DNA of 64,000 nucleotides, taken from the NCBI RefSeq assembly GCF_016411865.1, contig NZ_JAEKJA010000003.1:434001-498000 (forward strand). The letters are read 5' to 3'. The notes beneath the pieces are model-generated. The model made no database searches. It was not told where the DNA came from and saw nothing but the letters and a program-made list of their open reading frames with translations. The stretch comes from Acuticoccus mangrovi. Lineage in GTDB: Bacteria; Pseudomonadota; Alphaproteobacteria; Rhizobiales; Amorphaceae. Both the position numbers and the translations under genes were made by a program. Positions 1-64,000 of this stretch are shown one piece after another. Each line of letters begins with the position of its first letter. Position 1 is the first letter of the stretch.

Positions 1-1
1 C

Positions 2-739
2 TCCGGCATCCCCGAGGCGATCTCGGCGGCGGTGTGCCCGTTCCCGACGGTCGAGGCGGCCTGCAACGCCACCATCCTCACCATCCAGTCCGGCATTCCC
101 GTCGCCCGCATCGAGCTGCTCGACGAGATGCAGATCCGCGCCGTCAACGCCTACTCCAAGCTGGAACTGCCGGAGCGGCCCACGCTGTTCCTGGAGTTCC
201 ACGGCTCGGAGGCCGGCGTGCACGAGCAGTCGGAGGCGGTCGCCGCCATCGCCGAGGAGCTCGGCGGCGGCCCCTTCGCCTTCTCCACCCGGCCGGAGGA
301 CCGCTCGCGGCTGTGGCAGGCCCGGCACGACGCCTACTGGGCCGCCCTCGCCCTGCGCCCCGGCTGCGCCGGCATCTCCACCGACGTGTGCGTGCCGATC
401 TCCCGCCTCGCCGAGTGCGTCGAGGAGACGCGGGCCGATCTCGCCGAGCTCGGCATCCTCGCCCCCATCGTCGGCCACGTCGGCGACGGCAACTTCCACA
501 CCCTCGTCCTCCTCGACAACGACGACGCCGGCGAGCGGGAGAAGGCCGCCACCTTCATCGCCCGCCTGTCGGAGCGGGCGGTGCGGATGGAGGGCACCTG
601 CACCGGCGAGCACGGCATCGGGCAAGGCAAGATGAAATATCTTCGCGCCGAGCTCGGCGGCACGGTCGACGTGATGAAGGCCATCAAGACGGCCCTCGAC
701 CCCGACGGCATCATGAACCCGGGAAAGATCTTTTATTAA
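2..739 (+). CDS. FAD-linked oxidase, GlcD / D-lactate dehydrogenase type (C-terminal part)
   Basis: The C-terminal 245 residues of a flavin-dependent 2-hydroxyacid dehydrogenase; the reading frame is open to the window edge, so the N-terminal FAD-binding (PP-loop) domain lies outside. Family hallmarks of the FAD-oxidase C domain are visible: a VGHVGDGNFH motif, the acidic/His pair expected to contribute to the active site, then CTGEHGIGQGK and a terminal LDPDGIMNPGKIFY. Such enzymes oxidise D-lactate or glycolate and pass electrons to cytochrome c or quinone. The length of the visible part suits the cytochrome-type D-lactate dehydrogenase, but glycolate oxidase subunit GlcD cannot be excluded without the missing half. 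The next gene starts about 90 bases downstream on the same strand and looks functionally unrelated. Confidence 0.85.
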   Translation, partial: SGIPEAISAAVCPFPTVEAACNATILTIQSGIPVARIELLDEMQIRAVNAYSKLELPERPTLFLEFHGSEAGVHEQSEAVAAIAEELGGGPFAFSTRPEDRSRLWQARHDAYWAALALRPGCAGISTDVCVPISRLAECVEETRADLAELGILAPIVGHVGDGNFHTLVLLDNDDAGEREKAATFIARLSERAVRMEGTCTGEHGIGQGKMKYLRAELGGTVDVMKAIKTALDPDGIMNPGKIFY

Positions 740-830
740 TTCGCCGTCATTTTGATCGCCCGACACGCATTCGTGGCCACCTGAGAGACGACGAGCCCCT
801 GCCGCGAGGGCGCATGGTTGAGGAGTGGGC

Positions 831-3800
831 GTGAACTGGACGATCATTGCGATCGGGGTGGCGCTGGTCATGGCGCTGACGGCGGCGGTCGTCGGCCCCT
901 ATTTCATCGACTGGACCGCCTATCGGGCGACGATCGAGGAGAACGCCTCCCGCATCCTCGGCACCGACGTCGCGATCGACGGCGACGCGGAGGTGCGGCT
1001 GCTGCCCCGTCCGCGGGTGAAGTTCACCAACGTGCGCATCGGCGCGGCGGACGCCCCGCTGATCGAGGCGGAGAGCGTCGAGCTCGACGTCGACCTCACG
1101 CCGCTCCTGAAGCGCGAGGTGCACATCCTCGACATGCGTCTCATCCGCCCCACCGTCTACCTGCGGGTGAGCGACGCAGGGCGCCTCGCCGTGCCCGACA
1201 TCACCCGCCCGCGACGCCTCGGCAGCTATTTCGACGTCGACCGCGTGATGGTGGAGGACATCGCGGTGGAGGACATGCGCGCCGTCCTCAGCGACGCGCG
1301 CAGCGGCCATACCCGCACGCTGGAGCACGTCTCCCTCACCGGCAGCGCCCGCTCGCTGCGTGGTCCCTTCAACGCCAGCGGCGCCGCCGTGGTGAGGGGC
1401 ACGCCCGTCGCACTGCGCATCGCCGGCGGCGCCCCCGAGGCCGACGGTTCGATGGCGCTCTCGATCCGTGCCACGCCGGAGGACGAGGACATGAGCCTCG
1501 GCTTCGACGGCACGCTGGTGCCCGCCCCGGACGCCCCCTCCCTCACCGGCCGGCTGACGGCGGAGAGCACCGCCGGGCCGCGCTGGTCGGCGCGCGGCGA
1601 AATGACGCTCGATCCGACCGCCCTTCGCGTCGAGCGCGGCGTGGTGTCGTGGGGCGATGCGCCAGCCCCGCTGGAGCTCGCCGCGAGCGCCCGCTACGCT
1701 CTCACCGGCGCCGATCCGCTGGAGGTGGCGTTGGAGGCCCGCCAGGTGGACCTCGACCGGATCGATCGCGCCATTACCGGCGCACCGCTCCCGGCAATCC
1801 CCGTGCCCGCCGCCGAGGCGGCGGCCGCCGCCCCCCTCGCCCCGCCGGCAGAGGCGATCGGCCGCCTCGCGACGCATCTCGCGCCCGTCGCCCATAGCCT
1901 CTGGGGCGCCGGCGGGCACGGGGTGGACGCGCGCGTGACGCTCGACATCGGCACCGTCGTCGCCGGTGGCGCGCTGATCCGCGACGTGACGGCCGCCTTG
2001 CGCACCTCGATCTCCGGCGTCGCGCTGGAGCGGGCCGAAGCGCTGCTCCCCGGCGACACCACCCTCGACGCCGACGGGCGCATCTCCGCCGCGGGCTTCT
2101 CCGGCCACGTCAAGGCGAGCGCGGCCCAGCCCGCCGCCCTCGCCCGCTGGTGGACCGGCGCCCCCTCCACCGGCCGCACCGTCGCCCCGATCATCCTCGA
2201 AGCCGACGTCGAGACGAGCGCGGCCGGCCTCGACGCGCCCCGCCTCGCCCTCAGGATCGGCGACACCGCGATCTCCGGCCGCGCCCGCCTCGCCGCCGAC
2301 GGGGGGGACGGCGCCCCCGCCCTCGAGATCGGCCTCAGCGCCCCGCTCCTCGACATGGCCGACGTCCGCTCCGGCGCCGGCCTCGTCGCCGAGGCGGGGG
2401 GACTGCCCGATCTCGGCGGCGCCAACGTCACCGTCGACCTCGCCGTCGACCGGCTGCGCGCCGGGCGCGTGGAGGGCTCCTCCCTCACCGTCGACGCCGA
2501 CTTCAAGGGCGACACCCTCACCATCGACGCCTTCGCCGCCGAGGACATCGCCGGCGCGCAGGTGTTCGCCTCCGGCTCGATCGGCGACCTCTACAACGAG
2601 CCCGTCGGGGTGATCGACGGCACCCTGCTCCTCAACGACGGCGCCTCGCTCGCCGCGGGGCTTCGCGAGGTGTTTCCCGACAGCGCCCTCGCCGAGGCGC
2701 TGGCGGCGAGGATGCCGGCGCTCGCGCCGGGCGACGTGCGCCTCTCCCTCTCCGGCCGGCCCACCGGAGCCTCGGCGGACCTTTCGGTGCGCCTCTCCGG
2801 CACCCTCGGCGGCAGCGACGTGGCGCTTTCGCTGACGGGCGCCCTCCAGGCCGATCTCCTGTCGCAGCCGCTCTCCCTCTCGCTGGAAGCGGCCAATCGC
2901 GAGGGCACCGTCCTCGCCCGGCAGGTCGGCCTCTCCACCCCCGACGCCGGCCACGACGCCGGGCCCGACGCCGCGACAGACACCACGACCGACACCAGCG
3001 CGACCGAGGGGCCGGCGACCCTCCATCTGCGCGCCTCCGGCATTCCGCGCGACGGCCTCGACACCACCGCGAGCGCCGAGGCGGCCGGCGCGGCGCTGCG
3101 CTATTCCGGCACCATCGGCTACGACGACCGCCCCTTCGCGACGGGCGATCTGGAGGCGAACGCCGAAAGCCTCGACCGCCTCGCCGCGCTGCTCGGGCAG
3201 CCGCTCCCCTCCGCCTCCGCCATCCGCCTCAAGGCCCACGCGGAGAGCCGCGACGACGGCCTCGCCCTCACCGATCTGCGCGGCTCGGTGGACGGCGTCA
3301 GCGTCTCCGGTGAGCTCGTCGCGGGGGCGGGGCAGGTGCACGGCTCGCTCGCGATCGGCGAGGTGGACGTCGCCGCCCTCGCCCGCCTCGCCCTCGGCAC
3401 CGACCTTGCCGCCGGGGCCGACGCGCCGTGGTCGACATCGGCCTTCGGCGCCCCCCTCCTGCCACCCCTGCCGGCGAGCCTCGACGTCACGACGCCCACG
3501 CTGCGCCTCGGCGCCACGCTGGTGCGCGACGCGAGCTTCACCCTCGCCCTCGGCCCCGATCGGCTGACCCTCGGCGAGGTCGGCGGCCGTCTCGGCGACG
3601 GCCTCGCCGCCGGCGACCTCGCGATCCGCCGGGAGGAGGGACGGGCGCGCGTGTCCGCCTCCCTCGCGCTCGACGGCGTCTCCCTCGGCGACTTCGCGTG
3701 GCGCACCGACAGCCGCCCGATCGCCACCGGCCGGCTCGACCTCGAAGCCCGGGCCGAGGCGGAGGGCTACACCCTCGCCGGCCTGATCGCCGGCCTCTCC

Positions 3801-4661
3801 GGCACCGGCGAGATCGAGACCGACGCGACGATGCGCCTGAGCCCGACGCCCTTCGACATCGGCGACGCCCTCACCGCCGCCGACGCGATGGACGCCGACG
3901 CCCTCGCCGCGGCCGTCGCGAGCCACCTCGCCGACGGCACCACCGCGACGCCCCTCGCGACGCCGATCGAGATCTCCGCCGGCGCCGCATCGGTGCGCGA
4001 GATCGCGCTCGGCACGGCGCTGCCGTCGGCCCCGGTCGGCCCGCCGACCCTCTCCGCCACGGCCGACCTCGCGGCATGGCGCCTCACCGGCAGCCTCACC
4101 GTGCCGGTCGCCGCCCCCGAAGGCCGCTCGCCCCCGGCGGTGACGGTCACCTTCGCCGGCCCGCTCGACGCGCCCCAGCGGCACATCGACGCCGCCGCCC
4201 TCGCCGCATGGCTGAGCCTTGCCCGACTGGAACGGCAGGTCGACGAGGTCGAGGCGCAGAACGAGGAGCTCGCCGCGGAAGCCGACGCCCTCAACCCGCC
4301 GCTCCCCGGCGATGAGCCCGCACGCGAGCCCGGGGCGGCCACGCCAGAGGCGACCACACCGACGCCGCAGGAGCCCGAGGTGGGAGAGCCCGAGGTGGGA
4401 GAGCCCGAGGTGGCGGCGCCTGGAGCGACGCCGTCCGCCGTTCCCGTCCCACCGCACGCGCCGGACGAGCGCAGCGAGCTCGCCCCGCCGGCGGACGCCG
4501 GGCAGACCGCCGCCGCGGCCCCCGAGCACGACGCCATCGGCGACCTGCTGCGGCGCACCTCGCCGGCGCCCGCCCCGTTCCGCGTGCGCCGCACCGAAGC
4601 GCCTGCCCCCTTCCGCATGCGCGAGGGCGATCGCGCCGCCGAGGCGCCCGCTCAGCCCTGA
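831..4661 (+). CDS. AsmA family membrane-anchored protein
   Basis: A 1,276-residue protein with one N-terminal membrane anchor (about residues 3-25) followed by PYFIDWTAYR and a long repetitive periplasmic region rich in beta-strand-like segments, typical of AsmA-like proteins. Members of this family are associated with outer-membrane biogenesis and, in the larger relatives, bridge-like phospholipid transport; which applies here is unknown. I chose GTG at 831 because AGGAG lies five bases upstream; GTG at 825 would overlap that ribosome site. The C-terminus (from about residue 1145) is a Pro/Glu/Ala-rich low-complexity tail with three PEVGE-type repeats and then a short conserved-looking end with FRVRR and FRMREGD. 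It appears to be a single-gene unit. Confidence 0.85.
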   Translation: MNWTIIAIGVALVMALTAAVVGPYFIDWTAYRATIEENASRILGTDVAIDGDAEVRLLPRPRVKFTNVRIGAADAPLIEAESVELDVDLTPLLKREVHILDMRLIRPTVYLRVSDAGRLAVPDITRPRRLGSYFDVDRVMVEDIAVEDMRAVLSDARSGHTRTLEHVSLTGSARSLRGPFNASGAAVVRGTPVALRIAGGAPEADGSMALSIRATPEDEDMSLGFDGTLVPAPDAPSLTGRLTAESTAGPRWSARGEMTLDPTALRVERGVVSWGDAPAPLELAASARYALTGADPLEVALEARQVDLDRIDRAITGAPLPAIPVPAAEAAAAAPLAPPAEAIGRLATHLAPVAHSLWGAGGHGVDARVTLDIGTVVAGGALIRDVTAALRTSISGVALERAEALLPGDTTLDADGRISAAGFSGHVKASAAQPAALARWWTGAPSTGRTVAPIILEADVETSAAGLDAPRLALRIGDTAISGRARLAADGGDGAPALEIGLSAPLLDMADVRSGAGLVAEAGGLPDLGGANVTVDLAVDRLRAGRVEGSSLTVDADFKGDTLTIDAFAAEDIAGAQVFASGSIGDLYNEPVGVIDGTLLLNDGASLAAGLREVFPDSALAEALAARMPALAPGDVRLSLSGRPTGASADLSVRLSGTLGGSDVALSLTGALQADLLSQPLSLSLEAANREGTVLARQVGLSTPDAGHDAGPDAATDTTTDTSATEGPATLHLRASGIPRDGLDTTASAEAAGAALRYSGTIGYDDRPFATGDLEANAESLDRLAALLGQPLPSASAIRLKAHAESRDDGLALTDLRGSVDGVSVSGELVAGAGQVHGSLAIGEVDVAALARLALGTDLAAGADAPWSTSAFGAPLLPPLPASLDVTTPTLRLGATLVRDASFTLALGPDRLTLGEVGGRLGDGLAAGDLAIRREEGRARVSASLALDGVSLGDFAWRTDSRPIATGRLDLEARAEAEGYTLAGLIAGLSGTGEIETDATMRLSPTPFDIGDALTAADAMDADALAAAVASHLADGTTATPLATPIEISAGAASVREIALGTALPSAPVGPPTLSATADLAAWRLTGSLTVPVAAPEGRSPPAVTVTFAGPLDAPQRHIDAAALAAWLSLARLERQVDEVEAQNEELAAEADALNPPLPGDEPAREPGAATPEATTPTPQEPEVGEPEVGEPEVAAPGATPSAVPVPPHAPDERSELAPPADAGQTAAAAPEHDAIGDLLRRTSPAPAPFRVRRTEAPAPFRMREGDRAAEAPAQP
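4371..4413 (+). repeat. 15-bp tandem repeat in the AsmA tail
   Basis: The 15-base unit GAGCCCGAGGTGGGA occurs twice exactly and is followed by a third partial copy. It is in frame and encodes Glu-Pro-Glu-Val-Gly repeats in the low-complexity C-terminal tail of the AsmA-like protein. Because the unit is a multiple of three, copy-number change would lengthen or shorten the tail without a frameshift. Confidence 0.8.
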
Positions 4662-4720
4662 CGGACCCGGCCGAGCCCCGCGCCATGCGCAAGCCTGCCT
4701 AACCCACAGCGCAGAGACCC

Positions 4721-4762
4721 TGCGACGCCTCCCTCGCTGCGTCGCAGCATCCATCGATTTTT
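4721..4762 (+). terminator. possible terminator after the AsmA gene
   Basis: Perfect 8-bp arms TGCGACGC (4721-4728) and GCGTCGCA (4739-4746) enclose a 10-base loop; a run of five T follows eleven bases later. The distance from stem to T-run is longer than in a canonical intrinsic terminator, so this is only a candidate. The rest of the 266-base spacer between the AsmA gene and the DUF1127 gene shows nothing else. Confidence 0.35.
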
Positions 4763-4927
4763 CCAGGGAATCCGGGAGGTCAGTCGCGTTCTTCGCGCGC
4801 TCCGCGGAGCCGCGTCGCCAGCATACCGCAATGCACAATCCAGCCATGCCGACGTGGCGGATCAACCCACCTCCGGCCCCGACTATGTCCGCACCAGACA
4901 GACATTCTCGATCAATCGGAGCGACCC

Positions 4928-5083
4928 ATGATCAACCGCATCCTTCGCAGCCTCTACCACTGGCGCGAGATGGCCGACACCGCCGACCAGCTCTCCCGCC
5001 TCAGCGACGACCAGCTGCGCGACATCGGCCTCAGCCGCGGCGACATCCCCGCCGTGCTGCGTCAGATGAACGAGGCCCACTGA
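4928..5083 (+). CDS. DUF1127 (YjiS-like) small protein
   Basis: A 51-residue protein beginning MINRILRSLYHWREMADT and continuing with LSRLSDDQLRDIGLSRGDI. That is the diagnostic DUF1127 motif (W-R-x-x-x-x-L, then LSDxxLrDIGLsRxDI). These short Arg-rich proteins are abundant in Alphaproteobacteria; some are linked to RNA turnover and to phosphate or carbon metabolism, but the role of this copy is unknown. The upstream base pattern lacks a strong ribosome site (GGAGCGACCC lies just before the ATG, with GGAG eight bases from it). The gene stands alone between the AsmA gene and a convergent lipoprotein gene. Confidence 0.85.
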   Translation: MINRILRSLYHWREMADTADQLSRLSDDQLRDIGLSRGDIPAVLRQMNEAH

Positions 5084-5247
5084 CGACCTCCCGCGCTTGC
5101 CGGAACCGGCAAGCGGCTCGAACGGCGTGACCATCACGAAGGCCGCCGTTCGGATCGACGCCCGTCGGCAGCGGCGGGCTCCGAGACCCCTCACGGCCCC
5201 CGCGGCCGTGCGCGACAGGCGCCCGCGAGGACGGACCAAACGTCCCC

Positions 5248-5877
5248 TCAGCGGGCGCTCGATCGCTTGAACCAGATGGCGAGCGGCATCACGTCCGGCT
5301 CCACGCCGTTGGCATTCGGCCACGAATCGACCGCCCATGGCGTCCCCCGTTCCGACACCACCACCGCGGTCGCATGCGGGTAGCGCCCGTCGAGGAAGAA
5401 GCCCCGCGCCACCGGCCCGCCCACCTTGTGGAAGCGCAACAGCCCGGCCTCGTTGGCCACCATCAGATAGCTCGTGGTGTTGCTCGCCTCGTCGAGGCAG
5501 TCCATCTGCCCCGCCTTGCCGGCGTTGTAGAGGTCGAGCCCGCCGATGTCGTCGGCGGAGCCGACCGGCTCGGCGACCCGCGTCTCCATCCAGGCGATCA
5601 GCTTGGCGATCGAGGCGCGCTCCTCGTCGGCCGTCTCCGGCGTGCCCATGACCTTGCCCATCTCGGCGAGATCCTCGGCATTGAACACGATCCCCGTCTT
5701 CAGCTGACATCCGAAGCCGTGGCACACGCTGACGCGCCCCGCCTCGCGCGGCGCGACGCCGTCGTGCGAGGCGAACCACATGCGCGGCTCGCCGCGATAC
5801 TGGTTGATGCAGCCGCCGACGAGGAGGACGACGGCAAGGACGGCGAAACGAAGCAACAATACTCTCCCTGCCGGCAC
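5248..5877 (-). CDS. lipoprotein of unknown function with a possible Cys-His-Asp triad
   Basis: A 209-residue protein with a classic lipoprotein signal: charged start, hydrophobic stretch and lipobox L-V-G-G-C with the acylated Cys at residue 23. After processing it should sit in the membrane facing the periplasm. I do not recognise a named family. A set of residues in the right order and spacing for a papain-like/transglutaminase-like fold is visible: Cys127 in MDCLDEASN, His168 in YPHATAVV and Asp184 in WAVDSWPN. This suggests a transglutaminase-like cysteine peptidase or an inactive relative, which is inference only. It is monocistronic, convergent with the DUF1127 gene and divergent from trmFO. 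Confidence 0.75.
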   Translation of the reverse strand: MPAGRVLLLRFAVLAVVLLVGGCINQYRGEPRMWFASHDGVAPREAGRVSVCHGFGCQLKTGIVFNAEDLAEMGKVMGTPETADEERASIAKLIAWMETRVAEPVGSADDIGGLDLYNAGKAGQMDCLDEASNTTSYLMVANEAGLLRFHKVGGPVARGFFLDGRYPHATAVVVSERGTPWAVDSWPNANGVEPDVMPLAIWFKRSSAR

Positions 5878-6038
5878 CGGACCGCGACGATCCGGCCCGT
5901 ATTGCCCCCATGTTGCCCCGATCTTGGCCGTGACGCGGCATCATGTTGGTTAACGATTTGGCGAGGTCGCTCCGTCGCCGCGCTTTTCCCCAACTTCACC
6001 GGTTGAACCCGGCGCCCCTCTCGGCCATGTAGGCGCCC

Positions 6039-7421
6039 ATGGCAGACATCGACGTGATCGGCGGAGGGCTCTCGGGGTCGGAGGCGGCTTGGCAGCTCGC
6101 CGAGGCCGGCCACCGCGTGCGCCTCCACGAGATGCGCCCCACCCGCACCACGGCGGCGCACCGGACCGACGGCCTCGCCGAGCTCGTCTGCTCCAACTCC
6201 TTCCGCTCCGACGACGCCGAGACCAACGCCGTCGGCCTCCTCCACGCCGAGCTGCGCGACCTCGGCTCGCTGATCATGCGTGCCGCCGACGCCCATCAGG
6301 TGCCCGCCGGCGGCGCGCTGGCGGTCGACCGCGAAGCCTTCTCCGCCGCCGTCGGCGCCGCGATCGCCGGTCATCCCAACATCACCGTCGTGCGCGAGGA
6401 GATCGCCGCGCTGCCGGACGGGGCCGCGATCGTCGCCACCGGCCCGTTGACGAGCGACGCCCTCGCCGCCGCGATCACCGTGCGCACCGGCGCCCATTCC
6501 CTCGCCTTCTTCGACGCCATCGCCCCCATCGTCTATCGCGACACCGTCGACATGGACGTCGCCTGGTTCCAGTCGCGCTACGACAAGCCCGGGCCCGGCG
6601 GCACCGGTGCCGACTACCTCAACTGCCCGATGGACCGCGACACCTACGAGGCCTTCATCGACGCCCTCCTGTCGGCCGACCGCGTGTCGTTCAAGGACTT
6701 CGAGGACACCCCCTATTTCGACGGCTGCCTGCCCATCGAGGTGATGGCCGAGCGCGGTCGCGAGACACTGCGCCACGGCCCGATGAAGCCGCTCGGCCTC
6801 ACCAACGCGCACGCGCCCACGGTCAAGCCCTACGCCGTCGTGCAGCTGAGGCAGGACAACGCCCTCGGCACCCTCTTCAACATGGTCGGCTTCCAGACCA
6901 AGCTGCGCTACGGCGCCCAGGCCGACGTGTTCCGGATGATCCCGGGCCTCCAAGGCGCCGAGTTCGCCCGCCTCGGCGGCCTCCACCGCAACACCTATAT
7001 CGACGGGCCGCGCCTCCTCGACCCGACCCTGCGGCTCACGGTGGCGCCGAACCTGCGCTTCGCCGGCCAGATCACCGGCTGCGAAGGCTACGTCGAAGCG
7101 ACCGCCACCGGCCTCCTCGCCGGCCGCTTCTATGGCGGCGAGTTGAGCGGCCGGCCGTTCGCCCCGCCGCCGCCGACCACGGCGATGGGCGCCCTCCTCG
7201 GCCACATCACCGGGGGCCACCTCTCCGCCGACGCGGCCGAGGGCCGGCCGCGCTCCTACCAGCCGATGAACATCAATTTCGGCCTGTTCCCGCCGTTCGA
7301 GGAGCCGGTGCGCCTGCGCGGCCGCCGCGCCGAGAAGAAGGCCCAGCGCAAGGCGATGTGGACGACGCGCGCCCGCGCCGACTTCGCCGCCTGGCAAGCC
7401 GAAGGCCGCGTCGGCGCCTGA
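6039..7421 (+). CDS. trmFO: Methylenetetrahydrofolate-tRNA (uracil-5-)-methyltransferase TrmFO
   Basis: TrmFO is the folate- and FAD-dependent enzyme that makes m5U54 (ribothymidine) in the T-loop of tRNA. The 460-residue product opens with the dinucleotide-binding motif [16 protein letters not shown], followed by LHEMRP and [10 protein letters not shown]. Cys51 in that motif and Cys230 in [14 protein letters not shown] correspond in position to the two catalytic cysteines described for the Bacillus enzyme. Length matches the family. The C-terminal [11 protein letters not shown] segment is also typical. The ATG at 6039 fits the conserved N-terminus. The gene is divergent from the lipoprotein gene and appears to be monocistronic. 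Confidence 0.95.
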
Positions 7422-7460
7422 GCCGCACCGGCGCCGCTCCGCCCGCGCGATGCCAGCCCC

Positions 7461-7489
7461 GCGACGGGTCGACCTGCTATGCCCGTCGC
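7461..7489 (+). terminator. hairpin downstream of trmFO
   Basis: Eight-base arms GCGACGGG (7461-7468) and CCCGTCGC (7482-7489) separated by 13 bases, about 40 bases after the trmFO stop. No T-run follows, so it is a terminator-like or transcript-stabilising hairpin at best. Confidence 0.3.
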
Positions 7490-7621
7490 ACCGGGTCGAC
7501 GAGGAACGCTTCGATGCAGTCGTGAACGGACCGTGTGACGTGGCGCCGCCGGTTCGGCCGGCCGCCGCGATTGAGTATAGGCCGCGGCGAGGACCCTCCG
7601 TCACGGCCTGAAAGGAGCAGG

Positions 7622-8806
7622 ATGGGCCACAGCGGAGCAGACGACCGCACGGTGCGCTATCGCGACATCGTGAACTCCTCGCCGAAGGCGCAGCTCGTCA
7701 TCGACGAGGCCTTCGTCGTCCACTACGCCAATCTCGCCTACTATCAGATGTTCGACGGCACGGAGGACGAGACGCTCGGCGAGGGCTTCTTCCGCCTCTG
7801 CCGCGGGGTCTGGGACACCGGCGCCCTGCGCACCCTGCTCGAGGCCGTGCTGCCGCACGACGTCTCCATCAACGGCTTCCTGATGGAGCAGCACTTCCCC
7901 GTCATCGGCCGTCGCATCCTCGCCCTCACCGCCCGCCGCGTGGTGCGCGACGGGGCGGGTACGGATCACATCCTCATCACCGTGCAGGACGTGACGAAGG
8001 CCGAAATGGCCCACCGCGCCGCCGCCCTCTACATCCGCAAGATTGACGCGATGATGACCGAGGTGCACCACCGCGTGAAGAACAACATCGCCTCGATCAC
8101 CTCGATGCTGCGCATCGAGAGCCGCAGCATTCCCCAGGGCACCGCCCGCGACGTGGTGGAGCGTATCGCCACGCGCGTGGAATCGATGGGCGCCCTCTAC
8201 GATCTCCTCGCCGTCAACGAGAACACCGGCGAGGTCGACCTCAAGCCCTATATCGGCAGCATCTGCACCTCGATCGAGCGGATGGCCGGCCCCGTCGTCG
8301 ACGGCTGGCGCATCACGGTGAGCGGCGACACCGCCACCATCAGCATCGACAAGGCGATCTCCGTCGGCGCCATCGTCAACGAGCTGATCGCCAACTCCAC
8401 CAAGTACGCCTTCCAGAACCGCACCACCCCCGGTACGATCAGCGTCACCACGGCGGTCCGCCACGACGAGCTCGTGATCGACGTGAGCGACGACGGTATC
8501 GGCCTCGAAGGCGACGCCGAAGCCCAGTCCACCGGGCTCGGCATGCGCCTCGTCGACATGTATCTGCGCGCCCTCGACGGCAAGATGGACCGCACGTCGG
8601 GGGCCGAAGGCACCCGCTGCCGGCTCACCATTCCCTTCGTCAACTATCAGGACGAGGTCGCCGCCCAGGCGGAAAGCGCGCTGCAGACCATCGCCGCGCA
8701 GGAGCGCGACGCGGACCGCTCGAACGCCAAGAAGCGGACGACCACCGCCGTCGCCGGGGACGCGATCGCCGCGCCCTTCAGCGTGGCGGCTCATCCCTCT
8801 CGCTGA
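7622..8806 (+). CDS. PAS-domain sensor histidine kinase, HisKA_2/HWE type
   Basis: A soluble 394-residue histidine kinase. A PAS-like sensor region spans about residues 12-125 (IVNSSPKAQLVIDEAFVVHYAN). The dimerisation/phosphoacceptor segment reads EVHHRVKNNIASITSMLRIE, the HisKA_2 signature, with His150 the likely phosphorylated residue. The ATPase domain shows NELIANSTKYAF (N box), DVSDDGIGL (G1) and STGLGMRLVDMYLRALDG (G2). Such kinases are common in Alphaproteobacteria and often feed the general stress or light responses. There are no membrane segments, so the signal is intracellular. AAGGAG at 7612-7617 fixes the ATG at 7622. No response regulator is adjacent. Its last 29 bases overlap the 3' end of the convergent DUF4153 gene. 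Confidence 0.88.
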   Translation: MGHSGADDRTVRYRDIVNSSPKAQLVIDEAFVVHYANLAYYQMFDGTEDETLGEGFFRLCRGVWDTGALRTLLEAVLPHDVSINGFLMEQHFPVIGRRILALTARRVVRDGAGTDHILITVQDVTKAEMAHRAAALYIRKIDAMMTEVHHRVKNNIASITSMLRIESRSIPQGTARDVVERIATRVESMGALYDLLAVNENTGEVDLKPYIGSICTSIERMAGPVVDGWRITVSGDTATISIDKAISVGAIVNELIANSTKYAFQNRTTPGTISVTTAVRHDELVIDVSDDGIGLEGDAEAQSTGLGMRLVDMYLRALDGKMDRTSGAEGTRCRLTIPFVNYQDEVAAQAESALQTIAAQERDADRSNAKKRTTTAVAGDAIAAPFSVAAHPSR

Positions 8807-10511
8807 CCACCACCGAGACGCGCGCCGACCGCAGCACCGCCTGGCGGGGATCCTCCAAGGCGACGAGCGACCACACCCAGAGGCTCACGGGCCCGTCGCT
8901 CAAGACGAGCGGATCGCTGCCGGCCGGCGCGTCGTCCTCCGCCGAAGCGTCCTGCGCGCGGGACTCCCGCGTCGAAGCGTCCGCCGCGACCTCCGGCTCG
9001 GCCTCGGTCTCGGCGGCCCGGCTCGCCTTGAGCTCCCGGGCGGCCGCGACGAGGTCGAAGCGGTGCCTCGCCTTGCCCGCCGTCACCGTCGCCACCCCCG
9101 CGGCGACGTCGATCGTGATGCCCGACGGGTCGCGCGCCATCCGGCGGCCCTCGCCGATCTCCACCGGCCCCCACACCCAGGCGGGGCCCGACGTGCGGAT
9201 CGCCGCCTCTTTGGCGGCGAAGCGGATCATCGTGCGACCCGGGATGCGCCGCCCGCAGGCCTCGGCGAGCGCGTCGGCGCTCACCCCGAGACGGCGGGCG
9301 AGGCGGTCCAGGCCGCCGACCTCCTCCACCGCCTGCATCGACGAGCAGACGCGCCAGCGCTCGTTGGGCTCGAGCGCGGCGAGCCCCGCGACGCCCGCCA
9401 CGTCGAGCCGCTCGACGAACCGATCGGCCTGGCTCTTCGCCACCACCGGCCGCAGGCTCCAGGGCCCCACGGCGCCGAGCGCCAGCACCAGGGCGAGCGT
9501 CACCACGATGAGGCGCGGGTCGAACCGCCGGCCCGCCGGCAACGCTCCGAGCGCGAGCGCCGCGAGCCAGACCCCGCACAGGACCCCGAGATAGCGCGCC
9601 GGCGTGACCCCGGCGCTCGCGACCCGCATCCACAGCGCGATGCCGTAGAGCACCAGCGGCGCGATGGTCACGGGAAACCAGCTCACGAGGAACAGCCGCC
9701 CCATCCTCCCCGGCGCCGCGCTGCCCGCGACCGCCAGGTAGGACGCCGCCCCGGCGACGCCGAAGAGCGGCACGATCCAACCCACCTCGTTGGACGGCAT
9801 CGTCCCCGTCACCACGATGCGGCCGATATAGATGGCGAGCACCGCGGTGTAGAAGGCGAGGAGCGGCAGCACCACCAGGCGGGTGAGGATCTGAGCGACG
9901 CTCCCGAGCGCGTCGGCGACGCGATCGGACTCGGCGCCCCGCTCCGACAAGGTCAGGAAGATCAGCGGGGCGAGGAGGCCGAGCGCCACCGGCCCGGCGA
10001 TGCGCCACGCCGCAACCCCCACGCCGAGCCCCAGAAGCGCGGCGACCCCCGCCGCGACCCACCACACGCCGAGGATCACCACACCCGCCCCGCCGAGCGC
10101 GAGGAGCGCCGCCGTCGCCGAGCGCACCAGCGAGCGCCACGCCGCCTGCCGGTCCATCGGCGGGCCGATCAGCGGCACCCCGATCGCGGCGATGGCGAGG
10201 GAGAAGGCGAGGAGCGCACGCGACACGAAGAGCACGTCGGCGCCCGCCATCAGCGCCACCGCGCCGGCCCCGCCCACGAGCGCGCCCACCGACCCGGCGA
10301 CGACCTGCCCCGTCGCCGCCGCCAGAAAGCCGCCGGCCGCCATATAGGCGAGCACCGTATCGAACGCGGTGCGCGGCTCGGCGAAGGCGAGATGGTAGAG
10401 GACCAGCGTCAGCGCCGCCGCGAAGAGCGTCGGCACCGGCGCCTGCCGCACCGTCGCGAGGACGGACGCCGACCAGGCGATCCGCTCGTGATGCGCCTCC
10501 GCGTGGCTCAT
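8778..10511 (-). CDS. DUF4153 family polytopic membrane protein
   Basis: A 577-residue protein whose first roughly 400 residues form about ten hydrophobic membrane spans separated by short loops, followed by a soluble C-terminal region with a conserved Cys (ERWRVCSSMQAVEEVGG) and an acidic Asp/Ser/Ala-rich linker. The overall arrangement and the VLPLLAFYTAVLAIYIGRI segment fit DUF4153, a family of unknown function. The start at 10511 (MSHAEAHHERIAW) is preceded by GAGGAG; an in-frame upstream extension lacks this. The gene ends inside the convergent kinase gene. The substrate, if it is a transporter, cannot be told. Confidence 0.8.
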   Translation of the reverse strand: MSHAEAHHERIAWSASVLATVRQAPVPTLFAAALTLVLYHLAFAEPRTAFDTVLAYMAAGGFLAAATGQVVAGSVGALVGGAGAVALMAGADVLFVSRALLAFSLAIAAIGVPLIGPPMDRQAAWRSLVRSATAALLALGGAGVVILGVWWVAAGVAALLGLGVGVAAWRIAGPVALGLLAPLIFLTLSERGAESDRVADALGSVAQILTRLVVLPLLAFYTAVLAIYIGRIVVTGTMPSNEVGWIVPLFGVAGAASYLAVAGSAAPGRMGRLFLVSWFPVTIAPLVLYGIALWMRVASAGVTPARYLGVLCGVWLAALALGALPAGRRFDPRLIVVTLALVLALGAVGPWSLRPVVAKSQADRFVERLDVAGVAGLAALEPNERWRVCSSMQAVEEVGGLDRLARRLGVSADALAEACGRRIPGRTMIRFAAKEAAIRTSGPAWVWGPVEIGEGRRMARDPSGITIDVAAGVATVTAGKARHRFDLVAAARELKASRAAETEAEPEVAADASTRESRAQDASAEDDAPAGSDPLVLSDGPVSLWVWSLVALEDPRQAVLRSARVSVVVSERDEPPR

Positions 10512-10664
10512 CGCCGCTGCTCCTCTCCGGCCGGCGGGGAACGGAGGGGTGAGGACGCAACTGCGGGATCGGATGTCATCGGCAGGACATAGGGCCGGGT
10601 GCCCGAGGGTGGAAGCGTCCCGGCGTCGCACGCGGGCGAGCGGGCGCCGCCCCCGCCGCGCGCG

Positions 10665-11510
10665 TCAGGAGCGGAGGAACTCTTTGATGGTGTCGACGCT
10701 GATCTTGTCCCACAGCAGCGGGGCGTGGCCCTCGTCGGCCACCACCAGCGCGTGGAGGCCGCGATGGCGGCGCCGCATCGCCTCCACCGTCGCCGCCGAC
10801 AGGATGTCGGAGTTCGCGCCCCGCACCACCATCACCTTGTGGTCCACCAGCGCGTTGAAGGCGGGCCAGAAGTCCGGCGCCGCCTGGTCGGCGGAAAAGC
10901 TCGCGAACCCCTCCGCCAGCGCCGGATCGTAGTCGAACGACACGCCGTCGCCGTCCGGGCTCGCGAGCTGGCCGGCGAAGCGGCGCCACTGCGCATCGGT
11001 CAGCCGCGGGAACTGGCAGGCGTTGACCCGCTTCAGCCCCTCCGCCAACACCTCGAAGGAGGCGAAATGCATCGTGGTGCCGACGCCCTTGGCGATCCGC
11101 GCGAGACCCGCCGGCTCGATCGTCGGGCCGATGTCGTTGAGCACCACGCGGTTGAGCCGGCGCGGCTCGGTCATGGCGAGGAGCATCGCCATCAGCCCGC
11201 CGCGCGAGGTGCCCACGACGTCGGCGCGCTCGATGCCCCAATGGTCCATCGCGGCGACGAGGTCGGCGAGCTCCTGCGGCAGCGTGTAGGTCTCGGGATC
11301 GGCATACGCCGAGCGCCCCCGGCCGCGCGACTCCAGCACGATGACGCGCCGCGCCCCGTTCGGATCGGCCTTGGCGAGGGTGGCCGCGAGGTGGGCGAAG
11401 TCGCGCGCATTGCGCGTCAGCCCCGGCAGGCAGACGACCGGCGGCATCGCGCCCTCCGGCCCATAGGCGTCGGCGACGAGACGCACCCCGTCGGCCGTCT
11501 CGAATGTCAT
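10665..11510 (-). CDS. Alpha/beta hydrolase
   Basis: A 281-residue cytoplasmic alpha/beta-hydrolase-fold enzyme. It shows the oxyanion-side PVVCLPGLTRNARDF, the nucleophile elbow VGTSRGG (Ser in G-x-S-x-G) and the catalytic His in ADEGHAPLLWD near the C-terminus; a TIKEFLRS helix closes the protein. Family members include esterases and dehalogenases, and the substrate is not evident. The ATG at 11510 is 8 bases after the stop codon of the upstream lytic transglycosylase gene on the same strand, so the two are probably co-transcribed and may be translationally linked; no clear ribosome site of its own is visible. Confidence 0.88.
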   Translation of the reverse strand: MTFETADGVRLVADAYGPEGAMPPVVCLPGLTRNARDFAHLAATLAKADPNGARRVIVLESRGRGRSAYADPETYTLPQELADLVAAMDHWGIERADVVGTSRGGLMAMLLAMTEPRRLNRVVLNDIGPTIEPAGLARIAKGVGTTMHFASFEVLAEGLKRVNACQFPRLTDAQWRRFAGQLASPDGDGVSFDYDPALAEGFASFSADQAAPDFWPAFNALVDHKVMVVRGANSDILSAATVEAMRRRHRGLHALVVADEGHAPLLWDKISVDTIKEFLRS

Positions 11511-11518
11511 GGTGCGGC

Positions 11519-13873
11519 TCAGCTCGCCCTCCCCCGCTGAAGATCGGACCCGATGGCGAGATGACCCGTGCCGAGCCCCTCGCGATAGACCTGAACATTC
11601 TCCATCACGCGCTGCACGTAGTTGCGCGTCTCCGGATAGGGGATCTCCTCCACCCAGGTGACCGGATCGACGCGGGGGTCGCGCGGATCGCCGAAGCGGT
11701 CGATCCACTCGCTCACCCGCCCCGCCCCCGCGTTGTAGGCGGCGAAGGTGAGGATGTAGGACCCGTCGAACTGGCCGAGGCGCTTGGCGAGATAGGCCGC
11801 GCCGATGGTGGCGTTGTGCGCCGGGTCGGAGGTGAGCCGGCCGGTGGAATGGGAGATGCCGAGTTCGCGCGCCATCGCCGCCGCGGTCTGCGGCATCACC
11901 TGCATCAGCCCGAGTGCCCCCGCCGGGCTCACCGCGCCGGAGTTGAACAGCGACTCCTGCCGCGCGATCGCGTAGACGAGCGCCCGGTCGAGCCCCTGGG
12001 GCATCTTGGCGGTCCGCGGGATGGCGCTCGTCGGATAGGCGAGGCGCCCCACCGGCAGACCGCGGCGCTGCCCCTCCTTCGCCACCATCAGCCCCAGATG
12101 CGGCTGATCGGCCTTGGCGGCGAGCTCGTCGACGAGCACGATCTGGCCCGCCGTGGGCGCCGTCTCGGCGAGGTGGTCGAGGAGCGGATAGATGCGATAG
12201 CCGTGCCCCGCCGCGATCAGCCGGCGCACCGCCTCGGCCACCTCGCTCTTGGCGATGGCGGCGCGGTCGGAGGCCGTCGGCATCGGCGGACGGCCGACGC
12301 CGGTGCTCGTCTCGCCGAGCGCGGCGCGAGAGAGCTGGCCGTAGTAGGTGAAGCCGTACGCCGCGGCCGCCCGATACTGGGTGCGCGCGCCCCCCTTGTC
12401 ACCGCGGAGCTCGGCGGCGCGGCCGCGCCAGTAGCCGGCCCGCGCCAGCGAGATCGGCGTCGTCGCCATCTTCTGAAGGTCGGCGAAGTGGCGGTCGGCG
12501 GCGCGCCCGTCCTTCAGCCGCAGCGCGATCCAGCCGGCGTGAAAGGCCTCGTCGGCGCTCTCGGTGGTGCCGTCGGCGAAGCCCTTGCTCACCAGCTTGT
12601 AGGCGGCGCGGGCGTCGCCCTTTTCCACCAGCGAGCGGGCGACGATGCGCGTCTCCACCCACCAGGCGTCGCTGTCCACGATGCCGCGGCGGTTGACGCC
12701 CTCGATGAGCCGGGCCGCGCCCTCGTAGTCCTCCTGGCGCCGCTTCCACTCCACCTCGGCCAGCCGATAGCCCGGCCGTCGGCGATAGTCCGAGGGTACC
12801 TGACGCAGGAGCGTCGGCGCATTGCTCGCGCCGGTCGCCACCGCGATCCGTGCCGCGAGATAGGCGCGCGGCCCGCTGCCGAGCCGCACCTTCAGCGCCG
12901 ACGCCTCGTCGAAGCGATGCAGCGCGACCAGCTTGTCGATGCGGGTGAGATGGTCGTCGATCGTCAGGATCGAGCTGAAGTCGGAGGCGAAGGCGAGCTC
13001 CAGCGAGGTGCCCATCGCCGTCGTGTGCCACACGCCGTCGACGACCGCCTTCGCCCGCCCCCGGTCGCCCTTGGCGAGGTAGGCCTTGGCGAGAAGGCGC
13101 GCCCCCACCGCCGATTCGGCCTTGCCGCCCATCGCGCGGATCACCGTGTCGGGCGAGGGGTTCTCGCGCGACAGCGCCTCCTCGGCGCGGATCCGCACGA
13201 GCTCCGGCGAGGGCCAGCCCGGGGCGCGGCGGGCGAAGTCGATCACCATCGCCGAGGTGACGCTGTTGTCGCCGGCGCGCACCAGGAAATAGTCGACGAT
13301 CTTCTGATCGAGCGGGTCGGAGAGGCCGTTGCGGCGGGCGATGGTCTCCTTGTAGTCGTCGGCGCGCAGAGCATCGAGCGCCTGCTTGAGCGAGCCGGAG
13401 CGATTGCCGTAGCGCGAGAAGTCGGCGGCGGCGTCGGACGCCCCGCCGTGGCCGGCGAAGAGGCTGACCGTCTGCGGCTCCGGCGCCACGGAAACGGGGG
13501 CCGGGGCGGAGACGGGGGCGAAGGCGACGGGGGCGACGGTCTTCACCGGAACGGCGGCGGACCCCGCCGGGGCCTCCGCGGCGGCGGCCTCCTCGGCGGC
13601 GGCGAAGAGGTTGTCGATCGGCCCCTCGGAGCGGGCGGCGAAGGCGCTCGGCGTGATCGGCACGATCCGCCCGTCCTCCACGCGCCCCACGATCTTCGCC
13701 TGGTAGGGCCGGCGCGGCGGCACCGGGACGTCGGCGACGCGGCGCACGAGCGCGCCGGCGACCGCGCCGTCGCGCTCCGGATAGGGGTGGGGCAACGGGC
13801 CGGCGAACACCGCGCCGCTCACCAAAACCGATCCTCCGGTTGCAATGAGCGCGCTCCAACCCGACATCCGCAT
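11519..13873 (-). CDS. Soluble lytic murein transglycosylase (SLT family)
   Basis: A 784-residue periplasmic peptidoglycan-cleaving enzyme. The N-terminus MRMSGWSALIATGGSVLVSG is a signal peptide ending around AVFA-G. A long alpha-helical superhelical region (about residues 100-600, with repeats such as DEAFHAGWIALRLKDG) precedes the catalytic SLT domain: RQESLFNSGAVSPAGALGL with the catalytic Glu in QES, then LMQVMPQTAA and FAAYNAGAGRVSEW. This is the Slt70-like architecture, expected to release 1,6-anhydro-muropeptides. The ATG at 13873 gives a clean signal peptide; frames further upstream add an implausible leader. It is divergent from dapA and first in a two-gene unit with the alpha/beta hydrolase. 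Confidence 0.92.
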   Translation of the reverse strand: MRMSGWSALIATGGSVLVSGAVFAGPLPHPYPERDGAVAGALVRRVADVPVPPRRPYQAKIVGRVEDGRIVPITPSAFAARSEGPIDNLFAAAEEAAAAEAPAGSAAVPVKTVAPVAFAPVSAPAPVSVAPEPQTVSLFAGHGGASDAAADFSRYGNRSGSLKQALDALRADDYKETIARRNGLSDPLDQKIVDYFLVRAGDNSVTSAMVIDFARRAPGWPSPELVRIRAEEALSRENPSPDTVIRAMGGKAESAVGARLLAKAYLAKGDRGRAKAVVDGVWHTTAMGTSLELAFASDFSSILTIDDHLTRIDKLVALHRFDEASALKVRLGSGPRAYLAARIAVATGASNAPTLLRQVPSDYRRRPGYRLAEVEWKRRQEDYEGAARLIEGVNRRGIVDSDAWWVETRIVARSLVEKGDARAAYKLVSKGFADGTTESADEAFHAGWIALRLKDGRAADRHFADLQKMATTPISLARAGYWRGRAAELRGDKGGARTQYRAAAAYGFTYYGQLSRAALGETSTGVGRPPMPTASDRAAIAKSEVAEAVRRLIAAGHGYRIYPLLDHLAETAPTAGQIVLVDELAAKADQPHLGLMVAKEGQRRGLPVGRLAYPTSAIPRTAKMPQGLDRALVYAIARQESLFNSGAVSPAGALGLMQVMPQTAAAMARELGISHSTGRLTSDPAHNATIGAAYLAKRLGQFDGSYILTFAAYNAGAGRVSEWIDRFGDPRDPRVDPVTWVEEIPYPETRNYVQRVMENVQVYREGLGTGHLAIGSDLQRGRAS

Positions 13874-14020
13874 GCCAACCCCCGACTCTACTCGATACAT
13901 CGAGATCGCTTTACCAAAACGGCCTTGCCAATTTAGTAACCGGATCCGTGGCCTTGAAGCGATCATGGTCCGCGCCTACCAAGGGGGCGGCCATAACGAA
14001 CCATAAGCGGAGGCAAAGCC

Positions 14021-14899
14021 GTGTTCAAAGGATCCCTGACGGCACTCGTGACACCGTTTCGTGACGGGGCCGTGGATGAGCGCGCCTTCACGCAGCTGGT
14101 CGAGTGGCAAATCGCCTCCGGCACCCACGGCCTCGTTCCGGTGGGCACCACGGGCGAGTCCCCCACCCTCACCCACGCCGAGCACCGCCGCGTGGTGGAG
14201 CTGTGCGTCGAGGCGACGGCGGGCCGCGTTCCGGTGATCGCCGGCGCCGGCTCCAACTCCACGCGCGAGGCGATCGCCCTCGCCGAGCACGCCGAGGCCG
14301 CCGGCGCCACCGGCGTGCTCGTCGTGACGCCCTACTACAACAAGCCCAACCAGGCCGGCCTCAAGGCCCACTTCTCCGCCATCGCCAAGGCGACGTCGCT
14401 GCCGATCATCATCTACAACATCCCGCCCCGCTCGGTGATCGACATGACGGTGGAGACGATGGCCGAGCTCGCCGCCGAGCACGTCAACATCGTCGGGGTG
14501 AAGGATGCGACGGCGAACCTTGCCCGCGTCAGCCGCCAGCGCGCCGCCTGCGGCCCCACCTTCACCCAGCTCTCGGGCGAAGATGCGACCGCCCTCGCCT
14601 TCAACGCCCACGGCGGCGTCGGCTGCATCTCCGTCACCGCCAACGTGGCGCCCAAGGAATGCTCCGCCTTCCAGGACGCCTGCGCCGCCGGCGACTTCGC
14701 CGCCGCCCTCGCCCTGCAGGACCGGCTGATGCCGCTGCACGACGCGATGTTCATCGAGCCGAGCCCGGGCGGCGCTAAATACGCCCTCTCTCGCCTCGGG
14801 CGCATCGCCAACGAGCTGCGCGAGCCGATCCTGCCCGTCAGCGCCCATACCGCGGCGCTGATCGACAAGGCGATGGTCCACGCCGGCCTCGTCAACTGA
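14021..14899 (+). CDS. dapA: 4-hydroxy-tetrahydrodipicolinate synthase
   Basis: DapA condenses pyruvate with aspartate semialdehyde, the first committed step of lysine and meso-diaminopimelate synthesis. The 292-residue product keeps the catalytic residues near their E. coli positions: Thr43-Thr44 in VGTTGES, Tyr132 in IYNIPPRSV, Arg137 region, and the Schiff-base Lys161 in GVKDATANL. The start is GTG at 14021, with GGAGG seven bases upstream. The order dapA then smpB is common in Alphaproteobacteria. A strong hairpin follows the stop codon, suggesting that dapA is transcribed mainly on its own. Confidence 0.96.
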
Positions 14900-14906
14900 C
14901 CGGCCC

Positions 14907-14944
14907 GTGCGGGTATCGCGCCGGCGCTGGCGCGACACCCGCAC
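14907..14944 (+). terminator. long hairpin after dapA
   Basis: Arms of 16 bases (14907-14922 and 14929-14944) pair at 15 of 16 positions around a six-base loop, starting seven bases after the dapA stop. No T-run follows. It is a strong structure that could terminate with Rho or protect the dapA transcript 3' end. Confidence 0.55.
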
Positions 14945-14982
14945 GACGCCTAGAATGGCGGCATTTCCAAGGAGCGTTCGGA

Positions 14983-15309
14983 ATGGTCCGTCTCTTCACT
15001 GCAGCCGCCGTCCTCGGGAGCGGCCTCCTGGTCTCCGCCACGGCCGAGGCCAAGTCCGCCCGCTGCTTCAACAGCGACGACGGCCACTATAGCTGCGACT
15101 TCCGCCAGTTCGGCGGCGACGGCTCGTTCACCATCACCGCCCCGGCGCGCCCGACCTACACGGTGTCGCTGTTCGCCCGGGACGCGGCCGACGGTTTCGT
15201 CAACTACGGCGACCGCAACGTTCCACTTCCCGGGACCTTCTATCGCTCCGGCTCGGACCGGGCGTGCTGGATCTCCGACGCAACGCAGTTCGCCATCTGC
15301 GCCTACTAG
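14983..15309 (+). CDS. small secreted protein, unknown function
   Basis: A 108-residue protein with a signal peptide ([23 protein letters not shown]) and a mature part of about 85 residues holding four cysteines (ARCFNS, YSCDF, RACWIS, FAICAY), probably forming two disulfides in the periplasm. The sequence is rich in aromatic and small residues with a beta-strand look; I recognise no family. AAGGAG precedes the ATG by about eight bases. It lies between the dapA hairpin and smpB and may run into smpB, whose start is 26 bases beyond its stop. Confidence 0.7.
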
Positions 15310-15334
15310 AGGCGCCTGGCGCGCGAGTGAGCCC

Positions 15335-15814
15335 ATGGCCAAACCCAAGAACCCAGATCCCAACGCGCGCACGGTCGCGGAGAACCGCAAGGCGCGCTTC
15401 AACTACGAGATCCTCGACACCATCGAGGCCGGCATCCAGCTTGCCGGCACCGAGGTGAAGTCGCTGCGCGAGGGCCGCAGCAACATCGCCGAATCCTACG
15501 CCGGCGAGTCGGGCGGCGAATTGTGGCTCTACAACGCCTACGTTCCCGAATATCAGCAGGCCGGCCGCTTCAACCACGAGACCAAGCGGCCGCGGAAGCT
15601 GCTGCTCCACCGGCGCGAGATGAACAAGCTGATCGGCGCGGTGGCCCAGGAGGGGCTCACCATCGTGCCGCTGCGCATGTACTTCAACGCCCGCGGCATG
15701 GCGAAGGTGCTGCTCGGCCTCGCTCGCGGCAAGAAGACCCACGACAAGCGCGAGAGCCAGAAGCAGCGCGACTGGCAGCGCGACAAGGCTCGCCTCCTGC
15801 GCGAGCGGGGCTGA
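15335..15814 (+). CDS. smpB: SsrA-binding protein SmpB
   Basis: SmpB binds tmRNA and delivers it to stalled ribosomes for trans-translation. The 159-residue product has the family pattern [28 protein letters not shown], then [11 protein letters not shown] and [19 protein letters not shown], and ends with the basic tail [20 protein letters not shown] that inserts into the ribosomal A site path. Length is normal. tmRNA itself is not in this window. Its stop codon is separated from the next ATG by one base, so smpB and the following dehydrogenase gene are translationally coupled. Confidence 0.96.
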
Positions 15815-15815
15815 G

Positions 15816-16697
15816 ATGGCGGTCGCCGCCGAGCCCCCGGCCGACGACGCGGCGCCGCCGAAGGAGCGGCCGCCGCTCGTCATCGTCACCGGCGCGTCGA
15901 GCGGCATCGGTCAGGCGATCGCGGTGCGCCTCGCCCGGCCGGGCCTCCACCTCGGCCTCGTCGGCCGCAACGCGGAAGGCCTCGATCGGGCCGCCGCCGC
16001 CGTCGAGGCGCGTGGCGGACGAGCCATCTCGAGCCGGATCGACCTCGCCACCCACGCCTTCGAGCACTGGGTGGAGCACGTCGCCGAGCGCTTCACCGTC
16101 GTCGGCCTCTACGCCAACGCCGGCCTCTCGGCGGGCCCCGCCACCCCGCGCGAGCTGGAATCGGCCGCCGACACCGAGCGCCTCGTCGCCACCAACCTCG
16201 TCGGCACCATCGCCTGCGTGCGCGCCGTGGTCGGCGCGATGCGGGCGGCGGAGAAGCGGCCTGACACGGCGCGGCGGATCGGCATCGTCTCGTCCGTTTC
16301 CGGCCTGCTGCCGACGCCCGATCTCGCCGTCTACAGCGCCACCAAGGCCGGCCTCGTCGCCTACGCCCACGCTCTGCGCCCGCGCCTCAAGCGCGACGCC
16401 ATCACGGTGTCGGTGATCTGCCCGGGCTTCATCACGAGCCCGATGTCGGCCCGCCACAAGGGCGCCAAGCCGTTCGAGGTGAGCGCCGACGCCGCCGCCC
16501 GCCGCATCATCGGCGCGGTGGAGGCGGGGCGGCGCACCACCATCTTCCCCTTCCCCTTCGCGGCGATGGCCTACCTCGCCCCGCTCGCCCCCGGGGCGCT
16601 CATCGACGCGCTGGTGCCGAGCTTCGACGCCCACATCGAGCCCGACCCGCGGGTCGAGCCGCGCTTCGCCGCCCGCCCCCTCGCCGACAAGGACTGA
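15816..16697 (+). CDS. Short-chain dehydrogenase/reductase
   Basis: A 293-residue SDR-family oxidoreductase. The NAD(P)-binding TGASSGIGQAIAVRLA motif is at about residues 28-43, NAG is present in YANAGLSA, and the catalytic Tyr-Lys pair is in YSATKAGLVAY after the SSVSG serine. A C-terminal extension with VEAGRRTTIFPFPFAAM is of the kind seen in membrane-associated or polyketide/lipid SDRs. Substrate unknown. It starts one base after smpB and ends facing the convergent thiamine-diphosphate enzyme gene. Confidence 0.88.
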   Translation: MAVAAEPPADDAAPPKERPPLVIVTGASSGIGQAIAVRLARPGLHLGLVGRNAEGLDRAAAAVEARGGRAISSRIDLATHAFEHWVEHVAERFTVVGLYANAGLSAGPATPRELESAADTERLVATNLVGTIACVRAVVGAMRAAEKRPDTARRIGIVSSVSGLLPTPDLAVYSATKAGLVAYAHALRPRLKRDAITVSVICPGFITSPMSARHKGAKPFEVSADAAARRIIGAVEAGRRTTIFPFPFAAMAYLAPLAPGALIDALVPSFDAHIEPDPRVEPRFAARPLADKD

Positions 16698-16716
16698 CCG
16701 CCCCACGAAGGGGCGG
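16698..16716. terminator. bidirectional terminator-like hairpin
   Basis: CCGCCCC (16698-16704) and GGGGCGG (16710-16716) pair around a five-base loop between two convergent genes, directly after the SDR stop and 15 bases before the end of the opposing gene. There is no T-run on either side. Confidence 0.4.
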
Positions 16717-16731
16717 GGGCCGGCGGTCGCG

Positions 16732-18276
16732 TCAGTCGATCACCGCCTCGATGAGGAAGGGTCCGGGCTCCTGCGTCGCCGCGGCGATCGTCCGCGTCAG
16801 CTCGGCGGCGTCCTCCACGCGCTTGCCGGGCACCCCCATGCCGCGCGCCAGCGACACGAAGTCGAGCGTCGGCCGGTCGATCTCCAGCATGTCGAGCGCG
16901 CCGCGTCCCGGATTGGCGCCCACGCGGTAGAGTTCCTGCTTCAGGATCTCGTAGCCGCGGTTGGCGAGGATCACCGTCGTCACGTTGGCGCCCTCGCGCG
17001 CCTGCGACCACAGCGCCTGAATGGTGTACATCGCCGACCCGTCCGCCTGCAGCGCCACCACCGGGCGGCCGGGACAGGCGATCGCCGCCCCGAGGCCGAG
17101 CGGCAGGCCGATGCCGATCGATCCGCCGGTGATCGCGATCCACGACATCGGCGGCGAGCCCGCGGTGGCGCCGAACACGTCGCGGCCCACGGTCACCCCC
17201 TCGTCGGTCACGATGGCGCCTTCGGGCAGCGCCGCCGCGAAGGCGGCCCCGAGTGCGGGCACCGTGATCGGCCCGGCCTGCGGTGCGACGGGCGCCGGCA
17301 CATCGACGACCCGGGGCGCTCTCACCCCCAGCCGGTCGGCAAGCGCATGCACCGCCGCCGCTCCATCCTCGTGGAGGTCGCACAGATTGATCCTCTGGCA
17401 GCTGTCCGGCAGAAGCAGGCTCGGCTTGCCCGGATAGGCGAAGAAGGCCACCGGCTGATGCGCCTCGATGAAGATCGTGTGGCGGAACTCCTTCAGCGCG
17501 TCCACCGCGAGGTCCACCGGGTAGGGCAACCGCGGCACATTCGCCCGACCGCGCCCGCGCTCCACCCGCCGGTTGGAGGTCGGCGCCATCAGCTTCGCCC
17601 CCGTCGCCGCGGCGATCCCCGAGAGGAGGCCCGTCAGCGCGGTGTCCTCGAGCACCTTGCCGCCCACGTAGATCAGCGTCGGCTCGCCGGATAGCAGCGC
17701 CTTGGCGGCCTGCTCCACGGCGCGCGGCTCGATCGGCGCCGGCCCCTGCGGCGGGATAGGTGCGGCGACCTCGCCGCCCTCGTCCCAGCCGGTGTCGGAG
17801 GGGGCGATCAGCGTCGCCACGCGCCCCGGCGCTCCCATGGCGCAGGCGAGCGCTTCGGCTCCGTCGAGGCCCAACTTCGCCGCCGAGCGGGCCACGCGGA
17901 CGAAGTCGCTGAACGGCGCCGCAGCCCCGGCGACGTCCGCCGTCAGCGGCGCGTCGAAGCTCAGATGCCGCGTCGCGTGGTCGCCCACGAGGTTCAGCAT
18001 CGGGGTGTGCGCCTTGCGCGCGTTGTGGATGTTGGCGCTGGCGTTGGCGAGGCCGGGGGCGAGATGGAGCAGCGTCACCGCCGGCACCCCGGTCATGCGG
18101 GCATAGCCGTCGGCCGCCCCCGTCACCACGCCCTCGAAAAGGCCGAGCACGCAGCGCATCAGCCCGGTTCGGTCGAGCGCGTCGACGAACTGCATCTCCG
18201 ATGTCCCGGGATTGGCGAAACAGACCCTGACGCCCGCCCCGTGAAGCGTGCGAACCAAACTTTCGGCGCCGTTCAT
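16732..18276 (-). CDS. Thiamine-diphosphate-dependent enzyme, acetolactate synthase large-subunit-like
   Basis: A 514-residue ThDP enzyme with the three-domain layout of the acetolactate synthase/benzoylformate decarboxylase superfamily. The N-terminal domain has CFANPGTSEMQFVDAL and the cofactor-activating Glu48 in LGLFEGVVTGAADGYARM. The C-terminal ThDP-binding motif runs from ADGSAMYTIQALW (Asp412) to LANRGY (Asn439). It is shorter than biosynthetic IlvB and no small regulatory subunit is adjacent, so a decarboxylase or carboligase role in catabolism is as likely as branched-chain amino acid synthesis. The ATG at 18276 has GGGGAG about five bases upstream. It is transcribed away from the molybdenum-hydroxylase operon and shares the upstream spacer with it. 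Confidence 0.85.
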   Translation of the reverse strand: MNGAESLVRTLHGAGVRVCFANPGTSEMQFVDALDRTGLMRCVLGLFEGVVTGAADGYARMTGVPAVTLLHLAPGLANASANIHNARKAHTPMLNLVGDHATRHLSFDAPLTADVAGAAAPFSDFVRVARSAAKLGLDGAEALACAMGAPGRVATLIAPSDTGWDEGGEVAAPIPPQGPAPIEPRAVEQAAKALLSGEPTLIYVGGKVLEDTALTGLLSGIAAATGAKLMAPTSNRRVERGRGRANVPRLPYPVDLAVDALKEFRHTIFIEAHQPVAFFAYPGKPSLLLPDSCQRINLCDLHEDGAAAVHALADRLGVRAPRVVDVPAPVAPQAGPITVPALGAAFAAALPEGAIVTDEGVTVGRDVFGATAGSPPMSWIAITGGSIGIGLPLGLGAAIACPGRPVVALQADGSAMYTIQALWSQAREGANVTTVILANRGYEILKQELYRVGANPGRGALDMLEIDRPTLDFVSLARGMGVPGKRVEDAAELTRTIAAATQEPGPFLIEAVID

Positions 18277-18461
18277 CGGCTCCCCCCTCATGCTCGGAGC
18301 ACCGAGGATCGGCCGCTCCCGTCACGGCCGGGCCCGCGTCCGGGTTGGTCGCCCTTCTCGCCTATCATACCGAACCGTCCTGTCGAACGTCCGCGAACGC
18401 CGCCCAGCCATCCATCTTGCTCGGATCGACAAATTCGAACGAGAGCAGCTCCAAAGACCAA

Positions 18462-18491
18462 TTGACACACCGCACAAATCGGGCATATCGT
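18462..18491 (+). promoter_or_regulatory. sigma-70-type promoter of the molybdenum hydroxylase operon
   Basis: A perfect -35 box TTGACA (18462-18467) is followed after 18 bases by TATCGT (18486-18491), four of six matches to the -10 consensus. It lies 32 bases before the GTG of the first gene of the operon. The -10 box is almost entirely inside the palindrome at 18487-18506. Confidence 0.6.
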
Positions 18492-18506
18492 TTGCATACA
18501 AACGAT
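18487..18506. promoter_or_regulatory. 20-bp palindromic operator candidate
   Basis: ATCGTTTGCATACAAACGAT: perfect 8-base arms around a four-base centre, overlapping the -10 box and the expected transcription start of the ten-gene operon. Position and symmetry are those of a repressor site for a dimeric regulator. The MarR-family protein encoded as the last gene of the same operon (30221-30640) is the obvious candidate; a GntR-type protein encoded elsewhere is the alternative. Confidence 0.65.
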
Positions 18507-18522
18507 CTTGCGGAGCCTGCTC

Positions 18523-19374
18523 GTGACGTATCTGCGACCGACGACGCTCGACGATGCCCTGGCGGCGCTCGCTGGTCCGCCGGTCACGATCCTCGCCGGC
18601 GGGACCGACGTCTTTCCCGCCCTCGGCGAGCGTCCCGCCCCGCGTCCCTATCTCGACATCTCGCGCGTCGCCGAGCTGCGGCGCATCGAGGAGAACGCCG
18701 CCGGCTGGCGGATCGGCGCCACCGCCACCTGGACCGACATCGTCAACGCCCCCCTGCCCGCCGCGTTCGACGGGTTGAAGGCCGCCGCCCGCGAGGTCGG
18801 CTCGGTGCAGATCCAGAACGCCGGCACCGTTGCCGGCAATCTGTGCAACGCCTCCCCGGCCGCCGACGGCGTGCCGGCCCTCCTCGCCCTCGGCGCCGAC
18901 GTCGAGATCGCCCGCAGCGGCGCCCGCCGCACCGTGCCGCTCGCCGAGTTCGTCACCGGCCCGCGCCGCACCGCCCTGTCGCCGGGCGAGATGGTGAGCG
19001 CGATCCTCGTCCCGCCGCACCCGCAGCACGCGGTTGGCGGCTTCGCCAAGCTCGGCGCCCGGCGCTACCTCGTCATCTCCATCGCCATGGCCTCGGCGGT
19101 GGTGGTGCCGGAGGCGGGGCGCGCCGCGAGCGCCCGCGTCGCCGTCGGCTCCTGCGGGCCCGTCGCGAGCCGCCTTCCCGCCCTCGAGGACGCGCTCGCC
19201 GGCGCTCCCCTCGAACGCCTCGCCGAGCGCGTCGCCCCGGAGCACCTCGCCCCGCTCTCGGCGATCGACGACGTGCGCGGCACCGCCCTCTACCGCCTCG
19301 ACGCCGCCGCCACCTTGCTCGCCCGTCTTCTGGGCGAGGTCGGCCGCGCCGCCCTTTCGGGAGACCGCCCATGA
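18523..19374 (+). CDS. Molybdenum hydroxylase FAD-binding (medium) subunit
   Basis: The 283-residue FAD subunit of a xanthine-dehydrogenase-family molybdenum hydroxylase. It carries electrons from the 2Fe-2S clusters to the external acceptor. FAD-binding motifs are present: TILAGGTDVFPAL near the N-terminus and QIQNAGTVAGNLCNASPAADGVPALLALGA in the middle, with LGARRYLVIS later. GTG at 18523 was chosen because CGGAG lies seven bases upstream; an in-frame TTG at 18508 falls too close to the promoter. It is the first gene of the ten-gene cluster and its stop overlaps the next start as ATGA. Confidence 0.9.
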   Translation: MTYLRPTTLDDALAALAGPPVTILAGGTDVFPALGERPAPRPYLDISRVAELRRIEENAAGWRIGATATWTDIVNAPLPAAFDGLKAAAREVGSVQIQNAGTVAGNLCNASPAADGVPALLALGADVEIARSGARRTVPLAEFVTGPRRTALSPGEMVSAILVPPHPQHAVGGFAKLGARRYLVISIAMASAVVVPEAGRAASARVAVGSCGPVASRLPALEDALAGAPLERLAERVAPEHLAPLSAIDDVRGTALYRLDAAATLLARLLGEVGRAALSGDRP

Positions 19375-22154
19375 GCGACGCCGCCCTCGCCCCGGACGCA
19401 GCCGAAGCCGCGGCCGACGCCACCGCCGCCATCGGCTTCGTCCTCAACGGCCGCCCCGTGTCGGCCGCCGTCTCGCCCGGCATGCGTCTGTCGGAGGCGC
19501 TGCGCCAGCATCTGGCGACGCGCGACGTCAAGGTGGGCTGCAACGCCGGTGACTGCGGCGCCTGCACCGTGCTTCTCGACGGGGCGGCGGTGTGCGCCTG
19601 CCTCGTCGCCACGCGCCAGGTCGAGGGCAAGCGCGTCGACACCCTCGCCGGCCTCCTCGACACCCCCGAAGGCCACCGCCTCGCCGACGCCTTCGCCCGC
19701 CACGGCGCCGCCCAATGCGGCATCTGCACGCCGGGCATGATGGTCGCCGCCGTGCCGCTCCTCGCCGCGGACCCCGCCCCCTCCGAGGCCGCCGTGAAGG
19801 ACGCCCTCGGCGGCGTCCTGTGCCGCTGCACCGGCTATCGCAAGATCATCGCCGCCGTGATGGACGCCGCGGGCCCCGCCGCCGACGCCCCCGCCGAGGC
19901 CGACGGCGTCGGCGCCCGCATCCCCCGCATCGACGGTCACGCCAAGATCCACGGCACCGAGCGCTTCGGCGACGATGTCGCCCCGGCGGACGCTCTCGTG
20001 GTGCGCGTCGTCCGCTCGCCTCACCCCCGCGCCGCCTTCACCTTCGGCGACCTCGACGACTACGCCGCCCGCCACGGCGTCACTGTGCTGACGGCGGCCG
20101 ACATTCCCGGCGTCAACCGCTTCGGCGTCATCCCGCCCTTCGCCGACCAGCCGGTGTTCGCCGAGCGCGAGGCCCGCTTCCGCGGCGAAGCCGTCGCTGC
20201 CGTCGTCGGCGAGGCCGACACCATCGCCGCACTCGACGCCTTCCCGGTGAGCTTCACGCCGCTCCCCGCCGTCACCGACCCCGCCGCTGCGCAGGCGGAG
20301 GACGCGCCGCGCCTCCACGAGAGCCGCCCCGGCAACGTCATGTGCCGCGGCCTGGTGCGCCGCGGCGACGCCGATGCCGCCCTCGCCCGCGCCGACGTCG
20401 TCGCCGAGGGCCGCTTCCGCTCCCCCTTCGTCGAGCATGCCTATATCGAGCCCGAGGCGGGCTACGCCGTCTGCGTCGGCGACCGCGTCGAGGTCTACGC
20501 CTCGACGCAGGCCCCGGTGATGGACCTCGAAGGCCTCGCCCCCATCCTCGGCCTGCCGGTCGAGAAGGTGCGCATCGTCCCGACCGCGGTGGGCGGCGGC
20601 TTCGGCTCCAAGCTCGACCTCTCGGTGCAGCCCTACATCGCCCTCGGCGCCATGAAGACCGGCCGCCCGGTGCGCCTCGCCTACTCGCGCACCGAATCCA
20701 TGCAGTCCTCGACCAAGCGCCACCCGTCGGACATCGTCGCCCGCATCGGCGCGACCCGCGACGGCCGCATCTGCGGCTTCCACTTCGAGGGCGACTTCGA
20801 CACCGGCGCCTACGCCTCGTGGGGGCCGACGGTGGCGAACCGCGTCCCCGTCCACGCCTCGGGCCCCTACCGCGTCGACGACTATCTCGCAAAGAGCGCC
20901 GGGATCCACACCCACAACCCGCCCTCGGGCGCCTTCCGCGGCTTCGGCGTGCCCCAGTCGGCGATCGCCCAGGAGGTGCTGTTCGAGGATCTCGCCGAAG
21001 CCCTCGGCATCGACCCGCTGGAGTTCCGCCGCCGCAACGCGCTCGAGAACGGCGTCCCCACCGTCTGCGGCCAGATCTTCGAGCAGGGTGTCGGCATCGG
21101 CGCCTGCTTCGACGCCCTCGCCCCGCACTTCGCCCGCGCCCGCGCCGAGGCCGAGGCGTTCAACGCCGCGGCCCGGGCCGCCGGCTCGCCGCTGCGCCGC
21201 GGGGCGGGCCTCGCCGCCGGCTGGTATGGCTGCGGCAACACCTCGATGGCGAACCCCTCCACCATCCGCTCCGGCGTGACGCCGGAGGGCCGCATCGTCC
21301 TCCACCAGGGGGCGATGGACATCGGCCAGGGCGCCAACACCGTCATCACCCAGATCTTCGCCGCCGCCCTCGGCGTACCCGTCGCGGCGGTCGCCCTCGT
21401 CGGCCCCGACACCGACGTCACCCCCGACGCCGGCAAGACCTCCGCCTCGCGCCAGACGCTGATCTCGGGCAACGCCGCCCGCCTGTCGGGCGCCGCCCTG
21501 CGCGCCATGATCCTGCGCCAGGCGAACGCCGGCGACGACGCCCGCATCGAGCCCACCGCCGCCGGCCTCGTGATCCACGACGGCGCCGCCTCGCGCCCGC
21601 TCGACCTCGCCGCGCTTCCCGTCGACCGCCTCGGCTACACCCTTTCCGCCGAGGAGAGCTGGGACCCGCCCACCGCGCCGATGGACGAGAACGGCCAGGG
21701 GGTCCCCTACGCCGTGTTCGGCTACGCCGCCCACCTCTGCGAGCTCACCGTCGACACCGCCCTCGGCACCGTGCGGCTCGAAAAATTCACCGCCGCCCAC
21801 GACGTCGGCAAGGCGATCAACCCGCTCCTCGTCGAAGGCCAGGTGGAAGGGGGCATCGCCCAGGGCGCCGGCATGGCGCTCATGGAGGCCTATATCCCCG
21901 GCCAAACCGAGGACCTCCACAACTATCTGATCCCGACGATCGGCGACATGCCGCCGGTCGAGACCCTCATCATCGAGGAGCCGGACGCCCACGGCCCGCA
22001 CGGCGCCAAGGGCCTCGGCGAGCATTGCCTCATCCCCACGGCTCCCGCGATCCTCAACGCCATCCGCCACGCGAGCGGCGCGCGCCTCACCACGGTGCCG
22101 GCCACTCCGTCGGCGGTCCGCGCCGCCATCCGCGCGGCCGAGGAGGCCCAATGA
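19371..22154 (+). CDS. Molybdenum hydroxylase: fused 2Fe-2S and molybdopterin subunits
   Basis: A 927-residue fusion. Residues 20-165 form the small iron-sulfur subunit: Cys57, Cys62, Cys65 and Cys77 for the plant-type 2Fe-2S cluster, and Cys116, Cys119, Cys151 and Cys153 (CGIC...CRC) for the second cluster. From about residue 175 the molybdopterin-binding large subunit follows, with VGGGFGSK, SGAFRGFG, QGAMDIGQGANTVI and the catalytic Glu884 in GAKGLGEH near the C-terminus. The family hydroxylates electron-poor rings or aldehydes with water as oxygen source. The motifs do not reveal the substrate; the neighbours suggest a nicotinate-like N-heterocycle. Start and stop both overlap the neighbouring genes by ATGA, so the operon is translationally coupled. 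No dedicated maturation chaperone is seen nearby. Confidence 0.93.
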   Translation: MSDAALAPDAAEAAADATAAIGFVLNGRPVSAAVSPGMRLSEALRQHLATRDVKVGCNAGDCGACTVLLDGAAVCACLVATRQVEGKRVDTLAGLLDTPEGHRLADAFARHGAAQCGICTPGMMVAAVPLLAADPAPSEAAVKDALGGVLCRCTGYRKIIAAVMDAAGPAADAPAEADGVGARIPRIDGHAKIHGTERFGDDVAPADALVVRVVRSPHPRAAFTFGDLDDYAARHGVTVLTAADIPGVNRFGVIPPFADQPVFAEREARFRGEAVAAVVGEADTIAALDAFPVSFTPLPAVTDPAAAQAEDAPRLHESRPGNVMCRGLVRRGDADAALARADVVAEGRFRSPFVEHAYIEPEAGYAVCVGDRVEVYASTQAPVMDLEGLAPILGLPVEKVRIVPTAVGGGFGSKLDLSVQPYIALGAMKTGRPVRLAYSRTESMQSSTKRHPSDIVARIGATRDGRICGFHFEGDFDTGAYASWGPTVANRVPVHASGPYRVDDYLAKSAGIHTHNPPSGAFRGFGVPQSAIAQEVLFEDLAEALGIDPLEFRRRNALENGVPTVCGQIFEQGVGIGACFDALAPHFARARAEAEAFNAAARAAGSPLRRGAGLAAGWYGCGNTSMANPSTIRSGVTPEGRIVLHQGAMDIGQGANTVITQIFAAALGVPVAAVALVGPDTDVTPDAGKTSASRQTLISGNAARLSGAALRAMILRQANAGDDARIEPTAAGLVIHDGAASRPLDLAALPVDRLGYTLSAEESWDPPTAPMDENGQGVPYAVFGYAAHLCELTVDTALGTVRLEKFTAAHDVGKAINPLLVEGQVEGGIAQGAGMALMEAYIPGQTEDLHNYLIPTIGDMPPVETLIIEEPDAHGPHGAKGLGEHCLIPTAPAILNAIRHASGARLTTVPATPSAVRAAIRAAEEAQ

Positions 22155-23689
22155 GCACCCCCGACACCCCCGCAAAGCCCGACAAGATCCGCTGCGACGC
22201 CTGCCCCGTCCTCTGCTACATCGCCGAGGGCCGCACCGGCGCCTGCGACCGCTACGCCAATCACGGCGGCGAGCTCGTCCGCCTCGATCTCCTCACCGTG
22301 ATCGAGGAGACCGCGGACAAGGGCGCCAAGATGGTCCCCTTCCTCGACGCCGGCGGCGAGTGGGACGGCGACCTCGTGCACGCCTCCCGCCCCTTCGTCA
22401 CCGCCGTCGGCGCCGGCACCACCTACCCGGACTATAAGCCCGCCCCCTTCATCATCTCCCAGCCGACGGACGACGCCGACATGGTGACCGTCGTCACCGA
22501 AGGCATCTTCAGCTACTGCGGCGTCAAGGTGAAGATCGACACCGACCGCCACATCGGCGAGGAGCGCGCCGTCGTGCGCGTCGACGGCGAGCCCATCGGC
22601 CACGTCATGACCTCCGAATACGGCTCGCGCATGCTCTCGCTCGGCGGCGTCGACCACCTCACCGGCGGCTCCAAGAAGGAAGGCCGCGTCACCTGCGCCG
22701 CCCTCCTCGCCCTCTGCAACCGCGAGCCGGTCGAGATGACCATCGACGACGGCGCCAGCCTCGTCGTCCAGGCCGGCAAGCCGCCGATCATCGATGGCGT
22801 GACCGAGGCGCGCATGCGCGTCGGCTGCGGCTCGGCCACCATCGGCATGTTCGCCCGCCAGTGGCTCGGCCTCGTCGACGAGGTGGTGGTGGTCGACGAC
22901 CACATCACCGGCGTCCTCTCCGAGCACCAGTCGGGCAAGCTCCTCGGCATCCCGCCCACCGGCATCAAGATGAAGGGCCGCCGCTCTACCCCCGGACGCT
23001 ACTTCCAGGTGGCGAACCCCGGCACCTCCTGGGGCGGCACCGACATCGAGGACCCGCTCGCGATCCTCGGACCCTTCGACCCTAAGGTCGCCTGGCCGGG
23101 CCTCACCCTCTTCATGGTCTCCACCACCGGCGAGCACGCCGCCTACTACGTGCTCGACGACGCCCTCGTCCCGCAGCCCGCACCGCTCACGCCGGCGCTC
23201 CAGGCCGTCGCCGAGCGCATCGCGGAGAACTGCGAGCCCGCCACCTGCTCCGTCCTCTTCATGGGCGGCGCCGGCGGCTCGCTGCGCGCCGGCGTCACCG
23301 AGAACCCGGTGGGCCTCACCCGCTCCGTCAAGGCCGCCCTCACCAAGGTCACCTGCGGCGGCGCCGACACCTATGTCTGGCCGGGCGGCGGCATCACCGT
23401 GATGGTCGATGTCCTCGACATGCCCACCAACTCGTTCGGCTACGTGCCCACCCCCGCCCTCGTCGCCCCCATCGAGTTCACCATGGCGCGCGACGACTAC
23501 GCCGCGCTCGGCGGCCACGTCGGCGAGATCCAGCCGCTCGACGACGTCCTCGCCAGCGAGCGCCGCCGCGGCCTGCGCGTCACCCGCCGCGCCGCCCCGG
23601 GCGAAGCGCCGCAGGACGTCGCGGCCCCCTCGACGGGCGACGAGCCCGCCGCCGCCCACACCCCGAGCCACCCCGGAAAAGCGGCCTGA
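22151..23689 (+). CDS. 6-hydroxynicotinate reductase-like iron-sulfur protein
   Basis: A 512-residue protein resembling 6-hydroxynicotinate reductase, the enzyme that in nicotinate fermentation reduces the ring formed by nicotinate hydroxylase. An N-terminal ferredoxin-like cysteine set is visible: Cys15, Cys18, Cys22 and Cys32 in CDACPVLC...TGAC. The body has repeated Gly-rich segments (RVGCGSATIGMFARQW, LFMGGAGGSLRAG, TKVTCGGADTYVWPGGG) of the kind that hold flavin or further clusters. The C-terminal 40 residues are low complexity. Placement directly behind a molybdenum hydroxylase with ATGA overlap strongly supports a consecutive hydroxylate-then-reduce pathway. The family name comes from my recognition of the sequence; the substrate is not proven. 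Confidence 0.78.
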   Translation: MSTPDTPAKPDKIRCDACPVLCYIAEGRTGACDRYANHGGELVRLDLLTVIEETADKGAKMVPFLDAGGEWDGDLVHASRPFVTAVGAGTTYPDYKPAPFIISQPTDDADMVTVVTEGIFSYCGVKVKIDTDRHIGEERAVVRVDGEPIGHVMTSEYGSRMLSLGGVDHLTGGSKKEGRVTCAALLALCNREPVEMTIDDGASLVVQAGKPPIIDGVTEARMRVGCGSATIGMFARQWLGLVDEVVVVDDHITGVLSEHQSGKLLGIPPTGIKMKGRRSTPGRYFQVANPGTSWGGTDIEDPLAILGPFDPKVAWPGLTLFMVSTTGEHAAYYVLDDALVPQPAPLTPALQAVAERIAENCEPATCSVLFMGGAGGSLRAGVTENPVGLTRSVKAALTKVTCGGADTYVWPGGGITVMVDVLDMPTNSFGYVPTPALVAPIEFTMARDDYAALGGHVGEIQPLDDVLASERRRGLRVTRRAAPGEAPQDVAAPSTGDEPAAAHTPSHPGKAA

Positions 23690-23855
23690 TGCGCTCGCCC
23701 GCCGGCCGTCGCATCACGTCCTTCCGACCCCCTTCGGCCGGCCGACGGCTTGACGCGGCCGGCTCCACCCTCATCATCGCGCCCGACGGTCCGCGTCGGC
23801 GCCTGCGAGGATGCTGCGCGGGCGAACCAACCCGCCAGCCCGGAGAGGTCTCCCC

Positions 23856-24716
23856 ATGACCGAACCCACCGCCTCGCTGCTTCCCGATGGGCGCCTCCAT
23901 CTCAATCACGGCCCCATCGACCTCGTGATCAGCGCCGACGGAGCCCCCGAGGCGGTGGAGCTCGCCTTCGAAGCCGCCGCCGGCCGCTTCGCCACCATCC
24001 TGGTGGAGCTCGTCGACGAGCTGCCCCTGCTGCGCTGGCCCGCCCGCGCCGACACCCACGCCACCGGCCTCGTCGCGAGCCGCATGGTCGCCGCCGTCGT
24101 GCCCCACGCCGAAGCGACCTTCATCACCCCGATGGCCGCCGTCGCCGGCGCCGTCGCCGACGAGATCCTCGACGTGATGACCGCCGCCGCGCCGCTCACC
24201 CGCGTGTTCGTGAACAACGGCGGCGACATCGCCATCCATCTCTCCGGCGGCCAGCGCGCTCATGCCCGCCTCGCCGCCCACGACGGCACCGAAATCGGCC
24301 GCGCCGCCATCGTGTCGGGCGACGGGGTCGGCGGCATCGCCACCTCCGGCCGCGACGGCCGCTCCTTCTCCCTCGGCATCGCCGACGCCGTCACCGTGCT
24401 CGCCGCGAGCGCCGCCGAGGCCGACGCCGCCGCCACCCTCATCGCCAACGCCGTCGACCTTGCCGACCACCCCGCCGTCACCCGCGCTCCCGCCGACACG
24501 CTCGATCCCGACTCCGACCTCGGCAGCCGCCTCGTCACCACCCACTGCGGCCCGCTGCGCGACGACGAGAAGCGCCTCGCCCTCGCCGACGGCGCCGCCA
24601 CCGCCCGCCGCATGATGGCGGCCGGCCTCATCCGCGGCGCGGCCCTCTTCCTGCAGGGCCGCTCCCGCATCCTTGGCGGCGGTCGCCAGATCGTCCGCGA
24701 GCGCCCCGAAGAATAG
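23856..24716 (+). CDS. UPF0280 family protein (ApbE-like fold)
   Basis: A 286-residue member of UPF0280, a family of unknown function distantly related to ApbE flavin transferases. Visible features include the N-terminal GRLHLNHGPIDLVI, a conserved MAAVAGAVADEILDVM segment and RVFVNNGGDIAIHL, then DGVGGIATSGRDGRSFSLGIADAVTVLA. GGAGAGG seven bases upstream fixes the ATG at 23856. It follows the reductase-like gene after a 166-base spacer with no other gene. In this setting it might modify or supply a flavin to one of the redox proteins, but that is conjecture. Confidence 0.78.
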   Translation: MTEPTASLLPDGRLHLNHGPIDLVISADGAPEAVELAFEAAAGRFATILVELVDELPLLRWPARADTHATGLVASRMVAAVVPHAEATFITPMAAVAGAVADEILDVMTAAAPLTRVFVNNGGDIAIHLSGGQRAHARLAAHDGTEIGRAAIVSGDGVGGIATSGRDGRSFSLGIADAVTVLAASAAEADAAATLIANAVDLADHPAVTRAPADTLDPDSDLGSRLVTTHCGPLRDDEKRLALADGAATARRMMAAGLIRGAALFLQGRSRILGGGRQIVRERPEE

Positions 24717-24724
24717 GACCGACG

Positions 24725-25309
24725 ATGCCCGCCGATATCCGTAAGATCACCGTCATCCTCGACGAGACCCACAAGGAGATGGGCCGCATCATCGCCCCGC
24801 CCACGCGGCGCGCGGCGGCCATCGCGGTCATCGCCAACCCGTTCGCCGGCCGCTACCAGCACGACCTCTCCGAGCTGATCGAGATCGGTGCCGAGCTCGG
24901 CGCGATGCTCGGCCGGCGCTGCGTCGCCGCCCTCGGCATCGCCCCCGAAGCCGCCCAGTCCTACGGCAAGGCGGCGATGGTGGGCGAGGCGGGCGAGCTC
25001 GAGCACGCCGCCGCCATCCTCCACCCCAAGCTCGGCGCCCCGCTGCGCGCCGAGGTCGGCGGCGGCGCCGCCCTCGTCCCCTCCTCCAAGAAGATGGGCA
25101 GCCCCGGCCAGGTCCTCGACATCCCCCTCGGCCACAAGGACGCCGCCTACGTCCGCTCCCACTTCGACGGCATGGAGGTGCGCCTCAACGACGCCCCCCG
25201 CGCCGGCGAGATCATGGTCGCCGTCGCCGTCACCGACAGCGGCCGCCCGCTGCCGCGCGTCGGCGGCCTGAAGCACGATGAGATCAAGGGCGAAGATGGC
25301 CTTCGCTGA
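24725..25309 (+). CDS. DUF1185 / 'amino acid synthesis' family protein
   Basis: A 194-residue protein of the PF06684 group (labelled amino acid synthesis protein; the label has little biochemical support). Typical parts are IRKITVILDETHKEMGR, an AVIANPFAGRYQ segment, GKAAMVGEAGELEHAAAILHPKLG, and PSSKKMGSPGQVLDIPLGHKDAAYVRSHFDGMEV. Known structures of the family show a small alpha/beta fold without an established reaction. It starts eight bases after the UPF0280 stop. Co-occurrence with a ring hydroxylase and reductase suggests an enzyme acting on a ring-derived intermediate; this is inference. Confidence 0.78.
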   Translation: MPADIRKITVILDETHKEMGRIIAPPTRRAAAIAVIANPFAGRYQHDLSELIEIGAELGAMLGRRCVAALGIAPEAAQSYGKAAMVGEAGELEHAAAILHPKLGAPLRAEVGGGAALVPSSKKMGSPGQVLDIPLGHKDAAYVRSHFDGMEVRLNDAPRAGEIMVAVAVTDSGRPLPRVGGLKHDEIKGEDGLR

Positions 25310-25352
25310 CCCCACCCCGGCCCCAACCCCTGGCCCTCGAAGAGGAGTAGCC

Positions 25353-26567
25353 ATGCTGACACGTCGCGGACTTCACAAGGCGCTCGCCGCCGTTCTCGTC
25401 GCCACGCCGTTCGCCGCCTCGGCGGCGCTCGCCCAGGACCCCATCAAGATCGGCGAGATCAACTCCTACACCCGCATGACCGCCTTCACCGACCCCTACA
25501 AAAAGGGGTGGGAGCTGGCGCTCGAGGAGATCAACGCCGCCGGCGGCGTCGGCGGCCGCCCGCTCGAGGTCATCAGCCGCGACGACACCGGCGATCCCGC
25601 CACCGCCATCCGCATCGCCGACGAGCTCGTCAACCGCGACCACGTCGCGCTGATCTTCGGCACCTTCCTGTCGAACATCGGCCTCGCCGTGTCCGACTTC
25701 GCCAAGCAGAACGAGGTGCTGTTCATCGCCTCCGAGCCGCTCACCGACGCCATCGTCTGGTCGGCCGGCAACAAGTACACCTACCGCCTGCGCCCCTCCA
25801 CCTACATGCAGGCCGCGATGCTCGCCGCCGAGGCCGCCAAGACCGACGCCGTCAAGTGGGCGACCATCGCCCCCAACTACGCCTACGGCACCGACGCGGT
25901 GGAGGCCTTCAAGGCGAACCTCAAGAAGCTGAAGCCGGAGGTGGAGTTCGTCGAGGAGCAGTGGCCGACCCTCTTCAAGATCGACGCCGGCTCGGCCGTG
26001 CGCGCCCTCGAAGGCGCCAAGCCCGACGGCATCTACAACGTCACCTTCGGCGGCGACCTCGCGAAGTTCGTCCGCGAAGGCTCGCTGCGCTACCTCTTCG
26101 ACGATCGCGTGGTGGTCGGCCTGTTGACGGGTGAGCCCGAATATCTCGATCCCCTCGGCGACGAGACCCCCGACGGCTGGATCGTCACCGGCTACCCCGG
26201 CCTCGCCGTCGACACCCCCGCCCACGAGGCGTTCGAGAAGGCCTATGTCGACAAGTGGGGCGAGGCGCCGAAGACCGGCTCCCTCGTCGGCTACAACTCG
26301 ATGCTGACGGTCAAGGCGCTGCTCGAGGCCTCCCCCTCGCTCGAGACCGAGGACCTCGTCGCCACCATGGCGGGCCTCAAGGTCCCGACGAGCCCGACGG
26401 GCCCGTTCTTCTACCGGGCCGCCGACCACCAGTCGACGATGGGCGCCTATGTCGGCAAGACCGCCCTCGTCGACGGCAAGCCCGGTATGGTCGACTGGTT
26501 CTACGCCCCCGGCGAGGACTTCCTGCCGAGCGAGGAGGAAGCCGCCAAGCTGCGCCCGGCCGAGTAG
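25353..26567 (+). CDS. Branched-chain-type ABC transporter substrate-binding protein
   Basis: A 404-residue periplasmic binding protein of the LivK/Leu-Ile-Val class. The signal peptide starts MLTRRGLHKALAAVLVATPF with a Tat-like twin arginine and should be cut after ALA-Q. The mature protein begins DPIKIGEINSYTRMTAF and shows two Rossmann-like lobes (LIFGTFLSNIGLAVSDFA; WATIAPNYAYGTDAVEAFKANLKK). Binding proteins of this class transport amino acids but in soil and marine Alphaproteobacteria often bind aromatic acids. GAGGAG five bases upstream fixes the ATG at 25353. It is separated from the permease gene by an unusual spacer full of hairpins that may raise its level relative to the permease. 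Confidence 0.92.
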   Translation: MLTRRGLHKALAAVLVATPFAASAALAQDPIKIGEINSYTRMTAFTDPYKKGWELALEEINAAGGVGGRPLEVISRDDTGDPATAIRIADELVNRDHVALIFGTFLSNIGLAVSDFAKQNEVLFIASEPLTDAIVWSAGNKYTYRLRPSTYMQAAMLAAEAAKTDAVKWATIAPNYAYGTDAVEAFKANLKKLKPEVEFVEEQWPTLFKIDAGSAVRALEGAKPDGIYNVTFGGDLAKFVREGSLRYLFDDRVVVGLLTGEPEYLDPLGDETPDGWIVTGYPGLAVDTPAHEAFEKAYVDKWGEAPKTGSLVGYNSMLTVKALLEASPSLETEDLVATMAGLKVPTSPTGPFFYRAADHQSTMGAYVGKTALVDGKPGMVDWFYAPGEDFLPSEEEAAKLRPAE

Positions 26568-26583
26568 CCGTCCCCTTCCCACC

Positions 26584-26613
26584 CCCCGCTCCGGCCGAGG
26601 CGTCGGAGCGGGG
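26584..26613 (+). terminator. hairpin directly after the binding-protein gene
   Basis: Perfect 10-base arms CCCCGCTCCG (26584-26593) and CGGAGCGGGG (26604-26613) around a ten-base loop, 17 bases after the stop codon. No T-run. Probably a partial terminator or a 3'-end stabiliser that lets the binding protein be made in excess of the membrane components. Confidence 0.5.
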
Positions 26614-26616
26614 CAC

Positions 26617-26690
26617 GGGAGGGCTTCGGCCGCGTCAAGGACGCCGCAGGCGCCCGCAGGGCTTGTCCTTGACGCGGCCGAAGCCCTCCC
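26617..26690. repeat. long perfect inverted repeat (26-bp arms)
   Basis: The arms at 26617-26642 and 26665-26690 are perfect reverse complements over 26 bases, beginning GGGAGGGCTTCGGCC, with a 22-base loop. This is much longer than needed for a terminator and lies between two genes of one operon. It may be part of a dispersed intergenic palindromic element. Confidence 0.85.
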
Positions 26691-26701
26691 CAGCCTTGAA
26701 A

Positions 26702-26750
26702 AGGGTCCCAGGCAAGAGGACCGCACCGCGGTCATCTTTCCTGGAACCCT
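26702..26750. repeat. imperfect inverted repeat (23-bp arms)
   Basis: Arms 26702-26724 and 26728-26750 match at 20 of 23 positions around a three-base centre; the left arm starts AGGGTCCCAGG. The three mismatches suggest an older palindrome than the one just upstream. Confidence 0.75.
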
Positions 26751-26775
26751 GCCCATCGGCGAGATGGAGGGGAGC

Positions 26776-26798
26776 ACGAGGGGAGGAACGCCCCTCGT
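26776..26798. repeat. short inverted repeat before the permease gene
   Basis: ACGAGGGG (26776-26783) and CCCCTCGT (26791-26798) form an 8-bp stem with a seven-base loop, followed by CTTTCTTA. It is the fourth hairpin of the 318-base spacer. A decamer GCCGGCGCGC also occurs twice in the last 70 bases of the spacer. I see no gene in it. Confidence 0.6.
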
Positions 26799-26885
26799 CT
26801 TTCTTAGAAAGCAATGCCGGCGCGCAGCGCCGTCCGAACCCACACCGCATCCACGCCGGCGCGCCCCGCCAACCCCGGAGCATCC

Positions 26886-28741
26886 ATGGGCTTTTATTTC
26901 GCGCAGCTCCTCACCGGTCTCGCCAACGCCTCCTCGCTGTTCCTGATCGCCTGTGGCCTGTCGATCATCTTCGGCGTCACGCGCATCGTGAACTTCGCCC
27001 ACGGCTCGCTCTATATGCTCGGCGCCTACATCGCCTACACGCTCGTCACCACGATCCACGCTGGGCCGTTCGGCTTCTGGGCGAGCGTCCTGTTGTCGGC
27101 CGCCGCCGTCGCCCTCGTCGGCGCGGTCATCGAGATCCTCATCCTGCGCCGCATCTACCGCGCGCCCGAGCTCTTCCAGCTCGTCGCGACCTTCGGCGTC
27201 CTCCTCATCATCCAGGACGCCACCCTCGCCATCTGGGGCGCGGAGGACCTCCTCGGCCCCCGCGCCCCCGGCCTCGACCGGGCGGTGCGCATCTTCGGCG
27301 AGCCGATCCCCGAATACGACCTCGCCCTCATCGTCATCGGCCCGGTGGTGCTCGGCCTCATCACCCTCGTCTTCCGCAAGACGCGCTGGGGCGTCCTCGT
27401 GCGCGCCGCCACCCAGGACCGCGAGATGGTCGGCGCCCTCGGCGTCAACCAGCGCTGGCTCTTCACCTCCGCCTTCATGCTCGGTGCCTTCCTCGCCGGG
27501 CTCGGCGGCGCCCTCCAGGTGCCGCGCGAGTCGGTCAGCCTCCTGATGGACCTCTCCGTCATCGGCGAAGCGTTCGTCGTCGTCGTCATCGGCGGCATGG
27601 GCTCGGTCGGCGGCGCCTTCGTCGCGGCGATCATCATCTCCGTGCTCAACGCCTTCGGCGTCCTCGTCTTCCCGCAGATCTCGCTGATCCTGCCCTTCCT
27701 CGTCATGGCCATCGTGCTCGTCGTGCGACCCTACGGCCTCTTCGGCAGCCCCGCCTCCGCCCACGGCGCGCCGCCGGTGCCCGAAGCCCCGATGCGCCCC
27801 CTCAACCAAGCCGGCATCGTCGCCATGACGCTGGTGGTCGTCGCCTTCGCCGCTCTGCCGGTGGTCGACGACGGCTTCATCCTCGTCCTCGCCGTCGACC
27901 TCTTCGTCGCCGTGCTCTTCGCCGCGAGCCTTCACCTCATCATGGGGGTGGGCGGCATGGTCTCGTTCGGCCACGCCGCCTATTTCGGCCTCGGCGCCTA
28001 CGCCGCGGCGCTCGCCGTCAAAACGCTCGGCCTGCCGATGCTGCCGGCGATGCTCTTCGGCCCGCTCGCGGCGGCGCTGGGCGCGGCGGTGTTCGGCTGG
28101 TTCTGCGTGCGCCTCTCCGGCGTCTATCTCGCGATGCTCACCCTCGCCGCGGCGCAGATCCTGTGGGGCGTCACCTTCCAGTGGCAGTCGGTGACGGGGG
28201 GCGACGACGGCATCCTCGGCGTCTGGCCGGCGAGCTGGGCGAGCCGCGAGGTCTATTTCTACCTCGCCCTCGCCGTCACCGTCGTCGGCCTCGCCCTCAT
28301 CCGCCGCATCGCCAACTCCCCGTTCGGCTACACGCTGCGCGGCGGCCGCGATTCGCCCACCCGCGCCGAGGCGATCGGCATCGACCTCAAGGCCCACCAG
28401 TGGCTCGGCTTCATCATCGCCGGCGCCCTCGCCGGGGTCGCCGGCGTCCTCTTCGCCTTCGCCAAGGGCTCGGTGTTCCCCGAGACGCTCGCCATCGGCC
28501 ACTCCATCGACGCCCTCATCATGGTGCTCCTCGGCGGCGTCCAGTCCCTCCTCGGGCCGCTCTTCGGCGCCACCGCCTTCGTCCTCATCGAGGACTGGGT
28601 GACCCGGCTCGACTACTGGCGCTTCATCTTCGGCGCCATCATCCTCCTCATCTGCATCGCCGCGCCCGACGGCATCGCCGGCGGCCTCTCCCGCCTCTGG
28701 CGCCTGGTGCGGCCAGGCACGCCGCGCTCCGGGAGGCCGGC

Positions 28742-28745
<4 letters not shown>
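26886..28745 (+). CDS. Branched-chain-type ABC permease, fused LivH-LivM
   Basis: A 619-residue inner-membrane protein joining both permease subunits of a branched-chain-type importer. Residues 1 to about 295 are LivH-like (FGVTRIVNFAHGSLYMLGAY, then VVVIGGMGSVGGAFVAA). After a short Pro/Ala linker (GAPPVPEAPMRP) the LivM-like half starts with eight or so membrane spans, including GVGGMVSFGHAAYFGLGAYAA and IMVLLGGVQSLLGPLFGA. In E. coli these are two proteins of about 300 and 425 residues. GGAG six bases upstream supports the ATG at 26886. The stop overlaps the next ATG (ATGA). Confidence 0.92.
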
Positions 28746-29510
<765 letters not shown>

Positions 29511-29518
<8 letters not shown>

Positions 29519-30224
29519 CGATCTCCTCGCCGTCAGCGGCCTCAACACCTACTACGGCGGCGCCCACATCCTCTCCGACGTCGCCTTCGCGATCGGCGGC
29601 AACGAGGTGGTCGCCCTGCTCGGGCGCAACGGCGCCGGCAAGTCCACCACCATCAAGTCGGTGATGGGGCTGGTGCGCCCCCGCTCCGGCTCGGTCGTCT
29701 ACCAGGGCGAGGAGATCGCCGGCGACGAGCCCTACCGCGTCTGCCGCCGCGGCATCGGCTACGTGCCGGAGGAGCGCCGCGTGTTCTCCGAGCTGACGGT
29801 GGAGGAAAATCTCGAGGTCGGCCGCCGGCCGCCGCGCGCCGACGCGTCGGAGTGGACGCCGGAGCGCCTCTACGCCCTCTTCCCCAACCTCGCCGAGCGC
29901 CGCCGCCATCCCGCCGGCCGCATGTCGGGCGGCGAGCAGCAGATGCTCACCATCGCCCGCACCCTCATGGGCAATCCCCGCCTCGTCCTGCTCGACGAGC
30001 CGTCGGAGGGCATCGCCCCCCTGATCGTCGAGCAGATGGCGATGGTCATCAAGGAGCTGAAGCGCGAAGGTCTCGCCGTGCTCATCTCCGAGCAGAACCT
30101 TCACTTCGCCCGAATCGTGTCCGACCGCGCCGTGATCATCGAAAAGGGCGCGGTGCGCTTCACCGGCACCTTCGCCGACCTCGACGCCAACCCCGACATC
30201 GCCCAGGCGACCCTCGCCCTATGA
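29511..30224 (+). CDS. Branched-chain-type ABC ATPase, LivF-like
   Basis: A 237-residue second ATPase of the importer. Walker A GRNGAGKST, Q-loop and GIGYVPEERRVFSELTVEEN, the signature MSGGEQQML, Walker B VLLDEPSEGIAP and the switch His in NLHFARIV (a relaxed form of the H-loop) are all present. GYVPEERR is characteristic of LivF. The eight-base overlap with livG-like and the ATGA overlap with the MarR gene show tight coupling to the end of the operon. Confidence 0.93.
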
Positions 30225-30640
30225 CCGCTACCGACGCCTACGTTCTCGACGACCAGATCGGCTACCTGATGCGCCTCGCGAGCCAGCGGCACACCGCGAT
30301 CTTCGCCGAGCACATGGACGACCTCACCCCCACCCAGTTCGCCGTCCTCGCCCGCCTCGCAGAGGTGGGGCCGTCGTCGCAGAACCAGCTCGGCCGTCTC
30401 GTCGCGATGGACGTCGCCACCGTCAAGGGCGTCGTCGACCGGCTCAAGGCGAAGGACCTCATCGTCTTCTCCGCCGACGAGAAGGACGGTCGCCGCCGCG
30501 TCATCGCGCTGTCGGAGAAGGGCCGCGCCCGCCTTCCCGAGCTTCACCGCATGGGTGCCTCGATCACCGAGGACACCCTCTCCCCCCTGACCGCACGCGA
30601 GCGCGACACCCTCATCCGCCTCATGCGCAAGCTCACCTGA
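30221..30640 (+). CDS. MarR family transcriptional regulator
   Basis: A 139-residue winged-helix regulator. The DNA-recognition region reads SQNQLGRLVAMDVATVKGVVDRLKAKDLIVFSADEKDGRRRVIALSEKG in sequence, split here for display as helix SQNQLGRLV, recognition helix TVKGVVDRLK and the wing DEKDGRRRVIAL. MarR proteins usually repress catabolic operons until an aromatic ligand binds. Being the last gene of the operon with an ATGA overlap, it most probably autoregulates the whole cluster from the palindrome at 18487-18506, though that is not shown by sequence. Confidence 0.9.
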   Translation: MTATDAYVLDDQIGYLMRLASQRHTAIFAEHMDDLTPTQFAVLARLAEVGPSSQNQLGRLVAMDVATVKGVVDRLKAKDLIVFSADEKDGRRRVIALSEKGRARLPELHRMGASITEDTLSPLTARERDTLIRLMRKLT

Positions 30641-30647
30641 CCCATCC

Positions 30648-30669
30648 CGCCCGCTTCGGCGCGCGGGCG
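30648..30669 (+). terminator. hairpin after the MarR gene
   Basis: CGCCCGC (30648-30654) and GCGGGCG (30663-30669) can pair around an eight-base loop seven bases after the operon's last stop codon. No T-run. Weak candidate for the end of the ten-gene operon. Confidence 0.3.
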
Positions 30670-30841
30670 TCGCCCCGAACCGTCCCCACCGAACCCCGCA
30701 GAGCGCGAGCGACGCGGGGGGCGAGGTCCGGCGCAGCCGCCCGGAGCGGCCTGGCCTCGACGCGCCCGCATCCCGCGAGCCGGCCGAGGATCGCAGGACC
30801 GCCGGGCGCGCAGCACCGTCCGCTGCCGCCCTGCCACATCG

Positions 30842-30873
30842 AAAAAAGGCTCCCCCGTCCCCGGGAGAGCCTT
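30842..30873 (-). terminator. strong intrinsic terminator of sdhCDA
   Basis: Read on the minus strand: AAGGCTC then a bulge and CCC, a short GC-rich loop, GGG and GAGCCTT, directly followed by a run of T (AAAAAA at 30842-30847 on the plus strand). It lies 35 bases after the sdhA stop codon, so transcription of the succinate dehydrogenase genes ends here and cannot continue to an sdhB. Confidence 0.85.
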
Positions 30874-30907
30874 CGAAGCATCGCCAGCCGCGCAGCGGGG
30901 GGTCGCG

Positions 30908-32728
30908 TCAGTACACCCGCTTCGCCGGCGCGATGTACTCGATCTCGTTCGACATCGTGTAGGCGTGCACCGGGCGATCGTCGATCCGCACCTCGTAGGT
31001 GGCGGGATCGAGGAAGGCGAGGGTGTGCTTCATCCAGTTGGCGTCGTCGCGCTCCGGATAGTCTTCGCGGGCGTGGGCGCCGCGGCTCTCGGTGCGGTTC
31101 AGCGCCGAGTCCATCGTCACCACCGCCTGGCCGATCAGGTTGTCGAACTCCAGCGTCTCGATGAGATCGGTGTTCCAGATCATCGTCTTGTCGGTCACGT
31201 GGATGTCCGGCAGGCCCTTGGCGACGTCGTGGATGAGGGTATGCCCCTCGGCCAGCACGTCGCCGGTGCGGAACACCGCGCAGTTCGACTGCATGGTGCG
31301 CTGCATCTTGTCGCGCAGCTCGGCCGTGGGGGTGCCGCCGGAGGCGTAGCGGAAGCGGTCGAGGCGGGCGAGAGCGGGCTCGCTCGCCTCCTTGGAGAGC
31401 GGCGGCAGGCTCTCGCCGGGCTTCAGCGTATCGGCGCAGCGCTGCGCCGTGGCGCGGCCGAACACCACGAGGTCGATGAGCGAGTTGGAGCCGAGACGGT
31501 TGGCGCCGTGCACCGACACGCAGGCCGCCTCGCCGACGGCCATCAGCCCCGGCACCACCTTGTCGGGGTCGCCCTCGACCTTAGTCAGCACCTCGCCGTG
31601 GAAGTTCGTCGGGATGCCGCCCATGTTGTAGTGCACCGTCGGCAGCACCGGGATCGGCTCGCGCGTCACGTCGACGCCGGCGAAGATGCGCGCCGACTCG
31701 GAGATGCCCGGCAGCCGCTCGTGCAGGATCGCCGGGTCGAGATGCTCGAGGTGAAGGTGGATGTGGTCGGACTGCTTGCCGACGCCGCGCCCCTCGCGGA
31801 TCTCGATGGTCATCGAGCGGGACACCACGTCGCGCGAGGCGAGGTCCTTCGCCGACGGAGCGTAGCGCTCCATGAAGCGCTCGCCGTCGGAGTTCGTCAG
31901 ATAGCCGCCCTCGCCGCGCGAGCCCTCGGTGATGAGGCAGCCCGAGCCGTAGATGCCCGTCGGGTGGAACTGCACGAACTCCATGTCCTGCAGCGGCAGG
32001 CCGGCGCGCAACACCATGGCGTTGCCGTCGCCGGTGCAGGTGTGGGCGGAGGTGCAGGAGAAGTAGGCGCGGCCGTAGCCGCCGGTGGCGAGGATCGTCT
32101 TGTGCGCGCGGAAGCGGTGGATGGTGCCGTCTTCCTGGCACATCGCCATCACGCCGTGGCAGGCGCCGTCCTCCATGATGAGGTCGAGGGCGAAGTACTC
32201 GATGAAGAACTCCGCCGAGTGGCGCAGCGACTGGCCGTAGAGGGTGTGCAGGATGGCGTGGCCGGTCCGGTCGGCGGCGGCGCAGGTGCGCTGGGCGGTG
32301 CCCTTGCCGAAGTGGGTGGTCATGCCGCCGAAGGGGCGCTGGTAGATCTTGCCTTCCTCGGTGCGCGAGAAGGGCACGCCCCAGTGCTCCAGCTCATAGA
32401 CAGCCGCCGGAGCGTTGCGCACGAGATACTCGATGGAATCCTGGTCGCCCAGCCAGTCCGACCCCTTCACGGTGTCGTACATGTGCCAGCGCCAGTCGTC
32501 CTGCCCCATGTTGCCGAGCGAGGCGGAGATGCCGCCCTGCGCCGCCACCGTGTGCGAGCGCGTCGGAAACACCTTGGTGATGCAGGCCGTCCTGAGACCC
32601 GCCTCGGCGCAGCCCACCACGGCGCGCAGGCCCGAGCCGCCGGCCCCCACCACGACCACGTCGTACTCGTGCTCGATCACGTTGTAGGCGGGCCCCGTCG
32701 CGTGACCGTTCGAACCATTCGTTGCCAT
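30908..32728 (-). CDS. sdhA: Succinate dehydrogenase flavoprotein subunit
   Basis: SdhA oxidises succinate to fumarate in the TCA cycle and feeds electrons to ubiquinone through SdhB and SdhCD. The 606-residue product has [14 protein letters not shown] for FAD, the covalent FAD-attachment His59 in [33 protein letters not shown] and the active-site region [13 protein letters not shown], and ends with [26 protein letters not shown] at 32728 is preceded by GGAG with five-base spacing; an adjacent GTG at 32731 is possible. It follows sdhD by 16 bases. The usual sdhB partner is not downstream: a strong terminator and then the end of an unrelated operon follow. Confidence 0.97.
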
Positions 32729-32744
32729 CACACCGCTCCCGCGT

Positions 32745-33179
32745 TCACTCGGCGACCTGGACCGAAAGGGCCGCCAGCAAGATCTTCACCACCGCAAACA
32801 GGGCCGCTCCACCGACGAGCGCCGCGAACACGGCGTTCAGGATGAGGAGCGTCAGCCCCGCCAGCCCGTGCACATAGTCTTCCACGACCACCTGCACCCC
32901 GATCTTCATGTGGAGGCAGACCGAGATGATCGCCAGCGCCAGCGGCACCGCCACCCACGGGCTGCCGATGAGCGCCACCGCCTCCGTGTAGGAGCGGCCC
33001 GACATCGCGATCGCGACGAAGGCGAGCACGATCACCAGCACGAAGTTGGCGAGCGCGGTGAAGCGCTGCTGAATGAAATGCTCGGTGCCCGAGCGCGCCG
33101 AGCCGAGGCCGCGGATGGTCTTCAGCGAGGTGCGGTGCGGTGCGCTGAACCCGTCGGAATTGTCGCGTGGATCGCGCAT
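32745..33179 (-). CDS. sdhD: Succinate dehydrogenase membrane anchor subunit SdhD
   Basis: A 144-residue hydrophobic anchor with three membrane spans. The segment [17 protein letters not shown] near the N-terminus and the heme-ligand region [17 protein letters not shown] (His in the second span, VEDYVH as in alphaproteobacterial and mitochondrial SdhD) identify it. With SdhC it binds heme b and ubiquinone. Start at 33179 shares one base with the sdhC stop codon (TGATG), so translation is coupled; a longer upstream reading would run into sdhC. Confidence 0.93.
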
Positions 33180-33595
33180 CAGATGACCTCCAGAACCACG
33201 ATCAGCGCCCACAGCGCCACGGTGATGAGAATCGAGCCGGCGAGCGTCATCCAGGCGAGATTTTCGCGCTCCTTGCCGAAGCCGTGGCCGAGGTCCCAGA
33301 TCGCATGGCGCACGCCGCCGAGCGCGTGGTGGATCAGCGACCAGGTGAAGGCCACCAGAACCACCCGCACGAGCCAGTGGCCGAAGAAGGCCTGCGCCGT
33401 GGCGAAGCTTTCCGGGCCCGCCGCCAGCGCCAGCAGATAGGCAACCACCAGAAGCAGCCCGCCAATGTTCATCATGCCCGTCACGCGGTGCATGATCGAC
33501 ATCACCATCGTCACGATGGGCCGATAGATGCCCAGATGCGGCGACAGGGGTCGCGGGCGACGCCCGCCGTTCGCATCAAGATCAGCGCTCGCCAT
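33179..33595 (-). CDS. sdhC: Succinate dehydrogenase cytochrome b556 subunit SdhC
   Basis: A 138-residue membrane subunit. PLSPHLGIYRPIVTMVMSIMHRVTG is the classic SdhC N-terminal region containing the quinone-site Ser and Arg, shown here in two parts: PLSPHLGIYRP and SIMHRVTG. The heme ligand is expected in HHALGGVRHAIWDLGHG. Three membrane spans follow the normal spacing. The ATG at 33595 has GGGGAG six bases upstream. First gene of sdhCDA; the TraB/GumN gene upstream is on the same strand, 68 bases away. Confidence 0.95.
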   Translation of the reverse strand: MASADLDANGGRRPRPLSPHLGIYRPIVTMVMSIMHRVTGMMNIGGLLLVVAYLLALAAGPESFATAQAFFGHWLVRVVLVAFTWSLIHHALGGVRHAIWDLGHGFGKERENLAWMTLAGSILITVALWALIVVLEVI

Positions 33596-33663
33596 GGATC
33601 TCCCCTTGCAATTCCCGCTCTCCAGTAGCGTTGAAGCGTTCTAAGGTCAAAGTGCGCAAGTCT

Positions 33664-34683
33664 TTATTCGCTCATCGGACGCACGTTAAAGCCGGCCTCG
33701 CGCAAGAGCTGCACCAGTCCGTCCTCGCCCGGCAGGTGCAGCGCCCCCACCGCCACCACCACGCCGCCCTCGGCGAGCGCCGGCAGCAGGCGGTCGCGCA
33801 TGCGCCGATTCCGTGTCGCGATCACGCTCGCCCAGGCCGCGGCGTCGAGCTCGGCGGCCGCTCGCGCGCCCAGAATGTCGTCGACGCCGGCGAAGCTCTC
33901 GGCCCAGATCGCGGCGATATGACGGGTGCGATAGAGCGCGAGCCCCACGAACCAGCGCTCCACGTCTCCCGGGTCGGTCAACAGCCCCACCTTGAGGAGC
34001 GCGTCGGCGAGCTCGCCGTCGACCACGGCGAACTGCTCCTCGGCGCTCTCGAGCCCCTTCACCGGCACGCCGGCGCCGCGCGCGACGCGCTCGAGGCGCA
34101 CGTCGAGACCCGGACGCTCGACCGTGTCCTGCGCGCACGGCGGCCGCGCCAGCAGCGACATCAGCGCGATCGGCGCCATGTTGTCGGCGACCACCAGCGG
34201 CATCCCATATTCGGCGAGCGCCGACTCGGCCACGGCGATCTCCTCAAGGCTCATCCCGTCCGACAGGAGCCGGCCGTCGGAGCGCACGCGCCGCTCCGGG
34301 TCGGCGGCCCACCGCTTCAGCGCCGCGGCGAGCTCGGCCTCCACCACCTCCACGTAGAGGCGGCGCGCCCCCGCGACGATCCTCGTCAACAGCGGCCCGG
34401 GCTCGTCGATCCCCCCGGCCGCCGTATGGAAGGTGCCGATCAGATAGGACGGCGGGTCCGTCTCGATCCGGTAGAGCCGACCGTCCGCGTTCACCATCTT
34501 GGCGCCGGCGGCGATCGCGGCCTCGGCGCGCGGCGTCGCGAGCAGCGTCGCATCGTCCGGCATCGCCCCGCAGCCGGCCCGGGCGCTCCCTCCCGACACG
34601 GTCGCAAGGGCCGCGAGCAGCATCGCGCCGCGCCCCCAGCGTCGAGCCCGGCGGCCGATCGCACCGCCTGGAAGAGAAGACAT
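33664..34683 (-). CDS. TraB/GumN family protein
   Basis: A 339-residue protein with a signal peptide-like N-terminus (WGRGAMLLAALATVSGGSARA-GC) and the two motifs that define TraB/GumN proteins: YLIGTFHTA near residue 80 and VVVAVGALHLPGEDGLVQLL near the C-terminus. The motif pair resembles metal-binding GxxH elements, and some relatives are proposed metalloproteases; function here is unknown. A Cys directly after the apparent cleavage site (ARAGCG) could alternatively reflect lipid attachment, although the lipobox is poor. It precedes sdhC on the same strand and may share read-through transcription. Confidence 0.85.
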   Translation of the reverse strand: MSSLPGGAIGRRARRWGRGAMLLAALATVSGGSARAGCGAMPDDATLLATPRAEAAIAAGAKMVNADGRLYRIETDPPSYLIGTFHTAAGGIDEPGPLLTRIVAGARRLYVEVVEAELAAALKRWAADPERRVRSDGRLLSDGMSLEEIAVAESALAEYGMPLVVADNMAPIALMSLLARPPCAQDTVERPGLDVRLERVARGAGVPVKGLESAEEQFAVVDGELADALLKVGLLTDPGDVERWFVGLALYRTRHIAAIWAESFAGVDDILGARAAAELDAAAWASVIATRNRRMRDRLLPALAEGGVVVAVGALHLPGEDGLVQLLREAGFNVRPMSE

Positions 34684-34784
34684 GAGCGACGCGCTCTCCG
34701 AACGAGGTGGATGCTCCCTATTGCGCCCGCCCCGCCCTCACCGTCAATCGAGGCGCATCGGAAACGGCCCGGCGCCGCTTGAGG

Positions 34785-35783
34785 CTAGAGCGAGAAGCCG
34801 GCGTCCACGGCGAGCTCGGCGAGCGTCGTCTGGGGCCGAGCGCCGAAGTGGGAGATCACCTCCGAGGCGGCCAGCGCGCCGAGGCGGGCGCAATCGGCCG
34901 GGCCGAAGCTGCGCGCCATGCCGAACATGTAGCCACCGGCGAAGAGGTCGCCCGCACCGGTGAGGTCCACCACCTTGGTGCCCACCGCCGGCACGTCCGT
35001 CGTCTCGCCGTTCACGATGATGCGCGCCCCGTCCCCGCTCATCGTCACCACCACGTGCGGCACCATCTCGGCGAGCCCGCGGCAGGCGGCGTCGAGATCG
35101 TCGGTCTCAAACATCGACAGCGCCTCGGCCTTGTTGGCGAAGAGCAGGCCGATCTGGCCGCGCTTCAGCCAGTCGTGGAAGTCGTCGCGGTGGCGCTCCA
35201 CGCAGAACGCGTCGGAGAGGGTGAGGGCGGCGATGCGCCCGGCCGCGTTCGCCCGCTCGGCGGCGACGCGGAACGCCTCCTTCGCCTCGGCGGGATCGAA
35301 CAGATAGCCCTCGAGAAAGGTGATCGCTGCGTTGTCGACGAGCTCGGCGTCGACGTCCTCGATGGTGAGGAGCTGGCTCGCCCCGAGGAAGGTATTCATG
35401 GTCCGCTCGCCGTCCGGCGTCACGAGGATCACCGAGGAGGCCGTCGGCGCGCCGCCCTTCAGGGCGGGCGTGCGGAACTCGATGCCGAGGTGGTGCATGT
35501 CGCTGCGGTAGGCCTCGCCGAAGGCGTCCTCGGCCACCTTGCCGATGAACGCCCCCTTGCCGCCGAAGGAGGCGACGCCGGCGATGGTGTTGCCGGCCGA
35601 TCCGCCCGAGACGCGCACCGAATCGGTCAGAAGATTGTCCACCGCGTCGATCTCGTCGGCCGCGACGAGCCGCATGGAGCCCTTCACCAGGCCGTTTTCA
35701 ACGAGCGTGTCGTCGTGGACATGGCCCAGAATGTCGAAGATCGCGTTGCCGATCCCCAGAACGTCATAGCGCGCGTCGGTCAT
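34785..35783 (-). CDS. PfkB family carbohydrate/adenosine kinase
   Basis: A 332-residue ribokinase-fold kinase. The N-terminus YDVLGIGNAIFDILGHV, the glycine motif VSGGSAGNTIAGVASFGGKGAFIG and the ATP-site motif VDLTGAGDLFAGGYMFG, with the catalytic Asp in GAGD, identify it. The combination with GNAIFDIL is most like adenosine-kinase-type members of Alphaproteobacteria. Adenosine release by AhcY (encoded at 51-53 kb) would need such an activity, but the substrate is unproven. The ATG at 35783 has AGGGGA at a suitable distance; a longer upstream frame has none. Confidence 0.88.
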   Translation of the reverse strand: MTDARYDVLGIGNAIFDILGHVHDDTLVENGLVKGSMRLVAADEIDAVDNLLTDSVRVSGGSAGNTIAGVASFGGKGAFIGKVAEDAFGEAYRSDMHHLGIEFRTPALKGGAPTASSVILVTPDGERTMNTFLGASQLLTIEDVDAELVDNAAITFLEGYLFDPAEAKEAFRVAAERANAAGRIAALTLSDAFCVERHRDDFHDWLKRGQIGLLFANKAEALSMFETDDLDAACRGLAEMVPHVVVTMSGDGARIIVNGETTDVPAVGTKVVDLTGAGDLFAGGYMFGMARSFGPADCARLGALAASEVISHFGARPQTTLAELAVDAGFSL

Positions 35784-35929
35784 CAAAATCCCCTGTTTAC
35801 GGGCGCGAACCAACACGGGCGGGGCGCGATGGTCAACACCATAGCCCGCCGCGGGCCGCACCACCCCTCTCGCACGGCGCCCCCGAAAGGGGCTATCGCT
35901 TCCGCCACCGCCACCGCCCGGACACGCCG

Positions 35930-36457
35930 ATGCCGCCGCCCATTCCCGTCGAGCTGCGCTCCCACGATCCGGCCTTCGCCGCCCGTGCCCGGCGACGCGG
36001 CGCCGTCCTCGCCGCCGCCCTCGGCGACAGGCTCCTCGCCGTCCATCATATCGGATCGACCGCCGTTCCAGGGATCGCGGCGAAGCCCGTCCTCGATCTT
36101 TTCCTGGTGGTGCGCGACCTTGCCGGCCTCGACCGCCGGCAAGTCGCCCTCGAAGCCCTCGGCTACGCCGCCTGGGGCGAGCTCGGCCTCCCCGGCCGGC
36201 GCTACTTCACCCTCGCGGACACCGGCGGCCGGCGCCTCGAGCAGCTCCACGCCTACGCCCGCGGCTCGCCCGAGATCGACCGCCACCTCGCCTTCCGCGA
36301 TCATCTGCGTGCCCATCCGGGCCTCGCCCGCGCCTACGAGCGCGAGAAGCGGCGCTGCCGGCGCATCCACCCGCAGGATTCGCACGCCTACGGCGACTGC
36401 AAGGCCGCCTGGATCGCCCGAATCGAGGCCGCCGCCCTGGCCTCCCGCCGGACCTGA
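35930..36457 (+). CDS. GrpB-like nucleotidyltransferase-fold protein
   Basis: A 175-residue member of the GrpB/UPF0157 group. The diagnostic stretch is AVHHIGSTAVPGIAAKPVLD, followed by LPGRRYFTLADTGGRRLEQLHAYARG and a C-terminal HPGLARAYEREKRR. The HIGST...KPxxD pattern is that of a minimal nucleotidyltransferase-like fold. In some bacteria the domain is fused to dephospho-CoA kinase, but here it stands alone. No clear function. It is divergent from the PfkB kinase gene. Confidence 0.85.
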   Translation: MPPPIPVELRSHDPAFAARARRRGAVLAAALGDRLLAVHHIGSTAVPGIAAKPVLDLFLVVRDLAGLDRRQVALEALGYAAWGELGLPGRRYFTLADTGGRRLEQLHAYARGSPEIDRHLAFRDHLRAHPGLARAYEREKRRCRRIHPQDSHAYGDCKAAWIARIEAAALASRRT

Positions 36458-36553
36458 CGCCCCCGAACCTCGCGTCGGCGTGACATGTCGTCCGTTGACG
36501 TCGCCAGCCTCCTTCCCATCCTTTGTGCTGGAAGCTGCCGAAGGATGCGGGTC

Positions 36554-37330
36554 ATGCAACAGACCTTAGGACCGGCAAAACCCAAGCGCCCGACCGTGCG
36601 CAGCCGGATCAAGAAAGCCGTCAACTGGCCGGGGAAGGCCGCCACACGCCAGCTCGAGGCGTGGATGGGCAAGGGTTCGCTCGTCGGCGACAAGCCGGTG
36701 TTCGACAACAAGGACTTCCCCTGGGCGAGGATGCTGGAGGAGAACTGGGAGACGATCCGCGGCGAGCTCGAAGGCGTGCTGCCCACCACCGGCGATCTGC
36801 CGACCATGCAGTACATCTCCAAGACCCAGCGCAAGATCATCAAGACCGACGGCTGGAAGACCTACTTCTTCCGCGCCTACGGCCAGCGCGCCGAGGAGAA
36901 CTGCCGCCGCTGCCCCGAGACCGCGCGTCTCCTCGAGCGCATCCCCGATCTAGAGCTCGCCTTCTTCTCGATCCTCGCCCCCGGCTCGCACATCTCCGCC
37001 CATCGCGGCGTCTACAAGGGCCTCCTGCGCGCCCATCTCGGCCTCATCGTGCCCGCCCCGTCGGAAGACGTGCGGATGAGCGTCGGCGACGAGATGATCT
37101 ACTGGAAGGAGGGCACCTGCGTCGTGTTCGACGACACCTTCCGCCACGAGGTGTGGAACGACACCGACGGGGTCCGCGTCGTCCTCCTCCTCGACGTGCA
37201 CCGCCCGTTGCCGGCGGCGCTCGACCGGCTCAACCGCGCCATCCTGCGCGTTGCCCGCGTCATGCCCTTCGTCACCGAGCCGGTGAAGAAGCACCGCGAG
37301 TGGGAAAAGGCGTTCTACGGCAAGTCGTGA
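36554..37330 (+). CDS. Aspartyl/asparaginyl beta-hydroxylase family dioxygenase
   Basis: A 258-residue protein of the aspartyl/asparaginyl beta-hydroxylase (LpxO-like) group, Fe(II)/2-oxoglutarate dioxygenases with a double-stranded beta helix. Visible: the region AFFSILAPGSHISAHRGVYKGLLRAHLGLIVP, whose ISAHRG His is the first iron ligand, then CVVFDDTFRHEVWNDTDGVRVVLLLDVHRP with the second His in FRHEVWN. LpxO relatives hydroxylate lipid A acyl chains, so a lipid A role is possible. I chose ATG at 36554 because AAGGA lies eight bases upstream; starts at 36485 or 36545 give a Cys-rich leader without a ribosome site. It faces recR. Confidence 0.87.
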   Translation: MQQTLGPAKPKRPTVRSRIKKAVNWPGKAATRQLEAWMGKGSLVGDKPVFDNKDFPWARMLEENWETIRGELEGVLPTTGDLPTMQYISKTQRKIIKTDGWKTYFFRAYGQRAEENCRRCPETARLLERIPDLELAFFSILAPGSHISAHRGVYKGLLRAHLGLIVPAPSEDVRMSVGDEMIYWKEGTCVVFDDTFRHEVWNDTDGVRVVLLLDVHRPLPAALDRLNRAILRVARVMPFVTEPVKKHREWEKAFYGKS

Positions 37331-37361
37331 GCCGCCCCTTCGCCTTCCGCGGCGGGCGGGT

Positions 37362-37964
37362 TCAGCGGAACGGCCGGCGCTGGTTGAGGGCGGCCGCGAG
37401 CGTGCCCTCGTCGAGATAGTCGAGCTCGCCGCCGATCGGCACGCCCGAGGCGAGGCGCGACACGGTGACGGCCAGGGGCTCCAGCCGCTCGGTGATGTAG
37501 TGGGCCGTCGTCTGCCCCTCCACCGTGGCGTTCATGGCGAGCACCACCTCGCGCACGGCGGGGTCCAAGGCGCGCTCCACCAGGCGGCCGATGCCGATGT
37601 CCTCCGGCCCCGTCCCGTCGAGCGCGGAGATGGTGCCGCCGAGGACGTGGTAGCGCGCCCGCATCACCGAGGCCCGCTCCAGCGCCCAGAGGTCGGCGAC
37701 GTCCTCCACCACGATGATCACCGAGGGATCGCGCGAGGCGTCGACGCACACCGTGCACGGGTCGGTGGTGTCGACGTTGCCGCAGACGCTGCAGACCGTC
37801 ACGCGCTCGCCCACCTCCGCCATCGCCGCGGCGAGGGGCAGAAGCAGCGTCTCGCGCTTCTTGACGAGCGTCAGCGCCGCCCGCCGCGCCGACCGCGGCC
37901 CGAGCCCCGGCAGCCTGGCGAGCAGCGCGATCAGCCGCTCGATCTCGGACCCGGCCGCCGCCAA
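37362..37964 (-). CDS. recR: Recombination mediator RecR
   Basis: RecR works with RecO (and RecF) to load RecA on gapped DNA. The 200-residue product has the helix-hairpin-helix [18 protein letters not shown], a four-Cys zinc finger [16 protein letters not shown], and a TOPRIM domain with [14 protein letters not shown] and [14 protein letters not shown]. It begins two bases after the ybaB stop on the minus strand, forming the conserved dnaX-ybaB-recR cluster. Confidence 0.96.
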
Positions 37965-37966
37965 GG

Positions 37967-38293
37967 TCAGCCGCCGAACGGCAGCTTCAGCCCCGGCGGC
38001 AATCCGAGATCGCCCATCATCCCCTGCGTCTTCTCCTGCACCAGGGCCTCCACCTTGGCGCGCGCGTCGGCGACCGCGGCGATCACGAGATCTTCCACGA
38101 TCTCCTTCTCGTCCGGCTTCATCAGGTCCGGATCGATGGTCAGCGCCACGAGCGCCATCTGGCCGTTGACCCGCGCGGTCACGGCGCCGGCGCCCGATTC
38201 GCCGCTCGCTTCGAGAAGCTTCAGCTCCTCCTGAAGCTCGCCCATGCGCGACTGGATCTCGCGCGCCTTGCCCATCATCTTGAATATGTCCAT
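37967..38293 (-). CDS. YbaB/EbfC family nucleoid-associated protein
   Basis: A 108-residue small DNA-binding protein with [39 protein letters not shown] at its N-terminal half and [21 protein letters not shown] in the C-terminal helix; these are the hallmarks of the family, here given in shorter pieces: [11 protein letters not shown] and [14 protein letters not shown]. Family members bind DNA as dimers and are co-conserved with dnaX and recR. It sits 36 bases after dnaX and 2 bases before recR. Confidence 0.93.
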
Positions 38294-38329
38294 CGGACTT
38301 CCCCGTCGGCGTGTGTCTGTCGGCGTGTA

Positions 38330-40417
38330 TCAGGATTCGCCGTGCGCCCGCCGGTTCGGTGCGTCGGCAGCGGGGCCGCCAACCTCACCGGTCCGCACGG
38401 CGGTGATCTCGGCGTCGTCGAAGCGCTCCAGCAGCGCCCGCACGAGGGGGTCCCCCTTCGCCTCCTCGATGAGGCGCGCCTGCTCGGCCTCGTAGGTCTC
38501 GCGCAGCGTCGGGGCGGTGCTGCCCTCCGACACCATCACGAGCCAGCGCTCGCCCGTCACCTCGGTGAGCTTGGCGCCGAGCGCGCCGGCGATGTCGGTC
38601 GGCGTGCCGGCCTCCAGCGACACCTCGATGCGGCCCTTTTCGAAGCGCTTGACCCGCATCGAGCGCTCCACCGCGTGCTTCAGCCGCACCGAATGGCGGC
38701 CGATGAGCGCGGCCATCTCGGCGAACGTCTCCGGATTGGGCGCCTTCTCCACCGGCGCCCCGGCGTCGTCGTCGAACGGCCCGGCGAACGGATCGTCGTA
38801 GGACGCGCCGTAGGCGTCGGCACCGTAGGGATCCGCGCCATAGGAATCGGCGCCATAGCCGGCCTCGCCGTAGGGCGCGCCGTCATCGTCGTCGATCATG
38901 TCGGGATAGGCGTCGATCGGCGGCGGCTCCTCAGCCCCGGTCTCCACCTCCATATCGGTCTCGCTCGCGGCCGGCGGCGCCCCGCGCTCGGCCGCGCGGA
39001 CCGGCGGCGCACTCCCCGGCACCGGCGCGGACGTCGAGGCACGCGGCACCGTCGCGCCGGCCTCCCGAGCGCCCGCGACCGCCACCACGCGCGACGCCTC
39101 GCCCCGCATCGCCACATCCCGCGACGCCTCGCCCCTCGCCACCCCATCCTGACCGGCCGCGCCCCGCGGCCCGTCGCCGCCGCCGGCCGCGGCGGAGCGC
39201 GCCGGCGCGTCGGGCGAGGCCGTCAGCGGCAGCGCCGAGGGATCGGGAAGGTTCGCGAGATAGCAGAGGCGGATCAGCACCATCTCCGCCGCCATCACCG
39301 GCTTCGGCGCGGCCTGCACCTCGGCGATGCCGGCGAGCAGCGCCTGCCACATGCGGCTCAGCGAGGCCATGCCGAGGCGCGCGGCGAAGTCGGCCGCCCG
39401 TTCGCGCACCTCCTGCGTCTCGCCCTCCTCCGGCGCCGCGTTCGTCACCTTGAGCCGCGTCACCTGGTGGGTGAAGGCGGCGAGATCGGACAGCACCACC
39501 GCCGGGTCCGCCCCCACCTCGTACTGGGCGGCGAGCTCGGCGAGCGCCCCCGCCGCCTCCCCCTTCATGACGAGCTCGAAGAGGTCGACCACGCGCGCCC
39601 GGTCGGCGAGACCCAGCATGTCGCGCAGGTCCTCCGGGCTCACCCGCCCGCCGCCGTGCGAGATCGCCTGGTCGAAGAGCGACAGCGCGTCGCGCACCGA
39701 CCCCTCCGCCGCCCGCGCCACCATCCGCAGCGCCTCGGTGTCGGCGTCGATCCCCTCCTTCGCGGCGATGCCGGAGAGGTGGCGCGTCAGCTCCTCCGTC
39801 TCGATGCGGCGCAGGTCGAAGCGCTGGCAGCGCGACAGCACCGTCACCGGCACCTTGCGGATCTCGGTGGTGGCGAAGATGAACTTCACGTGCGCCGGCG
39901 GCTCCTCGAGCGTCTTCAGGAGGCCGTTGAAGGCCGCCGTCGACAGCATGTGCACCTCGTCGATGATGTACACCTTGTAGAGCGCGGAGACGGGCTTGTA
40001 GCGCGCCGCGTCGGTGATCTCGCGGATGTCGGCGATGCCGGTGTGGCTCGCCGCGTCCATCTCGATCACGTCGACGTGCCGCCCCTCCATGATCGCCTGG
40101 CAGTGGACGCCCGGGGCGGTGAAGTCCACCGTCGGATGCCGTTCCTCACCCTCGCGCTCGTAGTTGAGAGCGCGCGCCAGGATGCGGGCGGTGGTGGTCT
40201 TGCCGACGCCGCGCACGCCGGTCAGCATCCAGGCCTGGGGAATGCGGTCGTGGGCGAAGGCGTTGCGCAGGGTGCGCACCATCGGCCCCTGGCCGATCAG
40301 CTCGCCAAAATGGGTCGGGCGATACTTGCGCGCCAGCACCGTGTAGCCGGCGCCGCCCTCCTTCTTCGCCAAGGGGTCTGCCAGCTTCGCCAAGGGGTCG
40401 GCCAGATCGTCCGCCAA
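38330..40417 (-). CDS. dnaX: DNA polymerase III subunits gamma and tau
   Basis: The clamp-loader ATPase of the replisome, 695 residues. The N-terminal AAA+ module has [13 protein letters not shown], Walker [16 protein letters not shown], Walker [11 protein letters not shown] and the sensor/SRC motif [14 protein letters not shown]. The zinc-module cysteines found in E. coli are largely absent: only one Cys remains in [20 protein letters not shown]. Domain III follows to about residue 370, then a long Ala/Glu/Arg-rich linker with short repeats (YGADxYGADx; RGEASRxVA) and a C-terminal tau-like domain with [23 protein letters not shown]. Whether a frameshift makes a separate gamma form is not evident. 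It is preceded by the SRP RNA gene. Confidence 0.96.
38795..38870 (-). repeat. Tyr-Gly-Ala-Asp repeats in the DnaX linker
   Basis: Four in-frame near-copies of a 15-base unit encode YGAD-x (with x = Ser, Pro, Ala, then Ser) inside the flexible linker between the ATPase module and the tau domain. A second short duplication (GEASRDVA / GEASRVVA) occurs near 39060-39140. Confidence 0.75.
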
Positions 40418-40477
40418 TCGCTCCTCGCTCGCGCGGGCGCGCGACGAGCTCGGCGCGCATGGGGAAGAAGAACAATT

Positions 40478-40573
40478 AGGAGGCCGGCGAAATGACCCGG
40501 ACCGGAATCGTTAGGGCTGCTTCGTTCCCGACCTGACCCGGTTGGCGAGCGGCCCGTCCACCGCCGACCTCCC
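40478..40573 (-). ncRNA. ffs: Signal recognition particle RNA (4.5S, small bacterial type)
   Basis: On the minus strand the conserved apical core reads GGTCAGGTCGGGAAC then GAAGCAGCCCTAA: the asymmetric loop recognised by Ffh and a GGAA tetraloop closed by C-G pairs. The outer ends pair as GGAGGTCGGCG with CGCCGGCCTCC (one G-U), giving a hairpin of about 96 nt, the usual size of the small bacterial SRP RNA. It lies upstream of dnaX on the same strand, and a good promoter sits just before it. Exact ends are set from the terminal stem and may be off by a few bases. Confidence 0.9.
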
Positions 40574-40580
40574 AGGCCGC

Positions 40581-40609
40581 AATATCAGGATCCCTCCCCC
40601 TCTTGGCAA
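40581..40609 (-). promoter_or_regulatory. promoter of the SRP RNA gene
   Basis: Minus strand: TTGCCA (complement at 40604-40609), 17-base spacer, GATATT (complement at 40581-40586). Transcription would start about seven bases on, at the first G of the SRP RNA terminal stem, which supports both calls. The -10 box overlaps the stop codon of the upstream ABC ATPase gene. Confidence 0.7.
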
Positions 40610-41238
40610 GGCCGGATCTCGACGACCTGCGCTCGCGCCGCCTCCGCGTCGGCCGGATCGTGGCTCACCATCACCACCGGCAGCCCGTCTTCGGCGGCGA
40701 GGCGGAACACGATGTCGCGGGTGCGCGCCTTGAGCGCCTGGTCGAGCGCGGCGAAGGGCTCGTCGAGGAGCAGCACCCGCGGCGCCCCGGCGAGCGTGCG
40801 GGCAAGCGCCACGCGGCTGCGCTCCCCGCCCGACAGCGTCGCCGGGTCGGCCTCGGCAAGGTGCGCCATCGCGACGCGGCCGAGATGGCCCATCGCCACC
40901 TCCCGTCGCGCCCCCCGCGAGCGCGCCACCCGCCGCGGCACCGCGAACATCACGTTCCCCACCACAGACATGTGTGGAAAAAGCAGCGCGTCCTGAAACA
41001 TCAGCCCCACGCCGCGCGCCTCGACGGGCAGACGCGTGATGTCCTCCTCGCCGACGAGCACCCGCCCCGAGACGACGAAGGGCGGCCCGATCAGCCCCGC
41101 CACCGCCTTCAGAAGCGACGACTTGCCCGCCCCCGACGGGCCCATCACGGCGAGCACCTTGCCCGCCGCCACCGTCCCGTCGAGCCGCACCAGGGTGCGC
41201 CCGCCGAGCGCCACGGCGAATTCATCGAAGCGCAGCAT
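40585..41238 (-). CDS. ABC transporter ATP-binding protein, YnjD-like
   Basis: A 217-residue ATPase. Walker A is MGPSGAGKSSLL, the Q-loop region GVGLMFQDALLFPHMSVVGNV, the signature TLSGGERSRVALARTLA, Walker B VLLLDEPFAALDQ and the switch His MVSHDPADAE. Length and the FQDALLF segment closely resemble E. coli YnjD, the ATPase of an ABC system of uncertain substrate (thiamine-, iron- or sulfate-importer-like). Its ATG shares one base with the permease stop (TGATG). The 3' end overlaps the promoter of the SRP RNA gene. Confidence 0.88.
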   Translation of the reverse strand: MLRFDEFAVALGGRTLVRLDGTVAAGKVLAVMGPSGAGKSSLLKAVAGLIGPPFVVSGRVLVGEEDITRLPVEARGVGLMFQDALLFPHMSVVGNVMFAVPRRVARSRGARREVAMGHLGRVAMAHLAEADPATLSGGERSRVALARTLAGAPRVLLLDEPFAALDQALKARTRDIVFRLAAEDGLPVVMVSHDPADAEAARAQVVEIRPCQEGEGS

Positions 41239-42926
41239 CAGGCCGCCCACCGCACCGGCCGCATGCCGCGCCGGCGGCGCCACAGGAGCGCCGGCACCCA
41301 GCGCGCCACGGCGAAGGCGAGGAGCGGAATGACGAGCTGCAGCGTCGCATAGAGCCCCAGGAGGCGCCGGTCGCCGCCCGTCGCGGCGGCCACCGCCTCC
41401 GTCGTCACCGTGGCGACGCGGCCCGCCCCGATCATCTGCGTGGGCAGATAGAGCCCCACCGAGACCGCGACCGACACCGCCGCCGTCACGAGGAGCGACG
41501 CCGTCATCATCGCGAGGCGCACGGTCACGAAGCGGCGCACCGGCCCCGCCCCGAGGCTCGCCGCCACCGCCTCGAAGCGCGGGTCGAGCGCCTGCCAGGG
41601 CCCCGCCAGCGCGATCACCTGATAGGGCAAGGCGAACACCATGTGGGCGAGGATCACCGCCCCGAGCCCCGGCGTCAGCCCGGCCCGGATCGCGAGCACG
41701 TCGAGGCCGAAGAGGAACGCCACCTGCGGCACGATCAGCGGCACGTAGACGAGGCGGGTGGAGACGCCGCCCCGCCGCGCCGCCTCCACCAGGACGACGG
41801 CGAGGGGAAGCGCCGCCGCCGTCGCCGCGAGGGCGATCGTCAGCGTGTCGCCGAGCGTCGCCGCCGCCATCGCCAAGCGGCGCTGCCACACGGCAAGGCC
41901 CACCGTCGCGGGGAGGACGTCGGGAAACGGCCAGTAGCCCGCCACCGACTGGAGCATCAGCCCGGCGAAGGAGACGGCCATCGCCGCCACCGCGACGGCG
42001 CCGAAGCCGAGCACGGCGACCCGCGCCACGCGGTCGCGCCGCCACCTGCGGCCGCCGAGGCGCAGCCGCGCCGCCGCCCGCCCGGCGACCGCCTCGCCGG
42101 CGCGCCACAGCCCCACGAGGAGCAGCACCAGCCCCATCATCGCCACCGCCCCGGCGCTGCCGAGGAACCATCCGTCGAGGTCGGCCGCCTGCAGCCAGGT
42201 CACGATGCGCCCCCCGAGCGGGGCCGGCTGGCGCGGCCCGAGGATCATCACGACGTCCACCACCGAGGCGGCGAAGGCGAGGACGGCGAGCACCGGCAGC
42301 CGCATCTGGCGATAGACGAGCGGCCAGGCGGCGTGGAGGAAGGCCGCCATCCGCCCGTAGCCGAGGCTGCGCGCCACGCCGACGCGCCCCGCCGCCTCCA
42401 CCTGCGACAGGGCGACCAGCGCCATCATGAAGAGAAAGGGCGTCTCCTTCATGGCGAGCGCGAGGACGAGGGCGATGCCGTAGGGGTCGCCCACGAGGGC
42501 GATATCGGGCGGCGCCTCGAGCCCGCTCGGCCACGGCGAGAGGAGGCGCAGCACGAACCCCGTCGGCGCGAACAGGAACACGAAGCCCGCCGCCGCCGCC
42601 GCGTGCGGCACCGAGAGGATCGGCGCGAGCAGCCGCTCGGCGACGACGAGCGAGCGCCCGCCATAGGAGGCGGCGAGGAGGAGCATCGTGAGGCCGACGC
42701 CGAGCGCCGTCGCCGCGAGTCCCGTCGCGGCGCTGAGGAGCACCGACGTCGCGATCCCCGGCGCCGCGAAGAGCGCGGCGAACGGCGCCAGCGACACGCC
42801 GCGATGGCCGAGCGCCGGCAGGTGGCCGAACGCCGGCGCGAGGATGCCGACGAGCCCCGCCGCCACCGGCAGCATCGCCGCGAGCGCCACCATCGCCGCG
42901 GCGACCCGCCATCCCCGCCCGCTCAC
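41238..42926 (-). CDS. ABC transporter permease, two-domain (YnjC/ThiP-like)
   Basis: A 562-residue membrane protein of about 12 spans made of two homologous permease halves, as in ThiP, FbpB and YnjC. Each half has the cytoplasmic EAA-like loop (EAAGRVGVARSLGYGRMAAFLHAAWP in the first; EAVAASLGAGPVRRFVTVRLAMM in the second). The start is uncertain: GTG at 42926 gives a sensible N-terminus just before the first span, while longer readings add an Arg/Gly-rich leader. No substrate-binding protein gene is adjacent, which is unusual because this importer type needs one. Confidence 0.85.
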   Translation of the reverse strand: MSGRGWRVAAAMVALAAMLPVAAGLVGILAPAFGHLPALGHRGVSLAPFAALFAAPGIATSVLLSAATGLAATALGVGLTMLLLAASYGGRSLVVAERLLAPILSVPHAAAAAGFVFLFAPTGFVLRLLSPWPSGLEAPPDIALVGDPYGIALVLALAMKETPFLFMMALVALSQVEAAGRVGVARSLGYGRMAAFLHAAWPLVYRQMRLPVLAVLAFAASVVDVVMILGPRQPAPLGGRIVTWLQAADLDGWFLGSAGAVAMMGLVLLLVGLWRAGEAVAGRAAARLRLGGRRWRRDRVARVAVLGFGAVAVAAMAVSFAGLMLQSVAGYWPFPDVLPATVGLAVWQRRLAMAAATLGDTLTIALAATAAALPLAVVLVEAARRGGVSTRLVYVPLIVPQVAFLFGLDVLAIRAGLTPGLGAVILAHMVFALPYQVIALAGPWQALDPRFEAVAASLGAGPVRRFVTVRLAMMTASLLVTAAVSVAVSVGLYLPTQMIGAGRVATVTTEAVAAATGGDRRLLGLYATLQLVIPLLAFAVARWVPALLWRRRRGMRPVRWAA

Positions 42927-43054
42927 GCCGCCGCCGCCGTCGCCATCGCCTTCCTCGTCCCCCTCCTCGTTCGGGGCCCCGAACGAAGGCAGGCGCGCGG
43001 GCCGAGGCCGGCGCCGCCGCCGGAAGGGCCCGGCCGTGACGCGCCCGCCCCCCG

Positions 43055-43084
43055 GCCCACGCCCACGCCGACGCCGACGCCGAC
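43055..43084 (+). repeat. hexamer tandem array
   Basis: Two GCCCAC units followed by three GCCGAC units, five consecutive hexamers in all, in the spacer upstream of the permease gene. Confidence 0.85.
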
Positions 43085-43246
43085 GCGAGGTTGCAGGAGC
43101 GCCGGGCGCACGGCGACCGCGTGTCTGGAACCCCCACCCGCCGTCGACCCATCCCACCGTCGCGCCCGGCGGTCGGACGATCCGGCAAGGCCGAAGCTTG
43201 CGCCGGCGGACGCCGGCGGGAGCGCGACGGGGAACGTCCTCGCCTT

Positions 43247-43276
43247 AGAGAACGAGGCCGGAGAGAACGAGGCCGG
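43247..43276 (+). repeat. 15-bp perfect tandem duplication
   Basis: AGAGAACGAGGCCGG occurs twice head to tail with no spacer, in a non-coding region about 150 bases before the DUF2244 gene. Probably a replication-slippage product. Confidence 0.9.
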
Positions 43277-43420
43277 CGCACCCGCCCCGTCCGCCGCCCC
43301 GAGCCTTGCGACCGGGGACGCGGACGGCGTCTTGCCACGTGCTTGCGGCGGCTGGCGGAGGCGAGGAATCATGCCGATATCGGTCTTCGTTTCGCAGGCG
43401 GGGCGGTCTATAGTTCCTTC

Positions 43421-43897
43421 ATGCCGAATTCGTCCGCGCAATCCTTTCACGCGGTGTTGTTCCCGCACCGCTCGCTCAGCCGTCGCGGCTTCTGGATCAC
43501 GATGGGCATCGTGACGGCCGCGCTCGGCTTCGCCGGCCTGCGCGCGCTCGCCTTCGGGGCCTGGCCGGTCGCCTGCTTCGCCGTTCTCGACGTCGCCCTT
43601 CTCTACGGCGCCTTCCGCCTCTCCTACCGCTCCGGCCGCGCCTTCGAGGAGGTGTCGGTGAGCCCGGCGGAGGTGCTGGTGCGCAAGGTCACCCCCGCCG
43701 GCCGCGTCACCGAGCATCGGTTTCAGACGATGTGGGCCCGCCTTTCCGTCACCCGGGTGGACGACGAGGGCGTCACCCGGCTCGACCTCGGCTCGCACGG
43801 CCGCTCGATCACCATCGGCGCCTTCCTCAACCCCGACGATCGCGCCTCCTTCGCCGACGCCTTCTCCGCCGCCTTGTCGCGCGCCCGCACCGGCTGA
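43421..43897 (+). CDS. DUF2244 family membrane protein
   Basis: A 158-residue protein with two membrane spans in the first 65 residues (GFWITMGIVTAALGFAGLRAL and WPVACFAVLDVALLYGAFRL) followed by a cytoplasmic beta-rich region with LSYRSGRAFEEVSVSPAEVLVRK and a C-terminal FLNPDDRASFADAFSAAL. This is the DUF2244 layout; function unknown, often found near cytochrome oxidase or other respiratory genes, which is not the case here. The ATG at 43421 gives the family's usual length; there is no strong ribosome site, only GTTCCTTC upstream. Confidence 0.85.
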   Translation: MPNSSAQSFHAVLFPHRSLSRRGFWITMGIVTAALGFAGLRALAFGAWPVACFAVLDVALLYGAFRLSYRSGRAFEEVSVSPAEVLVRKVTPAGRVTEHRFQTMWARLSVTRVDDEGVTRLDLGSHGRSITIGAFLNPDDRASFADAFSAALSRARTG

Positions 43898-44064
43898 GGT
43901 GCCGCCCTCCGCGCCCGCGTTGCATCTAGGCTTTTCCACCGCGCCTCGGCCACCTATCGTTGCGGCAAAACAACGCTGCCGACAGGGCTCGGGGCGCGCC
44001 GGCTCCTGCGGACCGGGTCTCGCCCTTCCATCCTCCCCGGCATCGACATCCGTGGAGGACGCCC

Positions 44065-44829
44065 ATGCGACCGATCAGTCTCGCCCTCGCCGTGTGCGCG
44101 GGCCTCGTCGCCGCCGGCTCCGCGCTCGCCTGCGAGTACAGCGGCGTGCGCGGCTACCATCAGCCTCGCGGCAACGAATGTCGCGCCGCCTACCGCTTCG
44201 AGGCCAGCACCTCGACCGGCGGCATCACCTTCCAAAGCGACGGCCGCACCTTCTTCTGGCAGAAGAGCGGCCACGGCCCCGACGCCAGCTACCGCCTGGT
44301 GCGCGTCTCGCCGCCGTCCGTCTCCGGCATCACCGGCACGATGTTCGCCGCACCGGGAAGCCGTGAGCTGCGCGGCTCGATCTCCTCCGGCTATTGCGGC
44401 GACGGCTACATCACGCTCACCCCGATCCCCGGCACCTGCGGCGGCTATGGCGGCGGTCCCCGCCCCGGCCCCAATCCCGATCCGGGCTACGGCCGGCCCG
44501 ACCCCGGCCCCCGCCCAACCCCCGGACATGGCGGCCCCGGATATGGCGGCCCCGGCCCGCGCCCGGGCTATGGCGGCCCCGGCCGCGAGGTCCTGCCCGT
44601 CTCCGGCCGCTCCTATGGCGGCAACGTGCGCGCCCGCCCCTCGGCCCGCTCGCACCGCGTCGCCGGCCTCGGCGACGGCACCCCGATCCGCATCCTGGAA
44701 AACACCGGCGTCCACCTCAACGGCTACGACTGGTTCCTGATCGCCTGGCGCGGCGGCAGAGGCTACCAGTGGGGCGGCATCCTGTGCGCCGACAGACCCA
44801 TCCGCGGCGCCTTCCACTGCCACCACTAG
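44065..44829 (+). CDS. secreted protein with Gly-Pro-rich linker and SH3-like domain
   Basis: A 254-residue exported protein. The signal peptide [22 protein letters not shown] ends before CEYSG. Residues 23-130 form an N-terminal domain with four cysteines, then a Gly/Pro-rich linker (repeats such as [17 protein letters not shown]) and a C-terminal bacterial SH3-like domain: [27 protein letters not shown], with [22 protein letters not shown]3-like domains of this type often bind the cell wall or peptides in the periplasm. GGAGG six bases upstream fixes the ATG at 44065. Probably a single-gene unit, 85 bases before lepA. Confidence 0.82.
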
Positions 44830-44914
44830 GAGGGCGCGTAGGGCGGCGCGAAACTCGCCTCCCACCCCTTCGCGGCGCCTTCCGATCCCCCCTCGGCGCT
44901 GCTATCTAGGGGGG

Positions 44915-46777
44915 ATGGATGACCTCGCCCCTTTGCCCGATGCCGACGCCGCCGCCAGCGCCAACAGCGCGGGTGACGCTCGCCCCATCGAAAACGTGCG
45001 CAACTTCTCGATCGTCGCGCACATCGACCACGGCAAGTCCACCCTCGCCGACCGTCTGATCCAGGTCACCGGCTCCCTCACGGAGCGGGAGATGAAGGAC
45101 CAGATCCTCGATTCCATGGACATCGAGCGCGAGCGCGGCATCACCATCAAGGCGCAAACCGTGCGCCTGATCTACCACGCCTCGGACGGCAAAGAGTATA
45201 AGCTCAACCTGATCGACACCCCCGGCCACGTCGACTTCGCCTACGAGGTGAACCGTTCGCTCGCCGCCTGCGAAGGCTCGCTCCTGGTGGTGGACGCCTC
45301 CCAGGGCGTCGAGGCCCAGACGCTCGCCAACGTCTACCAGGCGATCGACAACGACCACGAGATCATCCCCGTCCTCAACAAGGTGGATCTCCCCGCCGCC
45401 GAACCCGAGCGCATCCGCACCCAGATCGAGGAGGTCATCGGCCTCGACGCCTCGGACGCGCTGGAGATTTCGGCGAAGACCGGCCTCGGCGTGCCGGCGG
45501 TGCTCGAAGCGATCGTCAAGCGCCTGCCCGCCCCCCACGGCAACCCCGACGCGCCGCTGAAGGCGATGCTGATCGACAGCTGGTACGACGCGTATCTGGG
45601 CGTCGTGACGCTGGTGCGGATGATCGACGGGCACCTGAAAAAGGGCCAGACCATCCGCATGATGCGCACCGGCGCCAAGTACGGCGTCGACAAGGTGGGC
45701 GTCTTCACCCCCAAGATGCTCGAGGTGGACAGCCTCGGCCCCGGCGAGATCGGCTTCCTCATCGCCGGCATCAAGGAGGTCGCCGACACCCGCGTCGGCG
45801 ACACCATCACCGAGGACAAGCGCCCCGCCGCCGCCCCCCTGCCGGGCTTCCGGCCGGCGATCCCGGTGGTGTTCTGCGGCCTCTTCCCCATCGACGCCAA
45901 CGACTTCGAGGACCTGCGCGCGGCCATGGGCAAGCTGCGCCTCAACGACGCCTCGTTCTCGTTCGAGATGGAGACCTCCGCCGCGCTCGGCTTCGGCTTC
46001 CGCTGCGGGTTCCTGGGGCTCCTGCACCTCGAGATCATCCAGGAGCGGCTCGAGCGCGAGTTCAACCTCGACCTCATCGCGACGGCGCCGTCGGTGGTCT
46101 ACAAGCTCCTCCTCACCAGCGGCGAGGAACGGGAGCTCCACAACCCCGTCGACATGCCCGAGCCCAACGAGATCGAGGAGATCGCCGAGCCCTGGATCAA
46201 GGCAACCATCCTGACGCCCGACGAATATCTCGGCGGCATCCTGAAGCTCTGCCAGGAGCGGCGCGGCATCCAGACCGAGCTTTCCTATGTCGGCAGCCGC
46301 GCCATGGTCACCTACGAATTACCGCTCAACGAGGTGGTGTTCGATTTCTACGACCGGCTGAAGTCGGTGTCGAAGGGCTACGCCTCGTTCGACTACCAGA
46401 TCTCGGACTACCGGGCCGGCGACCTCGTGCGCATGAACATCCTCGTCAACGCCGAGCCGGTGGATGCGCTCGCGATGCTCGTCCACCGCTCCCAGGCCGA
46501 GCGGCGCGGGCGGGCGATGTGCGAGAAGCTCAAGGAGCTGATTCCGCAGCACATGTTCGTCATCCCGATCCAGGCGGCGATCGGCGGCCGCATCATCGCC
46601 CGCGAAACGATCCGCGCCCTGCGCAAGGACGTGACGGCCAAGTGCTACGGCGGCGACGCCACCCGCAAGCGCAAGCTTCTGGAAAAGCAGAAGGCGGGCA
46701 AGAAGAAGATGCGCCAGTTCGGCAAGGTGGAGATCCCGCAGGAGGCGTTCATCGCCGCCTTGAAGGTCGACAGCTGA
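44915..46777 (+). CDS. lepA: Elongation factor 4 (LepA) GTPase
   Basis: LepA is a ribosome-binding translational GTPase. The 620-residue product shows G1 [15 protein letters not shown], the switch region [14 protein letters not shown]3 [12 protein letters not shown] and G4 NKVDLPAA, then EF-G-like domains and the LepA-specific C-terminal domain with [27 protein letters not shown] and [17 protein letters not shown]. About 15 extra residues precede the conserved [14 protein letters not shown]. The ATG at 44915 directly abuts a G-run (TAGGGGGG), so the ribosome site spacing is unusual and initiation may be atypical. Confidence 0.96.
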
Positions 46778-46781
46778 TCGC

Positions 46782-46799
46782 GCTTCGTCGCTACGAAGC
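46782..46799 (+). terminator. hairpin after lepA
   Basis: GCTTCGT (46782-46788) and ACGAAGC (46793-46799) form a perfect 7-bp stem with a four-base loop, four bases after the lepA stop. No T-run. Confidence 0.4.
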
Positions 46800-46837
46800 A
46801 TCTCCCAGCGTCCTCGACCGAAATGCGAGGGGCCGCT

Positions 46838-47023
46838 GTGACCACTGAAGCGCGGTACGACGCCGCCTCCCTCACGCTCGCCAACGGCGCGCTCGTCGAG
46901 AGCGAGAAGCTCCGACCGGGCGTCGTCTTCGACCATGACGAGGGCGACCGGGTCGTCGGCATCGAAATCCTCGGCGCCCGGCAAGAGCGCCCCGCATCCC
47001 TCCCCACGCCAATCTCCCGGTAG
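46838..47023 (+). CDS. DUF2283-like small protein, possibly degenerate
   Basis: A 61-residue reading frame whose middle, ESEKLRPGVVFDHDEGDRVVGIEIL, resembles the C-terminal half of DUF2283 (VxExxxPGVIxDYDxxGxxVGIEIL). The N-terminal half of the usual domain (YDxxADALYIRL) is represented only by a shortened RYDAASLTLANGA. GTG at 46838 is preceded by GAGGGG. It could be a real short protein or a decayed copy. DUF2283 genes are often mobile or toxin-antitoxin-like, but no partner is seen here. Confidence 0.5.
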   Translation: MTTEARYDAASLTLANGALVESEKLRPGVVFDHDEGDRVVGIEILGARQERPASLPTPISR

Positions 47024-47483
47024 CTCAAGCCCGCCGGCGAGGAGCCGCGGATGCCGGAGGGGTCGGGTCGCCCGTCTTATCCCCGCCCCGGTCCACGATG
47101 CCATACTCCCCCTGCCCTCGGCCGAGGGGAGGCGTGTCCGGACCGGCCGATGCGAGGATCGAGGGCTTCGGCGGTCGGCCTTTTCGCGGAGCAACGCACA
47201 CCGCGGAAGGCCGGCGGATCGGATGGGCCCTCAGCGGCGCGTCGCACCGACCCTAAGTGCGGGCCACGGCTGCAGCACCTCTGGCGGCACGGCCGATGCC
47301 AACCGCTGAGCGGGCACGCGGACGCTTCGTCCCGCGCGGCGAGTACGCCCCCGACCGAGCCAGCTGCCGAACGGCGGGACGCATGGAGCGACCCACCATT
47401 ATCATCACGAGGTCGCGCCATGCGTCCCGTCCCGCCCCACCACACCGCCGCGCGGCCGCCGCGCCGGCGCTCTTCGCGCAGGC
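47024..47483. other. 460-bp spacer without a recognisable gene
   Basis: Between the DUF2283-like frame and the convergent DUF3095 gene. Frames in both directions are Arg/Pro-rich and match nothing. It holds a 14-bp palindrome CCCTCGGCCGAGGG at 47115-47128 and little else that I can support. Confidence 0.6.
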
Positions 47484-48608
47484 TCACCCCTTCGCCGACA
47501 GCGCCCGCGCCGCCGCCGTGTAGCCGCCGCCCGCCCCGTCGATGAAGTGGAAGTGCCCGTCGTCGCCGAGGGCGGGCACGATGCAGGTCATCAGCGCCGC
47601 GTCCTGGCCGAAGAGGCCGTAGACCAGCGCCCCCGCCGCCTCGGCCGCGTCGAGATGGTCGACGAGCGCCGCCTCCAGCGCCGCGTCGCCGTCGAGGGTG
47701 AGCTGCAGCCCGTCGCCGAACTTGCGGAAGTCGGCGTTGAGCGCCACCAGCGCCCGGTAGGCCGCCGGATCGAACACGCCGATGCGGATGCCGGTGCGGA
47801 ACACCAGCCAGCCGAGCGCCTGGTGCGCCATCACCCGGAGCGTCCGCCGCCACGCCGGCGCCCGGCCCCGCGTCGCCAGCGCCTCGAGCCGCGCCCCCCG
47901 CGCCGAGAAGGCGGCGATCTCGGGCGCCTCCCGCAGCGGCCGGCTCGACACCTCGCCCACGAGCGCCAGCACCCCGTCGACCGCGGCACGAAACGCCGCG
48001 TCACCCGCCGGCCCCGGCCGCGCCACCATCGACAGCATCCGCCCGTTGCGCGCCGCGATCGGCTTCCACCGGCACGACAAGCCCCTGAGATCGGGCCGCG
48101 CCCCCTCCCCCGCCGGCGGCACGGCGAAGTCGCCCGCCTTCATCCGCGCCTCGGCGAAGGCGAGGCCGCCGCCGTCGAACATCGCGTAGGCGACATGCGG
48201 CGTCGGCCGGAACACGGCGACCCGCACGTCCCGCCCCGCCGCACGCACCGCCGCCACCGGAACGAGGGCCGCCCGCAGATCGAGGCCGAGATCGTCGCGC
48301 ACCCAGGCGGCGGTCTCGCCGAGCACCGTCGCGGCGGCCTCCCGGTCGGCGCCGGGCAGGGCGAAGGCGCAGCCATCCCCGCCGAAGCTGAAGGCAAAGT
48401 CCCGCGTTCCGAGGCGATTGATCATCGCGCTGATCGCCGAAGCCCCGGCGATGTTCACGGCCTTATAATCGCCGCGTGCCACCGCGTCGGTGGAGTTCAC
48501 CACGTCGGTGAGCCCCAGCACCCAGTCGTCCGGCACGCTGCGATAGACGTGGCCGTCGGTCACGTCGGCAAAACTGTCGAAGGTCAGGAAGGAGTCGAGC
48601 CGTCCCAT
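47484..48608 (-). CDS. DUF3095 family protein (nucleotidyl-cyclase-like)
   Basis: A 374-residue protein of DUF3095. The N-terminal part has GLTDVVNSTDAVARGDYKAVNIAGASA and FAFSFGGDGCAFALPG, which mimic the two metal-binding segments of class III nucleotide cyclases (the Asp in LTDV and the GGDG loop). The C-terminal part includes AHQALGWLVFRTGIRIGVFD and KFGDGLQLTLDGD. Some relatives are annotated as adenylate-cyclase-like, yet activity is unproven for this family as far as I know. No membrane segment or signal peptide. The gene is alone, with a DUF1328 gene about 118 bases upstream on the same strand. Confidence 0.78.
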   Translation of the reverse strand: MGRLDSFLTFDSFADVTDGHVYRSVPDDWVLGLTDVVNSTDAVARGDYKAVNIAGASAISAMINRLGTRDFAFSFGGDGCAFALPGADREAAATVLGETAAWVRDDLGLDLRAALVPVAAVRAAGRDVRVAVFRPTPHVAYAMFDGGGLAFAEARMKAGDFAVPPAGEGARPDLRGLSCRWKPIAARNGRMLSMVARPGPAGDAAFRAAVDGVLALVGEVSSRPLREAPEIAAFSARGARLEALATRGRAPAWRRTLRVMAHQALGWLVFRTGIRIGVFDPAAYRALVALNADFRKFGDGLQLTLDGDAALEAALVDHLDAAEAAGALVYGLFGQDAALMTCIVPALGDDGHFHFIDGAGGGYTAAARALSAKG

Positions 48609-48726
48609 GGCGCCACCTCAAGGGTCCGTCCCCCATCTACGGTGGCGAAGGCCGTGCGTCCGCGATGTTCACGGCCATTTCATCGCGCCGGCGCGCGGCG
48701 ACTCGTCCCACGCGCCGGCGCCCGCC

Positions 48727-48909
48727 TCATCCGGAAACGGCAGCCCCGCCGATCACCACGAGGACGATGAAGATCGCCGCGATGACGAGGAAGACGAAAA
48801 ACAAGATCCGCGCGATGGTCGCCGCTCCGGCGGCAATGCCGGTAAAGCCGAAGAGGCCCGCAATCACGGCGACGACGGCGAAAATAATCGCCCAGGTAAG
48901 GAAGTCCAT
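48727..48909 (-). CDS. DUF1328 small membrane protein
   Basis: A 60-residue, almost entirely hydrophobic protein: [20 protein letters not shown] then [20 protein letters not shown] and [15 protein letters not shown]. Two membrane spans and the [22 protein letters not shown] motif define DUF1328. These are widespread in Proteobacteria, often induced by osmotic or envelope stress; function unknown. GGAG lies about nine bases upstream. Confidence 0.88.
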
Positions 48910-48993
48910 CGGTCACGCTCCATCAGGTTCGATGACCGAAAAATCACTGCCCGGGCAGGAAGGTTCCATCAAAGCGAAACAAACTGCGCCGGC

Positions 48994-49155
48994 TCACCCC
49001 TCCGGCCGGACCGCCACCACCGCCACGATGACGAGAAACGCGACCACCGCGAGCTTCCACACGTCGCCGCGGCGGCGCAGTCCCGGCAGGCCGAGGGGCC
49101 GGATGAGATGGGCGGCCATGGCGATGAGGACGATGGCGGATACGATCTTCGTCAT
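48994..49155 (-). CDS. small membrane protein with RPLGLPGLRRRGD motif
   Basis: A 53-residue protein with two membrane spans (IVSAIVLIAMAAHLI and WKLAVVAFLVIVAVVAV) joined by RPLGLPGLRRRGDV, a basic cytoplasmic loop. I recognise similar short proteins in other Hyphomicrobiales but know no function. The ATG at 49155 fits the hydrophobic start; a longer upstream frame has a random-looking leader. Confidence 0.7.
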   Translation of the reverse strand: MTKIVSAIVLIAMAAHLIRPLGLPGLRRRGDVWKLAVVAFLVIVAVVAVRPEG

Positions 49156-49299
49156 GGCCCCGACCCTAGCCGGGCGGGCGCCCACCGCAAGCCCCGTGGC
49201 GGGCGGCCCACCCCTTTGTGGCACGGCCCCTCTTCGCCCCGATCCTCGTGGCTCGGCTCCTCGCGGCTCGGATCCGGGGCGGCTCCGGCGCCGCCCGGC

Positions 49300-49788
49300 T
49301 CAGCGCACCAGCGACAGGGAGGGCGAGGGACGCATCAGCTCCCCGCGCGTGACGTAGCGCAGGATCGCCACCACCTGCTCCGGCGTCTCGCACACCGCGA
49401 GCGCCGCCGCGTCCACCTCCTTGAGGGCGTGGGTGTGCTCCTTGGCGTGCATCACGACGTAGGGGGTCCCGAGGGCGGCGGCATAGCCGGCGTCGAACGC
49501 CGCGTTCCACTGGCGATAGTCCTCGCCGAACCGGATCACCACGAGGTCGGCCTCGCCCATCAGGGTGCGATTGCGGATGGCGTTGAGCTTGGCGCCCTTG
49601 TGGTCCTTCCAGAACGGGTTGTCCTCGTGCCCGAGAATGGTGGTACCACAGTCGTCGGAGGCGGAGTGGTCTTCCACCGGACCGGTGAGGTCCACCGGCA
49701 GATCGAACTCGTCCACCCCGTCGGCGATCTGCTCGCGCCACTGCGTATGGATCTCGCCGGAAAGGTAGACGGTGAGCTCGACTTCCAT
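49300..49788 (-). CDS. YtoQ family protein
   Basis: A 162-residue protein of the YtoQ family, related to nucleoside 2-deoxyribosyltransferases. Typical segments are LTVYLSGEIHTQWREQI, FDLPVDLTGPVEDHSASDDCG, FWKDHKGAKLNAIRNRTLMGEADLVVIRFGEDYRQWNAAFDAGYAAALG (split here as NAIRNRTL and FGEDYRQWNAAFDAGYA) and YVVMHAKEHTHALKEVD. The Asp/Glu placement suggests a nucleoside-binding site, but the reaction is not established. It is monocistronic and divergent from the small secreted protein gene. Confidence 0.85.
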   Translation of the reverse strand: MEVELTVYLSGEIHTQWREQIADGVDEFDLPVDLTGPVEDHSASDDCGTTILGHEDNPFWKDHKGAKLNAIRNRTLMGEADLVVIRFGEDYRQWNAAFDAGYAAALGTPYVVMHAKEHTHALKEVDAAALAVCETPEQVVAILRYVTRGELMRPSPSLSLVR

Positions 49789-49964
49789 GGGGGTCGTCCT
49801 GTCGCAAGGGAGGATCTTCGGCTTCCCTATGTGGCAGACCGCACGCCGTTTGAAACCCCTTGCCGGCTAACCGGGTGGAAAGCATCGGCGGGATAGACGT
49901 TCATCGAGAGCGGCACGACACGCGCGAAACCCCCGCACACTCGGTGCGGATCGAGGAGGATCGG

Positions 49965-50276
49965 ATGACGGCGAGACTGGCGATGGTGGCACTTTTCGTC
50001 GCGGCACCCCTGGCCGCCGCGCAGGCCCAGAACGGCTTCGGCGACACCCAGCTCGCCTATAAGAACGGCGTCGTCTACGACGACGATCTCGTGCCCGGCG
50101 TGGGCATGAACTCGCCCTTCCTGGTGGAGGAGCAGGCCGGCTCCTCCAGCTATCAGGACTACCGGCGCACCGATTCGCCCAACCTCATCGGCAACGACGG
50201 GCGCATCTCCAACCAGATCTATCAGGACGCCGACCGGGCGGCGAGCCGGCTCGGGCGGCGCAGCTACCAGGACTGA
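49965..50276 (+). CDS. small periplasmic protein with YQD repeats
   Basis: A 103-residue exported protein. Signal peptide MTARLAMVALFVAAPLAAAQA precedes QNGFGDTQLAYKNGVVYDD. The acidic, Ser/Tyr-rich mature part contains three related short motifs (SSYQDYRR, IYQDADR, RSYQD at the end). No known family. GAGGAGG five bases upstream fixes the ATG at 49965. It is convergent with the aminotransferase gene, whose stop codon is nine bases away. Confidence 0.65.
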   Translation: MTARLAMVALFVAAPLAAAQAQNGFGDTQLAYKNGVVYDDDLVPGVGMNSPFLVEEQAGSSSYQDYRRTDSPNLIGNDGRISNQIYQDADRAASRLGRRSYQD

Positions 50277-50285
50277 GGCGGCGCC

Positions 50286-51410
50286 TCAGCCGGCGGCGAC
50301 GCTCGCCATCGGCGCGACCTCGGCGAGAGCCGGGCCGAGCTCGGCCTCGAAGAGGTCGAGCAGCGCGTCGGAGACGGCCGTCACGCGGATGCAGCGATCC
50401 TGCGGCGCCACGAACGGCATGCGCACGAACACCCCGCGGGTGGCGAGCGCGGCGACGAGCGCCCGGGCGACCGCCCCGTCGCAGCCGGTGTCGATGGTGA
50501 CGAAGTTGGTGTCGCTCGGCAGCGCCGTCATGCCGTGGGCGGCGGCGATGTCGCCGATGCGGGCCTTGGCGGCGGCGACGGCGTGGAGCACCGCGTCGAG
50601 GTGGGCCTGGTCGCCGAGCGCGGCGAGGGCGCCGGCCTGCGCCACGCGGTTCACGCCGAAGTGGTTGCGCACCTTGTCGAACGCCTTGGCGAGCTCCGGC
50701 GTCGTGATCGCGTAGCCGATGCGCATCCCGGCGAGCCCATAGGCCTTCGAGAAGGTCCTGAGGCGGATGAGGCCCGGATGCTCCAGCCCGATCGGCGGCA
50801 CCGCCGACGGGTCGGCGAACTCGGCATAGGCCTCGTCGAGGGCGAGGACGGCGCCTTCGGGCATCGCCTCGATCAGCCCCGCGATGCGCCCGGCCGGATG
50901 GGAGGAGCCCATCGGGTTGTCGGGGTTGGCGAAATAGGCGAGCGGCGCCGCCTCGGCCCGCACCGCCGCGAGGATCGCGTCCGGGTCCTCGTGGTCGCCG
51001 GCATAGGGCACCGTCACGAGGCGGCCGCCGAAGCCGTTCACGTGGTAGTTGAAGGTCGGATAGGCGCCCGCCGAGGTGACGACGGGCGTCCCCTCGCGGA
51101 CGAAGAGGCGGACGAGGTTCTGAAGGAGGCCGTCGATCCCCTCGCCCACCGCGATGCGCTCGACCGCGACGCCGTGATGGGCGGCGAGCGCGGCCTTGAG
51201 GTCGAAGTTCTCAGGATCGCCGTACATCCACGCCCCGGCCGCCGCCTCGCTCATGGCGGCGATCGCCTTCGGCGAGGGGCCGAAGGCGTTTTCGTTGGCG
51301 CCGGCGCGCACCGTGAAGGCGGCGCCGCGGGCGCGCTCCTGCGCCTCGGGCCCCACGAAGGGGACCGAGGCCGGAAGCTGCGCAACGAGGGGCGTGAACG
51401 GCGGTGTCAT
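50286..51410 (-). CDS. PLP-dependent aminotransferase, histidinol-phosphate aminotransferase-like
   Basis: A 374-residue class I/II aminotransferase of the HisC type. GANENAFGPSPKAIAA is the family N-terminal motif, VGEGIDGLLQNLVR and NPDNPMGSSH bind cofactor and substrate, LDEAYAEF carries the Asp that contacts the PLP ring, and Lys222 in RTFSKAYGLAGMRIGYA forms the Schiff base. HisC paralogues also act on aromatic amino acids; its position immediately behind ahcY, with the ATG touching the ahcY stop codon, points away from the histidine operon and towards a role linked to methionine or aromatic metabolism. Confidence 0.88.
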   Translation of the reverse strand: MTPPFTPLVAQLPASVPFVGPEAQERARGAAFTVRAGANENAFGPSPKAIAAMSEAAAGAWMYGDPENFDLKAALAAHHGVAVERIAVGEGIDGLLQNLVRLFVREGTPVVTSAGAYPTFNYHVNGFGGRLVTVPYAGDHEDPDAILAAVRAEAAPLAYFANPDNPMGSSHPAGRIAGLIEAMPEGAVLALDEAYAEFADPSAVPPIGLEHPGLIRLRTFSKAYGLAGMRIGYAITTPELAKAFDKVRNHFGVNRVAQAGALAALGDQAHLDAVLHAVAAAKARIGDIAAAHGMTALPSDTNFVTIDTGCDGAVARALVAALATRGVFVRMPFVAPQDRCIRVTAVSDALLDLFEAELGPALAEVAPMASVAAG

Positions 51411-52814
51411 TCAGTACCTGTAGGCTTCGGTCTTGTACGGGCCGTCCTGCTCGACGCCGATGTAGGCGGCCTGCTCCTGCGACAGCTTGGTGAGCTTGGC
51501 GCCGAGCTTGGCGAGGTGCAGCTCGGCCACCTTCTCGTCGAGGTGCTTGGGCAGCACGTAGACCTTGTTCTCGTAGGCGCCGCCGTTGTTCCAGAGCTCG
51601 ATCTGGGCGAGCGTCTGGTTGGAGAACGACGCCGACATCACGAAGGAGGGGTGCCCCGTGGCGTTGCCGAGGTTCACGAGGCGGCCTTCGGACAGAAGGA
51701 TCATGCGCTTGCCGTCGGGGAACTCGACGAGGTCCACCTGCGGCTTCACGTTCTTCCACTTCATGTTCTTCAGGCCGGCGACCTGAATCTCGTTGTCGAA
51801 GTGGCCGATGTTGCAGACGATCGCCATGTCCTTCAGCTTGCGCATGTGGTCGACCGTGAGGACGTCCTTGTTGCCCGTGGCGGTGACGACGATGTCGGCA
51901 CGCGGGGCGGCGTCTTCCACGGTCACGACCTCGAAGCCGTCCATCGCAGCTTGAAGCGCGCAGATCGGGTCGATCTCGGTCACGAGCACGCGGGCGCCGG
52001 CACCGGCGAGCGAGGCGGCCGAGCCCTTGCCCACGTCGCCGTAGCCGCAGACGATGGCGACCTTGCCGGCCATCATCACGTCGGTGCCGCGACGGATCGC
52101 GTCGACGAGGGACTCGCGGCAGCCATACTTGTTGTCGAACTTCGACTTGGTGACCGAGTCGTTGACGTTGATCGCCGGGAAGGCGAGCTCGCCGCGCTTT
52201 TCCATCTGGTAGAGGCGCAGCACGCCCGTGGTGGTCTCCTCCGACACGCCGCGGATGTTGGCCTTGCAGCGCGAATAGAAGGTCGGGTCGGTGGCGAGGC
52301 GGGCCTTGATGGTCTCGAAGAGGTAGGTCTCCTCCTCGTTGGACGGGCTCTCGAGAACCGACGGGTCGGTCTCGGCTTGCGCGCCCAGCATGACGAGCAG
52401 CGTCGCATCGCCGCCGTCGTCGAGGATCATGTTGCAGGTCTCGCCGTCGCCCCAGTCGAGGATCTGGTCGGCGTACTGCCAGTATTCCTGCAGCGTCTCG
52501 CCCTTGATGGCGAACACCGGGATGCCGGCGGCGGCGATGGCCGCGGCGGCGTGGTCCTGGGTGGAGAAGACGTTGCAGGACGCCCAGCGCACCTCGGCGC
52601 CGAGAGCGACGAGCGTCTCGATCAGCACCGCGGTCTGAATGGTCATGTGCAGCGAGCCGGCGATCCGGGCGCCCTTGAGGGGCTGCGCAGCGGCGTTCTC
52701 TTCGCGAACCGCCATCAGGCCGGGCATCTCCACCTCGGCCATTCCGATCTCGGTGCGGCCGTAGTCGGCGAGCTCGATGTCTTTGACGACGTAGTTCACG
52801 TCCGAAAGCGTCAT
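51411..52814 (-). CDS. ahcY: S-adenosylhomocysteine hydrolase
   Basis: AhcY splits S-adenosylhomocysteine into homocysteine and adenosine, removing the product that inhibits methyltransferases. The 467-residue protein has the N-terminal [43 protein letters not shown], the NAD fold [37 protein letters not shown] with the Cys-Arg-Glu motif, and the C-terminal KTEAYRY typical of the family. The ATG at 52814 gives the usual N-terminus [20 protein letters not shown]. It heads a two-gene operon with the aminotransferase. A promoter and a palindrome are visible upstream. Confidence 0.97.
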
Positions 52815-52842
52815 GGATCTTTCCCTTGGGTCTGTTGGGCGG

Positions 52843-52871
52843 TGTATAGGGTGCCTCCGGCGCGCATGCAA
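52843..52871 (-). promoter_or_regulatory. promoter of ahcY
   Basis: Minus strand: TTGCAT (complement at 52866-52871), 17-base spacer, TATACA (complement at 52843-52848), each with four of six consensus matches. The start of transcription would be about 20-25 bases before the ATG at 52814. Confidence 0.5.
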
Positions 52872-52874
52872 CGA

Positions 52875-52892
52875 CATAAAGATATCATTATG
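52875..52892. promoter_or_regulatory. near-perfect 18-bp palindrome upstream of ahcY
   Basis: CATAAAGATATCATTATG is symmetric at 16 of 18 positions and lies four bases upstream of the proposed -35 box of ahcY. Another GATATC follows at 52895-52900, so a second half-site may be present. AT-rich palindromes of this kind stand out sharply in a 70% GC genome. A SahR (ArsR-family, S-adenosylhomocysteine-responsive) or similar methionine-cycle regulator is the natural candidate; no such regulator is encoded in the window. Confidence 0.6.
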
Positions 52893-53090
52893 CCGATATC
52901 TCATGTGCGCAGACGACCACCCTGCGGCCCCGATGCCGACGGCGGGGCGGATTCGCCCTGCCGCTCCAACGCGGTGCGGCCGCTCGCCGCCCCTGGCCGA
53001 TGACCGTGCCGACGCACCGAGGGGGGGTGGGCCACCTGCAGGACGTGTGACATAGTGCGGGGCGATTGCCGGTCGACAAAGGATTAGCGC

Positions 53091-54758
53091 ATGAGTCTCC
53101 CCTCGACCAACGCCGACGAAGCCACCACCTCCTTCGTCGAGATGACCGGCCCGCCGCGGCCCGGTCCCACGCGTGTGCTGATGATCCACCCGCGCTTCAT
53201 GGGCGGATCCTTCTGGTCGTTCGAGAAGACGTCGCGCATGTACGGCGCCGAGTATCCGATGCCGCCGCTCGGCCTCGCCACGGTTGCCGCGATGCTACCG
53301 GACGACTGGCCCGTGCGCATCGTCGACCGCAACATCGAGACCTTGAGCGATGCCGACATCGAGGCGGCCGACCTCATCATGACGGGCGGGATGCTGCCGC
53401 AGCGGGCCGACCTGCTGCACGTGATCGACTGGGCCCACAGCCTCGGCAAGAAGGTGATGATCGGCGGCCCCGACATCATGTCGAGCCCCGACGTCTTCGC
53501 CCATGTCGACTTCGTCGTGGTGGGCGAAGCCGAGAGCGTCATCGGCGAGGTGATCGCAGCCTGGCGGAACGGCGCCGAGCGCGGCCGCTTCGACGCCGAG
53601 AAGTTCAAGGCCGACGTGACGCACTCGCCCATCCCGCGCTTCGAGCTGCTGAAGCGCGAGAAATATCTTCAGATGACCGTGCAATATTCGCGCGGCTGTC
53701 CGTTCACCTGCGAGTTCTGCGACATCATCGAGCTCTTCGGCCGCAAGCCGCGCACGAAGACCAACGCGCAGATCCTCTCCGAGCTCGACGCGATCCACGC
53801 CCTCGGCTATCGCGGCCACGTCAACTTCGTCGACGACAATCTCATCGGCAACAAGAAGGCGGTGAAGCAGTTCCTGCCCGAGCTGATCCGCTGGCAGGAA
53901 GAGCGCAACTACCCGTTCGACTTCTCCACCGAGGCGTCGCTGAACCTCGCCGACGACGACGACTTGATGGCGATGCTGTCGAAGGCCGGCTTCCTCGGCG
54001 TGTTCATCGGCATCGAAAGCCCGGACGACAACGTTCTCAACGCCACCAAGAAGAAGCAGAACACCAAGCGCAACATCGCCGAGAGCGTGCACAAGGTGTA
54101 CGCCTCGGGGCTCGCGGTGCTGGCGGGCTTCATCGTGGGCTTCGACGAGGAGAAGGGGTCGGTGGGCGACGCCATCGCCGACCTCATCGAGGAAGCGGCG
54201 ATCCCCATCGCGATGGTGGGCCTACTTTACGCCCTGCCCGAGACCGGGCTCACGCGCCGTCTTGCGAAGGAAGGGCGGCTCCACCCCCCGCTTTCGATGG
54301 AAGAGGCTCTCGCCGAAGGCAGCGCCGACCAGTGCACCCAGGGCCTCAACTTCGACACGCTGCGCCCGCGCGCCGAGATCCTGCGCGACTTCCGCACCGT
54401 GGTGGCCCGCACCTACGACCTCAAGGCCTATCACCGCCGGGTGCGGCGCCTCGCCGATCTACTGCGCTTCGATCACGCCAATATCGACGTGCTGCGCTCG
54501 GGCTTCATGAAGAATGCGCTGTTCGTCCTGCGCCTCTCCTGGGTGATGGGGATTACCGCCAAGGAGGGCAAGCGGCTCTATTGGGGCACGCTGCTGCATG
54601 CCGCGCGCCGCGACACGCGCTCGCTGGAGGCGGTGTTCCTATCGCTCGCCGCCTATACCCACACGGGGCCGTTCTCCCGGGACGTGTTGAAGGCGATCGA
54701 CGCCAAGATCGCCTCCCTGCCGTTCGAACCGGCGACGCCGGCGCTGGCGGCCGAATAG
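53091..54758 (+). CDS. B12-binding radical SAM protein, HpnP-like (DUF4070)
   Basis: A 555-residue class B radical SAM enzyme. Residues 28-165 form a cobalamin-binding Rossmann domain (VLMIHPRF, then [13 protein letters not shown] and IMTGGMLPQ). The radical SAM domain carries the 4Fe-4S cysteines Cys203, Cys207 and Cys210 in [39 protein letters not shown] and [14 protein letters not shown] follow, and a DUF4070-like C-terminal region completes it. The whole order is that of HpnP, the hopanoid C-2 methylase, and its close paralogues. No other hopanoid gene is nearby, so the substrate is open. It is divergent from ahcY, which is meaningful because such methylases generate S-adenosylhomocysteine. 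Confidence 0.88.
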
Positions 54759-54769
54759 GCCGAAGCGGA

Positions 54770-54796
54770 GCCGCGCGACGTCGACCGCCGCGCGGC
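54770..54796. terminator. hairpin between convergent genes
   Basis: GCCGCGCG (54770-54777) and CGCGCGGC (54789-54796) pair around an 11-base loop, 11 bases after the radical SAM stop and 7 bases before the end of the opposing gene. No T-run. Confidence 0.4.
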
Positions 54797-54803
54797 GACA
54801 GCG

Positions 54804-55082
54804 TCACTTCGGCTTGACGCGCTCGACGGGCAGGCGCTCGTTCTTCTCGCCTTCCATCGCCTCGACGACGGGGTTGGTCTCGTCGCCGCGAGCATCCTCG
54901 GGGCGCGTGGTGCCGAGCGTCTCGCCGAGCACGTTGCCGCTGCCCTGCGGCGCTTCGGCCTGCTGCGACGGCGCGCCATGCGCGGCGTTCTTTTCGGGGA
55001 GCGGCTTGGGGCCGGCGGCCTCCGCTGCGGTTGTGGCGCCGAGCGCGGCGATGGCCACGATCGCCAGCATGGCTTTCGTCAT
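54804..55082 (-). CDS. small exported protein, unknown function
   Basis: A 92-residue protein: signal peptide MTKAMLAIVAIAALGATTAAEA, then a hydrophilic Pro/Glu/Gly-rich mature chain without cysteines (LGTTRPEDARGDETNPVVEAMEGE) and a basic end VERVKPK. It looks intrinsically disordered. The ATG at 55082 has GGAG seven bases upstream; that GGAG lies within an alternative upstream start, which I therefore reject. It lies downstream of the atp operon on the same strand, separated by a hairpin. Confidence 0.65.
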   Translation of the reverse strand: MTKAMLAIVAIAALGATTAAEAAGPKPLPEKNAAHGAPSQQAEAPQGSGNVLGETLGTTRPEDARGDETNPVVEAMEGEKNERLPVERVKPK

Positions 55083-55240
55083 TTGAAACTCCATTGCCGA
55101 ACAAAACGGCTATGGCTTGCCTCTTCCACGTTCCCCGAACCGGCGCAACATCCTCGAGCATCCCGCACGGCGGCCATTCAGCGCATGGCGACGACGTCGT
55201 CGGAGCCCCGGCCGTGCCGTCGGAGATCGCCTCAAACGAA

Positions 55241-55270
55241 TTCGGCCGCGATCGTGACGACGCGGCCGAA
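55241..55270 (-). terminator. terminator-like hairpin after the atp operon
   Basis: Perfect 10-bp arms TTCGGCCGCG (55241-55250) and CGCGGCCGAA (55261-55270) around a ten-base loop, 60 bases beyond the atpC stop codon on the minus strand. Only a weak T-rich stretch follows, so termination may need Rho. Confidence 0.5.
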
Positions 55271-55329
55271 CCGAATTGAACTTCGACGATGGTCGAGAAC
55301 GGCGGAGCCGCCCTCCCCGCGCGGACGCC

Positions 55330-55725
55330 TCAGATGGCGGCCTTCACGGTGCGCAGCGTGGCGATGCGGCGGTTGGCCTCGTCGCGCTCGCCGCCCTCCA
55401 GCGCGGCGGCGGCCTCTTCGGCCTCCGCGATGATCTCGTCCATCGCCTCGGCGGAGAGGTCTTCGACCGCCGTCGCGGCCTCGGCGAGCACCGTGCAGCT
55501 CTCGCCGTTCATGTCGCAGAACCCGCCGTCGATGAAGACGCGCTGCTTGCCGGCGGGGCCGCCGGTCACTTCCATGATGCCGGGCTCGAGCAGGGCGAGG
55601 AGCGGCGCGTGGCCGGCCATCACCTGGAGTTCGCCCTCCGCCCCCGGGAGGAGCACGGCCTCCACATCACCGGAGAACAAGAGCTTCTCCGGCGAGACGA
55701 GTTCGAAGGGAAAGGTGGCGGCCAT
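55330..55725 (-). CDS. atpC: ATP synthase F1 epsilon subunit
   Basis: The 131-residue epsilon subunit, part of the central stalk. FPFELVSPEKLLFSGDVEAVLLPGAEGELQVMAGHAPLLALLEPGIMEV is the N-terminal beta-sandwich (key parts SPEKLLFSG and GHAPLLALLEPG), followed by VFIDGGFCDMNGESCTVLAE and a C-terminal helical hairpin with EGGERDEANRRIATLRTVKAA. It inhibits hydrolysis and couples gamma to the c-ring. Last gene of the operon, 70 bases after atpD. Confidence 0.95.
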   Translation of the reverse strand: MAATFPFELVSPEKLLFSGDVEAVLLPGAEGELQVMAGHAPLLALLEPGIMEVTGGPAGKQRVFIDGGFCDMNGESCTVLAEAATAVEDLSAEAMDEIIAEAEEAAAALEGGERDEANRRIATLRTVKAAI

Positions 55726-55795
55726 GGTCGTCGGTCCTTGAAGGGCAGGTCAAATGCGCGGAGCGCGGCGCCGGAACGCCGCGCCGGGGCGTGGA

Positions 55796-57295
<1,500 letters not shown>

Positions 57296-57727
57296 TCATG
57301 CCGGACATCGGCCGTTCGTGCGATAATTCTGACCGACAACCCGCTCCACGTTGGCAAGGGTCGCGAGGAGGTCGGCTTGTTCCTTACGTTCGTCGGGGGA
57401 GAGCTCGACGGCGAGCGTCCCCTCCCGCACACCACGGCGAACCGCGGTCATCTCCATGCCGGTCTGTTTGGCGAGGGAGACGAGCATGTCGTAGGCCTCG
57501 GCCACCTTGGCGGCGCGGGCCGGGTCGTCGGCGAGATAGCGCGCCATGCAGCCGCAATAGTCGCCCCCTTGCGGGATGAACTCCGCGACCACCGACTGGG
57601 CGTGCGCGTCGGCGGCGACGTATCGCTCGCACATCGTCTCCACCTTGGCGTCGGCGGCCGAATGCGCGACGCCGAGGAACAGCGCCGGCAGGCCGAACAC
57701 GGCGAGGGTGACGATGAGACGAAGCAT
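57296..57727 (-). CDS. exported protein of unknown function inside the atp operon
   Basis: A 143-residue protein with a signal peptide (MLRLIVTLAVFGLPALFLGVAHS-AADA) and a mainly helical mature domain with four cysteines: Cys in ETMCERYV, DYCGCMARYLADD and the last one in NGRCPA. It contains no heme motif (no CxxCH). CAGGAG six bases upstream fixes the ATG at 57727. It sits between atpG (46 bases before) and atpD (78 bases after), on the same strand, so it is transcribed with the F1 genes. I do not recognise the family. I recall that an extra gene between the gamma and beta subunit genes has been described in a purple alphaproteobacterium; whether it is related is unknown to me. Confidence 0.75.
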   Translation of the reverse strand: MLRLIVTLAVFGLPALFLGVAHSAADAKVETMCERYVAADAHAQSVVAEFIPQGGDYCGCMARYLADDPARAAKVAEAYDMLVSLAKQTGMEMTAVRRGVREGTLAVELSPDERKEQADLLATLANVERVVGQNYRTNGRCPA

Positions 57728-57773
57728 CCGAACTCCTGTCGAACGGCACCGCCGAAGCGGCGCGATCGGCTTC

Positions 57774-58661
57774 CTAGAGCGCCTCGGCGCCGGAGATGAT
57801 CTCGATCAGCTCCTTGGTGATCTGCGCCTGGCGGGTTCGGTTGTACTGCAGCGTCAACCGGTCGATCATCTCGCCGGCATTGCGGGTGGCATTGTCCATC
57901 GCCGACATGCGTGCGCCCTGCTCCGACGCAGCATTCTCGAGCAGCGCTCGGAAGATCTGCACGCGGATGTTGCGCGGCACCAGCGCGTCGAGGATGTCCG
58001 TCGCGTCCGGCTCGTACTCGTAGACGGCGTTGCCGGCGTGGGTGTCCTCCTCGGAGGCGTGCACCTCGGCGGCGGCCGGAATGAGCTGGAGACCGGTGGG
58101 CTTCTGGCTGATCACCGAGCGGAACTCGGCGTAGTAGAGCGTCGCGACGTCGAACTCGCCGGCCTCGAACATGTCCACCAGCTTGTCGCCGACCTCGTGC
58201 GCCTGCTGGAAGCCGACGCGGCGCACCGACTTGAAGTCGATCAGGCCGACGATCTGCTCGCGGAACAGGCGCCGCAGAATGTCGAAGCCCTTGCGGCCGA
58301 CGCAGAGGAACTTGACCTCCTTGCCGGCGGCCATCAGGTCGCGCGCGTCGAACACCGCCTTGCGCACGATCGAGGAGTTGAAGCCGCCGCAGAGCCCGCG
58401 CTCGGCCGTGCAGACGACGAGCAGGTGCGTGTCCGACTTGCCGTTGCCGGTCATCAGGACCGGAGCGTCCGGGTCGCCGGCCGTCATCTGGGCGAGGTTG
58501 GCGAGGACGGCGGCCATGCGCTCGGCATAGGGGCGGGAGGCTTCGGCAGCCTCCTGCGCACGGCGCAGCTTCGCCGCGGCCACGAGCTGCATGGCCTTGG
58601 TGATCTTCTGCGTCGCCTTCACCGAGGCGATGCGGACTTTGAGATCCTTGAGAGACGGCAT
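57774..58661 (-). CDS. atpG: ATP synthase F1 gamma subunit
   Basis: The rotating shaft subunit, 295 residues. The N-terminal helix has [31 protein letters not shown] (conserved core [19 protein letters not shown]), the middle has [15 protein letters not shown], and the C-terminal helix has [33 protein letters not shown] with the family's [17 protein letters not shown] core. Length is normal. It lies 30 bases after atpA. Confidence 0.97.
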
Positions 58662-58691
58662 CTGTGTTTCCTGGCCGGCGGCAAAGGGGCC

Positions 58692-60245
<1,554 letters not shown>

Positions 60246-60246
60246 C

Positions 60247-60852
60247 TTATGCGGCTTCCTTCATGGCATTGCGCAGGGCCGCGAGGCGGGTGCGCACGCT
60301 GGTGTCGATCATCTGGCTGCCGAGACGCACGATGAGGCCGCCGATCAGCGACGCGTCGACGTGGGTCTCGAGCTTAACGGTTCCGCCGGCCTTTTCGGCC
60401 AGCACGCCCACGAGTGCCTTCTGCTGCTCCTCGGTGAGCGGCTCGGCGCTGGTGACGATGGCGATCGTCTCACCGCGATGGCTGGCGAGGAGCGCATCAA
60501 ACGTCTTCAGCATGCCCGGCAGGGCGAACAGGCGGCGATTCTTGGCGACGAGCTTGATGAAATTGGCGACGAGGCCGGTGACGCCGGCCTTCTCCATCAC
60601 GGCGGAGAGGCCCTTGATCTGCTCTTCGGCGGCGAAGACCGGGCTTGCGACCAGGCGTCGCAGGTCGGCACTTTCATCGAGCAAAGCGCGCAGCGTGGCG
60701 ACGTTCGCCTCGACGGCTTCGAGCGCATCGTCGTCCCGCGCAAGGTCGAACAGCGCGGAGGCATAGCGGTGGGCAACGCCGGAGGTTTCGAAATCGGCCA
60801 AGGAGCGTGCTCTTTCGTGGTCGGGCGCGGCCCTCACACGAGCCGCCATCAT
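60247..60852 (-). CDS. atpH: ATP synthase F1 delta subunit
   Basis: The peripheral-stalk connector (OSCP homologue). [30 protein letters not shown] is the N-terminal domain (core [13 protein letters not shown]), and the C-terminal part has [61 protein letters not shown] (core [19 protein letters not shown]). The start is uncertain: ATG at 60852 gives 201 residues, GTG at 60837 gives 196, and TTG at 60801 gives 184, closest to the usual 180-186 and preceded by an AAAGAG. First gene of the operon; the Fo genes are elsewhere, as usual in Alphaproteobacteria. Confidence 0.92.
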
Positions 60853-61057
60853 CGGCGGGCCGATAGCATAGGGTTTCGGAGGGCGCAACGCCGGCCCGGC
60901 GCCGATCGGGCGAAAGCCCACGACGAGAGCGCGATGGGCGAACGAAAATGCGCCTGCCGCGACGGCCCGCCCCTTCCCCCCGCGGCCGATCGCGGCGGGA
61001 GGGCGACGGCTCACGCGGCCGGCGCGGGCGAGGCTCCTTCGGGCGAGGAGCGGCGCG

Positions 61058-62761
61058 TCAGGCGCTGCGGACGGTGGGGCGCCTGTCGTTCGCGACGGTG
61101 CCGATGAAGCGCTCGATGGTGGCGCCGAGCCGCTCGCTCGATTCCTTGAGGGAATCGGAGAGGCTGGAGACGTTGCCCGCCACCGATCGCGTCTCGCCCA
61201 CCTTCGATTCCACGCCCTTGACGTTGCCGGCGACGGTGCGCGTCTGGTTGGAGACGATCGACACGTTGCGCGAGATCTCGTCGAGCGCGGTGCTCTGCTC
61301 CTCCACCGAGGCGGACACGGCGGCGGAGTTGGTGTTCACCTCGCCGATCGCGTTGTCGATGGTGCGGATCGCCTGCACGACCTCCGACACGTCGCCGCTC
61401 ACCTGGCCGATCACGCGGCTGATGTCCTCGGTCGCCTTGCCGGTCTGGTCGGCGAGCTGCTTCACCTGCTGGGCGACCACCGCGAACCCCTTGCCCGCCT
61501 CACCCGCGCGCGCGGATTCAATTGTGGCATTGAGCGCCAACAGGTTGATCTGTCCGGCGATGCCGTTGATCAGGTCGATCACCTCGTGGATCTGCTCGGA
61601 GCGGGTCTGCAGACCGCTCACCTTCCGGTCGGCCTGAGCCGAGGCCTCGGTCGCGAGACGGGTGAGACGCGCGACATTCTGGAGCTGGGTGGAGATGTCC
61701 CGGATCGACATGGACATCTCTTCGATCGCCGCGGCGACGCTCTGCACGCTGGAGCCGGTCGCCTCGGCGGCGCTGCTCACGCTCTGGGTGTAGTCGAAGC
61801 TGTCGCCGGCGACGCCCTCGAGCGAGTGGGCGGCGTTGCCGAGGCTGAAGCCGGCGTCCGCGAGAGCCCGCAGGAGGTCGCTCGACTGGCCGCGGAACTC
61901 GGCCACGGCCTCCGAAACGCGCTGGGCCTGGCGGGCCTTCTCCTCGGCTTCGGCGACCTGCCGGGCCGAGATCTGCTCGTTCTCGATGCCGGCCTCGCGG
62001 AACACCTCCAGCGCGCGCGACATGTCGCCGATCTCGTCCTGGCGCGACACGCCGGTGATCTCCACCGACCACTCGTGGTCGCGCAGCTTCTCGGTGACGT
62101 CGGTCAAGCGCCGCAGGGGCAGCACCACCGAGCCGCGCACCATCATCGCCATCATGACGCAGAAGATCACCACCATCAGGCTGGAGCCGAGGGAGATCAC
62201 CTCGAGGAGGATGAGATTGCCGGCCTGGCGCTGCTGGGCGTTGTGCAGGGCCGCGACGTTCGCGGCCCGCTGGCGCGAGAAGGCGCTGTCGATCTTGTCC
62301 CACAGCGAGCGGTTCTGCACCGATTCCTCGCGCAGCCGCGCGATGTCGACGGTGTAGGGATCCTCGGTGTCGGCGATCTGGCGCTCGACGACCTGCCGGC
62401 GCCAGCGCTCGACGAGAGCGGCGATCTCCTGCGCCGTCGCATGTGCGCTCGAGCCGTCCTCCGATTGGGCGAGCACGTCGTCGCGCTCCCGATCGATCGC
62501 GGCGAGATGGTCGCTCAGAACGCCCAGATACTCGATGTCGCTGGAGTTCAGGAGACGCAGCACGGTCTTGTGCGCATCCTGCAGGGCGCTGCGATACTTC
62601 TCGAACGCAGCGGCGCGCCCGGTGATCGCGTCGGCCGTCACGACGTCGCGCTGCAGCCGCAGCGACTGGAAGAAGATCAGGCCCGCGGCGACGACGGTCA
62701 CGCTCAGGATGGCGCCGAAGGCGATCAGCACCTTCCGATAGATCGAGAGATTGGCCATCAT
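61058..62761 (-). CDS. Methyl-accepting chemotaxis protein
   Basis: A 567-residue chemoreceptor. TM1 is at about residues 10-32, a periplasmic helical-bundle-like domain spans 33-185, and TM2 ([19 protein letters not shown]) precedes a HAMP domain ([18 protein letters not shown]...[12 protein letters not shown]). The signalling tip is intact: [42 protein letters not shown] (core [19 protein letters not shown]). There is no C-terminal pentapeptide tether for CheR/CheB. Its ATG overlaps the stop codon of the upstream periplasmic sensor gene, so both are made together. No other che gene is in the window. Confidence 0.93.
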
Positions 62762-63405
62762 CGTGCGTGTTTCCTGCGCTGGAGCTCGGTGAGGTTGACC
62801 TCGAAGGTCGCCGCGCCGATCGCCGATCCCGACTGCGGATCCTTGACCGCGAGGTTGACCTGGGCGCGCCAGGTGCCGGTCGTGTCCTCGAACTCGGCTT
62901 CGTCGATGAACACGGCGTTCGGACCCACTTTATAGGTGCGCTGATATTTCGCCTCGTCGCCTTGCCAGTAGTCGGAGGTGATGTTGCTCTGGGCGACGTT
63001 GAGGCCGCTCGCATCCATCAGGATGATCTCGGTGAAGAGCCCCAGCGAGTGGGCCTGGATGCGGGTCAGATAGTTCGATGTCGGGCTGGCGAGGGTCACG
63101 GCGATCAGCGGCTGCTTGGTCTGCTCGCGCTCGGCCCGCCACTGCGCGTCGAGCGCGTCGATCACGCTTTGCGGCGGATTGGCCCGCCGCCGGTTCTGGT
63201 TCTCCACCGCCAGGACGACGATCTCGCTCTCGAGCACCCCGCGGATGCGCTCCACGAGCTCGGCGTCGATCAGCTCGATCGTCGGCTCGCTTAAGGGCTG
63301 AGCAGTGAGCCGGCTCGAAGGTGCCGCCTCGATGCCTTCCGCGGCGCCGACCGACAGGCTCGCCGCCAGCACCATTCGCGCCAATAGGCTCCGTCCTCGC
63401 CGCAT
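62758..63405 (-). CDS. periplasmic sensor-like protein paired with a chemoreceptor
   Basis: A 215-residue exported protein. Signal peptide [20 protein letters not shown] ends near IEA-AP. The mature part looks like a single Cache/PDC-type ligand-binding domain: a long N-terminal helix ([23 protein letters not shown]), then [42 protein letters not shown] and [20 protein letters not shown], ending with [27 protein letters not shown]. The DASGxxVAxS and SDYWQGDE strings are typical of PDC sensors that normally sit inside receptors, but there is no membrane anchor here. Start 63405 gives the clean signal peptide. Its TGA overlaps the receptor ATG. It probably presents ligand to that receptor. Confidence 0.75.
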
Positions 63406-63571
63406 CGTCGCCCCCGTTTGCCTCTCCCGCGCCGCCTGGCCGCGGCCGACGCCGCGTCCGACGAGACGCCACTCGTGTGCGGGACGGCGCACGGCGTCCG
63501 CCCCGACGATGACGTAACGTGAGATGATTGCGCAGGGCTGGAAGTCCGGCGGCGCGGCTCCGCGAGAGCGC

Positions 63572-64000
63572 TCAGAGGCTCCGCCTCGCCCCGCTCGGGT
63601 CGACCCGCAGCCAGCCGAGAAGGCGCCCGTCGATCACGGCGAGGCCCGCGCAGATCAGCGCCATGCCGGCGAGCTGGCCGGTGCTCACCGTCTCACCGAG
63701 CGCGACCGCGCCGACGAGCACGGCGACCACGGGGACGAGGACGGTCACGAGGACGACGTTGGTCGCGCCCGAGCGGGCGAGGATCGCGAAATAGAGAATG
63801 TAGGCGAACGCCGTCGCGAACGCGGCGTTGGCGACCACGGCGAGCCAGACCCCCGCCCCCGGCATCGGCAGCGAGAACGGGCGGTCGAGGATCAGCGCGA
63901 ACGGGGCGAGGATCAGCGCCGCGGCGCTCGTCTGCCCGGTCGCCACCATCATCGGGGCGATGCCGAGCCGCTTGAAGCGTCGCCCGAACACCACCGCGCA
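63572..64000 (-). CDS. EamA family (DMT) transporter, C-terminal part
   Basis: The C-terminal roughly 142 residues of a drug/metabolite-transporter-family permease; the frame is open to the window edge. Four membrane spans are visible (TSAAALILAPFALIL, VWLAVVANAAFATAFAYILYFAIL, VVLVTVLVPVVAVLVGAVALGE, LAGMALICAGLAVIDG). LVPVVAVLVGAVALGExVSTGQLAGMALICAGL is the signature second EamA repeat. Substrate unknown. Confidence 0.9.
   Translation of the reverse strand, partial: CAVVFGRRFKRLGIAPMMVATGQTSAAALILAPFALILDRPFSLPMPGAGVWLAVVANAAFATAFAYILYFAILARSGATNVVLVTVLVPVVAVLVGAVALGETVSTGQLAGMALICAGLAVIDGRLLGWLRVDPSGARRSL

What the first reader, a model, noticed from the sequence alone, without database searches (positions are those of the whole stretch)
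18523..30640. Ten-gene module: Mo-hydroxylase, 6-hydroxynicotinate-reductase-like protein, UPF0280, DUF1185, ABC importer and MarR
The genes are on one strand with six overlaps of 1-8 bases, so they form one coupled operon. Seen directly: an FAD subunit, a fused 2Fe-2S/molybdopterin subunit, an iron-sulfur reductase-like protein, two proteins of unassigned function, a four-component branched-chain-type importer and a regulator. Known from the families: molybdenum hydroxylases add OH to electron-poor rings, and 6-hydroxynicotinate reductase reduces the hydroxylated ring. Inference: import, hydroxylation and ring reduction of a nicotinate-like or other N-heterocyclic acid. The later steps known from nicotinate fermentation (enamidase and beyond) are absent, so either the pathway continues elsewhere or the substrate differs. 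UPF0280 and DUF1185 have no known reaction and could supply the missing ring-opening or cofactor steps.
Basis: partly seen in the sequence, partly recalled or inferred. Interest (0 to 1): 0.72.

Follow-up and report, generated by a model that had tools for sequence, protein, structure and literature searches.

The report
Nicotinate breakdown operon, split regulon
This is a bacterial operon that most likely imports and breaks down vitamin B3 (nicotinate); the ring-opening enzyme it seemed to lack sits elsewhere in the same genome beside the same DNA switch, and its two genes of unknown function can each be tied to a particular step.

Summary
The ten genes are there, on one strand, with six overlaps (five of 4 bases, one of 8). 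They form the aerobic nicotinate/THON (tetrahydro-6-oxonicotinate) cluster already described for Azorhizobium and Bradyrhizobiaceae (PMC3511419), so the nicotinate reading is supported. "Later steps absent" is wrong for the genome: an enamidase (77% to the cluster-associated family) and a ferredoxin reductase lie divergently on another contig. Their intergenic region holds the only two other copies, in 5.46 Mb, of the core of the palindrome before the window operon.

New inferences. (1) UPF0280 goes with 6-hydroxynicotinate reductase (HNR) perfectly: 77 of 77 HNR genomes, 0 of 310 others (three weak matches set aside). The 41 best PDB matches of its model are a UPF0280 relative and ApbE-type flavin transferases. 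It is best read as HNR's flavin-handling partner, but ApbE's catalytic His and target motif are missing. (2) The window's DUF1185 goes with the enamidase (34 of 35 genomes), so it probably acts on the ring-opened product. (3) Many HNR clusters without enamidase carry HyuA/HyuB oxoprolinase-type genes; HyuA and enamidase never share a locus (0 of 157).

No biochemistry was done. A new member of a known kind, with testable roles for two unknown families.

The parts
18487..18506 (.). Perfect palindrome ATCGTTTG-CATA-CAAACGAT, predicted MarR operator, 16 bases before the first gene
   Evidence: only match with up to 3 mismatches in 64 kb, shuffles mean 0.03; core GTTWGN4CWAAC occurs at 3 places in the 5.46 Mb genome, here and twice between enamidase and ferredoxin reductase.
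18523..19374 (+). FAD subunit of molybdenum hydroxylase (GTG start)
   Evidence: PF00941 E 1.3e-43, PF03450.
19371..22154 (+). Fused [2Fe-2S]/molybdopterin subunit, predicted nicotinate 6-hydroxylase
   Evidence: PF00111, PF01799, PF01315, PF02738, PF20256; matches three subunits of a solved nicotinate dehydrogenase (3hrd), though aldehyde oxidoreductases (1dgj, 1sij) score higher.
22151..23689 (+). 6-hydroxynicotinate reductase (HNR)-like protein; conserved to about 23557
   Evidence: Alignments A1 and A3: invariant Cys, HLTGG and DHITG blocks. Many homologues annotated 6-hydroxynicotinate reductase.
23856..24716 (+). UPF0280 protein, ApbE-type fold, predicted flavin-handling partner of HNR
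   Evidence: NF003322 370 bits (cut-off 290); model pLDDT 94.8; PDB hits 1-41 are 2o34 and ApbE/FmnB/Ftp; 77/0/0/310 with HNR.
24713..25309 (+). DUF1185/PF06684 protein, type A, predicted to act on the enamidase product
   Evidence: PF06684 E 1.3e-71; 2qtp E 1.3e-95; with enamidase 34/1/4/348.
25353..26567 (+). Periplasmic binding protein of the importer
   Evidence: PF13458; 225 of 374 residues identical to 3i45.
26568..26885 (.). Intra-operon spacer with a dispersed palindromic repeat
   Evidence: 11 other places in the own genome at 71-90% (40 of 100 candidates scored), plus self and palindromic hits; folding z-score -8.15.
26886..28745 (+). Fused double permease of branched-chain type
   Evidence: PF02653, two stretches.
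28742..29518 (+). ABC ATPase (LivG-like)
29511..30224 (+). ABC ATPase (LivF/UrtE-like)
30221..30640 (+). MarR-family regulator
   Evidence: PF12802, PF01047.

Best explanation
The operon is the upper part of an aerobic nicotinate pathway of the THON type. The ABC importer brings nicotinate in. The molybdenum hydroxylase makes 6-hydroxynicotinate. HNR, fed by reduced ferredoxin through the ferredoxin reductase on contig C27, reduces it to 1,4,5,6-tetrahydro-6-oxonicotinate (THON). The enamidase, also on C27, opens THON to 2-formylglutarate and ammonia. The MarR protein represses both loci through one operator and is released by a pathway compound. UPF0280 is a flavin-handling partner (loading or attaching flavin) needed to make active HNR. 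DUF1185 type A acts just after ring opening, most likely on the formyl-dicarboxylate (decarboxylation to the semialdehyde) or on its enamine precursor. Shown: gene content, order, conservation, operator sites, model fold of UPF0280, co-occurrence. Inferred: all reactions, the substrate, repression, the flavin role. My estimates: pathway and substrate 0.8; UPF0280 as HNR flavin partner in some form 0.6; DUF1185 acting on the ring-opened product 0.5, specifically as a decarboxylase 0.3.
For: PMC3511419 (figure legend passage and section 13): such a cluster in A. caulinodans and in SG-6C, which degrades nicotinate with 6-hydroxynicotinate as transient. A. caulinodans uses nicotinate as C and N source (PMC2650096 passages). 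The enamidase family of these clusters matches solved ENAMIDASE 2vun, E 6.7e-103; the own genome has it on C27 at 77%, with the ferredoxin reductase beside it at 72%. Operator core at only three places in the genome, all at these two loci; three random sites would fall in the two 232-base stretches with probability 6e-13, a figure computed after seeing the sites. HNR/UPF0280 77/0/0/310. UPF0280 in the fetched stretch of 76 of 77 and 78 of 80 loci, 154 of 154 on HNR's strand, 150 of 154 within 400 bases; the three loci without it have it elsewhere in the genome (G253; L066, L087). UPF0280 model: PDB hits 1-41 are 2o34 and ApbE/FmnB/Ftp; profile match to E. coli ApbE E 1.2e-4, probability 55%, 95 columns. 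Enamidase/DUF1185-A 34/1/4/348; a DUF1185 gene lies within 1.4 kb of 10 of 18 remoter enamidase-like genes, four of them in genomes without HNR (positions). TgnF, a DUF1185 homologue, is said to stimulate succinic semialdehyde oxidation (PMC7913881 passage, citing a paper not held).
Against: No activity, ligand or growth test was possible. The hydroxylase scores higher against aldehyde oxidoreductases than against nicotinate dehydrogenase, and no specificity residue was tested. That 3i45 binds nicotinate and that E. barkeri HNR has a covalent flavin are recalled only; no held paper was found. HNR lacks ApbE's target motif (strict 0 of 82, relaxed 8 of 82), and UPF0280 has no His at the position of ApbE's catalytic His (0 of 33). 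44 of 77 HNR genomes have no enamidase and 10 of 77 no DUF1185 above the cut; 4 genomes have DUF1185-A without enamidase and 1 the reverse. The operator is enriched only near the window's clade: 38 sites against 8 for a backward control in 80 loci, but 7 against 6 in 76 other loci. In the own genome the backward control has 5 sites, so placement, not number, is the evidence. One plasmid has UPF0280 without HNR. HcdD, another DUF1185 protein, showed no stimulating effect.
Confidence: 0.8

Rival explanations
1. The operon handles another electron-poor N-heterocyclic acid (for example a substituted nicotinate or a related ring acid) by the same hydroxylation, reduction and lactam-opening chemistry.
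For: In relatives the hydroxylase is exchangeable (FAD/Mo type, or a 1187-aa Mo-cytochrome c type in 15 of 81 loci), transporters are exchangeable, and some clusters carry Rieske oxygenases, so substrates may vary. The best solved relatives of the hydroxylase are not nicotinate enzymes.
Against: SG-6C, with the conserved cluster, degrades nicotinate through 6-hydroxynicotinate (PMC3511419). The window HNR falls in a set of 22 rows of which 18 have enamidase (its branch is long and its exact place unsure), and an enamidase carries the same operator core.
Confidence: 0.15
2. UPF0280 is not a maturation factor but a stable FAD-binding subunit or electron-transfer partner of HNR.
For: Perfect pairing and closeness and ApbE-type fold, but no catalytic His and no target motif in HNR.
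Against: I recall E. barkeri HNR as a single-subunit enzyme with its own flavin; not checked here.
Confidence: 0.25
3. DUF1185 type A is an enamine deaminase acting between amide hydrolysis and 2-formylglutarate, rather than a decarboxylase.
For: DUF1185 has a chorismate-mutase-like fold (PMC2954203, parts 1-3 of 5 read), a fold that I recall is shared with RidA-type imine deaminases. DUF1185 also sits in many HyuA/B clusters, where a lactam hydrolase would leave an enamine.
Against: E. barkeri enamidase is described as doing both steps itself (PMC9304392 passage), so the step would be redundant just where DUF1185-A is most tightly linked.
Confidence: 0.25
4. A branched-chain amino-acid module, as the DUF1185 structure paper suggested from gene neighbourhoods.
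For: Branched-chain-type importer; PMC2954203 drew that inference.
Against: That name is only the family of the importer; hydroxylase and HNR are the usual companions.
Confidence: 0.02

Closest known systems
Nicotinate degradation cluster of Azorhizobium caulinodans (AZC_2804-2790) and Bradyrhizobiaceae SG-6C (PMC3511419, Fig. 4 legend and section 13 seen)
   Same: Hydroxylase, HNR, ABC importer and two conserved unknown proteins in one cluster; aerobic; THON route.
   Different: The paper counts the first three steps as inside the cluster; here the third (enamidase) and the ferredoxin reductase are on another contig, joined by the operator core. One DUF1185 copy here; 72 of the loci compared have two. 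The figure itself could not be seen.
Eubacterium barkeri nicotinate fermentation (passages in PMC9304392, and PMC5746545; original paper not held)
   Same: HNR-type reduction to THON and enamidase opening to 2-formylglutarate.
   Different: Anaerobic; hydroxylase is a selenium enzyme with a split molybdopterin part; later steps differ, as I recall.
ApbE/FmnB/Ftp FAD:protein FMN transferases (PMC12052999, passages)
   Same: Overall fold; ATSG and ADxxAT blocks line up, with catalytic Ser and Asp kept.
   Different: No His at the general-base position, about 11 residues shorter there, partner lacks D-x-x-[ST]-G-A-[ST].
DUF1185 structures BB2672 (3byq) and SPO0826 (2qtp), PMC2954203
   Same: Homologue, E 1.3e-95 to 2qtp; several His, Arg and Glu residues invariant in both types.
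   Different: The paper proposed amino-acid metabolism; here a pathway partner (enamidase) is proposed.
Sagittula stellata E-37 plasmid cluster, NZ_CP155730.1
   Same: HNR, UPF0280, DUF1185, importer genes and MarR in the same order.
   Different: Has HyuA/HyuB, an adjacent ferredoxin reductase, a ring-hydroxylating oxygenase and two DUF1185 copies; hydroxylase on the other strand; no enamidase in the stretch shown.

Membership tests
THON-type nicotinate pathway | XDH-family hydroxylase with FAD, two [2Fe-2S] and Mo parts | tested here: met
   proteins 1 and 2.
THON-type nicotinate pathway | 6-hydroxynicotinate reductase homologue | tested here: met
   homologues annotated as 6-hydroxynicotinate reductase; PMC3511419 puts its SG-6C relative at 42% to the E. 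barkeri enzyme. The E. barkeri sequence itself was not compared here.
THON-type nicotinate pathway | Enamidase in the genome | tested here: met
   G000:C27, 77% to the cluster family that matches 2vun.
THON-type nicotinate pathway | Enamidase inside the cluster | tested here: not met
   other contig. Elsewhere too it can lie apart: 33 of 77 HNR genomes have it, 21 of 77 within the stretch held.
THON-type nicotinate pathway | Turnover of nicotinate, 6-hydroxynicotinate and THON | not testable with these tools
   Needs assays.
THON-type nicotinate pathway | Lower route from 2-formylglutarate by glutarate | not tested
   No search for glutaryl-CoA enzymes in the own genome was made.
ApbE flavin transferase superfamily (UPF0280) | ApbE fold | tested here: met
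   ApbE-type hits at E 2.5e-5 to 1e-2, probability 0.87-1.00; TM-scores modest, 0.33-0.53.
ApbE flavin transferase superfamily (UPF0280) | Catalytic Ser and Asp positions | tested here: met
   S164 and D190 in 33 of 33, aligned to the E. coli ApbE residues whose spacing equals that of Ser241-His257-Asp285 of V. cholerae ApbE.
ApbE flavin transferase superfamily (UPF0280) | Catalytic His general base | tested here: not met
   aligned with L173, which is L, M, F or R in 33 of 33.
ApbE flavin transferase superfamily (UPF0280) | Partner with D-x-x-[ST]-G-A-[ST] acceptor | tested here: not met
   0 of 82 HNR reading frames.
ApbE flavin transferase superfamily (UPF0280) | Covalent flavin transfer | not testable with these tools
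   Needs mass spectrometry.
PF06684 (DUF1185) | Profile match | tested here: met
Nicotinate-binding importer | Binding of nicotinate | not testable with these tools
   Only 60% identity to 3i45 shown; its ligand is recalled.

The most novel reading that the evidence does not exclude
UPF0280 is a flavin-loading or flavin-attaching enzyme of a new branch of the ApbE superfamily. It serves only HNR, at a non-canonical site (candidates: the HLTGG and DHITG blocks) and without ApbE's His base. HyuA/HyuB oxoprolinase-type enzymes are ATP-dependent THON lactamases that have repeatedly replaced the enamidase.
Probability: 0.35. Interest if true: 0.7.

Novelty: new member of a known kind. Interest (0 to 1): 0.52.

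Why it matters
Two families of unknown function each get one predicted partner and step, testable by co-expression and mass spectrometry. UPF0280 would be a new kind of flavin-handling protein. HyuA/HyuB would be a second, ATP-using way to open the reduced nicotinate ring, and would explain how many of the 44 of 77 sampled HNR genomes without enamidase could manage. It also shows that a pathway judged incomplete from one window can be completed by a distant locus beside the same operator core.

Tried and rejected
HNR structure: model pLDDT 69, no PDB match at E 0.001 by fold, none of note by profile; no conclusion drawn. Classical ApbE flavinylation of a DHLTGGS motif in HNR: rejected; the Asp is D in 6 of 32 rows and the strict motif is in 0 of 82. 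DUF1185 as replacement for enamidase: rejected; the window's type is most tightly linked to genomes that have enamidase. UPF0280 as ring opener: rejected; it is present in all HNR genomes, with and without enamidase. Operator as a universal mark of these clusters: rejected; 7 sites against 6 control sites in 76 loci. Rfam scan of the window at gathering scores: only the small SRP RNA. Ligand of 3i45 and covalent flavin of HNR: looked for in papers, none held. Not found in print, in this library only: no held paper contains the word UPF0280 and three contain DUF1185, none of them seen to link it to nicotinate (one read in parts, one by passages, one as a listing); pathway searches.

Counts to read with care. 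The 387 genomes are species of one class, not independent. Three weak UPF0280 genomes (E about 1e-4) were left out of the 77. Enamidase orthologues were taken at 63% identity or more and DUF1185-A at 68% or more, cuts that I set after seeing the lists. In one search at most 4, at most 8 candidates per genome were scored. The HNR tree is a quick tree of 75 rows (L186 and L187 left out) with 23 of 72 inner branches open; it needs at least 9 enamidase/Hyu changes, the 18 rows with neither not counted. A HyuB-like gene (33% identity, 219 bits, under my cut of 300) lies in one locus of an enamidase genome (L160).

Full report
Observation. The ten genes exist at the stated coordinates on the + strand, from the GTG at 18523 to 30640. 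Six junctions overlap: five by 4 bases and one by 8. There are two real gaps: about 166 bases before UPF0280 and 318 bases between the binding protein and the permease. Family scans give an FAD subunit, a fused 2Fe-2S/molybdopterin subunit, UPF0280, PF06684 (DUF1185), a Peripla_BP_6 binding protein, a permease with two BPD_transp_2 stretches, two ATPases and a MarR regulator. The HNR protein matched no Pfam or NCBIfam model at E 0.001; it is named from homologues.

What it is. PMC3511419 (figure legend passage and section 13; [quoted passage not shown] SG-6C degrades nicotinate, and 6-hydroxynicotinate appears on the way. In these and in 76 further genomes HNR, UPF0280, DUF1185, a hydroxylase, an importer and MarR recur together in varying subsets. 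The window is therefore a member of this kind.

The missing step is not missing. The family of about 395 aa that often flanks these clusters matches the solved ENAMIDASE 2vun at E 6.7e-103. The window's own genome has it on contig C27 at 77% identity, divergent from a ferredoxin reductase-like gene at 72% (PF00970 and PF00175). The window operon is preceded by a perfect palindrome, ATCGTTTG-CATA-CAAACGAT, at 18487-18506. Its core, GTTWGN4CWAAC, occurs at three places in the 5.46 Mb genome: here and twice in the enamidase/ferredoxin-reductase intergenic region. A control pattern read backwards occurs at five places, so the number is not the evidence; the placement is (6e-13 for three random sites in the two stretches, reckoned after the fact). 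Among the 80 closest loci the core occurs 38 times against 8 for the backward control, by my reading mostly before hydroxylase, HNR, enamidase, MarR or Rieske genes. Among 76 loci of the class sample it is not enriched (7 against 6), so the operator belongs to the window's own branch. That MarR binds it is inferred.

UPF0280 belongs to HNR. In one set of 387 genomes of the window's class, 77 have HNR and the same 77 have a strong UPF0280; none of the other 310 does, three weak matches at E about 1e-4 set aside. UPF0280 is in the fetched stretch of 76 of 77 and 78 of 80 loci. In all 154 it is on HNR's strand, in 150 within 400 bases, median gap 72. The three loci without it have it elsewhere in the genome. 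On plasmids, 26 records have HNR and 27 have UPF0280, the 26 shared. The one extra, in Hydrogenophaga sp. BPS33, lies beside an IS1071 transposase in a repeated fragment with MarR and Rieske genes, which looks like a cut-off piece. The AlphaFold model (pLDDT 94.8) matches 2o34 first (a DUF375 protein and sequence relative) and then only ApbE, FmnB and Ftp flavin transferases to rank 41; later ranks have E 0.4 or more. A profile comparison with E. coli ApbE gives E 1.2e-4, probability 55%, over 95 columns, and lines up the ATSG and ADxxAT blocks. The E. coli Ser-His-Asp spacing (16, 28) equals that of the V. cholerae triad in PMC12052999 (passages). UPF0280 keeps the Ser and Asp in 33 of 33 but has no His there in any of 33, and ApbE's target motif is in 0 of 82 HNRs. 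I recall that E. barkeri HNR carries a covalent flavin, but no held paper shows it. I therefore commit to 'flavin-handling partner of HNR' and leave the chemistry open.

DUF1185 belongs to the ring-opening side. The window copy is of a type (A, 67% identity or more in the loci) found in 34 of 35 genomes with enamidase and in 4 of 352 without. A second type (B, 42-58%) is nearer to UPF0280 than type A in 70 of 72 loci with two copies; the window operon has only A. Remoter enamidase-like genes (35-44%) have a DUF1185 gene within 1.4 kb in 10 of 18 places, four in genomes without HNR (positions). One is in the own genome on C1, next to what I read as a TRAP transporter and some 5.5 kb from a HyuA-like gene. 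PMC7913881 (passage) says that the DUF1185 homologue TgnF stimulates succinic semialdehyde oxidation in trigonelline breakdown, another pathway in which, as I recall, an enamide is hydrolysed to a formyl acid; the same passage says that no such effect was seen for HcdD. Hence the proposal that DUF1185 acts on the product of enamide opening; decarboxylation is my first guess.

A second way to open the ring. 44 of 77 HNR genomes lack the enamidase. HyuA genes (PF01968, PF05378) occur in 26 of these 44 neighbourhoods and in 0 of 33 with enamidase; HyuB (PF02538) in 20 of 44 and 1 of 33 (Fisher 5e-9 for HyuA). By tblastn with set score cuts no locus of 157 has both enamidase and HyuA/B; 66 have the first, 30 the second, 61 neither. 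The two states change at least nine times on a quick HNR tree. As THON is a lactam and Hyu proteins are oxoprolinase relatives, a swap of ring-opening enzymes is the simplest reading; it was not tested by chemistry.

Other parts. The importer's binding protein is 60% identical to 3i45; I recall Rhodospirillum rubrum as its source and nicotinate in that crystal, but no call shows either. Some relatives (15 of 81 loci) carry a molybdenum-cytochrome c protein (1187 aa in the one scanned) instead of the hydroxylase, an architecture that I recall from NicB of Pseudomonas putida. Ferredoxin supply genes, including 2-oxoacid:ferredoxin oxidoreductase in about eight loci, occur in several clusters, in keeping with a ferredoxin-dependent HNR.

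Verdict. A known kind of system and a new member, with a clear split regulon and two unknown families tied to single partners. The biochemical claims are inferences.

Noticed in passing
window 26568-26885: The spacer between binding protein and permease holds a dispersed repeat found at 11 or more other places in the genome at 71-90%, with a very strong hairpin (z -8.15). It could set the ratio of binding protein to permease.
   Followed up: partly
L107 9395-11325 (own genome C1): A second DUF1185 plus enamidase-like pair, divergent from what reads as a TRAP transporter, with a HyuA-like gene some 5.5 kb away: probably another lactam-opening pathway of unknown substrate.
   Followed up: partly
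L046, L173, L181, L194: A VanA-like Rieske oxygenase recurs in these clusters (13 of 81 loci, 13 of 77) and in five or six of the first 13 has the operator core before it; the window lacks it. Its role is unknown.
   Followed up: no
window 16732-18291 (-): Divergent from the operon is a thiamine-diphosphate enzyme (PF02776, PF02775); no link to the pathway was seen.
   Followed up: no
L192 (Hydrogenophaga sp. BPS33 plasmid): A segment with UPF0280, MarR, Rieske and transporter-binding genes is repeated between IS1071 copies; four UPF0280 places in the record.
   Followed up: no
L191 (genome of L066, Acidisphaera sp. L21): The only UPF0280 match there has an in-frame TAG, while the HNR frame is open: a natural case for asking whether HNR depends on UPF0280.
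   Followed up: no
L187 (genome G083): HNR there is in two pieces in adjoining frames, with UPF0280 still beside it.
   Followed up: no
window 40476-40572 (-): Small signal recognition particle RNA.
   Followed up: no
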